This document shows positions 1 through 64,000 of a stretch of 64,000 nucleotides of DNA, in pieces (the first letter of the stretch is position 1; every line of letters begins with the position of its first letter). Made by a program: the position numbers and the translations under genes. Source of the DNA: an uncultured Rhizobiaceae group bacterium (GTDB lineage Bacteria; Pseudomonadota; Alphaproteobacteria; Rhizobiales; Rhizobiaceae); the NCBI GenBank assembly GCA_938010435.1, contig CALLUS010000009.1:62001-126000 (forward strand), given 5' to 3'. The notes under the pieces are model-generated. The model had not been told where the DNA came from, ran no database searches, and saw nothing but the letters and a program-made list of their open reading frames with translations.

Positions 1-2140
<2,140 letters not shown>

Positions 2141-2183
2141 CGATCACGCTTGGGCTTCTTCACCCGTATATTAAAGGCTTCCG

Positions 2184-2600
2184 ATGGCTGACGATTTTAC
2201 ATTTGAATTGGTTTCTCCTGAAACTCTTCTTCTCTCTGGTGAGGTGGACATTGTAACCGTTCCCGGTGCTGAAGGTGATATGGGAATTATGTCCAATCAC
2301 GCTCCTCTTATGACGAGTCTGCGCCCGGGCATGGTTTCCGTGAATATGAAAGAAGGTGGCGAACAGTCATTCTTCGTGCGTGGCGGATTTGCTGATATCA
2401 GCCCAGCTGGTGTAACTGTCTTAGCTGAGTTTGCGGTGCCTAAAGCGGAACTGACAAAAGAAGTTTTTGCTGAACAAAAACGTTTGGCGCAAGAAGAGAT
2501 CGATGCTCACGCTGAAGGGACTGACGAAGATAAAAAGGCAAATGCCCGTGCATTCCTTGATCAGTTGAACCACATGGAGCCAACTCTATTGCCCGCTTAA
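2184..2600 (+). CDS. atpC: ATP synthase F1 epsilon subunit
   Basis: 138-residue epsilon subunit, which couples the gamma rotor to the c-ring and damps ATP hydrolysis. The N-terminal beta-sandwich carries the family pattern around VTVPGAEGDMGIMSNHAPL and GGFADISPAGVTVLAE; the C-terminal helical part is present but short. It lies 43 bases after atpD and is the last gene of the operon, followed by a strong terminator. Length and order fit the family. Confidence 0.96.
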   Translation: MADDFTFELVSPETLLLSGEVDIVTVPGAEGDMGIMSNHAPLMTSLRPGMVSVNMKEGGEQSFFVRGGFADISPAGVTVLAEFAVPKAELTKEVFAEQKRLAQEEIDAHAEGTDEDKKANARAFLDQLNHMEPTLLPA

Positions 2601-2626
2601 TCGGAACAATATGTTTGGTTAAAGAC

Positions 2627-2652
2627 AGGCGGCCATGTGCCGCCTTTTTTTG
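2627..2652 (+). terminator. Intrinsic terminator of the atp operon
   Basis: A 7-bp perfect stem AGGCGGC/GCCGCCT with a 5-base loop is followed by a run of seven T residues. It sits 26 bases after the atpC stop and ends the operon on the plus strand. Confidence 0.9.
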
Positions 2653-2772
2653 TTTAGAACTATTCGTTTAAGATGGTTTTCATCAAAACTGCACAAATAC
2701 CGTGTGTTCAAAACATACTGTGATCAAAATTGCCAAGTATTTAGTTTGTAGTTTTCATGAGGGGGTAAAATT

Positions 2773-4389
2773 TTGACCAAGAACAAAATCACGGCTGCAG
2801 CATTCAGTATTCTTGTATTGTCATCATCTCTTGCGACGTTTGCCACAGCGCAGACTAAAAAGCTTGAAAAGCCCAATGCATTTTTGATCAATCTCATTCA
2901 AACAACACGAGAGCAATCTGTTGCAAATATTATGCGGCAGTTTCGACAATACGCTGGCGATGACAGTGTTCTGGAAGAGAACGAAACGAAGAAGTTTAAT
3001 ACTCAGCAAATGGCTATGACACGGGCTAATTCAATGCGCCGCCTTATGCAGCTTGACCATAACGGTGATGGGAAAATTTCAAAGGAAGAACTGATACCAA
3101 AAACCAATTCTGCGTTCCTAACCTCATCTACTTACCTCACTCGATTGAACAAAAGTTATGGCAAACTGGACACAGATAAAGATGGTTTGATCGAAATTCT
3201 TGAGGCTTACAAAGCGATTGTTGATAATCCTGACGTGTTGACGCTAAGTGGGCTAAGTTTAAACAGAACCCAAAACAACAACGTTTCTAAATACCTCGAT
3301 CTTGTACCTAAGGGACAGCCTAGAAAACTGACTGCTGATGCATTGGAGCAAATAAGCAGAGATGCATTTGCCTATTTTGACATAAATGGTGATGGGGTTT
3401 TGCGTGGAGAAGAGTTGAAGGTTTGGCAAAAGGAACGCCGCACAGCACGACGGGTAAACTATGGAAATTCGGGCGCGCGCGCATTCAATAACATCACTCC
3501 TGGTACGTGTTCATTGCCAAAGCCTGGTCCACGCGACATCGTGGTTTTGGCTGCATTGAACAAAAGCAATCGTCAATCCAATATTTCGTTGCAGAACAAG
3601 AATTCGCAAACCGGTGTTTTTACATTGCATATTGAAAAGGGTGACAAACCTATATACGCGATCGTACATACAATGAAACCTACAATCATTCGCCTCTCTG
3701 GCGACGTGAAACGGGTCAGTCAGTTGGTCAACGTAACGGCGCAAGTCGGTGGTGTTTACGACTTTGATCAGAAGAAAGTTTCTTTTGAATCAGCAATCGA
3801 TTGCTTTGCGACCTTTGTACGAAACACGTCAGCCAGTGCAACTTTGGCTAAGTCAGTGGTTAAAGGTATTGTTGGGCGTCGTGTGGACCGTACGGTTTCT
3901 GCGTATACCATGGATCGACTATCTCTACCCTCCGCCAAAATTGATACTTGCTCTTCTTCCTTCAAGAAACGTGATGCCAATGTATATCAAAAACTTTGCG
4001 GTATGCCGTCTTGGTTCAAATCAGGTGATACGGCTACTCACAAAGCGATAGCTCGGCACCACCCGGCAGGTGCTGATATTCTTGAACAAGATAAACTCTA
4101 TACATTAGGGAACATTTCTGCCTCAGAGTTTTATCCCGCCTATATGGGGATGATGCAATTTATAAATGATGGGGCCGCCGAAGAATTGAGTGGCGGTGGA
4201 TATTTTATAAAAAAAGACATTGAAAATTACCCGACGGGCTTTCATGGAAAGATGGCTACACGCTTTCTGTTCGCCAAGGGTGTAGTCCCGCCATTGGGAA
4301 GGGCAGGTTCATCATGTATTGAAATGGAAGACAAAAGCCTGCCCGAAAGTCCGCTCAATCAGATTTTTTGCAATTTATTCAATCGCTGA
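2773..4389 (+). CDS. Secreted EF-hand protein of unknown function
   Basis: 538 residues with a cleavable-type signal peptide (hydrophobic residues about 7-25, ATAQ before the mature start). Three canonical calcium loops are visible: DHNGDGKISKEE (residues 95-106), DTDKDGLIEILE (133-144) and DINGDGVLRGEE (203-214); a fourth, degenerate one may lie near residue 62. The remaining 320 residues, with scattered Cys and a Lys/Arg-rich stretch, match no family I recognise. Start is TTG at 2773, chosen because GAGGGGGT lies 7 bases upstream and the ATG at 2757 is closed by TAA after two codons. Its last 11 bases overlap the convergent rppH end. The role is unknown; export and calcium binding are inferred. 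Confidence 0.8.
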   Translation: MTKNKITAAAFSILVLSSSLATFATAQTKKLEKPNAFLINLIQTTREQSVANIMRQFRQYAGDDSVLEENETKKFNTQQMAMTRANSMRRLMQLDHNGDGKISKEELIPKTNSAFLTSSTYLTRLNKSYGKLDTDKDGLIEILEAYKAIVDNPDVLTLSGLSLNRTQNNNVSKYLDLVPKGQPRKLTADALEQISRDAFAYFDINGDGVLRGEELKVWQKERRTARRVNYGNSGARAFNNITPGTCSLPKPGPRDIVVLAALNKSNRQSNISLQNKNSQTGVFTLHIEKGDKPIYAIVHTMKPTIIRLSGDVKRVSQLVNVTAQVGGVYDFDQKKVSFESAIDCFATFVRNTSASATLAKSVVKGIVGRRVDRTVSAYTMDRLSLPSAKIDTCSSSFKKRDANVYQKLCGMPSWFKSGDTATHKAIARHHPAGADILEQDKLYTLGNISASEFYPAYMGMMQFINDGAAEELSGGGYFIKKDIENYPTGFHGKMATRFLFAKGVVPPLGRAGSSCIEMEDKSLPESPLNQIFCNLFNR

Positions 4390-4888
4390 TCAGATGTGAA
4401 AATTGTGCGACAACTTTTTCATAAATGTCGCGTTTGAAGTCGATGATCAGTTCGGGCAATCGATGCATGTCTTCCCAGCGCCAATCGTCAAATTCAGGTG
4501 AATTTCCATCCGGTGGTGGGTTGATGGCAATGTCGCCATCGTGGCCATTGAAGCGGTAAGCGTACCACATTTGCTTTTGGCCGCGCCATTTGCCGCGTAA
4601 CCCTGTTCCAATCATGTGGTCTGGAAGATCATATTTTAACCAGTCATTGGTTTGAGCCAGCAACGCAACGTCCGATATTCCCGTTTCTTCATACAGCTCA
4701 CGAAGGCTTGCTGGCTCGGGATCTTCATCTTTATCAATGCCCCCTTGGGGCATCTGCCAGCGCTTTTCCGAACCTGAATATTCGATGTTGGTTTCGGAAA
4801 TACGGTGGCCGATCCAAACTTTGTTATCAGCGTTGAGCACCATGATGCCAACACAGGGTCTGTATCCCAAATAATTGAAATCGCTCAT
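4379..4888 (-). CDS. rppH: RNA pyrophosphohydrolase (Nudix)
   Basis: 169 residues. RppH removes pyrophosphate from the 5' triphosphate of mRNA and so opens it to RNase E decay. The complete Nudix box is visible, from the Gly of QGGID through the Glu of KDEDPEP to RELYEETG. The start at 4888 (MSDFNYLGYRPCVGIM) is preferred because family members begin with this YRPCVG segment; the longer frame reaches into the upstream deacetylase gene. It follows the deacetylase by five bases and is probably cotranscribed with it. Its 3' end overlaps the convergent EF-hand gene by 11 bases. Confidence 0.94.
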   Translation of the reverse strand: MSDFNYLGYRPCVGIMVLNADNKVWIGHRISETNIEYSGSEKRWQMPQGGIDKDEDPEPASLRELYEETGISDVALLAQTNDWLKYDLPDHMIGTGLRGKWRGQKQMWYAYRFNGHDGDIAINPPPDGNSPEFDDWRWEDMHRLPELIIDFKRDIYEKVVAQFSHLISD

Positions 4889-4893
4889 TGGAT

Positions 4894-6057
4894 TTATCTC
4901 TTGAAATCCTTGACCAGATTGCTTGCCGGTACAATGAGAATGCCGCGCTTTTGAGCATTGATGGCCCACTCTTTGATTATCGTAATCGTATCTGGAAAGG
5001 CGGTTGCGGTGCCGACAGCGTAACCTTGCTGTTTTGATAGCGCTTCTAATGCGTTCAATTGAGCCCGAATGGCATTGGCATCACGGCGTGAATCTATAAT
5101 TGCGTTACCTTGTAAATAGGGAAGCTGAATATCTTTGGCGATTGCGATCGCCATACTGCTGTCTACGGAACCATCATCAAAAAATGCTAACCCGCGATTT
5201 TTGATTTCTTGGAGTATGGGGCGCAATTTAGTGTCTTTGTTTGTTAGACCTGCACCAAGATAATTTGCGACCATTGGATAATTGGTCATACGACCGAGAG
5301 ACCACCTCAAATTTCCAAGGTTCTCACCTACACTTGCTTTGCTCGTAAGCGTTTGTGGGCCCGGATCAATGGTTGGATAACCGAGAGGCTCCATGGGCAA
5401 TTGAAGGGAAATTTCGTGGCCTTCACGGCGAGCCATTTGCATCCATCTTTGCAATGAATTGCCAAAGGGAGAGAAGCCGAGCGTTATCTCAGACGGCAGT
5501 TCTTTAATAGCACTTTGAGTTCCCGTTTGGCTCAGGCCTAGACCGCCTACAATGACCGCAACACGGTTTGCACCAATATTGCCCGAAGACTGTGAATAGG
5601 CATCAAGAGGCCGCATTCCACCTTGAGACATGCGGGGTAGCGGGCCAAATTCCGACTTTTCAATCAGATCGTTGACTGCAGTGCCCGGGTTGCGGTTTGA
5701 ACGGGGCACGGCCTGTGGTTTAAAGGCAGGGTTGTCTTTTACGACCGCGGTGCGGTGTGCGGGGGTGTCTGAGTCTATCGGCTCTAATGGGGATAATGGT
5801 TTAAAGGCGGACCCGGGAGTATCTATGTTGTCGGAAGGTGGTTCCAGCGTATCAAATTGTTCTGTCTTGACGATGGTTTTAATCTCAGTTTCGGAACCAA
5901 GGGCCACAACTTCCTTTTCTTCAGTACGAGCATCTATGAAAACATAAGCGGCAAGACTAAGCGCGCCAAGACAAAGCGCAGCCAATACTGGCAAGCGCCA
6001 TTTGCTGAAATCAGCCTTCTCTTTCTTCTGGCCAAGAGGCTTGTGAAGATCACTCAT
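4894..6057 (-). CDS. Divergent polysaccharide deacetylase (YibQ-like)
   Basis: 387 residues: a short cytosolic N-terminus, one membrane segment at about 22-41, a Pro/Asp-rich linker to residue 160, then the divergent polysaccharide deacetylase fold (about 164-387) beginning NRVAVIVGGLG. Conserved later pieces are EISLQLPMEP and LAFFDDGSVD. The family (Pfam DUF610/PF04748) has the NodB-like barrel but its activity is not settled. It sits between ctpA and rppH, as in other Rhizobiales, beside peptidoglycan-related genes, so a periplasmic envelope role is inferred. No clear ribosome site precedes the ATG. Confidence 0.85.
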   Translation of the reverse strand: MSDLHKPLGQKKEKADFSKWRLPVLAALCLGALSLAAYVFIDARTEEKEVVALGSETEIKTIVKTEQFDTLEPPSDNIDTPGSAFKPLSPLEPIDSDTPAHRTAVVKDNPAFKPQAVPRSNRNPGTAVNDLIEKSEFGPLPRMSQGGMRPLDAYSQSSGNIGANRVAVIVGGLGLSQTGTQSAIKELPSEITLGFSPFGNSLQRWMQMARREGHEISLQLPMEPLGYPTIDPGPQTLTSKASVGENLGNLRWSLGRMTNYPMVANYLGAGLTNKDTKLRPILQEIKNRGLAFFDDGSVDSSMAIAIAKDIQLPYLQGNAIIDSRRDANAIRAQLNALEALSKQQGYAVGTATAFPDTITIIKEWAINAQKRGILIVPASNLVKDFKR

Positions 6058-6149
6058 CGCGAATCAAACCATACAAAAACTGAGCGTATAGACGTGTCGC
6101 ATGACCAGTATATTGAGGTCAACGATACGCAATCCACAGGCTGTGCGCC

Positions 6150-7502
6150 TTATACCCGTTTGCAGTTTGCTGAAGCGCCTTTCACAGCGTCCACATTCGG
6201 AGGAAATGCTTCGTCTTTTTTGACGCCACGGATGAGATCCATCGCATAGTTTAATTGAACATCGTCTTTCGGATCTGGTGGGACGTAGGCAAAAGAGCCG
6301 GAACCTGAATCATCTTGAGATTCACCGGAGATCGAATTGCGCAGGCTCGATTCGCCTCTGGCTTCTACGCGGCCTTGTAATTCAACCGGTAACGGTTGAT
6401 CGACGGAAATATCCGGATCAATGCCTTTGCCCTGAATAGAGCAACCACTAGGTGTGTAATACAGTGCGGTTGTCAAACGTAGGGCACCATTGCTGCCTAA
6501 AGGAATGATTGTTTGAACCGAGCCTTTACCGAATGAGCGACTGCCGACCACAGTGGCGCGACGGTGGTCTTGCAAAGCGCCGGCGACAATTTCTGATGCA
6601 CTGGCTGAACCACCATTGACCAAAATAACGACCGGCTTGCCTTTGGTGAGATCACCTGGGGTGGCACTTTTGCGCTCCACATCGTTTTTATCCCGTCCTC
6701 GTGTTGAGACGATTTCACCGCGCTCAAGGAAAGCATCCGATACGCTGACTGCTTGGAACAAAAGACCGCCGGGGTTCAGACGTAAATCAAGAACGTAGCC
6801 TTTTAGTTTGTCATCAGGAACTTCGGCACGAATTTTTTTAATTGCTGTTTCAAGACCTTCATAGGTCTGTTCAGTGAAGCTGTTGACGTCGAGATAACCG
6901 ATATCATCGCCTTCGACGCGGAATTTAACTGATTTCACAACAATCGTATCGCGCACAATTTTGATCTTGATGGGCTTGTCGGCCCCTTTGCGAATAATTG
7001 TTAGTTCGATTGGTGTGTTGATGAGCCCACGCATTTTTTCAACAGCTTGTTGAAGCGACAAACCGCGTACGTTCTCGCCGTCGATTTGGCTTACAAGGTC
7101 ACCCGCGAGAACGCCCGCTTTGGAGGCTGGTGTGTCGTCGATCGGCGTGATGACTTTGACCAGTTCGTTTTCCATGGTCACTTCAATACCGAGGCCACCG
7201 AACTCTCCTTTGGTCTGCGTGCGCATGGCATCGCTTTCCTTCGGGTCGAGATAAGAAGAATGAGGATCAAGTGATTGTAACATGCCGTTGATGGCGCTTT
7301 TGATCAAAACGTCGTCTTTTGGCTCGGTCACGTACTGTGAGCGTACACGTTCAAAAATATCGCCAAAAATATCCAGCTGGCGATAGGTATCTGACCCTGC
7401 AGCCGTTGCAGATGACGTAAACGGTGTCATCTGGCTCATTGAAACCATTGCAAACGCACCCAGTGCTACACCGGTTGCTAAAAACGAAAGTCTACGAATC
7501 AT
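6150..7502 (-). CDS. ctpA: Carboxy-terminal processing protease, S41 family
   Basis: 450 residues, periplasmic PDZ protease with an N-terminal signal or anchor at about 6-35. A PDZ domain lies at about 90-185, then the S41 core. By register with E. coli Prc the catalytic Ser is in GGSASASEI (about residue 301), Asp in QDHRR (312) and Lys in FGKGSVQ (326). Start at 7502 (MIRRLSFLATG) is chosen because the longer frame lacks a signal peptide; it overlaps the end of envC by 11 bases, which suggests coupled translation. Such proteases trim periplasmic proteins, often cell-wall hydrolases, which fits the neighbour envC. Confidence 0.93.
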   Translation of the reverse strand: MIRRLSFLATGVALGAFAMVSMSQMTPFTSSATAAGSDTYRQLDIFGDIFERVRSQYVTEPKDDVLIKSAINGMLQSLDPHSSYLDPKESDAMRTQTKGEFGGLGIEVTMENELVKVITPIDDTPASKAGVLAGDLVSQIDGENVRGLSLQQAVEKMRGLINTPIELTIIRKGADKPIKIKIVRDTIVVKSVKFRVEGDDIGYLDVNSFTEQTYEGLETAIKKIRAEVPDDKLKGYVLDLRLNPGGLLFQAVSVSDAFLERGEIVSTRGRDKNDVERKSATPGDLTKGKPVVILVNGGSASASEIVAGALQDHRRATVVGSRSFGKGSVQTIIPLGSNGALRLTTALYYTPSGCSIQGKGIDPDISVDQPLPVELQGRVEARGESSLRNSISGESQDDSGSGSFAYVPPDPKDDVQLNYAMDLIRGVKKDEAFPPNVDAVKGASANCKRV

Positions 7503-8964
7503 CACTTGGTCCTTCAGTTGTGCGAACCGCCCACCACGGAGTCGGGTCCAACACCTTACCATCTTTCCTGAACTCTACATAAAGAACGGGCCTATTGGAA
7601 CCAACTTCCAACGGAACTGCGGCAGCAATGCGAGTGGCACCCATTCGACCTACCGGTTCGCCTGCTAAAACAAAGCGCCCCGTCTCAACATTGATCTCTG
7701 ACAAGCCTGATAAGACCACGTGATAACCTTCGCCGCCGTTGAGTATCAACAGTTGGCCATACGAACGAAACGGTCCTGCATAAACGACCCAGCTGTCTGC
7801 GGGTGCGCGAACACGAGCATTGGGGCGTGTGGCATAAGCAAGGTTTTGATTGATGGAACCAATAGAATTTAGGCTCCCATAAGTGTAAAGCTGAATGCCT
7901 TGCACTGGTAAAGGAAGCGCCCCTTTTGCCGAACTGAACGCAATTGCGGGCTCAATGCGCCCATTATCGGATGTTTTCGGGTCCAAAGCGGCCAATTTTT
8001 GATCATTTGAAGAGTTTTGACCTTGTTTCAGCTTTTCACGCGCTTGAGCCAGCCTCTCCTGTTCCTGTTGTTTACGCCGTTCATCGGCCTCTTGCGCTGC
8101 CTTTGCTGCTGCCGCGGCGGAGGCAATTTCCGTTTCCAACTTACGGATCAATTCTTCCATCGATGTGGCTTCGCGACCCAGTTCAATGGCGCGTTTGGCC
8201 TCGGCTTCAAGGTCTTTGTTTGATTTTGCAAACAGCTGTTTTTTTTCATCAATCAAAAGAGATAGCCGTGTTTCATCTTCAGCCAAATCATTGAGCGCTT
8301 TGGCGAGAGCAAGCTTCTCGCGTTCAATTTTGTGTGTTGTTTCTGAAAGTTTTTGTAGTTCAGCCAATAAAATTGACGATTCGTCGCGAATCTCTGGCAG
8401 AACGGCACCGAGCAGAATGGAACTACGGATGGATGAAATAGCATCTTCAGGACGCACCAATATGGCAGGTGGTGGTTTGGTGCCCATACGCTGCAGTGCC
8501 GCAATCACCTCAGCCAGCAATGCGCGTTTGGTCGAGAGCGTTTTGCGCAAACTAGCTTGTGTTTGTGACAATTCTTCCAGCCGGGTTTCAGTTTCTGAGA
8601 CCTTACCTTCAAGTTGCTGGCCTCGATTGGAGGTGGCGATGAGAGCCCGGTTGATGGCCGTCATATCTTGGTCGAGGGCTGAAATTTCGTCGCGGAGAGC
8701 TTGTTGTCGCTCTTTCGCTTTTTGAATTGTGTCGCGAACCCGTTCGAGTTCCAGTTCATTGACTTCTTTTGTTTGTACAGCTGATTGAGCAAATGAGGGA
8801 TATGAAGTGAGCGTGCTCAGTATGCCCATCATCAGTACAGCAATGATTAAGCGCAGTGCTATATCTTGGCTTGATGAAGTTGATTTCAAACGCTGCATGT
8901 TTGGTTCGCCCAATAGTCCTTCAATGAGACTTAGAATAGTCGGTGTTAATGCAGTGTTAACCAT
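7492..8964 (-). CDS. envC: Murein hydrolase activator, EnvC family
   Basis: 490 residues in the longest frame: an export segment (IALRLIIAVLMMGIL), a long coiled coil rich in Glu, Arg, Lys and Gln over roughly residues 65-330, and a C-terminal LytM/M23-like domain (last 130 residues). The LytM zinc ligands are not preserved in register (YGSL where HxxxD is expected; GYHVVLSGL remains), which fits a non-catalytic activator of cell-division amidases. The start is uncertain: ATG 8964 or the internal ATG at 8898, which gives a shorter leader (MQRLKSTSS); neither has a strong ribosome site. Lies 19 bases after rlmH and is joined to ctpA by overlap. Confidence 0.9.
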   Translation of the reverse strand: MVNTALTPTILSLIEGLLGEPNMQRLKSTSSSQDIALRLIIAVLMMGILSTLTSYPSFAQSAVQTKEVNELELERVRDTIQKAKERQQALRDEISALDQDMTAINRALIATSNRGQQLEGKVSETETRLEELSQTQASLRKTLSTKRALLAEVIAALQRMGTKPPPAILVRPEDAISSIRSSILLGAVLPEIRDESSILLAELQKLSETTHKIEREKLALAKALNDLAEDETRLSLLIDEKKQLFAKSNKDLEAEAKRAIELGREATSMEELIRKLETEIASAAAAAKAAQEADERRKQQEQERLAQAREKLKQGQNSSNDQKLAALDPKTSDNGRIEPAIAFSSAKGALPLPVQGIQLYTYGSLNSIGSINQNLAYATRPNARVRAPADSWVVYAGPFRSYGQLLILNGGEGYHVVLSGLSEINVETGRFVLAGEPVGRMGATRIAAAVPLEVGSNRPVLYVEFRKDGKVLDPTPWWAVRTTEGPSDDS

Positions 8965-8983
8965 AAAATTGCGCGTTGTAAGA

Positions 8984-9466
8984 TCACTCGCGATGATAGG
9001 GATGATTGGTCAGAATTGTCGTTGTGCGGTAAATCTGTTCCAGTACCAAAACGCGCACTAATTGGTGCGGCATGGTGAGCTTTCCAAATGACACGATCTG
9101 GTTTGCATTGTTTCGCATGGATTGAGCCAAACCATCGGGACCGCCAATAATAAAAGCGATATCGCCAACACCTGAATCCAATACGGTTTGTATCTGACTG
9201 GCAAAGTCTGGACTACTGCCATTCTTGCCCCGTTCATCAAAAGCGAAAATATAGGTTTTGGGATTCAGCTTCGAGAGAAGAATTTCTGCTTCTTCTTCTT
9301 TGCGTTGGTCTGCGGTTTCCGCACGACTTTCTGGTATTTCTATGTGATCCAGAGAGGTGATGCCAATGGGTTTACCCGACTTTTGAATGCGCTTTGCATA
9401 ACGCGCAACAAGATCGTGCTCTGGACCGGATTTCAAACGGCCCACAGCTGCAACAACAACGCGCAT
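8984..9466 (-). CDS. rlmH: 23S rRNA pseudouridine-1915 N3-methyltransferase
   Basis: 160 residues, the full size of this SPOUT methyltransferase. It methylates pseudouridine 1915 in helix 69 of 23S rRNA using S-adenosylmethionine. The cofactor-binding knot is recognised by FIIGGPDG, then the segment SFGKLTMPHQLVR and the family C-terminus NHPYHRE. Start at 9466 gives MRVVVAAVGRLK, the typical beginning. It follows rsfS by eight bases; the pair is near universal. Confidence 0.96.
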   Translation of the reverse strand: MRVVVAAVGRLKSGPEHDLVARYAKRIQKSGKPIGITSLDHIEIPESRAETADQRKEEEAEILLSKLNPKTYIFAFDERGKNGSSPDFASQIQTVLDSGVGDIAFIIGGPDGLAQSMRNNANQIVSFGKLTMPHQLVRVLVLEQIYRTTTILTNHPYHRE

Positions 9467-9474
9467 AGTTGGAA

Positions 9475-9888
9475 TTAAGCTCCGCCTGTTTCGTCCATAG
9501 CAATGGCATTCCACATCTTTTCAAGATTGTAGAAATCACGCACTTCCGGGCGGAAAATATGAATGACAATATCACCTGCATCGACAAGCACCCAATCGCA
9601 GGCAGGCATGCCCTCAACCTTTGGTGTGCCATACCCTTCATCTTTCAGGTCGCGCAACAAACGATCTGCTACCGCACTGACGTGACGATGCGAACGGCCG
9701 CTAGTGACGATCATATAATCTGCCACAGAAGACTTGCCAGATATGTCAATGTGTTCGGTGCTCTCAGACTTGGAATCATCCAAGCTGGTGAGAACTATGT
9801 CTAACAGAGTTTTTGGGGGTTCTTCCCCGTTACTGCTGTCGGTCTGAATTTGTGCGTTCAGCTGTTTAGCCTTTCCAGAATTGTCCAA
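9475..9888 (-). CDS. rsfS: Ribosome silencing factor
   Basis: 137 residues. RsfS (Iojap family) binds ribosomal protein L14 and blocks subunit joining in starved cells. Conserved pieces are DYMIVTSGRSHRHV, a GMPACDWVLVDAGDIVIHIF strand and FYNLEKMW near the end. The N-terminal 27 residues before LLDIVLTSLDD are longer than in many members and polar. Located between nadD and rlmH in the usual order. Confidence 0.95.
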   Translation of the reverse strand: MDNSGKAKQLNAQIQTDSSNGEEPPKTLLDIVLTSLDDSKSESTEHIDISGKSSVADYMIVTSGRSHRHVSAVADRLLRDLKDEGYGTPKVEGMPACDWVLVDAGDIVIHIFRPEVRDFYNLEKMWNAIAMDETGGA

Positions 9889-9965
9889 TCACACGTCACG
9901 CGTTCATCAGTGTCGTGGGTGACAATGATAAGCTTGTTTTGCTGTCATTTTCAACAAATGAGTTG

Positions 9966-10595
9966 TTACGCCTTGTTTTGGCGTGCCAGTTTCTGCCGAA
10001 TAAGAGTGGAGGACAGTGAATTTCTTGGCCCATGGAGAAATGTCCAAGCAGGCGCTTTCAAGACTGATAGCAGGCTTGCATCCGACTCATCAATGCGAAA
10101 GTGCGATAAAATTTGCGCCGCAGGCGAAGAATGCAATGCCATTGTTGAACCGGGGCGGTCTATTACGGCAATTGGCATGGAATGAGCGATGTCGCGCCAA
10201 CGTTCCCAGTGGTGGAATTGCCCCAAATTGTCAGCGCCCATGATCCAAACGAAGTTTACATCGCGATTGCGTTCTACAATATGATTAAGGGTGTCGGCAG
10301 TGTACCGCGTGGGCATATTTATTTCGCAGGCTGTGATTTTCATACGCGGATCGGTTGTGATCAGTTCACATGCAGTGATGCGTTGCGAAAGTGGAGCAAG
10401 GTTGCTTGTGTTTTTCAGCGGGTTGCCGGGTGTGACGAGCCACCAGATTTGATCAAGCTCTAAACGTCGTAACGCTTGCTCGCACACATGCACATGACCT
10501 TCGTGCGGGGGATTGAACGATCCGCCAAAAAGACCAATGCGTTGACCAGATTCCGTCATTGGCATTTTGAGATAATTTGTAAGCGATGCGTCCAT
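9966..10595 (-). CDS. nadD: Nicotinate-nucleotide adenylyltransferase
   Basis: 209 residues. Adenylates nicotinate mononucleotide in NAD synthesis. The nucleotidyltransferase motif GLFGGSFNPPHEGH is at about residues 21-34 and a C-terminal SSTLIRQKL matches the second signature (SST-IR). The start could also be Met11 or Met13. 77 bases separate it from rsfS. In most relatives nadD follows proA directly; here three other genes intervene. Confidence 0.95.
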   Translation of the reverse strand: MDASLTNYLKMPMTESGQRIGLFGGSFNPPHEGHVHVCEQALRRLELDQIWWLVTPGNPLKNTSNLAPLSQRITACELITTDPRMKITACEINMPTRYTADTLNHIVERNRDVNFVWIMGADNLGQFHHWERWRDIAHSMPIAVIDRPGSTMALHSSPAAQILSHFRIDESDASLLSVLKAPAWTFLHGPRNSLSSTLIRQKLARQNKA

Positions 10596-10691
10596 AAAGT
10601 CTTCATACGATGGGGCGCACTAAAAACAAATCCACAATGTAAATATTTGCTGATACAACAAACAGGAATTGGAAATTCTACGGTTGAAATT

Positions 10692-11960
10692 TTGACGACA
10701 CTTCTTGGATGCATTGCGGATGATTTTACGGGCGCGACAGATCTTGCTGGTTTACTGGCGCGCAGTGGTGTGAAAGTTTCGCTGAGAATTGGCGTGCCGA
10801 ACGAACCACCGAAGGATACGGCCGCCTTTGAAATTATAGCGCTGAAGACACGCACCTGGCCTGTCAGTGATGCGGTGAACGAATGCCTGAGCGCATTGAA
10901 CTGGCTTCAAAAAACTGGTGCAGAACAGTTTTTCTGGAAATATTGTTCCACTTTTGACAGTACGGCAGAAGGCAATATTGGACCTGTTGCTGAAGCTTTG
11001 ATGGCCGAGTTGAATTGCGAACAAACGATTTACTGCCCGGCATTTCCTGAAAACGGGCGATCCATATACATGGGCAACCTTTTTGTGGAGGAACACCCCC
11101 TTGCCGAAAGCTCCATGAAGGACCATCCACTCACTCCGATGCGCGACAGTAATTTGATGCGACTGCTGAAACCTCAGGTGACGAAGCCTGTGGGTCTTGT
11201 AAACCGGTTGGCAGTGGCACGAGGTGGAGATGTTATCAAAAGCAGTTTGGATAGTCTCAAGAAAGAGGGCGTTGCTCACGTCGTTGTGGATGCTGTGGCT
11301 GATGCCGACTTGGAAGCAATCGCACATGCTTGTCAAAATATGCCGTTAATAACGGGGGGCAGCGCTTTGGCGATGCCTTTGCCTTACCTTTACATAAAGA
11401 ATGGAGAACTTTCGGAACTGAGTGCTCAACGCGTTACTCCCCAGACAGGTAATGCCTCCATTGTGTTGTCGGGAAGTTGTTCTGCTATGACGCGTCAACA
11501 AGTTGCGACCTATATCCAAACCACTCCCAGCTTTAAACTTGATCCAATTATGATTGCGAGGGATGGAGTTGCGGCTGCTTTAGGCTGGTTAGAAGATCAA
11601 CCAATGGATGTTGTTCCAATTTTATATGCGACGGCTGAACCAGAAGATGTTGCAGCAGCACAGGCAGAACTTGGCTTGGAAATGGCTGGCGATACCATAG
11701 AACAAGCTTTGGCGGATATTGCTGTGGCGGCGTGTGCGAAAGGTATCCGTCGATTCTTGGTTGCCGGCGGTGAAACGTCTGGTGCCGTGACAAAAGCTTT
11801 GGATATTTCAACTCTTGATGTGGGCGATGAAATTGCACCAGGTGTGCCGTGGTGCTTTTCCAACTGTGGTGGGAATAGTATTGCGATTGCTCTCAAATCT
11901 GGCAACTTTGGCAAAGAAACGTTCTTTGCGGACGCATTGAAAATGTTGGATGAAATATGA
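10692..11960 (+). CDS. otnK: 3-oxo-tetronate kinase (DUF1537 / four-carbon acid sugar kinase)
   Basis: About 422 residues. The N-terminal domain opens with LLGCIADDFTGATDLA, the signature of the four-carbon acid sugar kinase family; the C-terminal nucleotide-binding domain has FLVAGGETSGAV and CFSNCGGNS. OtnK phosphorylates 3-oxo-tetronate (from threonate or erythronate) and otnC follows with a 4-base overlap, so the assignment rests on family and context. The frame is open upstream, but conservation begins at LTTLLGCIADDF, so I chose the TTG at 10692; AGGAA lies about 25 bases upstream, farther than ideal, so the start is uncertain. Confidence 0.88.
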   Translation: MTTLLGCIADDFTGATDLAGLLARSGVKVSLRIGVPNEPPKDTAAFEIIALKTRTWPVSDAVNECLSALNWLQKTGAEQFFWKYCSTFDSTAEGNIGPVAEALMAELNCEQTIYCPAFPENGRSIYMGNLFVEEHPLAESSMKDHPLTPMRDSNLMRLLKPQVTKPVGLVNRLAVARGGDVIKSSLDSLKKEGVAHVVVDAVADADLEAIAHACQNMPLITGGSALAMPLPYLYIKNGELSELSAQRVTPQTGNASIVLSGSCSAMTRQQVATYIQTTPSFKLDPIMIARDGVAAALGWLEDQPMDVVPILYATAEPEDVAAAQAELGLEMAGDTIEQALADIAVAACAKGIRRFLVAGGETSGAVTKALDISTLDVGDEIAPGVPWCFSNCGGNSIAIALKSGNFGKETFFADALKMLDEI

Positions 11961-12607
11961 GTTCAGAAACCCGCCTTCGAGACCAAATTTGCCTGTTTGC
12001 GAAGTCCTTATTTGACCGTGGTTTAACGGGCGGGTCTACGGGCAATATTTCTGTACGCACAGAAGATGGTGGTTTGCTTGTGTCGCCGACGGGCACATCT
12101 TTTGGCAGGCTTAATCCAAACCGCCTTAGCCGTTTCGATGAGAAAGGTGTATTGATCGATGGCGATGCGCCTACCAAAGAAATGCCATTGCATCAGGCGT
12201 TTTACGACACACGTTCCACGGCAGGTGCGGTGGTTCATTTACATTCATGTCATTCGGTGGCGTTATCTTTAATGCCGGATGTAAATGAAGATAGTTTTCT
12301 GCCACCACTTACGCCTTATGCTATTATGAAGCTCGGTAAGGTGAAATTGCTGCCCTACTTCATGCCCGGTGATCCAGAGATTGGAAATGCTGTACGTAGC
12401 TTGGCTGGCAAACGCAGTGCCGTGATGTTGTCCAACCATGGTCCTGTCGTTGCGGGAAAGGATGTGGAAGCGGCTTGTAATGCGATTGAAGAATTGGAAG
12501 ACACAGCGCGTTTAGCTCTTATCATGCACGGCATCAAAGCTCGACAATTGAGTGAACCGCAAATCAAAAATCTTGTAACGAAATTTGACGTTGAGTGGGA
12601 TGACTGA
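11957..12607 (+). CDS. otnC: 3-oxo-tetronate 4-phosphate decarboxylase (class II aldolase)
   Basis: 216 residues of the class II aldolase/adducin fold. Visible motifs are TGGSTGNISVR, the metal-binding HLHSCHSVALS and a third His in SNHGPVVAG. In the tetronate pathway OtnC converts the kinase product to dihydroxyacetone phosphate and CO2. The ATG overlaps the otnK stop (ATGA), which implies one transcript and coupled translation. The dehydrogenase and isomerase of the pathway are not adjacent, so the feeding substrate cannot be told from the window. Confidence 0.88.
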   Translation: MSSETRLRDQICLFAKSLFDRGLTGGSTGNISVRTEDGGLLVSPTGTSFGRLNPNRLSRFDEKGVLIDGDAPTKEMPLHQAFYDTRSTAGAVVHLHSCHSVALSLMPDVNEDSFLPPLTPYAIMKLGKVKLLPYFMPGDPEIGNAVRSLAGKRSAVMLSNHGPVVAGKDVEAACNAIEELEDTARLALIMHGIKARQLSEPQIKNLVTKFDVEWDD

Positions 12608-12610
12608 GCT

Positions 12611-13591
12611 TCAGCTGCTCATAAATTTCTTACGCCGTTCTTTCATGAGTTCATTGGCTTCTGGCGTTCCATCATGGAATGATCCGAAAAATTTATCCCA
12701 CGGCATTTCAAGAGATCCGTAATTGCACTCAAAATATCGATGATGCATTTGGTGATGAAATGTGCCGAGTTTCAATCGATTTTCGTCTTTAACAACGAGC
12801 GCTTCATACCCGGTATGAGTGGTCGCTGCGGTGAGTGTGTAATATTGTAGGTGAAACAGAATGTGGATCGGATGCGCAGCAACGACAAAGTGTATGAGCA
12901 CGGTTCCAAGATAGATGATGTGTTCGACCGGATGCATGGATAGCCCAGACCATGGCCCCACATTCACATTGCGATGATGCAAAGCGTGAACGTGTTTGTA
13001 GAGAAATGGCACGTGCAGCAAACGGTGTATCCAGTAGAAGTAGAAGCTTTCCCAAAGCGGAATGAACAGAAACATCACCACAAACCAAATTGGATTGTCG
13101 GCCCAAGTGAGCATGGGGGCATAGCCGTTGGCCATGGCCCAGAACATCAGCACTTCATAGGCTGTCCAGACACCAACACCGCTTCCCAATGTCCAAAACA
13201 TATTGTCTCGAATTTGCCCTCCAAGGGTAAATTGCTTGCCGTTTTTCATCAGCGGACGAGGGTCGTATTTCAGCTTATGGCCTTGTTTGGTGAACGTATA
13301 AAAATACAGGTGCAAGCCACCAGCGACGGCTGTCATCAACGCCAGATTGCGAACGTACATTTCAGCGATCCAGCCAAAGGCCAGTGTTTTGGTTTCTTCC
13401 AAAGGGGGTTGAAACCAATAGAAAGAAACACATGCAATTGCGACGATGATCAGTTTTTCAGTGATCAGGAACCAAGAATTCCAGACCCATTTCAACATGT
13501 CCAATGGCCGAAGTGGCCAAGTGAAAAACGGCGACACTTTGAGCGGCACATTTGGAACGTGATTCCAACCCTTCAAAGGCGCCTCCGACAT
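12611..13591 (-). CDS. Sterol desaturase / fatty acid hydroxylase family protein
   Basis: 326 residues, an integral membrane di-iron oxidase. Several hydrophobic segments (about 40-60, 80-100, 140-160, 170-190, 225-245) surround the His clusters HRLLH, HALHHR and HHQMHHR that bind the two irons; a further His pair is in SMHPVEH. The family includes sterol desaturases, carotenoid and fatty-acid hydroxylases; the substrate here is not evident. It begins three bases after the proA stop, so it is likely transcribed with proBA, and ends convergent with otnC. Possibly a lineage-specific insertion in the proA-nadD interval. Confidence 0.85.
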   Translation of the reverse strand: MSEAPLKGWNHVPNVPLKVSPFFTWPLRPLDMLKWVWNSWFLITEKLIIVAIACVSFYWFQPPLEETKTLAFGWIAEMYVRNLALMTAVAGGLHLYFYTFTKQGHKLKYDPRPLMKNGKQFTLGGQIRDNMFWTLGSGVGVWTAYEVLMFWAMANGYAPMLTWADNPIWFVVMFLFIPLWESFYFYWIHRLLHVPFLYKHVHALHHRNVNVGPWSGLSMHPVEHIIYLGTVLIHFVVAAHPIHILFHLQYYTLTAATTHTGYEALVVKDENRLKLGTFHHQMHHRYFECNYGSLEMPWDKFFGSFHDGTPEANELMKERRKKFMSS

Positions 13592-13594
13592 GTA

Positions 13595-14881
13595 TTATCC
13601 TCTTATTTGCCCTGAGCCGCGCACCACATATTTGAAGCTGGTGAGTTGCTCAACGCCCACCGGGCCACGGGCATGCATTTTGCCTGTGGCGATGCCAATC
13701 TCTCCACCCATGCCAAATTCGCCGCCATCGGCAAATTGGGTGGAGGCATTGTGCATCAAAATTGCGCTGTCGATCTCGTTGAAAAACCGCTCAACAACTT
13801 TTGCGTCTTCCGCGATTACTGCGTCTGTATGACTGGAAGACCATGTGTTGATATGATCAATCGCGCCACCAATTCCGTCCACCAAGCCAACTGTGATGAT
13901 TTTGTCGAGATATTCTGTCGACCAATCGTCTTGGTTTGCAGGCTTCACATTGGGGATGAGTTTTTGGATCGCTTCATCGCCTCGGATTTCGCAACCGCGC
14001 GTGACCAATGCTTCGATTAAGGGTTTTGCCAAACGGTTCACATCCGCGGAATCAATCAGCAAAGTTTCTGCGGCGCCGCAAATACTGACGCGACGTAATT
14101 TGGCATCGACGATGATGCTAGTGGCCATTTCAAGGTTGGCTGATTTGTCTACATATACATGCACCAATCCTTCTAAGTGGGAAAAGACGGGGACACGCGC
14201 ATCAGACTGCACGAGCTCTACCAGGCCTTTGCCGCCACGCGGGACAATCACGTCTACATTTCCGTTAAGACCTTTCAGCATTTCACCTACTGCAGCACGG
14301 TCTGTTACGGGTACAAGTTGAATGGTTTCGGCGGGTAGGCCTGCGGACTTCAATCCTTTGACCATACAGTCATGGATTGCTCGGGAGGAATTGAAACTGT
14401 CTGTACCGCCGCGCAAAATGACCGCATTGCCCGCTTGTAAACAAAGTGATCCAGCATCAGCCGTAACATTGGGGCGGCTTTCGTAGATCACACCAATCAC
14501 GCCCAGTGGTGTGCGCACACGGGAAATATCCAAACCATTGGGACGATCCCATTGAGCTATAGTCTGGCCGATTGGATCGGGAATGGAGGCAATCGCTTGC
14601 ACTGCTGCGGCCATATCAAGAATACGATCTTTGGTGAGGTTCAGTCTGTCCAACATGGGAGTGGACAATCCAGCTTCTTTCCCGTTGATCATATCAATCG
14701 CATTGGCGTCGAGAATATTACTGACGTTGTTGCGGATGGATTCTGCGGCACCCGTCAGGGCGGCATGTTTACGATCTGACGAAGCGGTTGCCAACACTGC
14801 TGCTGCGGCGCGTGCATTGCGACCAATCACTTGCATGATTTCGGCAATTTCAGCTTCTGTATATGTGGTTTTTTCCAGCAT
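13595..14881 (-). CDS. proA: Gamma-glutamyl phosphate reductase
   Basis: 428 residues. Reduces gamma-glutamyl phosphate to glutamate semialdehyde with NADPH, the second step of proline synthesis. An aldehyde-dehydrogenase fold with the nucleotide-binding [16 protein letters not shown] and the catalytic Cys of [11 protein letters not shown] at residue 268. It follows proB by 46 bases and precedes the desaturase gene by three. Length is normal. Confidence 0.96.
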
Positions 14882-14927
14882 AGTGATCTCGTCTTCGTTG
14901 TCTTAAATTCAGTATAAGGGGCAGAAC

Positions 14928-16055
14928 TCAATTGTGGGAAGGGTTGAGGGCCATATCATCGCGATGAATAAGTGCCGGTCGCCCGGCATATCCCAACAGG
15001 GATTCAAGATCGGTACTATTTGCACCTTTGATTAAATCGGCCTCTTCGGCGTCATAGCCAATGAGACCTTGGCCCAAAATAAATCCCGTTTTGGTTTTTA
15101 ATGTCACCACATCGCCGCGCGCAAAATTTCCGCTTATAGACGTGACACCAGCAGGTAAAAGGCTTTTGCCTGTTTGCAATGCGGTGGCTGCGCCATCATC
15201 CAATATGACTTCTCCAGCGGTTTGCAATTGTCCTGCAATCCATTTTTTACGTGCGCCGCCAGATGTGGGCAGCGCCTTGAACAAGGTTGATGCTTCGCCG
15301 TTTTGTAAAGCTGAAATAGGGTGGTTGCGCGTGCCCGATGTTATGATCATATCTGTCCCCGCGCGGGTTGCAATTTTGGCGGCTTCAATTTTTGTCACCA
15401 TACCACCGCGTGATAATTCAGAGCCTGCACTGCCAGCCATGGATTCAATCTCCGGCGTGATGTTGCCCACAACAGGGATGAGCTTTGCATCAGGATTGTC
15501 ATTGGGTGGAGCAGTGTAAAGACCATCAATGTCGGACAATAAAATGAGCAAATCTGCATTCATCATGGTTGCAACACGTGCTGCCAGCCGATCGTTGTCA
15601 CCGTAGCGAATTTCACTTGTGGCGATGGAATCGTTTTCGTTGACCACTGGAATGGCATTCAATTCAAGTAAACGTTCAATTGTGTCGCGAGCGTTGAGAT
15701 AAGTTCTGCGCCCTGCGCCACCTTCGGTATCGTTTAGGGTCAACAAAATTTGTCCAGCTACTAAAGATTTTTCCGACAGAGCTTGTGACCATGCACGACC
15801 CAACTCAATTTGCCCGACGGCTGCAGCGGCCTGGCTCTCGTCTAATTTCAAAGGTCTGTTCGGTAGTTTTAAAACATTACGACCAAGGGCAATCGCGCCG
15901 GAAGAAACCAGCAGAACTTGGGTGCCACCTTCAACCAACTTACCAATGTCATCGCACAGGGAGTTGAGCCAGTCTTCTTTAAGACCAGAGGCTCGATCAA
16001 CCAAAAGGGCAGACCCAACTTTGATGACAATTCGCTCTTTGCCTGACAGTTGCAT
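14928..16055 (-). CDS. proB: Glutamate 5-kinase
   Basis: 375 residues: amino acid kinase domain (about 1-255) with [11 protein letters not shown] and [12 protein letters not shown], then a C-terminal PUA domain (about 275-355). It phosphorylates glutamate, the committed and proline-inhibited step of proline synthesis. The start is one base after the obg stop, so obg, proB and proA form one operon. Confidence 0.96.
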
Positions 16056-16056
16056 T

Positions 16057-17136
<1,080 letters not shown>

Positions 17137-17194
17137 TTAAAGCATCAGTAAAGCAAAGGCCATGCCTTGCGTGATTTGCAACTGAGTTTGGTTA

Positions 17195-17221
17195 TTGCGC
17201 TTAGCGCAGCTAGGCTATAAT
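17195..17221 (+). promoter_or_regulatory. Candidate sigma-70 promoter for the DUF1304 gene
   Basis: A perfect -10 hexamer TATAAT (17216-17221) lies 15 bases after a weak -35 TTGCGC. It is 24 bases before the ATG at 17245 and a ribosome site AAAGAGAG lies between. Inferred from sequence only. Confidence 0.4.
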
Positions 17222-17244
17222 TTTGTTAAAGAGAGAATTTTGAG

Positions 17245-17616
17245 ATGTACAAAATTGCTGCAATTCTGATTGGCGTGATCGCCGCATTGCATTTTTACAT
17301 TGCTTGGTTTGAAATTTTTGCTTGGGTGGAGCGCGGCCCTCGTGTGTTCTCAGCCTTACCGGTAGATTTATTTCCGCCCACTAAAGCGATGGCTGCAAAC
17401 CAAGGGGTCTACAATGCTTTCTTGGCGATAGGCCTAACATGGTCACTCTTTATTTTTGATACCAAGTGGCGGGCGAATGTTGCCACTTGTTTTTTACTCT
17501 TTGTCGCAATCGCTGGAATCGCCGGTGCGATAACAATCTCAACGCGCATACTCTTTATTCAAACAGTGCCTGCAATGGTCGCAATCATCTTTGTGTTTCT
17601 CAGCCGAAAACGCTGA
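17245..17616 (+). CDS. DUF1304 family membrane protein
   Basis: 123 residues with four hydrophobic segments (about 3-28, 60-72, 78-97, 102-119). The beginning with ALHFYIAWFEIF and the later NQGVYNAFLAIGL match the DUF1304 family of small integral membrane proteins, whose function is unknown. It stands alone between divergent obg and a convergent DUF3833-like gene. Confidence 0.8.
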   Translation: MYKIAAILIGVIAALHFYIAWFEIFAWVERGPRVFSALPVDLFPPTKAMAANQGVYNAFLAIGLTWSLFIFDTKWRANVATCFLLFVAIAGIAGAITISTRILFIQTVPAMVAIIFVFLSRKR

Positions 17617-17644
17617 AAGGTCTGCGGCTGAGATATAGGCGCGG

Positions 17645-18187
17645 TTACGGTCGTTTGAGTTTGTGGGCGTCTTTTGTGCGTGCAAAGTTTACGGTTACGC
17701 GCCCCACAGGAACCAAAAGTTTGAACACAGTCGCTGTGTTCACAACAGTTCCGTCTGGTTTCAAAACCATCTTGTCCCGAAAGCGCACCAAGTTGCTTTT
17801 GTTGGCTGCATCGAGATAAAGCTTGTAACCATAGCGCGCCGTGTTGCCATGAATGCGGACTTTGGCCACACCTTTCACGTCGTCGCGACGGCCGATATAT
17901 TTGCCAGGCCCTGTTTTCGTGAAATACCAGATTTTGCGTTCTTTCACGCCATCATCATATTTGAAGTCTTCAATCAGCTTCAACGTTTTGCCATTCCAAA
18001 TGCCTTTGAGGTCCACGCGGAACGTGCGTTTCACGCCATTGATCGCAGAGAACTTTCCGTAGGCAACGGTTTTGCCGCGAAAATAGTTTTCAAACGTGAA
18101 TGTTTCGGTGGCTGATGTAGCACGGGCTGCAAATATGCCCACGAACACAATGGCAAATGCCATAAGGGTTTTTAAAGTGATGCGCAT
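17645..18187 (-). CDS. DUF3833-like exported protein
   Basis: 180 residues with a signal peptide (MRITLKTLMAFAIVFVGIFA, cleavage near residue 25). The body is beta-rich, with the FENYFRGKTVAYGKF opening and a late VNFARTKD, and resembles DUF3833, a periplasmic lipocalin-like family of unknown function. The start at 18187 is well supported: AAGGAG lies six bases upstream. No lipobox Cys is present, so it is probably soluble. Confidence 0.75.
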   Translation of the reverse strand: MRITLKTLMAFAIVFVGIFAARATSATETFTFENYFRGKTVAYGKFSAINGVKRTFRVDLKGIWNGKTLKLIEDFKYDDGVKERKIWYFTKTGPGKYIGRRDDVKGVAKVRIHGNTARYGYKLYLDAANKSNLVRFRDKMVLKPDGTVVNTATVFKLLVPVGRVTVNFARTKDAHKLKRP

Positions 18188-18225
18188 GAAATACTCCTTC
18201 ACGCTTTTCGACATTCAAGTAACGT

Positions 18226-18780
18226 TTAAGCTGCCTCATTGGTTTCAAGGGAACCAAACATTTGCTCAAATGTTGAACGTTGCAGTGTGGTGTGAACGAT
18301 TGGCACCTCTTCGTTGCGCACTGCATTGAACGCACTGCCTTTGCCTGAACGCTCGAAGCCGAGATTATCCATTACCTTCAAAGACCCAATATTGCCTACT
18401 TGGGCATAGCTGCGGATTGTAGCAGTGTTATAGTGGCGGAAAGCACGTGCAATCACGGCACGGGTGGCTTCCGTCATATAACCTTTACCCCAACAAGGTT
18501 CGTCCAACCAATAACCGAGAACGGGTGCCTCTCCATCGATCGATGCATTATGTACGCTAACAGAGCCAATCAAGCGTTCGCGGTGAATGGTATAAACGCA
18601 GCCATTTTTGCCGTCGCGGTTTTTGTCCACCCATTCGTCTGCGTGTTCACGCAAATAAGGGAAAGGTGGCGTGCCAAGATTGCGCGTGATGTTGGTGTTG
18701 CTCAACGCTTCGAAAAGCGCATCGCCATCAACTTCTAAAGGGGGTCTCAATGTGAGGCGTCTTGTAACGAGAATATCCAT
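18226..18780 (-). CDS. GNAT family N-acetyltransferase
   Basis: 184 residues of the RimJ/RimL-like GNAT fold: beginning LVTRRLTLRPPLE, the acetyl-CoA pyrophosphate loop DEPCWGKGYMTEA, and the NIGSLKVMDNLGFE helix that closes the fold. The acceptor is unknown. GNAT genes at this place (between obg and rpmA) are common in Rhizobiales. A terminator stands between rpmA and this gene, so it is probably expressed on its own. Confidence 0.85.
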   Translation of the reverse strand: MDILVTRRLTLRPPLEVDGDALFEALSNTNITRNLGTPPFPYLREHADEWVDKNRDGKNGCVYTIHRERLIGSVSVHNASIDGEAPVLGYWLDEPCWGKGYMTEATRAVIARAFRHYNTATIRSYAQVGNIGSLKVMDNLGFERSGKGSAFNAVRNEEVPIVHTTLQRSTFEQMFGSLETNEAA

Positions 18781-18847
18781 GGGGCATTCCTTCTCTTTCA
18801 GGTTTGCCCTTTCGCGTTTTGCACTTCCTCAAAGTGCTTTCTAAAAC

Positions 18848-18880
18848 GAAAAAGGGGAGATGGTGCCCCATCTCCCCTTC
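18848..18880 (-). terminator. Intrinsic terminator of rplU-rpmA
   Basis: A perfect 12-bp stem (AAGGGGAGATGG and its complement) with a 4-base loop; on the minus strand it is followed by TTTTTCGTTTT. It lies about 60 bases past the rpmA stop. Confidence 0.88.
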
Positions 18881-18942
18881 TATAATGTCTTTGATATGAC
18901 ATCCGGGGTTCGAGACACCGGATGATACATATTGTGATCCGG

Positions 18943-19212
18943 TTATTCAGCAGCTTCCGCCACTGGCATGACGGAAATATAGGTGCGTTTGTTTGCTTTG
19001 GTTGCAAACGACACACGGCCTTCAGTGAGTGCAAAAATCGTGTGATCTTTGCCGATACCCACATTGGTGCCCGGGTGCCACTTGGTGCCGCGCTGACGCA
19101 CGATGATGTTGCCTGGCACAACTGCCTGGCCACCAAATTTCTTCACACCAAGACGGCGTCCGGCGGAATCGCGACCGTTTCTGGATGAGCCACCAGCTTT
19201 TTTATGAGCCAT
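18943..19212 (-). CDS. rpmA: 50S ribosomal protein L27
   Basis: 89 residues beginning [16 protein letters not shown], with [17 protein letters not shown] in the middle: the complete L27 signature. L27 reaches toward the peptidyl transferase centre. AAGGAG precedes the ATG by about eight bases. It follows rplU by 68 bases in the usual operon and is closed by a strong terminator. Confidence 0.97.
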
Positions 19213-19280
19213 ATCTTTGTCTCCTTATCGAAGCGAAGCCAAAAGCTTACGCTTAATGTGTTAGGCGCTGGCCGCGAGGC

Positions 19281-19952
19281 TTACGCTTTGTCCTTAGCTT
19301 GAACTTTCCAGTCATTGATCTGGTCTGCGCTGAAAGGCATATATTCATCTACAGTGACAATCTCTGCGTCTGTCAAAGCGGCGATTTGAGCGAAAGTCAT
19401 GATACCTTGCTCGTTCAATTGCTTTTCTGCAACAGGGCCGATGCCCTTGATGTCAGTCAGCTTGTCTTTTTCGCCACCAGCTGGTGCCGTGAAGAGCGGA
19501 GCGCCGGCTGCGGGTGCTGCGGCTTTCTTTTCTTCTTTTGGTGCTTCAGCTTTTTTTGCAGGTTTAGCTGCAGCTTCTTCTTTAGCAGGCTTAACTTTAG
19601 GAGCCTTGGTCGCTTTTGTTGCGCCCGTTGCTTTTTTCGAAGGCTTTTTGCCGTCTGTCAGAATTTCGCTGATCTGCAACAGTGTGTAGTGCTGACGATG
19701 ACCGATTGTACGGCGTGAATTTTGGCGACGGCGCTTTTTGAAGGCGATAACCTTGCGCGCACGGCCTTGTTCCACGATTTCAGCAGTGACCATAGCACCA
19801 TCCACAAGTGGGGCGCCGATAGTGTTGCCGACCATCAGAACTTCATTGATTTCGATTATGTCGCCGGGTTCACCAGCGAGCTTTTCGACCTTTAATTGGT
19901 CTTCGACGGCAACAGAATACTGCTTTCCGCCTGTTTTAATGACTGCGAACAT
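19281..19952 (-). CDS. rplU: 50S ribosomal protein L21 with C-terminal helix-hairpin-helix extension
   Basis: 223 residues, about twice the usual L21. Residues 1-103 are ordinary L21 ([29 protein letters not shown]). Residues 104-160 form a Lys/Ala/Pro-rich linker. Residues 164-223 form a helix-hairpin-helix-like module with [18 protein letters not shown] and a following predicted helical pair, the type seen in DNA-binding proteins and in some other Rhizobiales L21 tails. No frameshift is visible: one frame runs through. Function of the tail is unknown; binding to rRNA is a guess. Confidence 0.95.
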
Positions 19953-20101
19953 CGTTTTTTCCTTCAGTGTTCAGCTGCGCTTTGCCAAGACATTATTGAG
20001 ATAAGCCCAATAGATAATCCCTTGAAAACAAGCGCCTTTTTGCCAGTCTGGTTGGGTGATAAGAACAGGACACGGTTGATCCGCATCTCAGTTCACAGCC
20101 G

Positions 20102-20129
20102 GATATAAAGAAACCGTGCCGGGAGTCAA
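20102..20129 (-). promoter_or_regulatory. Candidate promoter for rplU-rpmA
   Basis: On the minus strand a -35 TTGACT (20129-20124) and a -10 TATATC (20107-20102) are 16 bases apart, about 145 bases before the rplU ATG. The remaining leader holds no motif I recognise. Confidence 0.4.
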
Positions 20130-20217
20130 GCTTTGTGCGGGTTTTGACGGCTCCGCTATTTATACAAATTCGCTTTGACTTACCTGTCAGCGCCACTCAT
20201 TTTGCATTTTCAATGGA

Positions 20218-21549
20218 ATGACGAATTCTAAGGTGGGCACCGTGACTGAGACACATAAACCTTCGATAAATTCCCGTTTGGAAGGTCTGCGCAATTTGTC
20301 GCCGCAAGAACGCATGCAACAGATTGTTGAGACCACGCCGCTGACCCAAGATGTTGCCGAAGCGTTCGGCAAGGGCGGTTTACCGCTTTCTGTGGCCAAT
20401 GGAATGATTGAAAATGTGTTCGGCACATTTGAATTGCCCATCGGGATTGCCACGAATTTTACCATCAATGGCCGTGACTATCTCATTCCCATGGCGGTGG
20501 AAGAGCCTTCCGTTGTGGCGGCGGCTTCTTATATGGCGCGGATTGTACGGGATTGCGGTGGGTTTCAAACCTCCAGCATGGACCCGATCATGCGGGCGCA
20601 AATTCAGGTTCCGGGTTTGGGTGATCCGTACGGTGCGCGTGCGCGGGTGTTGAACCAACGCCAATCGATCATCCAAGTCGCGAATGAAAAAGACGAGGTG
20701 CTGATTTCCCTCGGCGGCGGGTGCCGAGACGTAGAAGTTCATGTGTTTGATGATACCCCCGTTGGCCCGATGATGGTGGTGCATCTGCTTGTGGATGTGC
20801 GCGATGCCATGGGGGCCAACACGGTAAACACGATGGCGGAAACCGTGGCCCCGTTGATAGAAGAGATCACGGGCGGTGAAGTGCGATTGCGCATCTTATC
20901 AAACTATGCGGACCGCCGCATCGCCCGCGCCATGGTACGTGTCACGCCGGAAGCTCTGGCGACGAAAGAGTATTCGGGCGAGCGGATTGCCAAGGGCATT
21001 GTGGAAGCTTGCGCTTTTGCCATCGTTGACCCGTATCGTGCGGCCACTCACAACAAAGGCATTATGAACGGGGTCGACCCTGTGGTGGTGGCCACGGGCA
21101 ATGACTGGCGCGCAATTGAAGCGGGGGCGCATGTGTGGGCTTCGCGTTCTGGCCGCTACACATCGCTGTCGCATTGGGAAATCGATAGGGACGGCAATCT
21201 GGTGGGCACGCTGGAAATGCCCATGGCTCTGGGTCTTGTCGGAGGAGCCACCAAAACTCATCCTGCAGCGCGTGCCGCATTGCAAATTTTGAATGTGGAA
21301 ACGGCGCAAGAACTGGCAGAGGTCACGGTGGCGATTGGCTTGGCGCAAAACATGGCGGCGCTTCGGGCGCTGGCAACGGAAGGCATTCAAAAAGGCCACA
21401 TGGCACTCCACGCCCGCAACATCGCGATTGTTGCGGGTGCAGAAGGAGACGAGGTTGAAAAGGTTGCCAACGTGCTAGCTGCAAATCACGACGTGCGGGT
21501 GGACCGCGCCAAAGAGGTTTTGGCGACCCTGCGCAAAGACAAGGGTTGA
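20218..21549 (+). CDS. mvaA: Hydroxymethylglutaryl-CoA reductase, degradative (class II)
   Basis: 443 residues. Class II HMG-CoA reductase acts in mevalonate breakdown, oxidising mevalonate to HMG-CoA with NAD. The sequence parallels the Pseudomonas mevalonii enzyme with a constant offset of 13: catalytic Glu of VEEPS (96), Lys of HNKGIMNG (280), Asp of TGND (296) and His of QKGHMALH (394). Asp159 in the ANEKDE segment corresponds to the residue that favours NAD over NADP. A GTG at residue 9 preceded by AAGGTGG is an alternative start. The HMG-CoA lyase gene follows at once. Base composition is more G+C-rich than the flanking genes. Confidence 0.93.
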
Positions 21550-21552
21550 TTG

Positions 21553-22434
21553 ATGGGAGAGCGGGTCACTGTTGTTGAGGTTGGCCCGCGCGATGGGCTG
21601 CAAAACGAAAAGCGTATCTTTTCAACCGAAGACAAGCTGCACTTGATTTCATTTTTGGGGAAAGCGGGTTTGACGCGCATTGAGACGACCGCTTTCGTTT
21701 CGCCCAAATGGGTGCCGCAAATGGCTGACCATGATCTTGTGATGCGTGGGGCTGAACGGCGGGACAATCTGGAACTCTCTGCGCTGGTGCCGAATGAAAA
21801 AGGTGCATTGGCGGCAATCGCAGCAGGCGCACAAGCGCTGGCGGTGTTTGCGAGTGCCTCAGAAAGTTTTGCGCGCAAAAACACCAATTGTTCGATTGCT
21901 GAAAGTTTTGAGCGTTTCAAACCCGTGGCGACTTTGGCCAAGCAGAACAATCTGCCGCTACGCGGCTATATCTCCTGCGCCATAGACTGCCCTTATGAAG
22001 GGGCGCTTGCGCCTGAAGCCGTGGGCGAAGTGGCCGACCAATTGTTGGGCTTGGGCTGCACGGAAATCGCGGTGTCCGACACAATCGGCCAAGCCACGCC
22101 CATGCAGGTGGACACGGTGTTGCGTTATGTTTTGAAAACCGTTCCTGCCGACCAAATCGCTTGTCATTTCCACGACACATCCGGCCAAGCGCTTGCCAAT
22201 GTGGATGCTGCGCTGGCGTTAGGCATCCGCATTTTCGACAGCGCCATAGGCGGCCTAGGCGGCTGCCCCTTCGCCCCGGGCGCGGCGGGAAACTTGGCCA
22301 CGGATGCGCTGGTGAAGCATTTGGGGGAGCGGGGATATGAGTGTGGGGTGAATTTGGAAGTGTTGGGGGATGCGGAGCGGTTTGTGGAAAGGGTCGACGG
22401 TTTATTAGTAGTAAAAGGCATTCTTTCCAAATAG
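21553..22434 (+). CDS. mvaB: Hydroxymethylglutaryl-CoA lyase
   Basis: 293 residues. Cleaves HMG-CoA to acetyl-CoA and acetoacetate. The TIM-barrel motifs are complete: VGPRDGLQN with catalytic Arg13, the metal-binding ACHFHDT (His205, His207) and the signature GGLGGCPFAPGAAGN with catalytic Cys238. It begins three bases after the mvaA stop, so the two enzymes form a mevalonate-catabolic operon. No transporter or MvaR-type regulator is adjacent. The last 30 bases overlap the 3' end of the convergent reverse-transcriptase gene. Notably G+C-rich (38 of 60 bases in 22201-22260). Confidence 0.93.
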   Translation: MGERVTVVEVGPRDGLQNEKRIFSTEDKLHLISFLGKAGLTRIETTAFVSPKWVPQMADHDLVMRGAERRDNLELSALVPNEKGALAAIAAGAQALAVFASASESFARKNTNCSIAESFERFKPVATLAKQNNLPLRGYISCAIDCPYEGALAPEAVGEVADQLLGLGCTEIAVSDTIGQATPMQVDTVLRYVLKTVPADQIACHFHDTSGQALANVDAALALGIRIFDSAIGGLGGCPFAPGAAGNLATDALVKHLGERGYECGVNLEVLGDAERFVERVDGLLVVKGILSK

Positions 22435-23922
22435 ATCAATTTCTTTTGGTTTTATGACCGCAGAAACTTTCTCTGGATCCTTCTTAACCAAATGCTTAGA
22501 ATCCAAAGCAGCTGTAAGTTTTTCATTGTTAACCCATTCGCTATTCCAGAGTTGAACCACTCCACCATTTACAATCTTGCAAATAGCTTCGTCGCTTTCA
22601 AAATCAAAGCCGACTGACTTTGGTTTTGTCACTCGTTGCAACCAAATTTCAAGGTACCCGTTGTTTGGAATTTTACTCATTTTCAATTGAACAGATTCCC
22701 ATAGGCTCTGCTTTTTCGATGTTTCCTCTAATGAGATTAGGTGGCTTAGAATGCCTGCAATTGCTGGGAAAGTTTGAGGTGAATTGAAAGCAATATCTGA
22801 AAGAATTGCTACCTGAACTTCCAAATCATCGGGTTTAGTTTTCAACTTAAAGATGCTTTTATGCATTTCTGCGAGCAATTTTCTCAATGCTCCTGAGTTT
22901 GGGTGTTTCAATCCAAAAGAGTGAAGTCGGAGCAGTTTTTTCTGGAGCGTTTTTGCGTTTGTGTCGCCGAGATCCTGTAGATCAATTGCAGCCTTTTTAT
23001 CTGCTTTGATAGAACCTTCGACAACGTTTGTGGCGACTAGAGTCTTTGCCATACTCAGCCGCATTCCAACAGTTCTTAAATTGTCACTGACCGCCTTTAA
23101 TATTCTTTGACCTTGTTCGTCATTGTTTGTGAAAATCCTATAGTCATCACGATAGCGAATTATTTTAAAATCCCTCATGGAGCTTAGTTCTTCGGTTATA
23201 AGTTCATCAACAAATCCAAGAACTAACTCGGCAATTAGGTCCATTAAAACGGAACCTTGGCTTATGCCATTTGTCTGTCCATATCGTCCTGATTGAATAT
23301 GCCTATCGATTACATTTCCGAATAGGTTTTTATTACCGATTTCCCTTTTTGAGTCTTCTATTCCGTGAAGAGCCCACGGGATGCTGTGTGTGTAAAGTGA
23401 TCCATAGCAATCTGTAACATCTGTATGTAGCAAATGGCTGTATTGCAGAGATTCAACAATTGATATTTGTTCAACCTGTTGCCACCATGCCATCACTTGG
23501 GCAGCAACATCATTTTCTTCTTCATTAGTTATTACTGGTAAGCTGCAACAGCTAACGACTGTTTTTTCGAAATCTTTGAATCTGTTTACAATGAATTTCC
23601 AATTACCTTTTTCGCAAATATTATTCACGAGTGACACGTAAATTGCAGGATGCATCAACTCGAAAGGGCGCCAGCCAAACCGACCATCTTTATTTGCGAT
23701 GAGACTGTAATTCACCTTATCTAATTTGGCAGGCCATGTGTCGGTCTTAAATTCTTTAAAGTCCTTGGTTTTTAATATTTTGGACACATCTGACAAAATT
23801 TTTTGGAAGCTCAGATATTTGGGGAAATCTAAATTGAAATAACTTTCACTTTCTAACAAATGCTTTTTGGCTTCATCAGCGCTGAGCGAAGTAATTAGCT
23901 TAATATTTTTTGAGTTGATCAT
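22405..23922 (-). CDS. Abi/UG-type reverse transcriptase (candidate defence protein)
   Basis: 505 residues. The polymerase domain covers about 85-295: motif A HTDVTDCYGSLYTHSI (Asp168), motif B NGISQGSVLM (218-227) and catalytic motif C RYRDDY (YRDD at 257-260), followed by GMRLSMAKT. The remaining 200 residues are mostly helical and resemble the alpha-repeat region of Abi/UG reverse transcriptases; no maturase, endonuclease or nitrilase domain and no nearby intron or retron RNA was seen. Members of these groups act in phage defence (DRT, AbiK, AbiA), but the exact class is not assigned. A+T-rich (24 G+C of 60 in 22861-22920). No ribosome site precedes the ATG at 23922. Confidence 0.85.
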   Translation of the reverse strand: MINSKNIKLITSLSADEAKKHLLESESYFNLDFPKYLSFQKILSDVSKILKTKDFKEFKTDTWPAKLDKVNYSLIANKDGRFGWRPFELMHPAIYVSLVNNICEKGNWKFIVNRFKDFEKTVVSCCSLPVITNEEENDVAAQVMAWWQQVEQISIVESLQYSHLLHTDVTDCYGSLYTHSIPWALHGIEDSKREIGNKNLFGNVIDRHIQSGRYGQTNGISQGSVLMDLIAELVLGFVDELITEELSSMRDFKIIRYRDDYRIFTNNDEQGQRILKAVSDNLRTVGMRLSMAKTLVATNVVEGSIKADKKAAIDLQDLGDTNAKTLQKKLLRLHSFGLKHPNSGALRKLLAEMHKSIFKLKTKPDDLEVQVAILSDIAFNSPQTFPAIAGILSHLISLEETSKKQSLWESVQLKMSKIPNNGYLEIWLQRVTKPKSVGFDFESDEAICKIVNGGVVQLWNSEWVNNEKLTAALDSKHLVKKDPEKVSAVIKPKEIDLFGKNAFYY

Positions 23923-23987
23923 GTTATATTGTTCAAAAATTTAATTCTTAAACGTAGAACTGATTTCATGTAGTTTTGTAAAGTAAA

Positions 23988-24200
23988 ATGTTGCAAATGA
24001 CCAACCTCATCACCCTCAACGGAACCAGTAGTTCAGGCAAAACGTCTATTACGCGTAAGCTGCAAAAACCGTTGCTGCAGGTTTGGTTGAACTTTTCGAT
24101 TGATTCCGTGCTGTACGCTCTGCCTCAGGCGGAGTTGGGCTCGATGATCTCTGGTGAGACAATCACGCGGGATGAACATCATTATCCCAAACTTGTTTAG
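23988..24200 (+). pseudogene. Truncated chloramphenicol phosphotransferase-like protein
   Basis: 70 codons, with a second ATG at 23997 that gives MTNLITLNGTSSSGKTS. The P-loop (GTSSSGKT) and the following WLNFSIDSVLYALP match the N-terminus of the chloramphenicol 3-O-phosphotransferase family, whose members are about 175-180 residues long. The frame stops at TAG 24198, so two thirds of the protein, including the rest of the kinase, is missing; what follows is repeat DNA. It is divergent from the reverse transcriptase, 65 bases away. Most likely a gene remnant. Confidence 0.65.
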
Positions 24201-24213
24201 GGCTCTGACGGCT

Positions 24214-24248
24214 TGTCATCCTCGGGCTTGACCCAAAGTCCTATGACA
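24214..24248. repeat. Short palindromic intergenic element
   Basis: The arms TGTCAT and ATGACA bound a 23-base interior containing CTCGGGCTTGACCC. Sequences of this form recur in intergenic DNA of many alphaproteobacteria; only this copy was seen in the window. Confidence 0.5.
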
Positions 24249-24284
24249 GGGGTATTTGAACTCAATCGAAAACTCAAATTGGTT

Positions 24285-24413
24285 CTCCACCCTTGAGGGG
24301 GAGGTGTCGCCTTAGGCGATAGAAGTGGTAGCGCGCCAAGCGCGCTAACTTATTCGTTTTGACCCCTCTCTGCCTTCGCTGCGCTCACGCATCCCTCCCT
24401 CAAGGGGCTGGAG
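24285..24413. repeat. Composite palindromic repeat (REP/RIME-like)
   Basis: Imperfect terminal arms CTCCACCCTTGAGGG (24285-24299) and CCCTCAAGGGGCTGGAG (24397-24413) enclose two internal hairpins: TCGCC-TTA-GGCGA (24307-24319) and a 7-bp TAGCGCG/CGCGCTA stem with 5-base loop (24329-24347). There is no open frame of interest. With the preceding element it fills the 325-base gap 24201-24525. Confidence 0.6.
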
Positions 24414-24525
24414 TGGTCATGCCGAAAAACCGTATAAGCTCATTCTGCTCCCGCAAGTATCGGGTGGATAGGGGCGCAGCGGTTTCATAGTTTCTGTTCA
24501 CATTCAACGAACCGAGGAACTGAAA

Positions 24526-24993
24526 ATGGATTTTGCAATCAAAGGAATTTCTGCCGACGACTTTCGTCATCTCTACGGATTGTCTGATGAAGAATTGGCG
24601 GCCAAAGGTGCAAAGCGATATGTGTGCGATAACGCGCCGGGATATCCCGACCGCGTTGAAATGCGCGATGCCGAAATCGGGGAAACCCTGTTGTTGGTCA
24701 ACCACGTGAGCATGGGCAAAGATTCCCCCTACAAAGCGTCCCACGCGATATATGTGCGTGAAGGTGCGGAGGACACGTACGAAGCCAAAAACGAAGTGCC
24801 GCCTGTTATGTATAACAGGTTGCTTTCGCTCCGCGCTTTCGATCAAGCCGGCATGATTGTCGATGCCGATGTGGTCACGGGCAACGATATTCAACCGAGC
24901 ATTGAGCGTCTTTTGGAAAATGAAAACGTGGAACACATCGATGCCCACAATGCAGCCAGAGGCTGTTTTTCAGGACGCATTACACGGGCGTGA
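24526..24993 (+). CDS. DUF1203 domain protein
   Basis: 155 residues. The pattern MDFAIKGISADDFRHL, then HAIYVREGA and RLLSLRAFDQAGMIVDADVV, is that of DUF1203, a small cytosolic family of unknown function. It has no signal or membrane segment. A ribosome site GAGGAAC lies about 8 bases before the ATG. It closes the mosaic block that begins at mvaA. Confidence 0.82.
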   Translation: MDFAIKGISADDFRHLYGLSDEELAAKGAKRYVCDNAPGYPDRVEMRDAEIGETLLLVNHVSMGKDSPYKASHAIYVREGAEDTYEAKNEVPPVMYNRLLSLRAFDQAGMIVDADVVTGNDIQPSIERLLENENVEHIDAHNAARGCFSGRITRA

Positions 24994-25006
24994 ATTCGGG
25001 TGATGC

Positions 25007-25037
25007 GAACGGTCATGAACGCTCCTTCTGACCGTTC
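25007..25037. terminator. Hairpin between convergent genes
   Basis: A 9-bp perfect stem GAACGGTCA/TGACCGTTC with 13-base loop stands between the DUF1203 gene and the convergent Arg-rich protein gene. A T run is lacking, so terminator function is only likely by position. Confidence 0.4.
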
Positions 25038-25055
25038 TCATTGTATGGTGTGGGG

Positions 25056-25436
25056 TTAGCGGTAGTATCCACCAAACCCTCCACGGAAGCGACCGCCTCC
25101 GAAATTAAAGGATCCGAAACTGTCAAAATTCCGGTCATTCCGATATCCGTAGCCCGAGTTGTAACCACGACGGTATCTGCGATGGCTTCTGTAACCGCGG
25201 TTGCTGTAACCTCTTCTTAAACGGATACCGCGACGGCTTCTGCTGCGATAACCACGGCTGCGATGACGACGGCTACGATAGCGACGTGATCTTATTTCCA
25301 GAACACCTACTTCAGCGTCAGCGGAAATTGCGGGGACAAATGTACCGGCCGAGAAAGAAGCGGCTTGCGCCTGTGACGTAAGAGGAGTGGATACCAATGT
25401 GGCAACCGCGACGAATATTGCTGCTGGGAGCTTCAT
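25056..25436 (-). CDS. Secreted Arg/Tyr/Gly-rich protein
   Basis: 126 residues. A signal peptide (MKLPAAIFVAVATLV, ending near QAQA) is followed by a mature part made of short imperfect repeats of the RSRRYRSRRHRSRGYRS type (about residues 45-90) and a Gly/Phe-rich tail. The ATG at 25436 has AAAGGAGC seven bases upstream. It is strongly basic. I recognise no family; such proteins could bind polyanions or surface polysaccharide, but that is a guess. Confidence 0.7.
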   Translation of the reverse strand: MKLPAAIFVAVATLVSTPLTSQAQAASFSAGTFVPAISADAEVGVLEIRSRRYRSRRHRSRGYRSRSRRGIRLRRGYSNRGYRSHRRYRRGYNSGYGYRNDRNFDSFGSFNFGGGRFRGGFGGYYR

Positions 25437-25824
25437 ATCTATTGCTCCTTTCTTGCATGTTGGCTTCAATTTGAAGCGTGAAAAGTATCGAGCAACTTAT
25501 TGGATTGCCTGAATTGCAACATGAAACGTTGCAGTTTTCTAAGGATGACGACCTTGGAGAAATTGCACAATAGACCTCCTTTGAATGTGACCAAAGTGTG
25601 ATAAGTGGCTTTTGAATGAAATTTTATATAATAATTACAAATGTTTATGAGATCACATATTGCGTGATGAACCGGTTTTAGGTTTTGCATGTATGCGTAT
25701 TGGGACCTTGGATAAAAGCAAGTTTCTCGATGCCAGCACCCATCTTCTCTCTGTGACATGTAAGTGACTGGTGGATTGGAGAAATGGGGCGAATCACACT
25801 GGTCTGACATTTTTACACACTGTC
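25437..25824. other. Intergenic stretch without a gene
   Basis: 388 bases between two minus-strand genes. An A+T-rich segment near 25618-25645 may hold the promoter of the Arg-rich protein gene, and a small inverted repeat TGCAAC-N7-GTTGCA lies at 25515-25533. A frame of 120 codons on the minus strand (25466-25828) has no protein-like character, so I call no gene. Confidence 0.5.
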
Positions 25825-26991
25825 TCAATCATTCGGCATGCGCGCTTCAATCATTCCTGAATACCAGCTTGAGCCAAAGGGTATGGCATTGTCATCAAAG
25901 TTATAGGCGGGGTGGTGGCACTGTGCGCTGTCGCCATTGCCGAGGAAAATATATGCGCCGGGGCGTTCTTCCAACATGTAGCTGAAATCTTCGGCGGGCA
26001 TTATTGGGTCCACGTTGTCGTTCACATTGGTTGAAATTGATCTAGCAACATCTGCCGCGTACACGGTATTTTTGGGTGTGTTCATGGTCACAGGATAGCC
26101 TGTCTCCCATTTCACTTCGGCGGTCGCGCCAAAAGCTACTGCGGTGTTTTCAACAATCGAGTGAATGCGAGATTCTGCAAATTTGCGATTCTCTTTGTCC
26201 AATGTGCGAACGGTGCCCTGCATACGCACTGTGTGGGCAATCACATTGCTGGCGGCGCTGTCGGTTTCAAACGTGCCGACCGTCAATACAACACGTTGTA
26301 GCGGGTCGACATTGCGCGAAACAACGGATTGCAAAGCCACGACGATGTGGGCTGCAACGAGGGTTGTATCAACTGCCGCATGGGGTTCAGCGGCATGGCC
26401 ACCTTTGCCCGTCACGGTGATATCGAATTCATCAGATGAAGCCAGCAACGCGCCGGGGCGAATGGCAAAATGACCAACGGGAATGCCAGGCGCGTTGTGC
26501 ATGCCATAAACTTCTTGAATTCCAAAACGGTCCATCAAGCCGTCTTGGCACATGGCGAGTCCTCCTGCGCCACCTTCTTCGGCCGGTTGAAAAATTATGA
26601 CTGTAGTGCCGTTGAAATTGCGGGTCTCACAGAGATATTTTGCAGCCCCCAATAACATGGCGGTGTGCCCGTCATGGCCGCATGCATGCATCATGCCTTC
26701 GGTAGCGGAAGCGTAATCAAGGCCTGTTGTTTCAAGGATGGGCAGTGCGTCCATATCAGCACGCAGGCCGATGGTTTTACCGCTGTCGGATTTTTGACCT
26801 TTGATGACACCGACAACTCCGGTGCGACCAATACCTTCTACAACCTCGTCGCATCCAAAGGCGCGCAACAGTTCTGCTACACGGGCGGCGGTGCGGTGAA
26901 CTTCGTATAGGAGTTCTGGATGTGTATGAAAATCGTGCCGCCACTCAACGATTTCGGAATGTAGTTCGGCATATCGATTTTTGACGGGCAT
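25825..26991 (-). CDS. M20 family amidohydrolase
   Basis: 388 residues of the M20 metallopeptidase/amidohydrolase family (hippurate hydrolase, N-acyl-amino-acid deacylase type). Visible: RHDFHTHPELLYEV, the metal-binding ACGHDGHTAML, FQPAEEGGAGG and MHNAPG, and a late AEDFSYMLEERPGA. The likely reaction is removal of an acyl group from an N-acyl amino acid; the substrate is unknown. Start at 26991 (MPVKNRYAEL) is preferred to the upstream ATG at 27024, which adds 11 unconserved residues. Confidence 0.88.
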   Translation of the reverse strand: MPVKNRYAELHSEIVEWRHDFHTHPELLYEVHRTAARVAELLRAFGCDEVVEGIGRTGVVGVIKGQKSDSGKTIGLRADMDALPILETTGLDYASATEGMMHACGHDGHTAMLLGAAKYLCETRNFNGTTVIIFQPAEEGGAGGLAMCQDGLMDRFGIQEVYGMHNAPGIPVGHFAIRPGALLASSDEFDITVTGKGGHAAEPHAAVDTTLVAAHIVVALQSVVSRNVDPLQRVVLTVGTFETDSAASNVIAHTVRMQGTVRTLDKENRKFAESRIHSIVENTAVAFGATAEVKWETGYPVTMNTPKNTVYAADVARSISTNVNDNVDPIMPAEDFSYMLEERPGAYIFLGNGDSAQCHHPAYNFDDNAIPFGSSWYSGMIEARMPND

Positions 26992-27027
26992 GAGATCAAT
27001 CCAATGCAGTTCGGGACAATACAAATA

Positions 27028-27058
27028 CGGCCCTGTCAGGATGATCTGAACAGGGCCG
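27028..27058 (-). terminator. Terminator of the peptidoglycan-binding protein gene
   Basis: A 9-bp perfect stem CGGCCCTGT/ACAGGGCCG, extended by a partial inner stem, lies 30 bases past the gene. On the minus strand it is followed by TATTTGTATTG, a moderate T-rich tail. Confidence 0.7.
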
Positions 27059-27087
27059 CAAATTCAAGTGGTGAATTTCTGGTTTGT

Positions 27088-27636
27088 TTACGAGAACCAG
27101 CCTTTAACTTTGCCCCAAACAGATTTCTTGGGAGCTGGTTCAACGACCGAACCTTTGACAGCTTCAACGCCTTTAAGCTCGGGTAATGGCTCACTCTCGA
27201 AGTGATCTTCGTCAGCTTGAAGTTCTGCTTTCTCAATTGTTTGTGTCGTGATGGTCGACGCAAAAGAATTCATCTTTGAAAGGGTCGCAGGGCCAGCCAT
27301 ACCGTCAGCTTCTAAACCGTTTGCGGTCTGGAACTCTATAACGGCTTTCTTGGTGCCGGGGCCAAAACGGCCGTCTGCACCAATGCCCAGATCTTCTTGC
27401 ATTTGCTTTACGGCAGTGCCACGGGAACCGACGCGCAGGAGAACAAGTTCATGCAAACCCATTGCGGTGAAAGTATCTGGACCAGCGATGCCGTCCACAG
27501 CTAATCCGTTGGCTTGTTGAAATTCGCGAACAGCTTTTTCGGTGCCCGGGCCAAAATCACCGTCGGCGCCGATACCTAGTTTTTCTTGCAAGCGCTTCAC
27601 CGGTGCGCCTTTTAGACCACGTTTTAAAATTGACAT
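27088..27636 (-). CDS. Protein with two peptidoglycan-binding repeats
   Basis: 182 residues. Two copies of the PG_binding_1 module are clear: residues about 3-58 (LKGAPVKRLQEKLGIGADGDF, then FQQANGLAVDGIAGP) and about 67-121 (GTAVKQMQEDLGIGADGRF, then FQTANGLEADGMAGP). The last 60 residues are acidic, then basic (KKSVWGKVKGWFS), without a recognised domain. No signal peptide is seen, which is unusual for a cell-wall binder, so cytosolic location or non-classical export remains open. Confidence 0.85.
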   Translation of the reverse strand: MSILKRGLKGAPVKRLQEKLGIGADGDFGPGTEKAVREFQQANGLAVDGIAGPDTFTAMGLHELVLLRVGSRGTAVKQMQEDLGIGADGRFGPGTKKAVIEFQTANGLEADGMAGPATLSKMNSFASTITTQTIEKAELQADEDHFESEPLPELKGVEAVKGSVVEPAPKKSVWGKVKGWFS

Positions 27637-27825
27637 TTAGATCTCCAAAGTGAGTTTGAATAAATTCTGTAAAAGAAGCGTATCTGATCAAAATACCAAA
27701 ATGCTTCGATTCATTGTTTGCACAATATCGTAGCTTTGGTGTGAACTGCCAGTGCTTAGGAGTCTGTAATTTCTGAACCAATGGGCTAAGGGGTGTAGGA
27801 TGTTTGTGTGTCATGAGGCGCGTCT

Positions 27826-29004
27826 ATGAAGGCTGTTATCGCAGGAGGGGGAATTGGAGGTTTAACTGCCGCTATTTGTTTGGTGAAAGCGGGCTGGGAA
27901 GTAACTGTATTCGAGCAAGCGCCGGAAATTTCTGAAATTGGTGCCGGTATTCAGATTAGCCCTAACGGGGTGAAAATCCTCGAACAGCTTGGTGTAATGC
28001 CTGAACTTGAAAACACGCTGTTTGAACCGGAAGCGATTGAGTTGCGCATTGGTGCCTCGGGTCGAGAGGTGTTCTATTTACCACTTAAAGGTGTTGCCGA
28101 AAAACGTTGGGGAGCGCGTTATATTCAAATCCACAGAGCAGATTTGATGAATGGATTGTTGGCGGTGTTGAACCAGTTGCAAGCGGGTGTTGTTAAAACG
28201 GGAAAGACTGTTGTTGGTTATGTGAAAACCCAACAAGGCGTTCAGGTAAACCTGTTAGATGGCGAGAGAGTTGAGGTTGACCTTCTTGTGGGGGCTGATG
28301 GTGTGCGTTCCAATATTCGTTCTCAAATGTTGGGGCCTGAACAGCCGCGCTTCACAGGCAATGTGGCTTGGCGATCTGTTGTTCCGATTGAAAAATTGAA
28401 TGGTCATGTTCCTCCACCAACCGGATGTATATGGGCGGGGGCTGGAAGACATGCTGTCACGACCCGCATCCGCGGTGGATCGATGGTTAATTTTGTTGGA
28501 ATTGTAGAACAAAACGATTGGCGTGAAGAAAGTTGGAAACTTGAAGGGTCAAAAGAAGATGCGTTGCGAGATTTCGGTGATTGGAATCCTGTTCTTAGAA
28601 TAATAATTCAGGAATCAGATGTGCTCTATCGCTGGGCATTGTTTGATCGAGTTCCATTGGAAAAATGGTCTGATGGCCCCGTGATCTTGCTCGGGGACGC
28701 AGCACATCCAATGTTGCCGTCTTTGGCTCAAGGGGCCGTGCAATCTATTGAAGATGCCTATGTGCTTGCTCAGGAATTGGGCAAGGTAGACGACATTGCC
28801 CAAGCTTGTGACAACTATTTTGCTGAGCGAATTCGCAGAACTTCACGCATACAGAAGGGAGCAGCAGCCAATGTGAGTATGTTCCATCGCCGCAACATAG
28901 TTTCCCAATTATTGACATACGGTCCGATGAATTTGGCGAGTCGGCTTGCTCCACGTTTCTTGCATCGTCGCAATGACTGGTTGTTCGGGAAAGAATTCAA
29001 TTGA
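27826..29004 (+). CDS. FAD-dependent monooxygenase (salicylate hydroxylase type)
   Basis: 392 residues of the class A flavoprotein aromatic hydroxylases. The dinucleotide fold GGGIGGLTAA is at residues 7-16, the DG motif VGADGVRSNIR at about 155-165, and the GD motif LLGDAAHPMLPSLAQGA at about 288-304. It hydroxylates an aromatic ring at the cost of NAD(P)H; closest in pattern to salicylate 1-hydroxylase and 3-hydroxybenzoate 6-hydroxylase. No ring-cleavage gene lies beside it, so the substrate is unknown. Confidence 0.88.
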   Translation: MKAVIAGGGIGGLTAAICLVKAGWEVTVFEQAPEISEIGAGIQISPNGVKILEQLGVMPELENTLFEPEAIELRIGASGREVFYLPLKGVAEKRWGARYIQIHRADLMNGLLAVLNQLQAGVVKTGKTVVGYVKTQQGVQVNLLDGERVEVDLLVGADGVRSNIRSQMLGPEQPRFTGNVAWRSVVPIEKLNGHVPPPTGCIWAGAGRHAVTTRIRGGSMVNFVGIVEQNDWREESWKLEGSKEDALRDFGDWNPVLRIIIQESDVLYRWALFDRVPLEKWSDGPVILLGDAAHPMLPSLAQGAVQSIEDAYVLAQELGKVDDIAQACDNYFAERIRRTSRIQKGAAANVSMFHRRNIVSQLLTYGPMNLASRLAPRFLHRRNDWLFGKEFN

Positions 29005-29105
29005 AATGATTCATATTTACATTTGCCGGATGCGAAAAAGTGATTTGAATAAATTTTCATCTAGTGACAGGCTGATTGTATAGTTCAATGATATAGGTAG
29101 CGCCC

Positions 29106-29555
29106 ATGTTCAATTCTGTTTTCAAAATATCCACCACGCTTGCTTTGATTGCATCTGCAACAATGTTTTCGACATTTGCGATCGCTTCTGGCGATGTTGC
29201 GAAAGAGCGCCAGACTTTGATGAAGAATGTCGGTGCTGCTACAGGTGCAGGTGCTGCGATGGTTAAGGGCGAAGTGGAATTTAATGCGGTTGCTGCACAA
29301 CTTGTGTTGCGCACCATGAACAATGGTGGTTTGGGTTTTGGATACATGTTCCCTGAAGGCTCTGAGACCGGTTCTGAAACGGAAGCTGCTCCGGCGATTT
29401 GGTCTGACCGTGCCGGCTTCGATGCCGCAGTGAATAAATTTGTGGCAGAGACATCTGCAACGGTAACAGACCTTGATGGGTTTAAAGCAGCGTTTGGTGT
29501 GGCAACTGCCAATTGTGGTGCTTGTCACAAAGCCTATCGTGTGAAGAAAAACTAG
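29106..29555 (+). CDS. Cytochrome c' / class II c-type cytochrome
   Basis: 149 residues with a signal peptide (about 1-28) and a single heme site CGACH at residues 137-141, at the C-terminal end as in class II cytochromes (cytochrome c' and c-556). The body is helical with DVAKERQTLMKNVGAA and LDGFKAAFGVATANC. It is periplasmic; it may bind NO or carry electrons. A diheme cytochrome gene follows 12 bases later, so the two are probably cotranscribed. Confidence 0.9.
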   Translation: MFNSVFKISTTLALIASATMFSTFAIASGDVAKERQTLMKNVGAATGAGAAMVKGEVEFNAVAAQLVLRTMNNGGLGFGYMFPEGSETGSETEAAPAIWSDRAGFDAAVNKFVAETSATVTDLDGFKAAFGVATANCGACHKAYRVKKN

Positions 29556-29567
29556 CACAACTTATTC

Positions 29568-30491
29568 ATGATAAAAAAACTCAGCATTGTTGCTCTGCTA
29601 TTTGCGGTTATTGGCTCTGCTGTGTTTTGGGTGCTGACACTTCCTAACAATATGCAACCAAATGAACTTGCAGCATTTCCAGATGGTGATGCTGATGCGG
29701 GAGAAACTATGTTTTGGGCCGGCGGGTGCGCCAGTTGTCATGCTGCAAAAGGCGCAACGGGCGATGCTAAACTGGTCTTGTCTGGTGGTGTGGAACTCAA
29801 AACACCCTTTGGCACTTTTTATGCGCCCAATCTGTCACAAGATCAGCAAAACGGTATTGGTGGCTGGTCGTTGGGTCAATTTGCAAATGCAATGAAGCGT
29901 GGAGTGTCGCCGCAAGGTGAACATTATTATCCAGCGTTTCCTTATACGTCATATACCCGCATGACCGATAAAGATGTTGCCGACCTGTATGCATATATCA
30001 AGACACTGCCTAAAGATGCCACTTCATCGAAACCTCATGAGATAGGTTTTCCATTCAATATTCGCAGAGGTTTGGGGTTATGGAAAAAACTCTATCTTGA
30101 TTCTGCTCCGGTGATTGCTGTTGAAGATGGAAATGCCCAACTGGTACGTGGACGCTACCTTGTGGAAGGGCCTGCCCACTGTGGTGCATGTCATACACCG
30201 CGCAACTTAATTGGTGGACCAGATATTAAAAAATGGCTTGCTGGCGGGCCTGCAGCAGAGGGAACAGGCTCGATTCCAAACATAACAGCACATGCTTCCG
30301 GTCTGGGTGGTTGGAGTGCAGAAGAGATTGCTGATTCGCTCAAAACAGGCTTTACGCCAGAGTTCGATTCTTTCGGGTCTTCTATGGCTGATGTTCAAGA
30401 AAACATGGCAAAGCTGAGCGATGAAGACAGGGCAGCTATTGCCGTTTATTTGAAAACTATACCTGCTGTTGAAAGCTCTGTTAAAAATTGA
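29568..30491 (+). CDS. Diheme c-type cytochrome
   Basis: 307 residues with an uncleaved or signal anchor at about 7-25 and two class I heme domains: CASCH at 54-58 and CGACH at 205-209. Met ligands are probably in the segment before YPAFPYTSYTRM and near the end of the second domain. The two-domain plan is that of cytochrome subunits attached to periplasmic alcohol, aldehyde or gluconate dehydrogenases. Its partner is not adjacent; the molybdenum oxidoreductase at 33086-35828 is a possible electron donor. Confidence 0.9.
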   Translation: MIKKLSIVALLFAVIGSAVFWVLTLPNNMQPNELAAFPDGDADAGETMFWAGGCASCHAAKGATGDAKLVLSGGVELKTPFGTFYAPNLSQDQQNGIGGWSLGQFANAMKRGVSPQGEHYYPAFPYTSYTRMTDKDVADLYAYIKTLPKDATSSKPHEIGFPFNIRRGLGLWKKLYLDSAPVIAVEDGNAQLVRGRYLVEGPAHCGACHTPRNLIGGPDIKKWLAGGPAAEGTGSIPNITAHASGLGGWSAEEIADSLKTGFTPEFDSFGSSMADVQENMAKLSDEDRAAIAVYLKTIPAVESSVKN

Positions 30492-30622
30492 TCCGTATAA
30501 TTCAAGGTTCGTTAACAGCGATGTGACGAATAGAGCGCCTACACGCTTTGATTAACCCTTAAGAAAGCCGCTGATTGCAAGGTGACGCAGACTTTTATGT
30601 GGCTGCGGGGGCAGGGTCTTTT

Positions 30623-33040
30623 ATGAGATTTCGTACGATCTTTTTATTTGGGTTTTTGATGGCGGCACTTTTACCGGCAGCAGTCCTTGGTTGGATGAAT
30701 TATGTGTCCGGGGTGCAACGAGAGTTTGACGATGTTTCAAAGCGGCATCTGGTTATTGCGCAAAGCTTGCGATCATCCGCACTTCGCATCAGAAAAGATA
30801 TTATCAATGGGATTATAAGTGTTGTGAACGCAGAGCAGGCAGGCATTGATCTGTTCCGTCAAAACGAACTTATGCGTCGTTTGAATATTGAAGCCGTGTT
30901 CTCTGTTGACAATCAGACGCAGAAAATAACCACATTAAATAATCAATTGGCGGGGTGGAAACCGGCTACTATCCCAATGAATTTGATACCAAGTCTGATT
31001 TCAAAGGCTGAGTTTGGTTCCACCAAATTCACACGCATGTATTCTTTGAGTGGAAATAGAAAAGTTGTCTATGCAGTTGACGCATTTGAGGGTCGTGTTG
31101 TTATTGCTCAAATCAGTTCCAGTTTTCTGAACTCTATTTCGTTAGGTGTCGAACTGGATAAATCAGGACACGCAGTAGTCTTCAATCGTTATGGAGATGT
31201 TCTTGCGCGACCTGATTCTCTGGATAATGAGCTGACGACAAATATTTCATCGACTTTCGATACCAAAAGTGCCTTCAATACTGAAAATTCGATACAAAGA
31301 TTTTACTACCCAAATGGTGATGAAGAGATGATTGCTGGCATTGCCAGTGTTCCATCGGCAGATTGGGGAATTATGGTCTCGCAACCTGTTTCTGAGATTC
31401 AATCGAAGGTCTCATCTATAATAGTCAAGTCTTTTGCTGTGGTTCTTTTTGGATTGATGCTGGCTGTTATTGGTATTGCAGGTTTGTTGAAATTGTTCGT
31501 TCGACCCATTGAAAAAGCCGTTGCTGAGATGCGAAATAATGCTGATGGCCAACGTTTGTCGACCATCAATGTCGTCGAAGGTCGCGGTGCGATAGGTGAA
31601 TTTAAAGACCTGCAAGACAGTTACAATCACATGGTCCGTCGAATGGCTAAATCGAGCGAACAATTGAAACGACTTGCGTATGTGGACAGCGTGACAGATC
31701 TGCCCAATCGCGAGAAATTTCAAGACTCTCTTGATCGTGTGCTCGCAGATGAAAAGATGGTTGCGCAAGGCGGATCGGTGATTTTCGTCGATATGGATAA
31801 CTTCAAAGAAGTGAATGATCTTCATGGCCATAATGTTGGCGATCAATTTCTAAACAGTGTCGCAAAATCACTTAGTTTTGTGGCATCTCAATATTATAGC
31901 AACGTACGTCGCAAAGATGATGGAGCGTTGAAGATGCCAGTGGTTTCGCGAATTGGGGGCGATGAGTTTACTTTGCTTGTTCCGGGACTCACAGATGAGG
32001 ATGCTCTCAAGGCATTCTTAGAAACACTCCGCAAGTCGATAGCTGAACCAACTTCCTCTCTCAATTTCCTAAATTCTGCCGGGGCGAGTATTGGTTGCGC
32101 CCGTTATCCTTTAGATGGGACTGTTGCCCATGACCTGTTTAAGCGATCAGACATCGCGATGTATCATGCAAAGTCACTTGGTAAAAACAGAGCGGTGATA
32201 TTCAAGCCGGAAATTGGAACACAGACAGAAGCTGAATTGCGTCGCGATGTTTTGCTGGCAATTGAAAATGATGAACTCTTTTTAGAGTATCAGCCAAAGG
32301 TTTATGCACGGGACCGCAGTATTGCAGGTGTTGAAGCTTTGGTGCGTTGGAATCATCCCGAAAAGGGGGTTTTGTCTCCTAATGATTGGTTGCCGGCAAT
32401 CTCAAACTCACATGTGATTGTAAAGTTGGGTGACTGGGTTGTGGAAAACGCAATGCGCGATCACGCAAAGTGGAGTGAGCTTGGGTTTGACTTGCGTCTT
32501 GCTGTGAACATTGGGGCAAAACAATTCATTGCGCCCGGATTTGTCTCGACGTTGAACAGGCTTGCACGTCGATATAATTTCAACAGTTCTCTATTGGAAA
32601 TTGAAGTGACTGAAGATGTGTTGTTTGGAAGTAGCCGATCTGCAGCTGATATTTTGATGAGACTTCGGGAACAAGGTTATTCTGTTTCTATCGATGATTT
32701 CGGCAAAGGGTATTCGAATCTTGCACGTCTTGCAGAATTGCAAGTTGATTATATCAAGCTTGATCAAACTTTGGTGGCGCGCGCTCAAAAAGACCCTCGT
32801 GTTCGCAGTATATTATCGGCATCTATTACTCTTGCTAAAGAGCTCGGTTGTCAGACAATTGCCGAAGGTGTGGAAACTGTGCGTCAAGTCGATTTCATTA
32901 CGCACATGGGAGCTGACATGTTGCAAGGATACTATTTTGCAAAAAGTATGCCTGCGCCAAATGTGGTGCCGTGGCTGCAGATGCTTGGTCAAAATGATGT
33001 TCATAAGCAACAAACACAACTGCTTCAGTCTATTGCTTGA
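30623..33040 (+). CDS. Membrane GGDEF-EAL cyclic-di-GMP protein
   Basis: 805 residues. Membrane segments at about 7-25 and 268-293 enclose a periplasmic dCache-like sensor; HAMP-like linker follows, then GGDEF (motif RIGGDEF at 445-449) and EAL (motif EALVRW at 571-576). Both active sites look intact: the EAL side has YQPKVYA, AVNIGAKQF, DDFGKGYSNL, IKLD and AEGVET. Just before GGDEF an insertion separates the RRKD (possible inhibitory site) from RIGGDEF by more than the usual five residues. Start ATG 30623 is chosen because the first membrane segment begins there. Ends convergent with the molybdenum oxidoreductase. Confidence 0.92.
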   Translation: MRFRTIFLFGFLMAALLPAAVLGWMNYVSGVQREFDDVSKRHLVIAQSLRSSALRIRKDIINGIISVVNAEQAGIDLFRQNELMRRLNIEAVFSVDNQTQKITTLNNQLAGWKPATIPMNLIPSLISKAEFGSTKFTRMYSLSGNRKVVYAVDAFEGRVVIAQISSSFLNSISLGVELDKSGHAVVFNRYGDVLARPDSLDNELTTNISSTFDTKSAFNTENSIQRFYYPNGDEEMIAGIASVPSADWGIMVSQPVSEIQSKVSSIIVKSFAVVLFGLMLAVIGIAGLLKLFVRPIEKAVAEMRNNADGQRLSTINVVEGRGAIGEFKDLQDSYNHMVRRMAKSSEQLKRLAYVDSVTDLPNREKFQDSLDRVLADEKMVAQGGSVIFVDMDNFKEVNDLHGHNVGDQFLNSVAKSLSFVASQYYSNVRRKDDGALKMPVVSRIGGDEFTLLVPGLTDEDALKAFLETLRKSIAEPTSSLNFLNSAGASIGCARYPLDGTVAHDLFKRSDIAMYHAKSLGKNRAVIFKPEIGTQTEAELRRDVLLAIENDELFLEYQPKVYARDRSIAGVEALVRWNHPEKGVLSPNDWLPAISNSHVIVKLGDWVVENAMRDHAKWSELGFDLRLAVNIGAKQFIAPGFVSTLNRLARRYNFNSSLLEIEVTEDVLFGSSRSAADILMRLREQGYSVSIDDFGKGYSNLARLAELQVDYIKLDQTLVARAQKDPRVRSILSASITLAKELGCQTIAEGVETVRQVDFITHMGADMLQGYYFAKSMPAPNVVPWLQMLGQNDVHKQQTQLLQSIA

Positions 33041-33044
33041 TTAG

Positions 33045-33085
33045 TGCATCGCGATTTAACGAACTGCGATGCACATTGGTTTGTT
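33045..33085. terminator. Terminator between convergent genes
   Basis: A 9-bp perfect stem GTGCATCGC/GCGATGCAC with 12-base loop follows the GGDEF-EAL stop by four bases; a T-rich stretch (GGTTTGTTTT) follows on the plus strand. It may serve both convergent transcripts. Confidence 0.75.
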
Positions 33086-35365
33086 TTAAGAATAAAACTC
33101 GACTTCATTGGATAGTGGCATAGAACGAATCCGCTTGCCTGTCAGTGCATGGACTGCGTTTGCTAAAGCGGGAATAGATGGTGGCGTTCCCGGCTCACCG
33201 GCACCGCCGCGATGGTCCGCATTTTCCAAGATTTCAATTTCCATTGTTGGACACTGGTTGATGCGCATGGCATCAAAACTGTCGAAGTTGGTTTGCTCGA
33301 CCATTCCATCTGTAAATGTAATCTCTTGGCCGAGTGCGGACGAAAGACCGTAAATGATACCTGATTGCAACTGTGTTTTCACAATCGCGGGGTCCAATGC
33401 CTCGCCAATATCTGCCGCGCACCAGACGTTTTCGATTTTGATGCCATCATCTGTTTGCACAACTTCGATAATCTGTGCGACCCAACAGCCAAAGGATAAG
33501 GTGAATGCAAACCCTTTGGCACGCCCTTTAGTTGTCGGTGTTGACCAATTGGCCATCTCGGCCACTTTCTTCACAACTCCGACAGCTGTTGGATGATCCT
33601 TCATCAACTTTAAACGCATTTCGATAGGATCTAGGTTTGATTTATTCGCGACTTCATCCAAGAAACTTTCTTGGAAAAAACCGGTGTATGAATTTCCTAC
33701 AGAACGCCAAAATCCGATTGGAATATCGACAGGAGCTTTGATGCCCGAGACACGGTAATTCTCAACTGTGTAGGGTTGGTCAAATGCACCATGGGTGATC
33801 GTATTGTCCGGACCGATTGGTGACAAGGACGGAAATGTCCGGGCCATTACGCTGGCGACGATAGACGGGGTTGCTATTTGACCATCAATAGCCACGGGTA
33901 AACCATCATCACCAATGCGCGCTTTCCAATTGCTGATAGATGCCGGACGGTAGGTATCGTGCGTCATGTCCTCTTCACGGGTCCAAATCACTTTAACGGG
34001 CTTGCCATTTGTCGATTTGGCAACACGTGCTGCAAAGCGCGCGAAATCCACTTCGCCACGACGACCAAAGCCACCGCCAAGATAGGTTGAGTGGATGAAG
34101 GTGTTTTCTTCTTCGACTCCTGCTTCATAAGCACAATCTGAACGAACAACCGTTGGTGCTTGTGTGCCTGTCCAAATATCCAAACGACCATCTTTCAGTT
34201 GAGCAGTGGCGTTCATCGGTTCCATTGTTGAGTGTGCTAAATATGGAACGCGGTATTGGGCTTCTATAACCTTGTCACGCGGGGCATCAGCGAACGCCAA
34301 TGCAACGTCTCCGTCATCGCGGAGGTTGTCACCGTTCCCAGCTTTTAGTGCCGTCTCGATCACATCCATTATGCCATCGGTTGTGGCAGGGTAGGGTCCT
34401 TTGTCCCACTCCACTTTAACGGCATTTACACCTTTAAAGGCAGACCAAGTGTTGGTCGCGATGACTGCGACCCCACCACCAAATTTTTCTTCTTCAGGCC
34501 CGGTTATGTCGATCACATCAACAACGCCTTTGATTTTCTTGGCTTCAGTGGCATCAAAACTTCTCATCTTACCGCCAAGGCGTGGGTTCATCTTGACGGA
34601 CGCATAAAGCATGTCAGGCAATTCAACATCGATGCCGAAAATAGGAGCGCCTGTGGATTTTGCCAATGTGTCTGTTCGAGGCGTGGACTTGCCCAAAATT
34701 TTCCATTCTGACGCTGAACGCATTTTAATATCGGAAGGCGGGTCCAATTTTGCAGCAGCTTCTGCTAACTCACCGTAGGTTAAAGTCTTGCCGTCCGGCA
34801 AAATCACTTTTCCGCTTTCGGTTTTCAATTCAGCGATCGCCACGCCACTTTCTGCACTCGCTGTGAGTTTGAGGGTCTCACGTGCGGTACACCCTGCCAA
34901 ACGCAGTTTGTCGTATGCATCTGCAACGGAAGAAGAACCGCCGGTGACTTGAAAACCCAAGATTTTGCCAAGACCAGACATGGACGAGCGCATCACGCTT
35001 GCCATCGTTGAGCGGTTGTAATGCGCCAATGGAGCACCATCGGCTAACATGGCGGAATTGTAATAAGCGTAAGAAGCAGGTGCTATTTCAATCTTGATAT
35101 CAGCCATATCCACATCAAGTTCTTCCGCGACCAGAGCGGCCAGAGTTGTGGTGACTCCTTGACCCATTTCAGCACGTGGCACCAATATGGTCACGGTGTT
35201 GTCGGAGGTGATTTTGACGTAAGGATTGAAGGTGGTTTCACCTTCAACCAAATCATCTTCGAGAGGATTGGGGTAGGTTTTATTCAGTTGATAGGCACCA
35301 AATGCGACGCCGCCAGCAATTGCTGCGGTACCGATGAGGAATGTTCTACGGAGAATCTTTCCCAT
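33086..35365 (-). CDS. Molybdopterin-binding oxidoreductase large subunit (IorB-like)
   Basis: 759 residues. Tat-type signal (RRTFLIGTAAIAGG) then the two-lobed aldehyde oxidase/xanthine dehydrogenase fold. Features: VPRAEMGQGVTTTLAALVAEELD, a Gly-rich YLGGGFGRRGEVDF and a late GGAGEPGTPPSIPALANA segment, which carries the cofactor-near Glu. The isoquinoline 1-oxidoreductase type differs from true xanthine dehydrogenase by export and by having no FAD subunit; electrons leave through the 2Fe-2S subunit, usually to a cytochrome c. The substrate is unknown. It follows its small subunit by four bases. Confidence 0.9.
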   Translation of the reverse strand: MGKILRRTFLIGTAAIAGGVAFGAYQLNKTYPNPLEDDLVEGETTFNPYVKITSDNTVTILVPRAEMGQGVTTTLAALVAEELDVDMADIKIEIAPASYAYYNSAMLADGAPLAHYNRSTMASVMRSSMSGLGKILGFQVTGGSSSVADAYDKLRLAGCTARETLKLTASAESGVAIAELKTESGKVILPDGKTLTYGELAEAAAKLDPPSDIKMRSASEWKILGKSTPRTDTLAKSTGAPIFGIDVELPDMLYASVKMNPRLGGKMRSFDATEAKKIKGVVDVIDITGPEEEKFGGGVAVIATNTWSAFKGVNAVKVEWDKGPYPATTDGIMDVIETALKAGNGDNLRDDGDVALAFADAPRDKVIEAQYRVPYLAHSTMEPMNATAQLKDGRLDIWTGTQAPTVVRSDCAYEAGVEEENTFIHSTYLGGGFGRRGEVDFARFAARVAKSTNGKPVKVIWTREEDMTHDTYRPASISNWKARIGDDGLPVAIDGQIATPSIVASVMARTFPSLSPIGPDNTITHGAFDQPYTVENYRVSGIKAPVDIPIGFWRSVGNSYTGFFQESFLDEVANKSNLDPIEMRLKLMKDHPTAVGVVKKVAEMANWSTPTTKGRAKGFAFTLSFGCWVAQIIEVVQTDDGIKIENVWCAADIGEALDPAIVKTQLQSGIIYGLSSALGQEITFTDGMVEQTNFDSFDAMRINQCPTMEIEILENADHRGGAGEPGTPPSIPALANAVHALTGKRIRSMPLSNEVEFYS

Positions 35366-35369
35366 CGTG

Positions 35370-35828
35370 TTATGCCTCCACTTTCAAGGTCGCGGCGTGT
35401 TTAATCGCCTCACGAATTTGTGGGTAGGAGCCGCAACGGCATAAATTTCCACTCATGGTTTCATCAATATCTTCGTCGGTTGGGTTTGGGTTGTTTTCCA
35501 GCAAAGCCACAGCACCCATAATCTGTCCTGACTGACAATATCCACACTGGGGCACCTGCTTTTCGATCCAAGCTTTTTGGACAGTGTGTAAATCTTTGCC
35601 GTTAGAAATGCCCTCAATGGTCGTTACAGCGCCAGTTACATCTTCAATCGCGATGGAGCAGGACCGTGTGGGCTCCCCGTCAATATGTACAGTGCATGCT
35701 CCGCAAGCCGCGATTCCACAACCGAATTTTGGACCTTTCAGCCCTACAAGATCACGAAGAGCCCAAAGCAATGGCATATCCGGTTCTACGTCTATTTCAA
35801 TGTCTTTGCCGTTTACATTCAATTTCAT
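35370..35828 (-). CDS. 2Fe-2S subunit of the molybdenum oxidoreductase (IorA-like)
   Basis: 152 residues. Two 2Fe-2S clusters: plant-ferredoxin type with [15 protein letters not shown], and the helical domain with CGYCQSGQ and NLCRCGSY. It has no signal peptide and is presumably exported folded together with the Tat-carrying large subunit. The ATG at 35828 is preferred to the upstream TTG at 35849 because AAAGG lies about nine bases before it. Divergent from the tetR gene. Confidence 0.92.
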
Positions 35829-35862
35829 GGGTTTGGCCTTTGTGGACAAGAAGACTCATTTC

Positions 35863-35895
35863 TTGACAAAATAACAATAAATGTCAGAACGTCAA
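35863..35895. promoter_or_regulatory. Candidate TetR operator/promoter region
   Basis: In the short divergent gap there are two nested inverted pairs: TGACA-N13-TGTCA (35864-35886) and TTGAC...GTCAA (35863-35895). A -35-like TTGACA is part of it. The site lies just before the regulator's start at 35900, which fits autoregulation and control of the divergent oxidoreductase. Confidence 0.4.
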
Positions 35896-35899
35896 TATT

Positions 35900-36472
35900 A
35901 TGTTTGCATGTGTCGAAAATCCAAAGCAAGTCGTCATCTTAACAGCAGCTTTTGATGTGTTTGCTTCTTACGGATTCAAGCGCACATCAATGGATGACAT
36001 TGCCAAAGCAGCTGGAGTGTCTCGTCCTGCGCTTTATCAAAGTTTTGCAAATAAAAGCGACATATATCGGGCAATCGTCGGTTCGTTCTTTGATACGATC
36101 GAAACACAATGGAAACCATTGGTGCAAAGTGATGGGCCTGTGGTTGAGCGGCTTGTGAGCGTTTTTGAAATCGGCGTTGTCCAACCTCACACCATGATTG
36201 AAAACATGCCTCATGGGGATGAGCTCATCGGGTTGAAAAATGACGTTGCAGAAGATCTGTATAGGAATTTCAATTCACGCCTTCATTCAGTGTTTGTGCA
36301 AATTCTTAAGTCGGACTCTTCCGCTTCAGATGAATTGGCAGAACATTTGGCGGATATGCTGAGCCAATCTCTTGCGGGTATGAAAGCTGAAAGTTGCCGT
36401 GCGGTTGAATTGAAGAGCGGGTTTGACAATCTTTTACACATAGTTGCTGCGGCAATGCGTGGTTCTGCATAA
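35900..36472 (+). CDS. TetR family regulator
   Basis: 190 residues. The helix-turn-helix is typical: ILTAAFDVFASYGFKRTSMD, then IAKAAGVSRPALYQSFANKS at about residues 34-53. The C-terminal ligand domain is variable. Divergent from the molybdenum oxidoreductase genes, 71 bases apart, so it probably controls them in response to their substrate. Confidence 0.9.
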   Translation: MFACVENPKQVVILTAAFDVFASYGFKRTSMDDIAKAAGVSRPALYQSFANKSDIYRAIVGSFFDTIETQWKPLVQSDGPVVERLVSVFEIGVVQPHTMIENMPHGDELIGLKNDVAEDLYRNFNSRLHSVFVQILKSDSSASDELAEHLADMLSQSLAGMKAESCRAVELKSGFDNLLHIVAAAMRGSA

Positions 36473-36555
36473 AGCTCAAGAGAAATGACATTGCTTAGTC
36501 ACAATGCTATTGTTGTTCTCATAAATTGAATTCTGATCCCGTAATAAGAGAAAAT

Positions 36556-37845
36556 ATGTCCGCAAGCCTTCCTGAAAACTGTGATCCGTTTTCATCTGTC
36601 GCTCCTTTGATCCATCCACTTCGTCGGCAAACAACGGTTGCAGCTAGAGTAGGGAGTGTGATGGTTGGTGGTGGTGCGCCTATTGTGGTTCAATCCATGA
36701 CCAATACTGATACGGCTGATGTAGATGGAACAGTCGAGCAGGTTGCTGCATTGGCCAATGCCGGTTCTGAATTGGTTCGCATTACCGTGGATCGAGATGA
36801 AGCGGCTGCTGCGGTTCCAAAAATTCGCGAACGGCTTGATCGATTGGGAGTGGATGTTCCTTTGGTCGGTGACTTTCATTATATTGGTCATAAATTGTTG
36901 GCTGATCATCCCGCTTGTGCCGAGGCATTGGCTAAATACCGTATCAACCCGGGCAATGTGGGTTTTAAAGAAAAGCGTGATAAACAGTTTGGAGCCATCA
37001 TTGAGATGGCTCTCAGATATAAAAAGGCTGTGCGGATTGGTGTGAATTGGGGCTCACTTGATCAAGTTCTCCTGACACAATTGATGGACAAAAATGCCGA
37101 CGAAGGCAGTCCATTGTCTGCCAATGCAGTGATGCGCGAAGCTATGGTTCAATCCGCATTGATGTCTGCTGAGGAAGCTGAACGCATTGGTTTGGGCAAA
37201 GATCAAATTATTCTGTCTGCCAAAGTGTCTGATGTTCAGCAGTTGATTGCGGTTTATGCAGATTTGGCGGCCCGCAGTGACTTCGCATTGCATCTTGGAC
37301 TTACTGAAGCGGGCATGGGCAGCAAAGGTATTGTGGCTTCGTCTGCTGCTTTGGGCATTCTTTTGCAGCAAGGTATTGGAGACACGGTTCGAATTTCGTT
37401 GACTCCGGAACCGGGTGGTGATCGCACGCGCGAAGTTCAAGTGGCACAGGAATTGTTGCAAGTGATGGGTTTTCGATCTTTCGTTCCAATTGTTGCAGCT
37501 TGCCCCGGTTGTGGACGTACAACTTCAACCGTCTTCCAAGAATTGGCAGAAAAAATCCAAGGTCAGTTGCGCGCGAATATGCCTGCTTGGCGAGAAAAAT
37601 ATGATGGTGTTGCGGATCTAAAAGTTGCTGTGATGGGGTGCATTGTGAATGGTCCCGGCGAAAGCAAACATGCTGATATTGGCATTTCGCTTCCCGGTAC
37701 GGGTGAAGCACCAGCTGCTCCTGTGTTTATTGACGGCAAGAAAGCAGTGACCTTACGTGGTGAACATATAGCTGAAGAATTTGAAGACCTGGTTCAGTCT
37801 TATGTGGACCGCCGATACGGCGAAAAAGCTGATGCTGTTCAATAA
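36556..37845 (+). CDS. ispG: 4-hydroxy-3-methylbut-2-enyl diphosphate synthase
   Basis: 429 residues. IspG (GcpE) reduces the cyclic diphosphate of the MEP isoprenoid pathway. The 4Fe-4S ligands are in ACPGCGRTT and [22 protein letters not shown] marks the barrel start. Start is the ATG at 36556 (MSASLPENC) with an AAGAG ribosome site; the upstream TTG at 36526 is less likely. The lytic transglycosylase gene overlaps its last 14 bases. Confidence 0.95.
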
Positions 37846-38692
37846 AAAAATCCTGATTATCACTTTGGTTTCAGTGCTGTTCACAACACCAACACAGGCG
37901 CAACAAAGTGAAACTAAAACGGTTGATGAAAAGGCTTGGCCGACTGAACGAATATGCCGTGAGATCGAACGTGTGGCGATCCTTCATAATTTACCAAAAT
38001 CTACTTTTGCGCGATTGATATGGATAGAAAGCCGTTTTGATGTGCTGGCGCGCAGTCCTGTTGGTGCAGAAGGCATTGCCCAGTTCATGCCGGCAACGGC
38101 TAAAGCAGAAGGGCTTTTGAACTCTTATGATCCTGCGTTGGCATTGCCAGCGTCAGCCGCCTTACTTGCAAAATTGCGCAGTGAGTTTGGTAATTTCGGT
38201 TTAGCTGCTGCGGCCTACAATGCGGGCCCGGGGCGGGTAAATCGCTATTTGAAAGGGCGATCCGGCTTGCCGTTTGAAACGTTAGATTATGTTGCAGCGA
38301 TCACTGGACAATCGGCATCGTATTTCAAAAATCGCAATGCCAATGTCAACGATTTTGCCCTAAGAGGCGGCAAAAACTTCCTTGAAGGTTGCAAGCAATT
38401 GCCCATTCTGAAAACCAGATTCAGAGGCGCTGTTGCTTCAAGATTGCCTTGGGGTGTACAAGTCGCGGGCAATTTTTCAAGAGCCAAAGCTATGCGGTCT
38501 TGGACGCGTGTGCGCGGAAAACTCGGGGTTTCTTTAGGTGAAGTAAAACCGTCACTCTATCGTCAGAAGAGATTGCGCGGATTGAAAGCTAAATGGGCTG
38601 TGCGCCTTGGAACACGATCACGAAGTTCTGCAATAAAGCTCTGTAAAAAAATCAGGAGTGCTGGCGGTTTTTGTTTGGTGAAAAAGAACTGA
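37832..38692 (+). CDS. Lytic transglycosylase with SPOR domain
   Basis: 286 residues. Signal peptide about 1-23 (ending TPTQAQQ), then an SLT domain with catalytic Glu in LIWIESRFD, followed by [13 protein letters not shown] and [14 protein letters not shown]. The last 60 residues ([20 protein letters not shown] to FCLV) form a SPOR-like domain that binds denuded glycan at the septum. It cleaves peptidoglycan to anhydromuropeptides. Start lies within ispG, so it may be translationally coupled. Ends eight bases from convergent ispA. Confidence 0.9.
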
Positions 38693-38700
38693 CTTTTTGA

Positions 38701-39606
38701 TCAGTTGGAACGCTCCACAACAAACTTTGCCGTTTGACGCAGGATATTAGCTTTCTTACCAAAAGGCTCAAGCAGAGCTTCTGCATGGGCCAAACTGTTG
38801 TTCAGCAATGCGCGTGTTTTCTCAACGCCGTAAAGTCTCACAAGCGTACCTTTGCCTTGTTCGGCATCTTTACCCACACGTTTGCCCATTTTGGCGCTGG
38901 AAGATGTGACATCTAAAAGATCGTCAGACAGTTGGAAAGCAAGGCCGATTGTCTTTCCAAATTCCACCATTTGAGCGCGATGTTTGTCAGGCGCATTTCC
39001 CAAAATAGCACCTGCTTCGCATGCAAAACGAATGAGTGCGCCTGTTTTCATGGATTGCAGGCGGCGGATTTCATCTGCATTCGGGGTCGATGTTTCTGCT
39101 TCAATGTCTTGAACTTGCCCACCAATCATTCCGCCTTGCCCTGCTGCTCGCGACAATAGCGAAACCAATTCGCATCTCACATCTGCGGACGGGTGACATT
39201 CGGGTGAAGAGAGAATGTCGAATGCCACAGTGAGTAACGCATCGCCCGCCAAAACAGCGATCGCCTCATCAAATGCTTTATGGACAGTTGGTTTGCCGCG
39301 CCGCAGATCATCGTTGTCCATGGCAGGAAGATCATCATGGATTAACGAATAGGAATGCAGGCATTCCAGGGCACAGCCGCATTGGAGAGTTTCAGTCAAC
39401 GAAGCTCCAAACAGTGAGGCAACTTCAATGATAAGAAATGGACGAAGACGTTTGCCGCCGTTCAAAACACCATAGCGCATGGCTGCAATAAGATTAGCAG
39501 GGCGTTGAATCTCTCCCACATTGATTTTCGTCGTTAACAAACGGTCGAGCTCAGCATCCACTGCTGAGACAGTATGAGAAAGATGTGTTTGGAAATCTGG
39601 TGACAT
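38701..39606 (-). CDS. ispA: Farnesyl diphosphate synthase (polyprenyl synthetase)
   Basis: 301 residues. Condenses isopentenyl diphosphate with dimethylallyl and geranyl diphosphate. The first Asp-rich motif is DDLPAMDND and the second DDLLD; GGKRLRP and GQVQDIEAE are also present. The alanine or aromatic residues before the first motif (HSYSLIH) agree with a C15-type product. Belongs to the same isoprenoid supply as ispG but is transcribed in the opposite direction. Confidence 0.94.
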   Translation of the reverse strand: MSPDFQTHLSHTVSAVDAELDRLLTTKINVGEIQRPANLIAAMRYGVLNGGKRLRPFLIIEVASLFGASLTETLQCGCALECLHSYSLIHDDLPAMDNDDLRRGKPTVHKAFDEAIAVLAGDALLTVAFDILSSPECHPSADVRCELVSLLSRAAGQGGMIGGQVQDIEAETSTPNADEIRRLQSMKTGALIRFACEAGAILGNAPDKHRAQMVEFGKTIGLAFQLSDDLLDVTSSSAKMGKRVGKDAEQGKGTLVRLYGVEKTRALLNNSLAHAEALLEPFGKKANILRQTAKFVVERSN

Positions 39607-39747
39607 AACCGGTGATAATGAAACAAGGATGATAAACTTATTCGATGCCTTGCAAAGGCGTTCGCGTCAACAGGCCGTTGCTCCTGTGGATTTGTGAAGG
39701 TAAGACCATTTCCTGCACAGTACGATTGAAAAAGTGGGGGCAATAGA

Positions 39748-40590
39748 TTGGCGAACAAAAAATCCAACCGTGGTAAAGTTCCCAAGGTCGCGGCACCGGT
39801 TAAATCTGGTGGTGGGCGTAAATCATCAATGAAAAAAGCCAAGTCTGTTTCAAAAGCACCTGCCATAAAGCTCGAAGGTGGCGCTGCGCGGCAGTCTCGC
39901 AAACCTTCTCTTATGCGAAAATTTGTAAAATATTTTTTGGTGATCGGCTTGGTCTTATGTGTTTTGCCCGTTCTTATGACGTTGTTATATTGGCCTTCTT
40001 TCGTGAAGCCTGTGTCAACTTTGATGATCCAACAGCGCTTTTCAGGAGAGGCGGTCAAACGTCATTGGGTGCCTTTGGATAAAGTCTCTCCATTTGTGTG
40101 GCAGAGTGTTGTGTCATCGGAAGACGGGCAATTTTGCAATCACAATGGTGTGGATTGGAACCAGATCAATATTGTCATTGATGATGCACTGGAAGGTGAA
40201 CCTGTGCGAGGTGCCAGCACCATCACCATGCAAAGTGTCAAAAACCTCTATCTGTGGCCGAGCCGATCTTACGTGCGCAAAGCTCTGGAAGTGCCACTTG
40301 CACTCTTGGTAAACGCAATTTGGGGCAAGAAACGTACGATGGAACTGTACCTTAATATCGCGGAATGGGGACCTGGGATCTATGGTATTGAAGCGGCTGC
40401 CCAATATCATTTCAAACGTTCTGCCCGTAAATTAACACGCAAACAAGCGTCTTTATTGGCTGTTACCCTGCCGAACCCAATTCTGCGCAATCCTCGCAAA
40501 CCCAACCGCGGAATGCGGCGTTTGGCCCGTTTGGTGGAACGCAGAGCGAAAGTATCAGGTGCTTATGTAAAATGCTTACGAGGCGATTGA
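39748..40590 (+). CDS. mtgA: Monofunctional biosynthetic peptidoglycan transglycosylase
   Basis: 280 residues. GT51 glycosyltransferase that polymerises lipid II. A basic N-terminus (about 1-55) precedes one membrane segment (about 60-85); then the catalytic SSEDGQFCNHNGVDW with Glu, GASTITMQSVKNLYLW, RKALEVPLA and MELYLNIAEWGPGIYG. TTG at 39748 is the apparent start, with GTGGGGG eight bases before; the next Met (28) would remove part of the basic tail only. Confidence 0.92.
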   Translation: MANKKSNRGKVPKVAAPVKSGGGRKSSMKKAKSVSKAPAIKLEGGAARQSRKPSLMRKFVKYFLVIGLVLCVLPVLMTLLYWPSFVKPVSTLMIQQRFSGEAVKRHWVPLDKVSPFVWQSVVSSEDGQFCNHNGVDWNQINIVIDDALEGEPVRGASTITMQSVKNLYLWPSRSYVRKALEVPLALLVNAIWGKKRTMELYLNIAEWGPGIYGIEAAAQYHFKRSARKLTRKQASLLAVTLPNPILRNPRKPNRGMRRLARLVERRAKVSGAYVKCLRGD

Positions 40591-40600
40591 TCAAAATCAC

Positions 40601-40628
40601 TTGCATCTTTGCGTCAGTCTTGTATATC
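40601..40628 (+). promoter_or_regulatory. Candidate rpmF promoter
   Basis: TTGCAT and TATATC, 16 bases apart, lie about 105 bases before the rpmF ATG. The leader after it contains a short CACAC...GTGTG hairpin. Confidence 0.35.
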
Positions 40629-40733
40629 ACCCGCTAAATTCACACGAAATTTTCGTAAACGAGTGTGCCGAGCAATGGTCCGGATGGGACCCTGCTGACG
40701 TAGACACTATCGTTTCTATCCGGAGTAAAGCTT

Positions 40734-40919
40734 ATGGCTGTCCCAAAGAGTAAGATCACCCGCATGAAGCGTGGCCACCGTCGTTCAACAGACGCGTTGA
40801 AGAACCCGACTTATGTGGAAGACAAAAATTCTGGCGAATTGCGCCGTCCCCACCACATTGACCTGAAATCAGGTATGTATCGCGGACGTCAAATTCTTGA
40901 GCCAAAAGACAACGTATAG
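40734..40919 (+). CDS. rpmF: 50S ribosomal protein L32
   Basis: 61 residues beginning [20 protein letters not shown], the full alphaproteobacterial L32. It has no zinc Cys. CCGGAG lies upstream of the ATG. Ends at a strong terminator. Confidence 0.97.
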
Positions 40920-40944
40920 TCTTTAAGTAAAATTTAGATATCGA

Positions 40945-40980
40945 ACGGGGTCAATGATATATTCATGGCCCCGTTTTTTA
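40945..40980 (+). terminator. Terminator of rpmF
   Basis: Stem ACGGGG/CCCCGT, extended by an inner ATGA/TCAT pair, is followed by a T run at 40974-40979; it starts 25 bases after the stop. Confidence 0.85.
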
Positions 40981-41063
40981 TTGCGCTGATATATGCGACT
41001 TGTTGCGCAAGAAGCTTCCGGCTGGCAGTTTTGCTGGATATGGATTGAATTGGAGTGCCCAAT

Positions 41064-41465
41064 ATGTTGAGTAATTTCCCACTGATGGTAATTGTATTGA
41101 TCGTGTACAACGGGGTTGCGTTTGGGCTTGGCGGAGCTTCTTCCAATTGGGACGCAGAGATTTTTGCGTTGGATATGTTGTCTGGTGCGCGTTGGGCCAT
41201 GCGAATGGGTGATATTATTATCGCACTCGGTATTCTTCTTTTGTTTTTTGAAGTTTTGAAAGCCACACGTGTGGGCAGGTTGTCGGTTGTTGATCACCTT
41301 CTATCAACGCTGGTTTTAATCGCCTTCATCGTAGAGTTTCTTTTGGTGCCTGCGGCAGCTTCCAGCGTGTTCTTTATTCTCATGCTGATGACATTGATGG
41401 ATGTGATGGCAGGTTTTTCTATATCTATCAGATCAGCAACGCGTGATGTCAGTTTGGGCGGATAA
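41064..41465 (+). CDS. Unknown integral membrane protein
   Basis: 133 residues with about four hydrophobic segments (6-25, 46-66, 78-98, 101-120) and few charged residues. The start ATG has GGAG eight bases upstream, better than the GTG at 41055. I do not recognise the family. It ends six bases from the convergent secreted-protein gene. Confidence 0.7.
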   Translation: MLSNFPLMVIVLIVYNGVAFGLGGASSNWDAEIFALDMLSGARWAMRMGDIIIALGILLLFFEVLKATRVGRLSVVDHLLSTLVLIAFIVEFLLVPAAASSVFFILMLMTLMDVMAGFSISIRSATRDVSLGG

Positions 41466-41471
41466 CGCTTG

Positions 41472-41879
41472 TTATTTGTCAAATGGACTCGGGTGATCGA
41501 ACGCGCCGTCGGGTTGATCTTCATTAACTCTTGAGTTTCCGTCTGTCAGCCCAATGGCTTGTTTGGACTTTGCTGCGCCACGAATTTCTCCACCATTGTT
41601 TGACCGTTTTGCACCACCTACTTGAGACTGTCGTTTGTGAGCCATCCACAAACGTTTTTTCATGCGCGTTTTTAAAGTTGATGAAATAGGTAACTCAGGT
41701 TCGTCGTTTCGAATATCACCCAATTGAAGAGGCACGAATTTCTTCACAGGTGCCGTGCCGATTGATTTTATCGAGCTGGCACCCGGTTTACTAAGTTTTA
41801 CAATGGTGTTTGCAGCCATTGCAGAATGACTGTGCATGACCATCAGTGCCAAAACAGATTTCAAAACAAGATTTAGCAT
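41472..41879 (-). CDS. Unknown exported basic protein
   Basis: 135 residues. Signal peptide MLNLVLKSVLALMVMHSHSAMA, then a polar, Lys/Arg/Ser-rich mature part without Cys. Start at 41879 is chosen because TGGAGTT lies upstream and the longer frame weakens the signal peptide. No recognised domain or close neighbour function. Confidence 0.65.
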   Translation of the reverse strand: MLNLVLKSVLALMVMHSHSAMAANTIVKLSKPGASSIKSIGTAPVKKFVPLQLGDIRNDEPELPISSTLKTRMKKRLWMAHKRQSQVGGAKRSNNGGEIRGAAKSKQAIGLTDGNSRVNEDQPDGAFDHPSPFDK

Positions 41880-42090
41880 CGTATTTGAACTCCAGATTGA
41901 ATTGTTCAACGAAAATATTTTTTGGTTGCGAAAAATTTACCCTAACTTTGTTACCGTGAGGTGGAACGGCGTGGTTGCCAAAAGGTAAACATATACTGTG
42001 CCAACTTTTGCTTACCCGCATTTGGTATCATTGAGTTCATGCGGGGTTGAGCCTAGAACAGCTCCAGTTTGACTTGATAAGAGTGTGCTG

Positions 42091-43734
42091 ATGTCTGCTT
42101 ATAATGACCATTTGGACCGCAACCCTGCTAATTTTGAGCAATTGTCTCCTCTGACGTTTTTTAATCGCGCGCGAGATGTTTACGGTCACCGTTCTGCTTA
42201 TGTTTATGGTTCAATAGAACGTAGCTGGGGCGAAGTGCACAGCCGCTGTGTACAACTGGCCAGCGCTTTGGACAAAGCTGGCATTGGTAAGAACGAGACG
42301 GTTGCTGTTCTGGCTCCCAACATTCCCGAAATGTTTGAAGTGCAGTTTGGGGTGCCCATGTCTGGTGCAGTGATGAACCCGATCAATACCCGCCTCGATG
42401 GTGAGACGATCGCGTTCATATTGGATCATGGTCAGGCTAAAGTTCTAATCACTGACACTCGATTCTCTGTTGAAGTGAAAAAAGCTCTCGAGATTCGGGG
42501 CCGCAACGACTTGTTAGTCATTGATATTATTGATGATGAAACAGATGAAGCTGAAGGTGAATGCTTAGGTGCGATGGACTATGAAGCATTTTTACAAACG
42601 GGTGATGCCGACCATGACTGGACGTTTCCAACTGATGAATGGGATGCGATTTCATTGAACTATACGTCTGGAACCACAAGTGACCCCAAGGGCGTTGTTG
42701 TTCATCATCGCGGAGCCTACTTGATTGCGCTTGGTACGATTGCGGCTTGGCCGCTTGTGGGCAGTGAACCGGGTTCTTTTCCAGTCCACATGTATGTGGT
42801 GCCATTGTTTCATTGTAATGGTTGGGGCCATGCGTGGGCGCTTGCTGCTACGGGCGGTAAATCCGTTTTGGTTCGCAACATCACGGCTAAGAACCTTTAC
42901 AAAGGCATTGCGGACCATCGTGTGACCCATTTTGGAGGCGCGCCGATTGTGCTCTCCATGCTGATCAATGCCACCAAAGAAGAACGAGAACCGTTTGACT
43001 GGCTGATTCGGGTGTATACGGCTGCTGCTCCGCCACCCCCTTCTGTTCTGGATGCTTTCAAGACCGCGGGTTTTGAATTGACCCATGTTTACGGACTGAC
43101 TGAAACTTATGGACATGTGATCGAGTGTGTTGGTCAGGAAGAATGGGCCGGGCTTGATGCAAATACCCTGGCGCTAATGAATTCGCGCCAAGGTGTGCGT
43201 TATGCCGTTTTAGAAGGTGTGATGGTGGCTGACCCGGAAACGATGGAACCTGTACCAATGGATGGGGAAACCATTGGCGAAGTAATGATGCGTGGCAACA
43301 CCGTGATGAAAGGTTATTTTAGAAATCCGAAAGCTACAGATGAGGCGTTTGCAGGAGGCTGGTTCCATTCGGGTGACCTTGCCGTTATGCATCCTGACGG
43401 ATATTTGCAAATCAAAGACCGTTCCAAAGACATCATTATTTCTGGTGGTGAAAATATCTCGTCCGTAGAAGTGGAGGGTGTGCTTTATAAACATCCAGAT
43501 ATTCTTGCTGCGGCGGTTGTGGCGAAACCTGATGAAAAATGGGGTGAGACGCCTTGTGCATTTGTTGAATTGAAAGAGGGTGCTGAAACAACGGAAGATG
43601 AATTGATTTCGTTCTGTCGTGAAAATATGGCACGTTTTAAAGTGCCAAAATCAGTTGTGTTTCAAGAATTGCCGAAGACATCAACGGGTAAGATTCAAAA
43701 ATTTGCCCTGCGTGATCAGTTTAATTCAAAATAG
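42091..43734 (+). CDS. Acyl-CoA synthetase (AMP-forming)
   Basis: 547 residues of the ANL superfamily. P-loop-like [13 protein letters not shown], then [40 protein letters not shown] and the C-terminal Lys in [10 protein letters not shown]. It activates a carboxylic acid to acyl-CoA through an acyl-adenylate; the [12 protein letters not shown] segment is found in medium-chain and DMSP-metabolite ligases, so the exact acid is open. The 3-hydroxyacyl-CoA dehydrogenase gene follows by 65 bases, consistent with acyl-CoA metabolism. Confidence 0.9.
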
Positions 43735-43799
43735 CGATTGGTGACATTGGGTTCATTGCAAGCTATGGCCCACTCAGTTTGTTTCAGGAGTTTTGCAAT

Positions 43800-44669
43800 A
43801 TGAAAACGATTGGTATTATTGGCGCAGGACAGATGGGCGGCGGTATTGCGCATGTGTGTGCTTTGGCCGGACTTGATGTTCTGATTTATGATATAGCTCC
43901 TGAACGCATAGAATCCGGATTGGCAACAATCTCCGGTAATCTATCGCGACAGGTGAACTCTGAAAAAATTACAAGTTCTGATAAAGATGCCGCATTGGCG
44001 CGACTGTCGCCTGCTAATGAACTGAGTGATTTGGGCATTGCTGATTTTGTAATCGAGGCTGCAACGGAAAAGGAAGTGGTCAAACAAGAGATTTTCAAAG
44101 CTGTTTGTCCAATTTTAAAACCAGATGCCATTCTGGCAACCAACACCTCTTCGATTTCCATCACAAGATTGGCGTCGGTGACAGACCGCCCCGAGAAGTT
44201 TCTTGGAGTTCATTTTATGAACCCTGTTCCGGTAATGCAGTTGGTCGAGCTTGTACGCGGCATTGCAACGGATGAAGCTACATTTAATGCGGCTAAGGCT
44301 TTGTGTGATAAACTGGGCAAAGAGACGTCGGTCTCTGAAGATTTTCCTGCCTTTATTGTGAACCGTGTTTTGATCCCCATGATTAATGAGGCGATTTATG
44401 TTCTTTATGAAGGCGTTGGTTCAGTTGATGGAATTGATAAAGCTATGAGACTGGGTGCCAATCACCCGATGGGGCCTTTGCAATTGGCTGACTTTATAGG
44501 TTTGGATACATGTCTTTCTATTATGCAAGTGTTGCATGATGGGTTGGCTGATCCGAAATACCGTCCGTGCCCGCTTCTGGTGAAATATGTGGAAGCAGGC
44601 TGGCTTGGCCGTAAAGCCGGAAAAGGCTTTTACGATTATTCTGGCGATGAACCTAAGCCAACGCGATAA
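43800..44669 (+). CDS. hbdA: 3-hydroxybutyryl-CoA dehydrogenase
   Basis: 289 residues. NAD-binding [15 protein letters not shown] at the start; [13 protein letters not shown], then the catalytic [16 protein letters not shown]-terminal domain with [14 protein letters not shown]. Oxidises 3-hydroxyacyl-CoA or works in reverse for butanoate or PHB metabolism. CAGGAG lies ten bases before the ATG. In many relatives it follows etfA; here etfBA is 8 kb away. Confidence 0.92.
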
Positions 44670-44685
44670 GACGTCGTTTGTCTAT

Positions 44686-45384
44686 TCACTTTTCCAACGC
44701 CGTATTGATGAGTTTTTTAGCATCTTTTCCGGCCCACTCCGCTGGGCCGTTGAGTGTACCGAGAACGCAACCACTGGTGCTCACCAATAAGGTTGCGGGA
44801 AGACCGAAAGCCAAACCCTCGCGCTTTAATGCGTTCAAAGTTGCTAATTTGGGGTCGTGGTAGAATCCCAGATTTTTAAGCCCTATTTCTTCGTAAAACC
44901 CCATTGGACGCTCAGGGTCACCGAGATCTACACTTACGGGAACAACTTCAAACGCATCGCTTCCCAATTCTTTGTTAAGTGTTTCAAGGGCTGGCATTTC
45001 TGCACGGCATGGTGCGCACCATGTAGCCCACAGATTGAACAGAACAGTTTTGCCGTTCCAATCAGAAAAGGTTTTTGAATTTCCTTCGACATCATTAAAC
45101 GTGAATGTTTTTACGGAATAGGGCCGGTCAACGGCTTTAAAGGCTGCAACATCTCCTCCGGCTGCATTGTCCAATTTGGCGCGCAAGGTTTCGTCCAACG
45201 CGCATTCACCGGATGAAGCTTCGTTGGCGGCAATTGTTTGCGAAGAATTGCTTTTATCCCCCAAAAAAGCGTATACGCCTGCACCAGCAGCTAAGCCGAT
45301 AAGTGCCACGATAATTCCGATCACTATCGGATTTGTGCCGGACTTTTCGGGAGCAGCGTTCTGTGGAGAATTATCTTCGCTCAT
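44686..45384 (-). CDS. TlpA-type thiol-disulfide oxidoreductase
   Basis: 232 residues. One membrane segment at 20-40, then a periplasmic thioredoxin fold with redox site WCAPC (Cys123, Cys126). Members reduce apocytochromes or copper chaperones. Extra Cys at 61 and near 207 are present. Divergent from argH, 27 bases apart, the usual alphaproteobacterial pair. Confidence 0.92.
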   Translation of the reverse strand: MSEDNSPQNAAPEKSGTNPIVIGIIVALIGLAAGAGVYAFLGDKSNSSQTIAANEASSGECALDETLRAKLDNAAGGDVAAFKAVDRPYSVKTFTFNDVEGNSKTFSDWNGKTVLFNLWATWCAPCRAEMPALETLNKELGSDAFEVVPVSVDLGDPERPMGFYEEIGLKNLGFYHDPKLATLNALKREGLAFGLPATLLVSTSGCVLGTLNGPAEWAGKDAKKLINTALEK

Positions 45385-45411
45385 TTTACATTCCGTTCAA
45401 GGTTCTGACCC

Positions 45412-46830
45412 ATGGCCAGTGACAAAAATAAAAAATCATCTTCTTCTGAAAATGCCATGTGGGGCGGTCGTTTTTCTGCCGGTCCCGATACGATAATGGA
45501 AGAAATAAATGCCTCTATCGGTTTCGATCAAAAGATGTATGCGCAAGACATTGAAGGTTCGCGTGCACATGCAGCTATGTTGCACAAACAAGGTATTCTG
45601 TCAGTGCAAGATGCCGAGAATATTGATCAAGGTCTAAGCACAATTTTGTCAGAAATTGAGGCGGGCGAATTCAAATTTTCCCGTACATTGGAAGACATCC
45701 ACATGAATGTGGAAAACCGCCTTGCCGAATTGATTGGTTCTGCGGCAGGGCGTTTGCATACAGCACGTTCGCGGAACGATCAGGTAGCTCTCGATTTTCG
45801 CATGTGGGTTCGCGACCGCGTTGATGCGAGCATTGTCGAGATTGAGCGTCTGATGGTCACTTTGTTGGCGAAGGCTGAAATTCACGCCGGAACAGTGATG
45901 CCGGGGTTCACCCATTTGCAAACCGCGCAACCGGTGACTTTTGGACATCATTGCCTTGCCTATGTAGAAATGTTGGCCCGTGATAAATCACGTATGGAAG
46001 ACGCGCGTGAACGGATGAACGAATGTCCCTTGGGGGCAGCTGCTCTTGCTGGAACGGGTTTTCCAATTGACCGCTATATGACGGCTGATGCCCTTAACTT
46101 CAGAGAGCCCACACGAAACTCATTGGATTCTGTTTCTGATCGCGACTTTGCGTTGGAGTTTGTTTCAGCGGCATCGATCTGCGCGACACATTTATCGCGA
46201 TTTGCTGAAGAAATCGTCATTTGGTCCACCCCACAATTTAATTTTGTTCGTATGTCAGACAAATTTTCCACTGGCTCATCCATTATGCCTCAGAAGAAAA
46301 ACCCTGATGCAGCAGAATTGGTGCGCGGGAAAGTTGGGCGTGTGAACGGCTCATTGATCGGTCTTTTGACAGTGATGAAAGGTCTGCCTCTCACATATTC
46401 AAAAGACATGCAGGAAGATAAAGAAGGCGTGTTTGATGCTGCCGATACATTAGAACTTTGCTTGGCTGCAATGAATGGCATGATTGCTGATATGACGATC
46501 AATACCGATGCTATGAAAGCTGCTGCCGGATCAGGCTATTCAACGGCAACGGATCTCGCCGATTGGTTGGTGCGTGAAGCTGATTTGCCGTTCCGCGAGG
46601 CCCATCATATCACGGGTCGTGCTGTGGCTCTGGCTGAAGAAAAAGGGTGCGATCTTGCTGACCTTAAATTGGTTGATTTACAGGACATCAATGAGACCAT
46701 AACGGATGCTGTTTACTCTGTGTTGACGGTTGAGGCCTCAGTGAGCAGTCGTGTGAGTTTCGGAGGAACGGCGCCTAGCAATGTCGCATCTCAGATTTCA
46801 TATTGGCGTGACAGGCTTAAAACCGCATAA
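45412..46830 (+). CDS. argH: Argininosuccinate lyase
   Basis: 472 residues. Splits argininosuccinate to arginine and fumarate, the last step of arginine synthesis. Signature [11 protein letters not shown] with the catalytic Ser loop; [11 protein letters not shown] at the start, [12 protein letters not shown] and [11 protein letters not shown] inside. A polar Lys/Ser N-terminus of 15 residues precedes it. First gene of argH-lptM-lysA. Confidence 0.96.
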
Positions 46831-46884
46831 ATGGAATTATTCAATGTGCTTCACATTGCTCAAAAACATGATAGGACTTTCGTC

Positions 46885-47103
46885 ATGATCAGGATTTTGA
46901 AATTGATATCTTCTTTCAAATTGGCCGTCGTCTTGATGGCCGCGCTCACTTTGGCGTCTTGTGGTCGCGCTGGCCCGCCGATTAAACCGTCTGAAGCCGC
47001 AATCAAGCAAGCTAAAAAAGATGGCATACAGGCTCCTGAAAAGCCTGTTCCAAACTCCAAGAACCCAGATAAGCGGTTCGTTCTGGATGGCCTGCTCGAA
47101 TAG
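46885..47103 (+). CDS. lptM: LptM-like lipoprotein
   Basis: 72 residues. Signal with lipobox LTLASCGRAGP, then PIKPSEAAIKQ and a short polar tail. LptM (YifL) lipoproteins have such a C-G-x-x-GP start and assist LptD maturation in enterobacteria; the same role is inferred. Start ATG 46885 has AGGA upstream. Lies between argH and lysA, as in related genomes. Confidence 0.8.
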   Translation: MIRILKLISSFKLAVVLMAALTLASCGRAGPPIKPSEAAIKQAKKDGIQAPEKPVPNSKNPDKRFVLDGLLE

Positions 47104-47151
47104 AGCCGCTTAGTTTAGAATATTCAGTTTCTCCGATTTTACGGACCTCAC

Positions 47152-48423
47152 ATGAACCATTTTGACTATCACGAAGGCATTTTGCATGCCGAAGATGTAA
47201 GCTTGCAAACCATTGCAACGGAAGTCGGCACGCCCTTTTATTGCTATTCTACAGCCACGCTTGAACGCCACTACAACGTGTTTGCCAATGCGTTTTCAGA
47301 CATAGATGCACTAGTCTGCTATGCGATGAAGGCGAATTCCAATCAGGCCGTCTTGGCCACTCTGGCCCGTTGCGGTTCGGGCGCCGACATTGTGTCTGAA
47401 GGAGAATTGCGCCGCGCTCGCCAAGCTGGAATTCCTGCTGAGAAAATCATGTTTTCTGGTGTCGGCAAAAAGGCTCATGAAATAGACTATGCGCTGAGTG
47501 AAGGAATTCTCTGTTTCAATGTGGAATCTGAACCTGAATTGAATATGCTGGCTGCCCGCGCACAGGCTATGGGAAAAATTGCTAGTGTCTCGTTCCGCAT
47601 TAACCCTGATGTTGATGCCAAGACTCACGAAAAAATTTCGACCGGCAAAGCTGCCGACAAGTTTGGCATTCCGTGGAAAGACGCGCCGCGTATCTATAAG
47701 AAAGCTGCCGAACTCGAAGGCATTAAAGTCACTGGCATCGATATGCACATCGGTAGTCAGATCATTGATTTGGAGCCATTTGATACGGCCTTTGCACGAC
47801 TGTCTGAATTGATTGGTGAATTGCGTTCACAGGGCCATTTGGTTGAACATGTTGATGTGGGTGGAGGACTTGGTATTCCGTATCACGAAGACAATCAGCC
47901 ACCGCCAAATCCGGATGACTATGCTGCTGTTGTTAAGAAACATGTGCGCGATTTAGATGCAAAAGTGATTTTCGAGCCGGGTCGGTTGATTGCGGGCAAT
48001 GCCGGGATTTTTGTTACTGAAGTGGTCTATATCAAAGAAGGTGCAGACCGTGTTTTTGTCATTGTCGACGGTGCGATGAATGACCTTATTCGTCCCACGC
48101 TCTATGATGCCTACCATGAGGTGCGACCGGTCGATGTCGCGCGCGGGTCATCAGCACGAATTACCGCAGACATTGTAGGTCCTGTGTGTGAGTCAGGCGA
48201 CTATCTTGCAAAAGGACGCGAGATGTCTTTGCCACGGCAAGGGGATTTGTTGGCACTTGGTTCTGCCGGGGCGTATGGTGCTGTACAAGCCGGAACTTAT
48301 AACAGCCGTCTGCTGGTACCTGAAGTTTTGGTCAATGGCAGCGACTGGCACGTGGTTCGTCCACGTACGTCTTATGAGGACATGATTGCACTGGACAGTA
48401 TGCCAGACTGGATCAACGCTTAA
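47152..48423 (+). CDS. lysA: Diaminopimelate decarboxylase
   Basis: 423 residues. PLP enzyme of lysine synthesis. Pyridoxal Lys in CYAMKANSNQAVL; HIGSQI, VDVGGGLGIPY, EPGRLIAGNAG and the C-terminal CESGDYLAKGR complete the type III fold. The stop overlaps that of the convergent mscS gene by four bases. Confidence 0.96.
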   Translation: MNHFDYHEGILHAEDVSLQTIATEVGTPFYCYSTATLERHYNVFANAFSDIDALVCYAMKANSNQAVLATLARCGSGADIVSEGELRRARQAGIPAEKIMFSGVGKKAHEIDYALSEGILCFNVESEPELNMLAARAQAMGKIASVSFRINPDVDAKTHEKISTGKAADKFGIPWKDAPRIYKKAAELEGIKVTGIDMHIGSQIIDLEPFDTAFARLSELIGELRSQGHLVEHVDVGGGLGIPYHEDNQPPPNPDDYAAVVKKHVRDLDAKVIFEPGRLIAGNAGIFVTEVVYIKEGADRVFVIVDGAMNDLIRPTLYDAYHEVRPVDVARGSSARITADIVGPVCESGDYLAKGREMSLPRQGDLLALGSAGAYGAVQAGTYNSRLLVPEVLVNGSDWHVVRPRTSYEDMIALDSMPDWINA

Positions 48424-49757
48424 GTTTTCTTTCGTGTGGCCGGTTTGCTCTTCATCCTGAGAGGTGATGGAGTGTCTGATAACACTCTGACTTCGCGCTG
48501 AGGGAATGGAATCTTGATTTCGTTGTCACGCAATGTACGCCACACGATAAACAATACGTCCGATGAAAACTTGTTTTTTCCATCGTCGATTCCATCGGCC
48601 CAGAATTCGACAGCGAAGTTGATGCCGCTTTCGCCGAAGCCACGAAGTTCTACATCTGGAATTTCAGGGTCCTGCAAGACTTGTGGATGTTTCGATACCG
48701 CTTCGCAAATGAGGTCAGGAATGCCTTCAATATCCGTGTCATAGGCGACAGAGAATTCAACTTCGTAACGCTGACGCGGGTCGTCGCGTGTCCAGTTAAC
48801 GAACGTTGTGGTGACGAATTTTTCGTTTGGCAGCATAACTTCTTTGCCGTCATAGGTCTCCAATGTTGTTGACCGCATATTGATTTCTTTGAGAATGCCA
48901 GCTCTTCCATCTTCCATTTCAATATAGTCACCAGGTGAAAGGGATCGTTCGAACAGAATGATCATGCCTGAGATAAAGTTGGCTGCAATTTGCTGTAAAC
49001 CAAAGCCAAGGCCAACACCCACAGCACCACCCAGCACTGCAAGAGCGGTGAGATCAATTCCCAACACCTGTAGAAAAACAATGCCCATAATAATGAACAG
49101 CACGATCTGAAATAGTTTGGAGATTAACGAACGCATACCAAGATCAAGCGCTTCTTGACGGTTGATTGCGTTCTGCCCCGCATCGTTTGATTGACGGCCC
49201 AACCAAAAAATTATGCCACCAAAAATAGCAGCTTTAATCAGAAAAAGCGCTGAAAGGCGAATGTTGCCCAGTTCCAGTGCGACGGTGTCGAGAAATGCGG
49301 TGAAGTCGTCGAAATAACCAAAAACCATTAACAATGCGCTGGGCAATACGATTAAATTGATGAGTTTGCGAAGACCTTCGTGTGGAACGAACAGTTTTAT
49401 GGCGTTGTAAAGTGCAAGAACAACCGCAAGGCTTTGAGCCAGTTGTACGAGCCAAACGCTGCCTGTGACGGATCTTAGAACTGGTACAGCAATTGCTAAG
49501 AGGGCAACCAGCAGTATGGGGAACAAAAGCCCTCGTGCTTTGTAAACCCAAGAACGGATAAACAACAATTTTCCATCTGTCGGTTCATGATTGAGTAAGG
49601 GAACCCGTTTGCGGATGAGCTTTGTGAGAAACCCGGCCAGAAGCCATGCAACAATAACAGCCCCAATTTGCGCATAGAATGTGGGAGATTGGAGCCATGC
49701 CAAGACAGTGCCCCATATTTCGAGGACCTGTATTTTAAGGGCGTCGAGATCGGGCAT
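48420..49757 (-). CDS. MscS-family mechanosensitive channel
   Basis: 445 residues. Five or more hydrophobic segments in the first 270 residues; the pore helix and following beta domain are marked by LGGAVGVGLGFGLQQIAANFISG, and the beta part by GDYIEMEDGRAGILKEINMR and LPNEKFVTTTFVNW. The C-terminus is short and basic. It releases solutes under membrane tension. Located between lysA and the TIGR02302 gene, which are adjacent in many relatives. Confidence 0.9.
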   Translation of the reverse strand: MPDLDALKIQVLEIWGTVLAWLQSPTFYAQIGAVIVAWLLAGFLTKLIRKRVPLLNHEPTDGKLLFIRSWVYKARGLLFPILLVALLAIAVPVLRSVTGSVWLVQLAQSLAVVLALYNAIKLFVPHEGLRKLINLIVLPSALLMVFGYFDDFTAFLDTVALELGNIRLSALFLIKAAIFGGIIFWLGRQSNDAGQNAINRQEALDLGMRSLISKLFQIVLFIIMGIVFLQVLGIDLTALAVLGGAVGVGLGFGLQQIAANFISGMIILFERSLSPGDYIEMEDGRAGILKEINMRSTTLETYDGKEVMLPNEKFVTTTFVNWTRDDPRQRYEVEFSVAYDTDIEGIPDLICEAVSKHPQVLQDPEIPDVELRGFGESGINFAVEFWADGIDDGKNKFSSDVLFIVWRTLRDNEIKIPFPQREVRVLSDTPSPLRMKSKPATRKKT

Positions 49758-49914
49758 TTGGGAAACTCATCAATTGGTTTAACTTTATTCAGCTTAAAGG
49801 TGTGACTATTCAACCGCAATCACAATTCAGCGACACTTGTACTCATTAGTCAATTGCGTCTCGCCATTGCCTTGTTTGCTGCTATAGTTGGATATGAACC
49901 TGCGAGATTTTGCA

Positions 49915-52533
49915 ATGACAGAAGTTTCTCAACTCCCACCCTCACCCAAGTCACGGCTGGCACCTGCCCGTCGGTCTGCTTGGTTGGCTTTGGTTTGGGA
50001 ACAGGTCTGGCCATTATTGTTGCCTGTTTTGAGTGTCATATCATTGTTCCTCATTGTATCGTGGTTCGGTGTTTGGGCGTTGTTAAACGACTACGTGCGA
50101 ATTGGGTTTGTCCTTGTTTTTGTTGGCGCTTTGTTGCTGGCATTGTGGAATTTGCGAAAGTTGCAATTCCCGACAGGTGCTGATGTTGATGTTCGCATTG
50201 AAAAGGCATCTTATCTCGAACACCGCCCTGTTACAGCACAGGAAGATTCCCGTTCTGATGTGACAGGTGGAGACGACCCTTTTGCGAAAGCGCTTTGGGA
50301 AGAGCATCGTCGCCGCATGGCGCAATCATTATCGGGATTGAAAAGTGGTACACCTTCACCAAAAGTGGCTCATCGTGATCCTTTTGCCATTAGGGCATTG
50401 CTGTTTTTAACACTGTTTGTAGCCTTTGGCGCGGGCTGGAACAATTGGGGTTCGCGCATCGCTGATGCTTTTCGCAGTCAACCATTATCAACTCTTGTGG
50501 CCGGACGTGTTGATGTTTGGGTCACTCCACCAGCCTACACCAACAAACCTCCGATATTCCTGAAACAATCAGATTCAACGCAACAAGCGGTCGTGACAGT
50601 GCCCGAAGGCAGTGAACTGGTGGTGCGTGTTTTGAAGCTTGATGCCCCAGAACTTGTGTTGCTGGATGGAGAATATGAACGTGTTATCGATGCGGTGAAG
50701 CCGGAGAACAATACCAGTTCTCCCTCAGCTGCCACACCGGAACCTGAAGCCGGTAAGACGAAGCTTTCAACGTTGTTTAAGTTGAAGTTGGAGAAAAGTT
50801 CGTCTGTCAAATTGCGCTCTGATGAAGACGAAGTGGACACCTGGTCTTTTGCGGTGACTGAAGACTACAACCCATCGATTAAATTCACTGAGGAGCCGGA
50901 AGGTACAACTCGTGGTGCGTTGGAATTTTCTTATGAAGTTCAAGATGATTATGGTGTGCGCAGCGCACAAGCAAAAATAAAGCCCGAAGAAGATTTAGAT
51001 TCACGCGCAGTTCCTCTGGTTGAGGCACCGCTGATTGATCTGCCCTTGCCAAAACGCAACGCCACAAAGGGCGTATCAAAAACCAGCCAAGATTTGACCA
51101 ATCACCCCTGGGCGGGTGCAAGAGTTGAAATGACTTTGATTGCAGAAGATGAAGCTGGTCAAAAAGGGAAAAGCGCTCCAAAAAGTTTTATGCTCCCGGA
51201 ACGCATTTTTACCAAGCCGCTTGCCAAAGCGATTGTCGATGAGCGGCGCAATCTTGCCTTGGATTTGCGCAATGCGCCCAAAGTGGCGGAAATGCTTGAC
51301 ATCATCACCACTACACATCCTGACATTTTTATCAAAGACTTCGCCGTCTATACGGCGTTGCGCGTAGCTTACCGCAGTATTCGACGCACAAATGATAAAG
51401 AAGCATTGCGTGAGACGTTAGACTTGATGTGGGAAACTGCATTGGCCGTTGAAGATGGTGACTTATCCTTGGCAGAACGCCGTTTGCGTGATGCGCAAGA
51501 GCGATTGGCTAAGGCTTTGGAGAACGACGCTTCTGATGAAGAAATTGCTGAATTGATGCAAGACCTGCGCAACGCCATGAATGAATTCATGCAAGAACTG
51601 GCAGAGCAAGCGCAACGTAATCAGCAAAACCAACAAGCCATGCCATTGGACCCAAATACGCAAGTTTTGCGTCAGCAGGATCTTGAGCGAATGATGCAGC
51701 AGATCGAAGATTTGGCTAAATCTGGTTCGAAGGACGCTGCTCGTCAATTGCTGGAAGAAATGCAACGGATGATGAACAATCTGCAAACTGCACGCCCGCA
51801 GCAGCAACAACAGCAGACTGATGAATTCAGCCAACAGATGAACAAGCTGGGCAATATGATGCGTCAACAGCAGCAGTTGATGGATCAAACTTTAGATATG
51901 CAACGCCAGCAGCAAAGACGTCGTGAGCAGGGTGAGCAACAAGGACAACAGAATCAACAGCAGCAGCAAGGTCAACAGGGTCAGCAAGACGATCAGAACC
52001 AACCTGGTGAACGTAAACCTATGACGCCGGAAGAGTTTGCAGATGCAATGAAGCAGTTGCAGGATCAACAAGGTAAGTTGCAACAACAGATGAAAGAGTT
52101 GCAAGAAGCTATGCGCGGGATGGGGATGGAACCCGGTGAGCAACTTGGCGAAGCCGGGGAAGCCATGGGTGGTGCAGAGCAAAGTTTGGGTCAAGGACAA
52201 ACAGGCGAAGCCATGGGTGAACAAGGTCGTGCGCTTCAGGCCATGCGTGATGGTGCTCAACAGATGATGCAAAACATGCAGAACCAGGCTGGTGAACAAG
52301 GAAGACAAGGTGAGCGTGGCCAGCACGGTGAACAATCAAGTGGCGATCGTGACCCGCTTGGCCGTCAAACCCGCAGCGAAGGCCCGCAACTCGGTGATGA
52401 CACTAAAGTGCCGGGTGAAATTGATGCACAACGGGCGCGCGAAATTCTGGATGCCATTCGCCGTAAACTGTCTGATCCGGCACGACCTAAACTGGAGCTA
52501 GATTATCTGGACCGGTTGCTGCCCACTCGATAG
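49915..52533 (+). CDS. TIGR02302 (DUF4175) family membrane protein
   Basis: About 872 residues. Two or three N-terminal membrane segments (about 25-80) and another near 160-175, a large periplasmic part, then from about residue 560 a Gln-rich, coiled region with runs such as QQQQQQ and repeated GEQ and GQ units, ending DYLDRLLPTR. The family is found in Rhizobiales after lysA; function is unknown. Start 49915 (MTEVSQLPPS) is chosen over 49894 because GCGAG precedes it and relatives begin similarly; both are possible. Confidence 0.85.
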   Translation: MTEVSQLPPSPKSRLAPARRSAWLALVWEQVWPLLLPVLSVISLFLIVSWFGVWALLNDYVRIGFVLVFVGALLLALWNLRKLQFPTGADVDVRIEKASYLEHRPVTAQEDSRSDVTGGDDPFAKALWEEHRRRMAQSLSGLKSGTPSPKVAHRDPFAIRALLFLTLFVAFGAGWNNWGSRIADAFRSQPLSTLVAGRVDVWVTPPAYTNKPPIFLKQSDSTQQAVVTVPEGSELVVRVLKLDAPELVLLDGEYERVIDAVKPENNTSSPSAATPEPEAGKTKLSTLFKLKLEKSSSVKLRSDEDEVDTWSFAVTEDYNPSIKFTEEPEGTTRGALEFSYEVQDDYGVRSAQAKIKPEEDLDSRAVPLVEAPLIDLPLPKRNATKGVSKTSQDLTNHPWAGARVEMTLIAEDEAGQKGKSAPKSFMLPERIFTKPLAKAIVDERRNLALDLRNAPKVAEMLDIITTTHPDIFIKDFAVYTALRVAYRSIRRTNDKEALRETLDLMWETALAVEDGDLSLAERRLRDAQERLAKALENDASDEEIAELMQDLRNAMNEFMQELAEQAQRNQQNQQAMPLDPNTQVLRQQDLERMMQQIEDLAKSGSKDAARQLLEEMQRMMNNLQTARPQQQQQQTDEFSQQMNKLGNMMRQQQQLMDQTLDMQRQQQRRREQGEQQGQQNQQQQQGQQGQQDDQNQPGERKPMTPEEFADAMKQLQDQQGKLQQQMKELQEAMRGMGMEPGEQLGEAGEAMGGAEQSLGQGQTGEAMGEQGRALQAMRDGAQQMMQNMQNQAGEQGRQGERGQHGEQSSGDRDPLGRQTRSEGPQLGDDTKVPGEIDAQRAREILDAIRRKLSDPARPKLELDYLDRLLPTR

Positions 52534-52554
52534 TGTGGACATATATAGACATAA

Positions 52555-52589
52555 AAAAGCCCGCGACACGTGGTGTGCCGCGGGCTTTT
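52555..52589. terminator. Bidirectional terminator
   Basis: Perfect 11-bp stem AAAAGCCCGCG/CGCGGGCTTTT with 13-base loop between the TIGR02302 gene and convergent etfA. It has A and T runs on both sides, so it can stop both transcripts. Confidence 0.9.
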
Positions 52590-52611
52590 GTTATTCTTGA
52601 AGCAGTAAGGT

Positions 52612-53541
52612 TTACAGAGCTTTTTCAAACTCCGGTAATGCTTCAAACAAATCAGCAACCAAACCATAATCTGCAACTTGGAAGATTGGAGCTTCATCGT
52701 CTTTGTTGATTGCAACAATGACCTTTGAATCTTTCATGCCAGCCAAGTGCTGAATCGCGCCGGAGATGCCACACGCAATATACAGATCTGGTGCGACCAC
52801 TTTACCTGTTTGGCCGACCTGCCAATCATTTGGTGCGTAACCAGCATCAACTGCCGCGCGTGATGCGCCAATGGCAGCACCGAGCTTGTCAGCAACAGGT
52901 GTTATCACCTCTTGAAATTTCTCAGCAGAACCGAGGGCACGGCCACCGGAAATGATGATTTTTGCAGAAGTGAGTTCGGGGCGATCTGAATCTGACAATG
53001 CTGCGCCGACGAATTCGGAAAGACCCGGGTTTGTTGCAGCATCAATTTTGGACACTGAAGCAGAACCTGTTTCACCAACAGCTGCAAAGCCAGCTGTGCG
53101 AACGGTAATGACTTTCGTTGCATCCGTTGATTGAACAGTTTGAATCGCGTTGCCCGCATAAATTGGACGTTCGAATGTGTCTGCCGCCTTAACTTCTGTG
53201 ATATCAGAAATCTGCATCACGTCCAGCAAAGCTGCAACGCGGGGCAAGATGTTCTTACCGTCGGTTGTGGCAGCAGCCATGATCGTGTCGTAATCACCAG
53301 CGATGCCAGTGATAAGAGCAGCCATAGGTTCGGCCAAACGATTGGTGAGATAGTCGGATTCACACAAGAGAACCTTGGCAGCACCATCAAGCTTAGCAGC
53401 CATGTCGGCCACAGCAGAACAGCTATTGCCGGCAACCAAAACATGTACATCACTGCCAATAGCGTCAGCCGCTGTCATGGCTTTGTGTGTCTGGTCTGAC
53501 AGTGTTTCGTTATCGTGTTCAGCAATCAAAAGAGTTGTCAT
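52612..53541 (-). CDS. etfA: Electron transfer flavoprotein alpha subunit
   Basis: 309 residues. Binds FAD and passes electrons from acyl-CoA dehydrogenases to ETF-ubiquinone oxidoreductase. The FAD domain carries IIISGGRALGS, GASRAAVDAGYAPNDWQVGQ, TGKVVAPDLYIACGISGAIQH and AINKDDEAPIF. AAGGAG precedes its ATG. It follows etfB by 11 bases. Confidence 0.96.
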   Translation of the reverse strand: MTTLLIAEHDNETLSDQTHKAMTAADAIGSDVHVLVAGNSCSAVADMAAKLDGAAKVLLCESDYLTNRLAEPMAALITGIAGDYDTIMAAATTDGKNILPRVAALLDVMQISDITEVKAADTFERPIYAGNAIQTVQSTDATKVITVRTAGFAAVGETGSASVSKIDAATNPGLSEFVGAALSDSDRPELTSAKIIISGGRALGSAEKFQEVITPVADKLGAAIGASRAAVDAGYAPNDWQVGQTGKVVAPDLYIACGISGAIQHLAGMKDSKVIVAINKDDEAPIFQVADYGLVADLFEALPEFEKAL

Positions 53542-53552
53542 GGTCGATCTCC

Positions 53553-54302
53553 TTACAGCACGCCGGCTTCGTTTTTCAGCTTGTCGACGAGTTCATCAAC
53601 AGAGCCAACAATGACACCAGCTTTGCGTGTAGCAGGTTCAACGGTGTTCAAAATTTTCAAACGTGGTGCTGTATCAACACCGTAATCTGATGGAGTCTTC
53701 TCATCGAGAGGCTTCTTTTTCGCCTTCATGATGTTTGGCAGCGACGCATAACGCGGCTCGTTCAAACGAAGGTCAGTTGTCATGATCAAAGGCATATCGA
53801 CTTTAATCGTTTGCAAACCGCCATCTACCTCGCGGGTCACATTGGCGCTGTTGCCATTGATTTCCAGTTTGGATGCGAAGGTTGCCTGTGCCCATCCGAG
53901 CAACGCTGACAGCATTTGGCCCGTTTGGTTTGCATCATCATCAATGGCTTGTTTCCCGAGAATCACCAATTGCGGGTTTTCTTCTTCAACGATGCCTTTG
54001 AGGATTTTCGCAACAGCTAATGGCTCGACGAGATCATCAGATTTTACAAGAATACCGCGATCTGCACCCATGGCGAGGGCAGTGCGGATTGTTTCTTGAG
54101 ACTGTTGCGGCCCAATTGAAACGGCAATCACTTCTTCAGCTTTGCCAGCTTCTTTCAAGCGTAGTGCTTCTTCAATCGCGATTTCGTCGAATGGATTCAT
54201 CGACATTTTTACATTGGCGAGTTCAACGCCTGATCCGTCGGCTTTCACGCGAATTTTCACGTTGTAATCGACAACCCGTTTTACGGGCACAATTATCTTC
54301 AT
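53553..54302 (-). CDS. etfB: Electron transfer flavoprotein beta subunit
   Basis: 249 residues, AMP-binding partner of Etf[21 protein letters not shown] at the start, [28 protein letters not shown] and the C-terminal lever arm with [19 protein letters not shown]. Start ATG 54302 is preferred over the TTG two codons earlier; AGAGGT lies nine bases upstream. Confidence 0.96.
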
Positions 54303-54455
54303 TTTCAATGACCTCTATCGGCAAAGGGATTTGATATTCTAATGCAGGGTGACTAGAAAAGACACTTGTTCATATCCGTCATAATGCATCAGATTTCAGA
54401 CACGTTTGAGACCCGTCTTATGTGACTTCTTGCATGAGAATGCAACAATGAATTC

Positions 54456-54470
54456 TTACGTTAACGTCAA
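54456..54470. promoter_or_regulatory. Palindrome resembling a MerR-type (LiuR-like) operator
   Basis: TTACGTTAACGTCAA has a perfect 10-base core ACGTTAACGT. It overlaps the last bases of the rhomboid gene and lies about 155 bases before etfB. Similar palindromes are reported as LiuR sites before branched-chain acyl-CoA and ETF genes. Regulator identity is inferred. Confidence 0.35.
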
Positions 54471-55282
54471 TTGAATTGAGTCTTATCGACACGCCCGTTA
54501 TTGCTGCGCCCCCAGGGTGAAAGTTTGACTTCTTCTGGCAGTTGGGCGCTTGGGTTCAGTTCCACCGCCTCTGGCAGCACAACTTCTCGGTCGAAGAGAG
54601 GAACTGATCGGCGTTTTAATAAAACCACCAGCAAGATACCTACCAGTCCACCGCCCACATGGGATGCCCATGAGATTTCACCATCTGTGTCGATTGCGAA
54701 CATGATGACTTGATATGCGGCCCAACCACCCAGTGCGATATAGGCGGGTAGGCGAAGCGGTATTCGAAATAGGAGAATGCCCCAGATTTTCATTTTCGGA
54801 TGGAGCATCAGGTAGGCCGTTACCAAACCTGCAGCTGCACCCGACGCACCAATAAGTGGTCCATCGGATTCCGCAAAAATTAATCCGTGAAACCAAACGG
54901 CTGCAATTGCGCAAAGAATATAGAAAATGATGAATTTGATGTGACCCAACGCGTCTTCCACGTTATCGCCAAATACCCAGACAAAAATCATGTTACCCGC
55001 CAAATGCATCCAATCTGCATGAATAAATGAGCTGGTTAGCATGGTGATATAATAATAGTCTTGGGACAAAAGCTGAAACTCAACAGGCAGTGTTTTGAGA
55101 TCATTGCCGATTGAAGGGATGTAGCCCAATGATAGAGTTATATATTTCAGGCTGCCAATTGCATTGGAATCTAAAACGTTCACCATCAAATAGACAGCAA
55201 TGTTCAACCCAATGATCGTCAGCGTGACCCATTGCAGTGAAATATGTTTGACAGGTTTTCCGTCGTAAAGTGGAACGAACAT
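54467..55282 (-). CDS. Rhomboid family intramembrane serine protease
   Basis: 271 residues, six or more membrane helices. The catalytic dyad is in GASGAAAGLV (Ser157) and SHVGGGLVG (His218); SSFIHADWMHLAGNMIFVWVFG carries the conserved oxyanion-side His and Asn. Cleaves membrane proteins within the bilayer; substrate unknown. In one direction with cobO and etfBA. Confidence 0.93.
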   Translation of the reverse strand: MFVPLYDGKPVKHISLQWVTLTIIGLNIAVYLMVNVLDSNAIGSLKYITLSLGYIPSIGNDLKTLPVEFQLLSQDYYYITMLTSSFIHADWMHLAGNMIFVWVFGDNVEDALGHIKFIIFYILCAIAAVWFHGLIFAESDGPLIGASGAAAGLVTAYLMLHPKMKIWGILLFRIPLRLPAYIALGGWAAYQVIMFAIDTDGEISWASHVGGGLVGILLVVLLKRRSVPLFDREVVLPEAVELNPSAQLPEEVKLSPWGRSNNGRVDKTQFN

Positions 55283-55326
55283 AAATGAGTCTCCTCAGCT
55301 AATCTTGAGGAAACCGTCCGCTGTGT

Positions 55327-55905
55327 CTAACGGTTTTCGCCTGGTACCCACAAAATGTCGGCTTTTCCGCCTTCATTGCTATAGCGTGCTGCGACAAACA
55401 GAAAGTCTGAAACTCGGTTCATATAACGTATGCCCGATGGGTTCACGTGTTCGCCAGGTGTTTCACCCAGATGAACGATCAAGCGTTCGGCACGTCGTGC
55501 AATCGTTCTGGCTACGTGCAATGCAGCGGCTGCGGCTGAACCGCCTGGTAAAATGAAAGATCTTAACGGATCAAGATCCTTGTTGAGGAGATCTATATCG
55601 CTCTCAATACGTTCCACCTGTGTTTCAATCATACGCAGTGGTTCGTATTCCAGTTTTTCGCCATTGTCTGGTGTTGCCAAGTCAGCACCCAAGTCGAATA
55701 GATCGTTTTGGATACGCAGTAACATGGCGTGGAGATCAGACTGATTTTCGGTGTGCAGTCTGGCAATGCCAATGGCAGCGTTGGTCTCATCGACTGTCCC
55801 ATAAGATTCAACACGAAGATCAAACTTCAAACGACGTTCGCCCGTTCCCAAGGCGGTCGTTCCATCATCACCGGTCTTTGTATAAATTTTGTTCAAAATG
55901 ACCAT
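55327..55905 (-). CDS. cobO: Cob(I)alamin adenosyltransferase, PduO type
   Basis: 192 residues. Adds the 5'-deoxyadenosyl group of ATP to cobalamin. Pattern: IYTKTGDDGTTALGTGER at the start (ATP loop), LRVESYGTVDETNAAIG, then FILPGGSAAAAALHVARTIARRAER and YMNRVSDFLFVAAR. It is the trimeric PduO form, not BtuR, so the symbol follows common usage for this locus. Located between the HIG1 protein and rhomboid genes. Confidence 0.94.
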   Translation of the reverse strand: MVILNKIYTKTGDDGTTALGTGERRLKFDLRVESYGTVDETNAAIGIARLHTENQSDLHAMLLRIQNDLFDLGADLATPDNGEKLEYEPLRMIETQVERIESDIDLLNKDLDPLRSFILPGGSAAAAALHVARTIARRAERLIVHLGETPGEHVNPSGIRYMNRVSDFLFVAARYSNEGGKADILWVPGENR

Positions 55906-55920
55906 AAAGTTCTTCCAATT

Positions 55921-56109
55921 TTAACCGCGCGAAAAATAGACGAAACCAACCATTAAAATGACGGCAATGGCTTGTGCGATAACGCGCATGCGCATTAATT
56001 TCTGAGACTTATTGCCCGGGCCATTTTGCAGCATATTCCAAAGGCCGCGCATCAATATCAGGCCGACAATGACACAAGCTAAAAGAAGAACGATATAAGC
56101 GATGTTCAT
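55921..56109 (-). CDS. HIG1-type twin transmembrane protein
   Basis: 62 residues with two membrane segments (about 4-24 and 43-60) joined by a basic loop containing GNKSQKLMRMRVIAQ. This is the short alphaproteobacterial relative of the hypoxia-induced HIG1 family; function here is unknown. It is 15 bases before cobO and starts the gene run. Confidence 0.82.
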   Translation of the reverse strand: MNIAYIVLLLACVIVGLILMRGLWNMLQNGPGNKSQKLMRMRVIAQAIAVILMVGFVYFSRG

Positions 56110-56138
56110 GCAGCGACCTCATATTTGTTTTGTGAGTT

Positions 56139-57047
56139 TTATTTAGACAGCTCTGATGCCTGTGCCAATGGTGACGTTTTGTCTCTTGTGTTGTTGCGCG
56201 ATGCAAGTGCCACGGCGATGGCGCACAACAGCATGCCGATCAATTGAATGGGTGCCATGGTTTCGTCAAATAGAAAGTATGCCATCACGGTGGCTACACC
56301 AGGCACCAAAAAGAACAAGGTCGATAGTTTTGCTACCGAGCCTTCGCGTATCAGCCACATTAAGAGGAAGATGGCAAAGAATGAAAGCACCAGAATAGCC
56401 CAAGCCATAGCGAATACCATTTCACCCGACCATTCGATCTCACGTGTCTCTAATGTGAATGACAACACTGCGACGGGGATAACCCCGCCAAGATATTGCA
56501 AAGCGGTGCCTGATCTTAAGTCGCTCAAACTGCCAATTTGTTTTTGATAGATCGTTCCTATGGTGACTGAGACCATACCCAATATAGAAGCGATCACTGT
56601 ACCAGCGTTAATGCCACTGTCGGCGATATCTATCTTTGGTGCGAGAACCAGAATTACACCTAAGAACCCAAGTGCGATCCCAATCCAGTGCTGACGTGTA
56701 ATGGTTTCTTTCAAAAACCATCCTGTAAGAACCGCTGTTAGCAATGGTTGCAATCCCACAATGACGGCTGAAACGCCAGCTGGCATGCCGCGATCAATCG
56801 ACCAAAACACCGCACCGAGATAAAACCCGTGCAACAATGATCCAATGGCAATGGAATGCAGCGCCATTTTGAAACCCGGCCATTGTGTTTTCATGATGAA
56901 TGCAACCAGAACCAAAACCAGAAATGCGATGCCAAATCGAATGGTCAGAAATGTTCCGGGTTCCGAATAGGGCATGCCGAGGCGCGCACCAATAAAACCT
57001 GTTGCCCATAAGCAGACAAAAATGCCGGGTGCTAGTTTGTGAAACAT
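56139..57047 (-). CDS. EamA/DMT superfamily transporter
   Basis: 302 residues with about ten membrane segments in two EamA repeats; each half ends with the family pattern (GVSAVIVGLQPLLTAVLTGW in the first, VPGVATVMAYFLFDE in the second). Probably an exporter of amino acids or metabolites; substrate unknown. Divergent from the AEC transporter. Confidence 0.9.
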   Translation of the reverse strand: MFHKLAPGIFVCLWATGFIGARLGMPYSEPGTFLTIRFGIAFLVLVLVAFIMKTQWPGFKMALHSIAIGSLLHGFYLGAVFWSIDRGMPAGVSAVIVGLQPLLTAVLTGWFLKETITRQHWIGIALGFLGVILVLAPKIDIADSGINAGTVIASILGMVSVTIGTIYQKQIGSLSDLRSGTALQYLGGVIPVAVLSFTLETREIEWSGEMVFAMAWAILVLSFFAIFLLMWLIREGSVAKLSTLFFLVPGVATVMAYFLFDETMAPIQLIGMLLCAIAVALASRNNTRDKTSPLAQASELSK

Positions 57048-57189
57048 AGAGTCTATTCCTTAGGCCCTTTCGCCTCATCTATTGCGTTGCCGAAGCGAGG
57101 TATCAGTTGTGCGGATTTTGGGCAGGGTTTAGTAAAATGGCAGTCGTACACATTTTGGTATTTCTGCCAATGGCAAGCATAACTTACCT

Positions 57190-58152
57190 ATGAACCAAAT
57201 CATCGAAATTGTGCTACCTGTATTTTGCCTTATCGGCATTGGGTACGCTATTGCGCGATTTGGAATACTGAATTCGGCATCTGGTGATGGATTGGCGGAT
57301 TACGTTTTCAAGATTGCCGTTCCCGTGTTGTTGATGCGTTCCATCGCAACGGCAGACTTTTCGAACCAAAGTAGTTTTGGTGGCATATTGTCGTTTTGGG
57401 TTGTCTATTTTTCAGGTGTTTTCATTGTTTGGGTGGCAGCGTGGTTGTGGATCAGCAAAGTGTTTTCTCGTGGTGCGCGCGCGGCGTCCATTGCAGGTGT
57501 CGCTGCAGGGTTTTCAAATTTGGTACTACTCGGAATTCCATTGATTGAACAAGCTTATGGCCGCGAAGGTTTGCAGATTCTTTTTATACTGGTCGCAGTG
57601 CATTTGCCGATCATGATGACTGCATCCACGTTCTTGATGGAACTTGCGGTGCGCGCTGATGGTGTGGATAAAACCACTCTAAATGTTGGCATCATCTTCA
57701 AAAAACTTCTACTGAACTTTTCGAAGAATCCTATCATTATCGGAATTTTGACGGGTATTGCGATAAGGTTCAGTGGAATCGGCATAACAGGTGTTTCCGA
57801 CCAGGTCGTTGGATTAATCTCCAAAACAACGGGGCCGCTGGCATTGATTTCACTAGGAATGGGGCTGATTAAATACGGTGTGAAAGGAAATATAGTCGCA
57901 GCAGTGGGATTGACGGTGCTTAGTTTGATTGCATTGCCAATGATCGTGTTTATTGCCGGAACGTATGTCTTTCAGATGCCACCACTTTGGTTGAAAGTGG
58001 CTGTCTTGGCAGCAGCCAGTCCGACCGGTGTGAACGCATATCTGTTCGCCACTTATTTCAAAGTGGCTGAAGGCTTGGCTTCAAGTTCCATAGTCTTGAC
58101 CATGCTTGGCTCTATTCTCACATTGCCATTGTGGTTGATATTTTTAGGATAA
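57190..58152 (+). CDS. AEC family transporter
   Basis: 320 residues with ten membrane segments. The auxin-efflux-carrier family pattern is visible in IVLPVFCLIGIGYAIARFG, the central basic loop, and the end AAASPTGVNAYLFATYF. Exports organic acids in bacteria (malonate or malate in known cases). Its 3' end overlaps the convergent gluQ gene by nine bases. Confidence 0.9.
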   Translation: MNQIIEIVLPVFCLIGIGYAIARFGILNSASGDGLADYVFKIAVPVLLMRSIATADFSNQSSFGGILSFWVVYFSGVFIVWVAAWLWISKVFSRGARAASIAGVAAGFSNLVLLGIPLIEQAYGREGLQILFILVAVHLPIMMTASTFLMELAVRADGVDKTTLNVGIIFKKLLLNFSKNPIIIGILTGIAIRFSGIGITGVSDQVVGLISKTTGPLALISLGMGLIKYGVKGNIVAAVGLTVLSLIALPMIVFIAGTYVFQMPPLWLKVAVLAAASPTGVNAYLFATYFKVAEGLASSSIVLTMLGSILTLPLWLIFLG

Positions 58153-59034
58153 AATCCCGATGAGTTTTTTGACATCTTGAGGTGTCAGTCCTGCATTTCG
58201 TAAAGCGCGTAGACTTGTGTCCCCGGCGCTTTTGGAGAGTTTGCGGTTGTCGTCAGCCAAAATCAGATCATGGTGATGATATTCGGGTTCGGGTAATCCT
58301 AAGAGTTCTTGCAACAAGCGATGAACTGATGTGGCGTGGAAAAGATCACGACCCCGAACAACGTGGGTGACACCTTGCAAAGCATCATCCACCACGACCG
58401 ATAAATGATAGCTGGTTGGAGTGTCGCTGCGGGCTAAAACCAAATCCCCCCATTTTTCCGGATGAGCAGAGCATATACCGGTTTCATTTTCTGGACCTGA
58501 ACCTGTTTCGCGAAAGCTGATTGAACTGTTCAACATTTCAATTGCTGCGATCATATTAAGTCGCAATGTGTGGAGGGGCTGTTTGTTGCGTTCATTCTCG
58601 TGTTCGGTCTCAGTCCATTCTCGTTCTAACCCCGGATATATTGGCGAACCATCGGGATCGTCTTTCCATTGTATCCCGACCTGATTTTTGGATGCCACAC
58701 TGTCTCTGATTTGTTTGCGGCTCATGAAGGAAGGATAGACAAGGCTCTCGCAAATCAAAGTGTCTAATGCGTCTCGATAATCAGCAAAGTGTTCTGATTG
58801 CTTTCGTGGTGCTTCTTCCCATTCCAACCCCAGCCATTCGAGATCTTCCAGTAGATCTTGTTCAAGTTCAGGGCGGCAACGGACGCGATCAATATCTTCT
58901 ATTCGCAATAGAAACCGTCCATTCATTTCTTGAGCCATGTGGTAATTGATCAAGGCTGAATATGCGTGACCTAAATGCAAGGCTCCGTTTGGACTGGGTG
59001 CAAATCTGAAAACGGGTGGTGTATTGGCATTCAT
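58144..59034 (-). CDS. gluQ: Glutamyl-Q tRNA(Asp) synthetase
   Basis: 296 residues. A paralogue of the GluRS catalytic core that adds glutamate to queuosine of tRNA-Asp. HIGH-like LHLGHAYSA, RIEDIDRVRCR, HVVRGRDLFHAT and the class I motif RKLSKSAGDTSLR are visible; the anticodon domain is absent as expected. The usual zinc ligands are replaced: SFM (102-104) stands where CxC is expected and GLE (about 135) where a Cys is common. The fold must therefore be zinc-free in this part. Confidence 0.92.
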   Translation of the reverse strand: MNANTPPVFRFAPSPNGALHLGHAYSALINYHMAQEMNGRFLLRIEDIDRVRCRPELEQDLLEDLEWLGLEWEEAPRKQSEHFADYRDALDTLICESLVYPSFMSRKQIRDSVASKNQVGIQWKDDPDGSPIYPGLEREWTETEHENERNKQPLHTLRLNMIAAIEMLNSSISFRETGSGPENETGICSAHPEKWGDLVLARSDTPTSYHLSVVVDDALQGVTHVVRGRDLFHATSVHRLLQELLGLPEPEYHHHDLILADDNRKLSKSAGDTSLRALRNAGLTPQDVKKLIGILS

Positions 59035-59080
59035 ATATGCAATCTAAACTTTCAATTGTGCTACGAGAAGACCCAAAATT

Positions 59081-59734
59081 TTGCCACTCTCTTTAAAATC
59101 AATCAATACTGAAGCGGACCTGCACAACGGGTTGCATCAACTGCAAGTTCTGGACCCTGATATTGTGACAACGATTGAAGGTTTGGATTCAGTTCCACTG
59201 CGCTCTCGACCACCTGGATTTGAGGGCCTTGCAGAAATCATAGTGGCGCAACAAGTGTCCAAAGCTTCTGCCGCTGCCACTTTTGGAAGATTGAGAGAAC
59301 GAGTTGTTCCGTTTTCTGCTGATGGGTTTTTAAAAGTTGGAGAGCTGGCTTGGATTGAAGCGGGACTGTCCCGCGCCAAACAGGTGACCCTTGAAGGGGT
59401 GGCCTATGCTTTGGTGAGGGACGAGTTGAATTTGAACGCACTTTGTAAAATTCCACCTACACAAGCCATGGATGAGTTGACGATGCTGAAAGGGATTGGG
59501 CCTTGGACTGCTGAAGTCTTTCTTTTGTTTTGCGCTGGTCACCCGGATATTTTTCCAGCTGGTGATGTGGCGTTGCAGCATGTGGTGGGTTGGTTGTGCG
59601 ACTGTGATGAAAAGCCTGATGTTAAGGAAACACGTGTATTGGCCGAACGGTGGGCTCCTTTGCGAAGTGTAGCGGCTCGTGTTTGCTATGCAGAATATGC
59701 TCACCGCAAAGGCTGGACGGCTGCACCGCTGTAA
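59081..59734 (+). CDS. DNA-3-methyladenine glycosylase II (AlkA-like)
   Basis: 217 residues of the HhH-GPD superfamily. Hairpin LKGIGPWTAEVF at 136-147 and catalytic Asp in FPAGDVALQ (Asp162). Removes alkylated bases. The apparent start is TTG at 59081; the upstream sequence holds no in-frame ATG. It has no 4Fe-4S cluster Cys. Confidence 0.9.
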   Translation: MPLSLKSINTEADLHNGLHQLQVLDPDIVTTIEGLDSVPLRSRPPGFEGLAEIIVAQQVSKASAAATFGRLRERVVPFSADGFLKVGELAWIEAGLSRAKQVTLEGVAYALVRDELNLNALCKIPPTQAMDELTMLKGIGPWTAEVFLLFCAGHPDIFPAGDVALQHVVGWLCDCDEKPDVKETRVLAERWAPLRSVAARVCYAEYAHRKGWTAAPL

Positions 59735-59896
59735 AAACCGGCTCAATGTAAGGCTGGGGATAGACTGTGTGGTGTTTCGTCCAACGGGCTTCACAAATAC
59801 GTCTTAGTAAACCTACACTGTTGCTTCGATTGTTGAGGCTATGATTCCCGATCGTTCAACTTGGCACCTTTTGCGGTCCGGGACGGGAGAAAATTA

Positions 59897-60454
59897 GTGA
59901 CGATTGCCGTAAATCCGGAGTTGCACCCAACACTTGTGCTGAATGCGGACTACCGTCCGTTGTCTTATTATCCGCTGTCGCTTTGGTCATGGCAGGATGC
60001 GATTAAAGCCGTGTTCTTGGGCCGTGTGAATATTGTGTCAGAATATGATGCAGCAGTGTCATCACCGTCGTTCCAGATGAAGCTGCCAAGTGTGGTTTCT
60101 TTGAAACAATATATTCAACCCCAACGAAACCCTGCTTTTACGCGCTTCAATGTGTTTTTAAGAGACCGTTTTGAGTGTCAATATTGCGGCAGTCCAGATG
60201 ACCTGACTTTTGACCATTTAATTCCAAGATCACGGGGTGGCCAAACAACATGGGAAAATATTGTAACAGCCTGTTCGCCTTGTAACCTGCAAAAGGGTGG
60301 AAAAATGCCAAAGGACGCAGGCATGACGCCCAATCGGTTGCCTTGGGTTCCCAATGTTCACGATTTGCACAATGCTGGTCGTCGTTTTCCGCCTAACTTT
60401 CTGCACGAAAGTTGGATGGATTATTTGTATTGGGATGCTCCGCTTGAACCATAG
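59897..60454 (+). CDS. HNH endonuclease
   Basis: 185 residues. The His-Asn-His fold: zinc-binding CQYCGS and CSPCNLQK around FDHLIPRSRGG and NIVTACSPCN. Such stand-alone HNH proteins with LVLNADYRPL at the start are widespread in alphaproteobacteria; they may act in DNA repair or damage, but the role is unproven. Start is GTG 59897, with GGGAGA six bases upstream; the longer TTG frame at 59861 is less likely. Confidence 0.88.
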   Translation: MTIAVNPELHPTLVLNADYRPLSYYPLSLWSWQDAIKAVFLGRVNIVSEYDAAVSSPSFQMKLPSVVSLKQYIQPQRNPAFTRFNVFLRDRFECQYCGSPDDLTFDHLIPRSRGGQTTWENIVTACSPCNLQKGGKMPKDAGMTPNRLPWVPNVHDLHNAGRRFPPNFLHESWMDYLYWDAPLEP

Positions 60455-60463
60455 GGTTTTGGT

Positions 60464-61000
60464 TCAGCGGTGAGTAGAGCCAAAGGCTCCGCGAAATGCG
60501 ATCACAGCAAGTACCAATGCGGCCAGAACGTTCCAACCTGCAAAGCTAATTCCTAAAAAACGACCTGCCGCATCAGCACAGCTTGGTGGTTTTGAGTTGG
60601 AGAGGCTTTCAAGCAAGCTTCCGGCATCGCTTGATGTTGCTGACAATCCAGCTACGCATGATTCTGGGCCAAGCCAAAAACCCCACTCCACACCGGCGTG
60701 ATAGCCACCCAATAATGCAGTCGCGATCAAACAGAGGAATACAATTGCGAGTGCGCCCCGTGTTATACATGCAGGCCAATTTGTGAAGGCCGAGATTGCG
60801 CCAATTGCAATAAATGGAATGCCCCAATAGTAAGGATTGCGCTGCTCCAAGCACAAAGCACAAGGCGCATAACCACCGATGTGTTCAAAACTAAGCGCAC
60901 TTCCGACGACAACCACCATTCCAATTAAAACCATCAGAGTTGTTGTCTGTTGAACAGGACCAGATGTATTCCAAAAATCTTCCGACACTTGCACAGCCAT
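60464..61000 (-). CDS. dsbB: Disulfide bond formation protein B
   Basis: 178 residues with four membrane helices. First redox pair CALC at Cys47-Cys50; second pair Cys115 and Cys141 in the periplasmic loop. Passes electrons from DsbA to quinone. Follows the YqaA-like gene by 13 bases and probably shares its transcript. Confidence 0.92.
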   Translation of the reverse strand: MAVQVSEDFWNTSGPVQQTTTLMVLIGMVVVVGSALSFEHIGGYAPCALCLEQRNPYYWGIPFIAIGAISAFTNWPACITRGALAIVFLCLIATALLGGYHAGVEWGFWLGPESCVAGLSATSSDAGSLLESLSNSKPPSCADAAGRFLGISFAGWNVLAALVLAVIAFRGAFGSTHR

Positions 61001-61013
61001 TGTTTTGGCCTTT

Positions 61014-61613
61014 CTACAAAAAGAATTTTATCAGCACAAAGCCGCCAATCAGAAGAACCAGACCAAGCACAAATAAAAGGCCGAGCCATTTTTCGATAAA
61101 AGTTTGAATGGCCTCGCCGAACTTGAACAATAAAAATGCGACAACAAAGAAGCGCAGACCGCGCCCTAGAATTGAGATAGCAATAAACATTGCAAAATTA
61201 AGCCCGGTCATGCCGGAGAAGATTGTGAACAATTTGTAGGGCAGGAAGGTAACAGCGCCAGCGAAAACACTGAACAAGCCCCATTCACTGTTGTAGGTTT
61301 CAGAAAGTTTTTCGAAGGCGTCTTTCTTACCATAAAATTCAAGAATGGGCTGGCCGAGCCAATCATAGGCCAATGCGCCTATGGCGTATCCTAAAATGGC
61401 ACCAAGAACAGATGCGATCGTACAAATGAGCGCGAGCCTCCACCACCTGGCACGATCTGCAAGCACCATGGGGATTAACATCACATCTGGCGGAATAGGA
61501 AAAAAGGAGCTTTCAACAAAGGATATGAAAGCCAATGCTTTGTCGGCATGCTTGCTTCCGGCAAGTTTGAACATCCAATCATACAGTGCTCGAATCAATG
61601 TGTGGCCTCGCAT
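61014..61613 (-). CDS. YqaA / DedA-like (VTT domain) membrane protein
   Basis: 199 residues with about five membrane segments; FVESSFFPIPPDVMLIPMVL and the GRGLRFF segment are marks of the YqaA branch of the VTT family. Members affect membrane lipid balance; transport of lipids is suspected, not shown here. Upstream of dsbB. Confidence 0.9.
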   Translation of the reverse strand: MRGHTLIRALYDWMFKLAGSKHADKALAFISFVESSFFPIPPDVMLIPMVLADRARWWRLALICTIASVLGAILGYAIGALAYDWLGQPILEFYGKKDAFEKLSETYNSEWGLFSVFAGAVTFLPYKLFTIFSGMTGLNFAMFIAISILGRGLRFFVVAFLLFKFGEAIQTFIEKWLGLLFVLGLVLLIGGFVLIKFFL

Positions 61614-61758
61614 TCAATTCAATATCGCAGGGTGTTTACCCCAACAGGAAGCAAAGCCCAATGGCGTTAGAAAAAATGATATCAATGAATTGTTCAATAA
61701 CCGTTGCAAAGCCGTGCTTCTTGCTTTAATTCGCTGCAAGTTGAAGCACAACACCGCT

Positions 61759-61843
61759 GCCCCTCTGGCGGAATTGGTAGACGCGCGGGATTCAAAATCC
61801 CGTTCCTCACGGAGTGCCGGTTCGATTCCGGCGGGGGGCACCA
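61759..61843 (+). tRNA. tRNA-Leu (anticodon CAA)
   Basis: 85 bases. Acceptor stem GCCCCTC/GGGGGGC with encoded CCA; D arm with GGTAGAC; anticodon loop TTCAAAA giving CAA at 61793-61795; long class II variable arm; T arm GGTTCGATTCC. It reads UUG. 46 bases before cysD. Confidence 0.97.
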
Positions 61844-61889
61844 CACGCCTATATTGTTTTACGACTCACGCACTGCGGAAGAGTGAAAT

Positions 61890-62783
61890 TTGAAACACCT
61901 TGATAAATTAGAATCTGAGAGCATCCACATTATTCGCGAAGTGGCTGCGGAATTTGCCAATCCGGTTATGTTGTATTCTATCGGCAAAGATTCCGCCGTA
62001 ATGTTGCACTTGGCTATGAAAGCATTTGCACCCGGCAAACCACCCTTTCCTTTGATGCATGTGGACACCACATGGAAATTCAAAGAGATGATCGCGTTCA
62101 GAACCGAGATCGTAAAGCGATATGGTCTCGACTTGATTGTTCATATCAATCAAGAGGGCGTTGAAAAAGGTATTGGGCCCATTACACACGGGTCGAAGCT
62201 TCATACTGATGTTATGAAAACAGAAGGTTTGAAACAGGCTTTAACGAAGCACGGGTTTGATGCTGCATTTGGTGGTGCGCGGCGCGATGAAGAAAAATCT
62301 CGTGCCAAAGAACGTGTTTTCTCATTTCGTTCGAAAAACCACCGCTGGGACCCAAAGGCGCAACGCCCTGAATTGTGGAAACTCTACAATACGAAAATTG
62401 CAGATGGTGAAAGCGTACGGGTGTTCCCCTTGTCGAATTGGACGGAATTGGACATTTGGCAGTATATCAAGCGAGAGAATATCCCAATCGTTCCATTGTA
62501 TTTCGCAGCCAAACGCCCAATCATTGAGCGTGATGGCCAACTGATTATGGTCGATGATGAGCGTCTTGATGTTCAAGAGCATGAGACGGTTCAAGATCGT
62601 CTGGTGCGTTTTAGAACCCTTGGTTGCTACCCATTGACCGGTGCTTCTGATTCCGAGGCGGACGATTTGGATAGTATTATCTCCGAACTTCTTCAGAGCC
62701 GTTCTTCAGAGCGGGAAGGGCGTTTGATTGACCAAGATCAGATTGGTTCCATGGAGAAGAAAAAGCAGGAGGGCTATTTTTAA
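61890..62783 (+). CDS. cysD: Sulfate adenylyltransferase small subunit
   Basis: 297 residues. Forms adenylyl sulfate from sulfate and ATP with CysN. PP-loop [18 protein letters not shown] at about 30-47, then [24 protein letters not shown] and [12 protein letters not shown]. Start is a TTG at 61890 ([10 protein letters not shown] follows), with GGAAGAG upstream. Its stop shares a base with the cysN start (TAATG). Confidence 0.95.
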
Positions 62784-64000
62784 TGTCTTCTGATAAATCT
62801 GCTGCCGAGAATATTTCGCAATTTTTGCGTGATCAAGAAAACAAAGATCAACTGCGTTTCATCACATGTGGTTCCGTGGATGATGGAAAATCAACGCTCA
62901 TTGGCCGGTTGCTTTACGACTCAAAAACTGTGTTTGAAGATCAACTTTCTGCAGCTTCTGTTGAAAGCCAAAAATACGGTACGCAAGGCGAGAATGTTGA
63001 TCTTGCGTTGTTGGTGGATGGGCTTCAGGCCGAACGCGAACAAGGTATCACAATTGATGTTGCCTATCGTTACTTTGAAACTGACAAACGAAAGTTCATT
63101 GCTGCTGACACGCCCGGTCATGAACAATACACGCGCAATATGGCCACTGGTGCTTCCACCACGGACCTTGCCATTATTTTGATTGATGCACGCAAAGGTA
63201 TTCTTGAACAAACGCGCCGTCATTCATTTATTTGTTCGTTGTTGGGTATCAAGCACGTCACGCTTGCTGTGAACAAAATGGACCTGATGAATTTTGAACA
63301 AAAAGTGTTCGACGACATCGTGGCTGATTATCATGAGTTTGCTAAAGGCTTATCTCTTGGTGACATCACAGCTATTCCGATTTCTGCGCTGACTGGCAGC
63401 AATGTGATCGTTAAGAGTGATGATATGCCTTGGTATGAGGGTACAGCACTGCTTGCTCACTTGGAAACTGTTGACTTGAGTACCCTTGCGGATCGGACCA
63501 AAGGTCCGTTCAGAATGCCTGTGCAATGGGTAAATCGATCAAGCCATGATTTCCGCGGCTTCAGCGGTACTATTGAATCGGGCACGATTTCTGTGGGTGA
63601 TGATATTGCCAACAGTGTGTCAGGCAAATCTTCAAAAGTTGCAGGAATTATTGGCCCATCCGGTGATCTTGATAGTGCTTACAGTTCATTGGCGGTCACG
63701 ATTTCATTACAGGATGAAATTGATGTGAGCCGTGGTGATGTTTTGGCTCAGCCAGATAAATTGCCGGAAGTTGCAGACCAGTTTGCAGCGCATATTGTGT
63801 GGATGGATGAAGCTGAAATGTTGCCGGAACGCACTTATGTAGCGCGTTTTGCAACGGCAACGGCGACCGCGCAGATTACAGATCTGGTGCATCGCATTGA
63901 CGTGAATTCGCTTGAACAGGTTGCAGCCAAGACACTTGGATTGAATGAAGTGGGTTACTGTAAAATTGCGCTAGACCGAGCGCTGGCATTTGACAGTTTT
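62783..64000 (+). CDS. cysN: Sulfate adenylyltransferase large subunit (or CysNC), partial
   Basis: The ATG at 62783 overlaps the cysD stop; 406 codons remain open to the window end. The GTPase motifs are GSVDDGKSTLIGRLL, DTPGHEQYTRNM and NKMD. GTP hydrolysis drives adenylyl-sulfate formation. GGAGGG lies about nine bases before the ATG. Whether an APS kinase domain follows (CysNC fusion) cannot be seen. Confidence 0.94.
   Translation, partial: MSSDKSAAENISQFLRDQENKDQLRFITCGSVDDGKSTLIGRLLYDSKTVFEDQLSAASVESQKYGTQGENVDLALLVDGLQAEREQGITIDVAYRYFETDKRKFIAADTPGHEQYTRNMATGASTTDLAIILIDARKGILEQTRRHSFICSLLGIKHVTLAVNKMDLMNFEQKVFDDIVADYHEFAKGLSLGDITAIPISALTGSNVIVKSDDMPWYEGTALLAHLETVDLSTLADRTKGPFRMPVQWVNRSSHDFRGFSGTIESGTISVGDDIANSVSGKSSKVAGIIGPSGDLDSAYSSLAVTISLQDEIDVSRGDVLAQPDKLPEVADQFAAHIVWMDEAEMLPERTYVARFATATATAQITDLVHRIDVNSLEQVAAKTLGLNEVGYCKIALDRALAFDSF

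What the first reader, a model, noticed from the sequence alone, without database searches (positions are those of the whole stretch)
22405..24500. Reverse-transcriptase locus as a candidate defence system
A 505-residue reverse transcriptase with YRDD and an about 200-residue helical C-terminus, without maturase, endonuclease or retron RNA, fits Abi/UG (DRT) defence enzymes. Three features are unusual: it stands in a locally A+T-rich patch against a G+C-rich neighbour, its last 30 bases lie inside the 3' end of mvaB, and it is flanked by a truncated kinase gene and palindromic repeats. I cannot assign its UG class, so it may be a new or poorly known type.
Basis: partly seen in the sequence, partly recalled or inferred. 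Interest (0 to 1): 0.78.

Follow-up and report, generated by a model that had tools for sequence, protein, structure and literature searches.

The report
Stand-alone Abi-P2 phage-defence reverse transcriptase
The gene is a lone member of Abi-P2, a known family of phage-defence polymerases that build random DNA onto themselves; it was inserted at the end of a metabolic gene, and it is ordinary in kind, although some of its cousins look like integron gene cassettes.

Summary
In detail: a 505-residue YRDD reverse transcriptase at 22405-23922 (-), in the A+T-richest part of the window, overlapping mvaB by 30 bases. Its class can be assigned: it matches the PADLOC AbiP2 profile end to end (E 1.3e-187; next, RT_UG14, 1e-58), and Abi-P2 (7r08) is its nearest solved structure by sequence and by predicted fold. 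Tyr61, which primes DNA synthesis in Abi-P2, is Tyr36 here, kept in 104 of 105 aligned rows. Two same-genus genomes keep mvaB and DUF1203 without the gene; mvaB homology stops at 22387, so the insertion replaced the mvaB tail and made the overlap. The kinase remnant and the palindrome are older backbone. There is little room for a guide RNA, and relatives share none. Most likely function (inferred): protein-primed, template-free DNA synthesis causing abortive infection. New member of a known family, not a new type. Side observation: several relatives from different phyla have attC-like boundaries, as one-gene integron cassettes would; the window copy has none, and no relative was shown to sit beside an integrase.

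The parts
22405..23922 (-). Abi-P2 family reverse transcriptase, 505 aa
   Evidence: PADLOC AbiP2 622 bits over residues 5-501; PDB 7r08 by sequence and by fold
23815..23817 (-). codon of Tyr36, counterpart of the priming Tyr61 of Abi-P2
   Evidence: mapping; Y in 104 of 105 rows; function of Tyr61 from PMC9508834
23419..23421 (-). codon of motif-A Asp168 (P2 Asp192)
   Evidence: D in 105 of 105 rows; mapping
23143..23154 (-). YRDD, residues 257-260 (P2 282-285)
22388..23999 (.). insertion: from the end of mvaB homology to the first residue of the kinase remnant matched by Pfam (right border approximate; DNA homology with G008 is shown only from 24104)
21550..22434 (+). mvaB (HMG-CoA lyase); its codons from about 22388 on have no match in G013 or G008
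   Evidence: Pfam HMGL-like residues 6-279
23988..24197 (+). remnant of a CPT-like kinase gene, backbone rather than cargo
   Evidence: 24104-24159 matches G008 at 41 of 56 bases, E 5e-6
24290..24406 (.). REP-like inverted repeat, backbone
   Evidence: match to G008 from 24324 on; three more copies in the genome
24526..24993 (+). DUF1203 gene, right neighbour kept in G013 and G008

Best explanation
A stand-alone Abi-P2 abortive-infection polymerase, gained horizontally and inserted as little more than one gene into the last codons of mvaB. Shown here: family, conserved catalytic and priming residues, predicted fold, absence from same-genus genomes that keep the flanking genes, no recognisable partner gene and no shared flanking RNA. 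Inferred from studied members: it assembles into trimers (perhaps hexamers), attaches the first nucleotide to Tyr36, and extends untemplated single-stranded DNA through the channel between the RT and helical domains; during phage infection this stops phage production, probably by arresting or killing the cell. What triggers it and how the DNA acts are open for the family (PMC9508834, discussion).
For: AbiP2 profile over the whole length, 622 bits against 197 for the next class. 7r08 is the best PDB match, E 2.9e-77, and its six chains are the six best fold matches, TM 0.82-0.83, for a model with pLDDT 89.9. Tyr36 = Tyr61 of Abi-P2; Y61F of Abi-P2 makes no DNA while Y46F does, and the Tyr46 position is His21 here and variable. 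P2 orf570 protects against phage T5 (introduction of PMC9508834). Insertion between mvaB and DUF1203. No full-length copy in 60 relatives.
Against: No activity was tested. Identity to the characterised P2 protein is only 33%. The gene stands alone: ten neighbours gave no defence match beyond one 26-bit match of an FAD protein to a desaturase model. Oligomer state was not modelled.
Confidence: 0.9

Rival explanations
1. An RNA-templated defence reverse transcriptase (working like DRT2, DRT9 or DRT10) with an undetected non-coding RNA.
For: Several DRT families work with an RNA (abstracts listed); an RNA need not be conserved in sequence, and an RNA encoded elsewhere cannot be excluded.
Against: 77 bases lie between the start codon and the first kinase residue matched by Pfam, 181 to the first shared kinase DNA; on the other side 17 bases to mvaB homology. 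4 of 1275 upstream and 2 of 1225 downstream pairs of relatives share DNA, none with the window. DRT2 and DRT9 score far lower in fold, TM about 0.31-0.33.
Confidence: 0.05
2. A member of another UG/DRT class near Abi-P2 (UG14, DRT6, DRT4).
For: These are the next profiles (197, 154 and 135 bits) and DRT6 and UG15/DRT4 the next folds (TM 0.61-0.63).
Against: AbiP2 leads by over 400 bits and covers residues 5-501.
Confidence: 0.02
3. The window copy is itself an integron cassette or a recent one that landed at a secondary site.
For: Some relatives have attC-like boundaries; it is a one-gene insertion.
Against: No upstream box within 300 bases; two downstream-type boxes lie 164 and 179 bases past the stop, inside mvaB. 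No folded candidate within 300 bases on either side. Longest reverse-complement match between its flanks is 6 bases. No integron integrase over the cut-off in the genome. In the tree it lies outside the group that holds those relatives.
Confidence: 0.08
4. A decaying gene without function.
For: Copies in pieces exist elsewhere: Agrobacterium plasmid in two frames, G303 in pieces.
Against: Open over its whole length with intact catalytic and priming residues.
Confidence: 0.07

Closest known systems
Abi-P2 of E. coli P2-like prophages (P2-EC30 orf570; PDB 7r08)
   Same: Full-length homology, same fold, YRDD, the priming tyrosine, gene alone
   Different: 33% identity; lies in a chromosome between metabolic genes rather than in a P2-like prophage; the shorter N-terminus lacks about 25 residues of the P2 protein
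Abi-P2 relatives of several phyla (L085-L138 and others; Agrobacterium and Paracoccus plasmids)
   Same: 50-62% identity, same length and motifs
   Different: Different neighbours; some with attC-like borders, which the window lacks
DRT6, UG15/DRT4, AbiK
   Same: Next folds (TM 0.54-0.63)
   Different: Much weaker sequence match: 154 bits Drt6, 135 Drt4, 102 AbiK, against 622 for AbiP2

Membership tests
Abi-P2 | Full-length match to the family profile, best among RT classes | tested here: met
   622 bits, residues 5-501, profile 2-486 of 489; next 197 bits
Abi-P2 | RT catalytic aspartates and YxDD | tested here: met
   Asp168, Asp259, Asp260 in 105 of 105 rows; Tyr257 and Arg258 in 104
Abi-P2 | Priming tyrosine at the Tyr61 position | tested here: met
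   Tyr36; 104 of 105 rows
Abi-P2 | Two-lobed fold: RT domain plus helical domain | tested here: met
   predicted model pLDDT 89.9; 7r08 TM 0.82-0.83
Abi-P2 | Single gene without RNA partner | tested here: met
   no shared flanking DNA with relatives, no Rfam match above chance; a distant RNA gene is not excluded
Abi-P2 | Trimer or hexamer | not tested
   only a single chain was predicted
[quoted passage not shown]
   needs biochemistry
Abi-P2 | Phage protection | not testable with these tools
   needs infection assays
Retron | Retron RT as best class and an msr-msd RNA beside it | tested here: not met
   retron St85 model 24 bits against a cut-off of 235; no retron RNA in Rfam search
Group II intron | Maturase-type RT and intron RNA | tested here: not met
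   44.7 bits against a cut-off of 300; no intron RNA in Rfam search
Integron cassette (window copy) | attC at the gene borders; integrase in the genome | tested here: not met
Integron cassette (some relatives) | attC core boxes at both borders, complementary to each other | tested here: met
   8 of 49 with both boxes, 0.14 expected; core matches of 9-12 bases between the flanks in L086, L089, L098, L099, L107
Integron cassette (some relatives) | Gene in a cassette array next to an integron integrase | tested here: inconclusive
   integrase over cut-off in 5 of 12 genomes, all five on other contigs and all five with one box only; whole-attC scans found little

The most novel reading that the evidence does not exclude
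The branch of Abi-P2 polymerases nearest this gene includes a form that moves between phyla as one-gene integron cassettes, and the window copy is a landed member of the same mobile pool that has lost, or never carried, its recombination site.
Probability: 0.2. Interest if true: 0.5.

Novelty: new member of a known kind. Interest (0 to 1): 0.25.

Why it matters
It settles the class, so the locus need not be pursued as a new DRT type. It is a clean case of a one-gene defence insertion with RT-free sister sites, which explains the odd overlap with mvaB. If the cassette reading of some relatives holds, it gives Abi-P2 polymerases a route of spread besides prophages and plasmids, in line with published work on integrons that carry phage defence.

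Tried and rejected
Single-protein pattern searches found no relative in genome contigs or viral contigs; the alignment query did. A first attC detector was too strict: 0 of 72 upstream, 1 of 71 downstream, none on both sides. A fold-based one gave 0 upstream and 3 downstream of 50, against 0 of 150 shuffled sets; one of the three (L124) lacks the usual core. A scan for whole attC pairs over entire loci was uninformative: 1 in the 12 chosen loci (0.0 expected), 4 in the other 38 (2.6 expected). Terminal repeats or target-site duplications of the insert: only short matches of the kind listed, none seen at both borders. Retron, group II intron and other DRT readings rejected on profiles. Literature: no held paper has 'Abi-P2' or 'AbiP2' together with 'integron'; most subscription papers are not held, so this does not prove novelty.

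Full report
What is there. The reverse transcriptase reads from an ATG at 23922 to a stop at 22405 on the minus strand, 505 residues. Its GC is 38.1% in a window of 47.8%; of 625 sliding stretches of its length 2 are lower, both overlapping it. One copy was found in its 3.57 Mb genome.

Class. PADLOC AbiP2 scores 622 bits over residues 5-501; the next profiles are RT_UG14 197, Drt6 154 and Drt4 135 bits (51 families matched, 25 shown). None of the 8 NCBIfam families matched is an AbiP2 model and all 8 are far below their cut-offs. Pfam sees only RVT_1. The best PDB match is 7r08, E 2.9e-77 over residues 8-497. AlphaFold2 with 44 aligned sequences gives pLDDT 89.9 and pTM 0.91. The six chains of 7r08, Abi-P2, are the six best fold matches (TM 0.82-0.83); DRT6 and UG15/DRT4 follow at 0.61-0.63 and AbiK at 0.54-0.59.

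Active residues. In PMC9508834 (I read the introduction, three results sections and the discussion) Y61F of Abi-P2 makes no DNA while Y46F behaves like wild type. Mapped through the P2-EC30 protein, whose Tyr282 falls on the YRDD tyrosine as in the paper, Tyr61 is Tyr36 of the window protein and Tyr46 is His21. In 105 aligned rows (the window and 104 of 113 loci; nine incomplete ones dropped) position 36 is Y in 104, the exception being L197, a distant match; Asp168, Asp259 and Asp260 are invariant; position 21 is Y 43, H 41, F 20, N 1. Tyr28 (P2 Tyr53) is Y in 103 of 105; the sections I read report no test of it.

Distribution. Of 60 relatives searched (54 of the 61 genomes including its own are at least 90% complete) none has a full-length homologue; G041 and G042 have weak partial matches (32% and 30%), probably other RTs. 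Of 385 genomes drawn from the class 53 have some match to the AbiP2 profile, but only the window's genome and G391 are covered end to end; G303 and G359 have pieces. Of 50,697 phage records 9 match, 6 over at least 80% of the query, among them P2-EC30, P2-EC58 and pro147. Of 72,556 plasmid records 205 match, 22 over at least 80%. In genome contigs 372 stretches encode a relative at tblastn E 1e-3 or better, not all of them necessarily Abi-P2, and the best 80 were kept; 33 in viral contigs. The nearest are 50-62% identical and come from alpha-, beta- and gammaproteobacteria, Geothrix, Kiritimatiellia, Chloroflexi, Bipolaricaulota and others. In a tree of 77 rows (window, 73 of the 80, 3 of the 33 viral; midpoint root) the window is a lone branch of 0.54 beside 53 rows that bear 11 phylum labels. 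Over the whole tree the labels need 21 changes (least possible 16; shuffled mean 32.3), so they are clustered yet not tidy. Horizontal transfer is the plain reading, though several rows are metagenome bins.

The insertion. G013 and G008, of the same genus, keep mvaB followed by DUF1203. Their DNA matches the window up to 22386 and 22387, inside mvaB. With G008 it resumes at 24104-24159, in the kinase remnant (41 of 56 bases, E 5e-6), and again at 24324-24558 (palindrome and DUF1203 leader); with G013 at 24452. In G013 about 450 bases lie between mvaB and DUF1203; in G008 about 1.8 kb, with a different 223-residue ORF that has no PADLOC match. So this spot varies between species, and in the window it holds the RT. 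The window mvaB runs on into the antisense of the RT 3' end: 15 residues follow the shared Phe-Val, against 4 in G013 and 7 in G008 (counted by eye). The HMGL-like domain still matches to residue 279, so the lyase is probably intact (inference). The overlap is a by-product of the insertion.

No RNA, no partner. From the RT start codon it is 77 bases to the first kinase residue matched by Pfam and 181 to the first kinase DNA shared with G008; beyond the RT stop it is 17 bases to mvaB homology. Among 50 intact relatives of at least 50% identity plus the window, 4 of 1275 upstream and 2 of 1225 downstream pairs share DNA at E 0.01, none with the window; the longest are between close kin, while L089/L105 upstream (26 bases) and L098/L101 downstream (28 bases) fall on the attC-like boxes described below. 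Ten neighbours show no PADLOC match beyond one of 26 bits to a desaturase model. In the Pediococcus and Lactiplantibacillus plasmids the next gene is a type IIG restriction enzyme. In G391 ORFs that look like phage terminase and primase by eye lie nearby (not tested). No fixed partner was seen.

Relatives as integron cassettes. The upstream ends of several near relatives carry motifs like attC cores (consensus recalled). Of near relatives (at least 50% identity; 49 of 50 with long enough flanks) 14 have the upstream box (2.6 expected from shuffles), 11 the downstream box (2.5) and 8 both (0.14); wrong-way boxes number 1 and 4. Of 21 of 23 farther relatives 1 has the upstream box, 2 the downstream box, none both. 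A test without motif asks for the longest reverse-complement match between the two flanks: it is such a core in L098 (12 bases), L107 (11), L099 (10), L086 and L089 (9). At 9 bases or more there are 7 of 49 against 2.1 in permuted pairs (maximum 5.1), the other two (L100, L102) not being cores; at 8 or more 12 against 7.9 (maximum 11.5); farther relatives show 2 of 21 at 9 or more against 1.2.

Integrases. I picked 12 box-bearing loci by eye; L090, L096, L107, L119 and L122 also had a box but were left out. Integron integrases over the NCBIfam cut-off occur in 5 of these 12 genomes (L094, L101, L102, L103, L112), against 0 of 12 picked loci without boxes, one of which (L097) has a partial match under the cut-off, and 0 of 14 control genomes. 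I hold cassette carriage likely for at least five relatives on border evidence, with linkage to an integrase not shown. The window copy shows none of it.

Prior work. [quoted passage not shown] PMC11077055, PMC13275509 and PMC8934634 were seen as passages; PMC8934634 says that some AbiP2 RTs lie in CRISPR-Cas loci. No held paper has both Abi-P2, in either spelling, and integron.

Verdict. A new member of the known Abi-P2 family, ordinary in kind, with a clear insertion history; the border evidence in relatives deserves a check.

Noticed in passing
L086, L087, L089, L090, L098, L099, L105, L107 (borders of the RT gene): attC-like core boxes on both sides of the Abi-P2 gene, 8 of 49 near relatives against 0.14 expected: possible one-gene integron cassettes in several phyla.
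   Followed up: partly
window 23839-23841 (-), RT residue 28: Tyr28 (P2 Tyr53) is as conserved as the priming tyrosine (Y in 103 of 105 rows) and lies near it; the sections of PMC9508834 that I read report no test of it.
   Followed up: no
L073 552-1223 (-): In G008 a different 223-residue ORF without PADLOC match occupies the mvaB-DUF1203 spot: the spot takes up different genes in different species.
   Followed up: partly
window 24290-24406; G000:C2:393814-393942, C1:53934-54059, C15:13713-13843: REP-like palindrome with three further genome copies at 70-75% identity, also at the same place in G008.
   Followed up: partly
L064 7645-8010 (+): In the Agrobacterium plasmid a 121-residue ORF overlaps the RT start by 4 bases, no PADLOC match; the DNA upstream of the RT in Rhizobium L095 and L096 is shared between them and looks like its end by eye. 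Possible partner in this sub-branch only.
   Followed up: no
L064 8001-9501; L072 6644-7634: Abi-P2 copies in more than one frame or in pieces (Agrobacterium plasmid, G303), as if decaying; left as they are.
   Followed up: no
   Followed up: no
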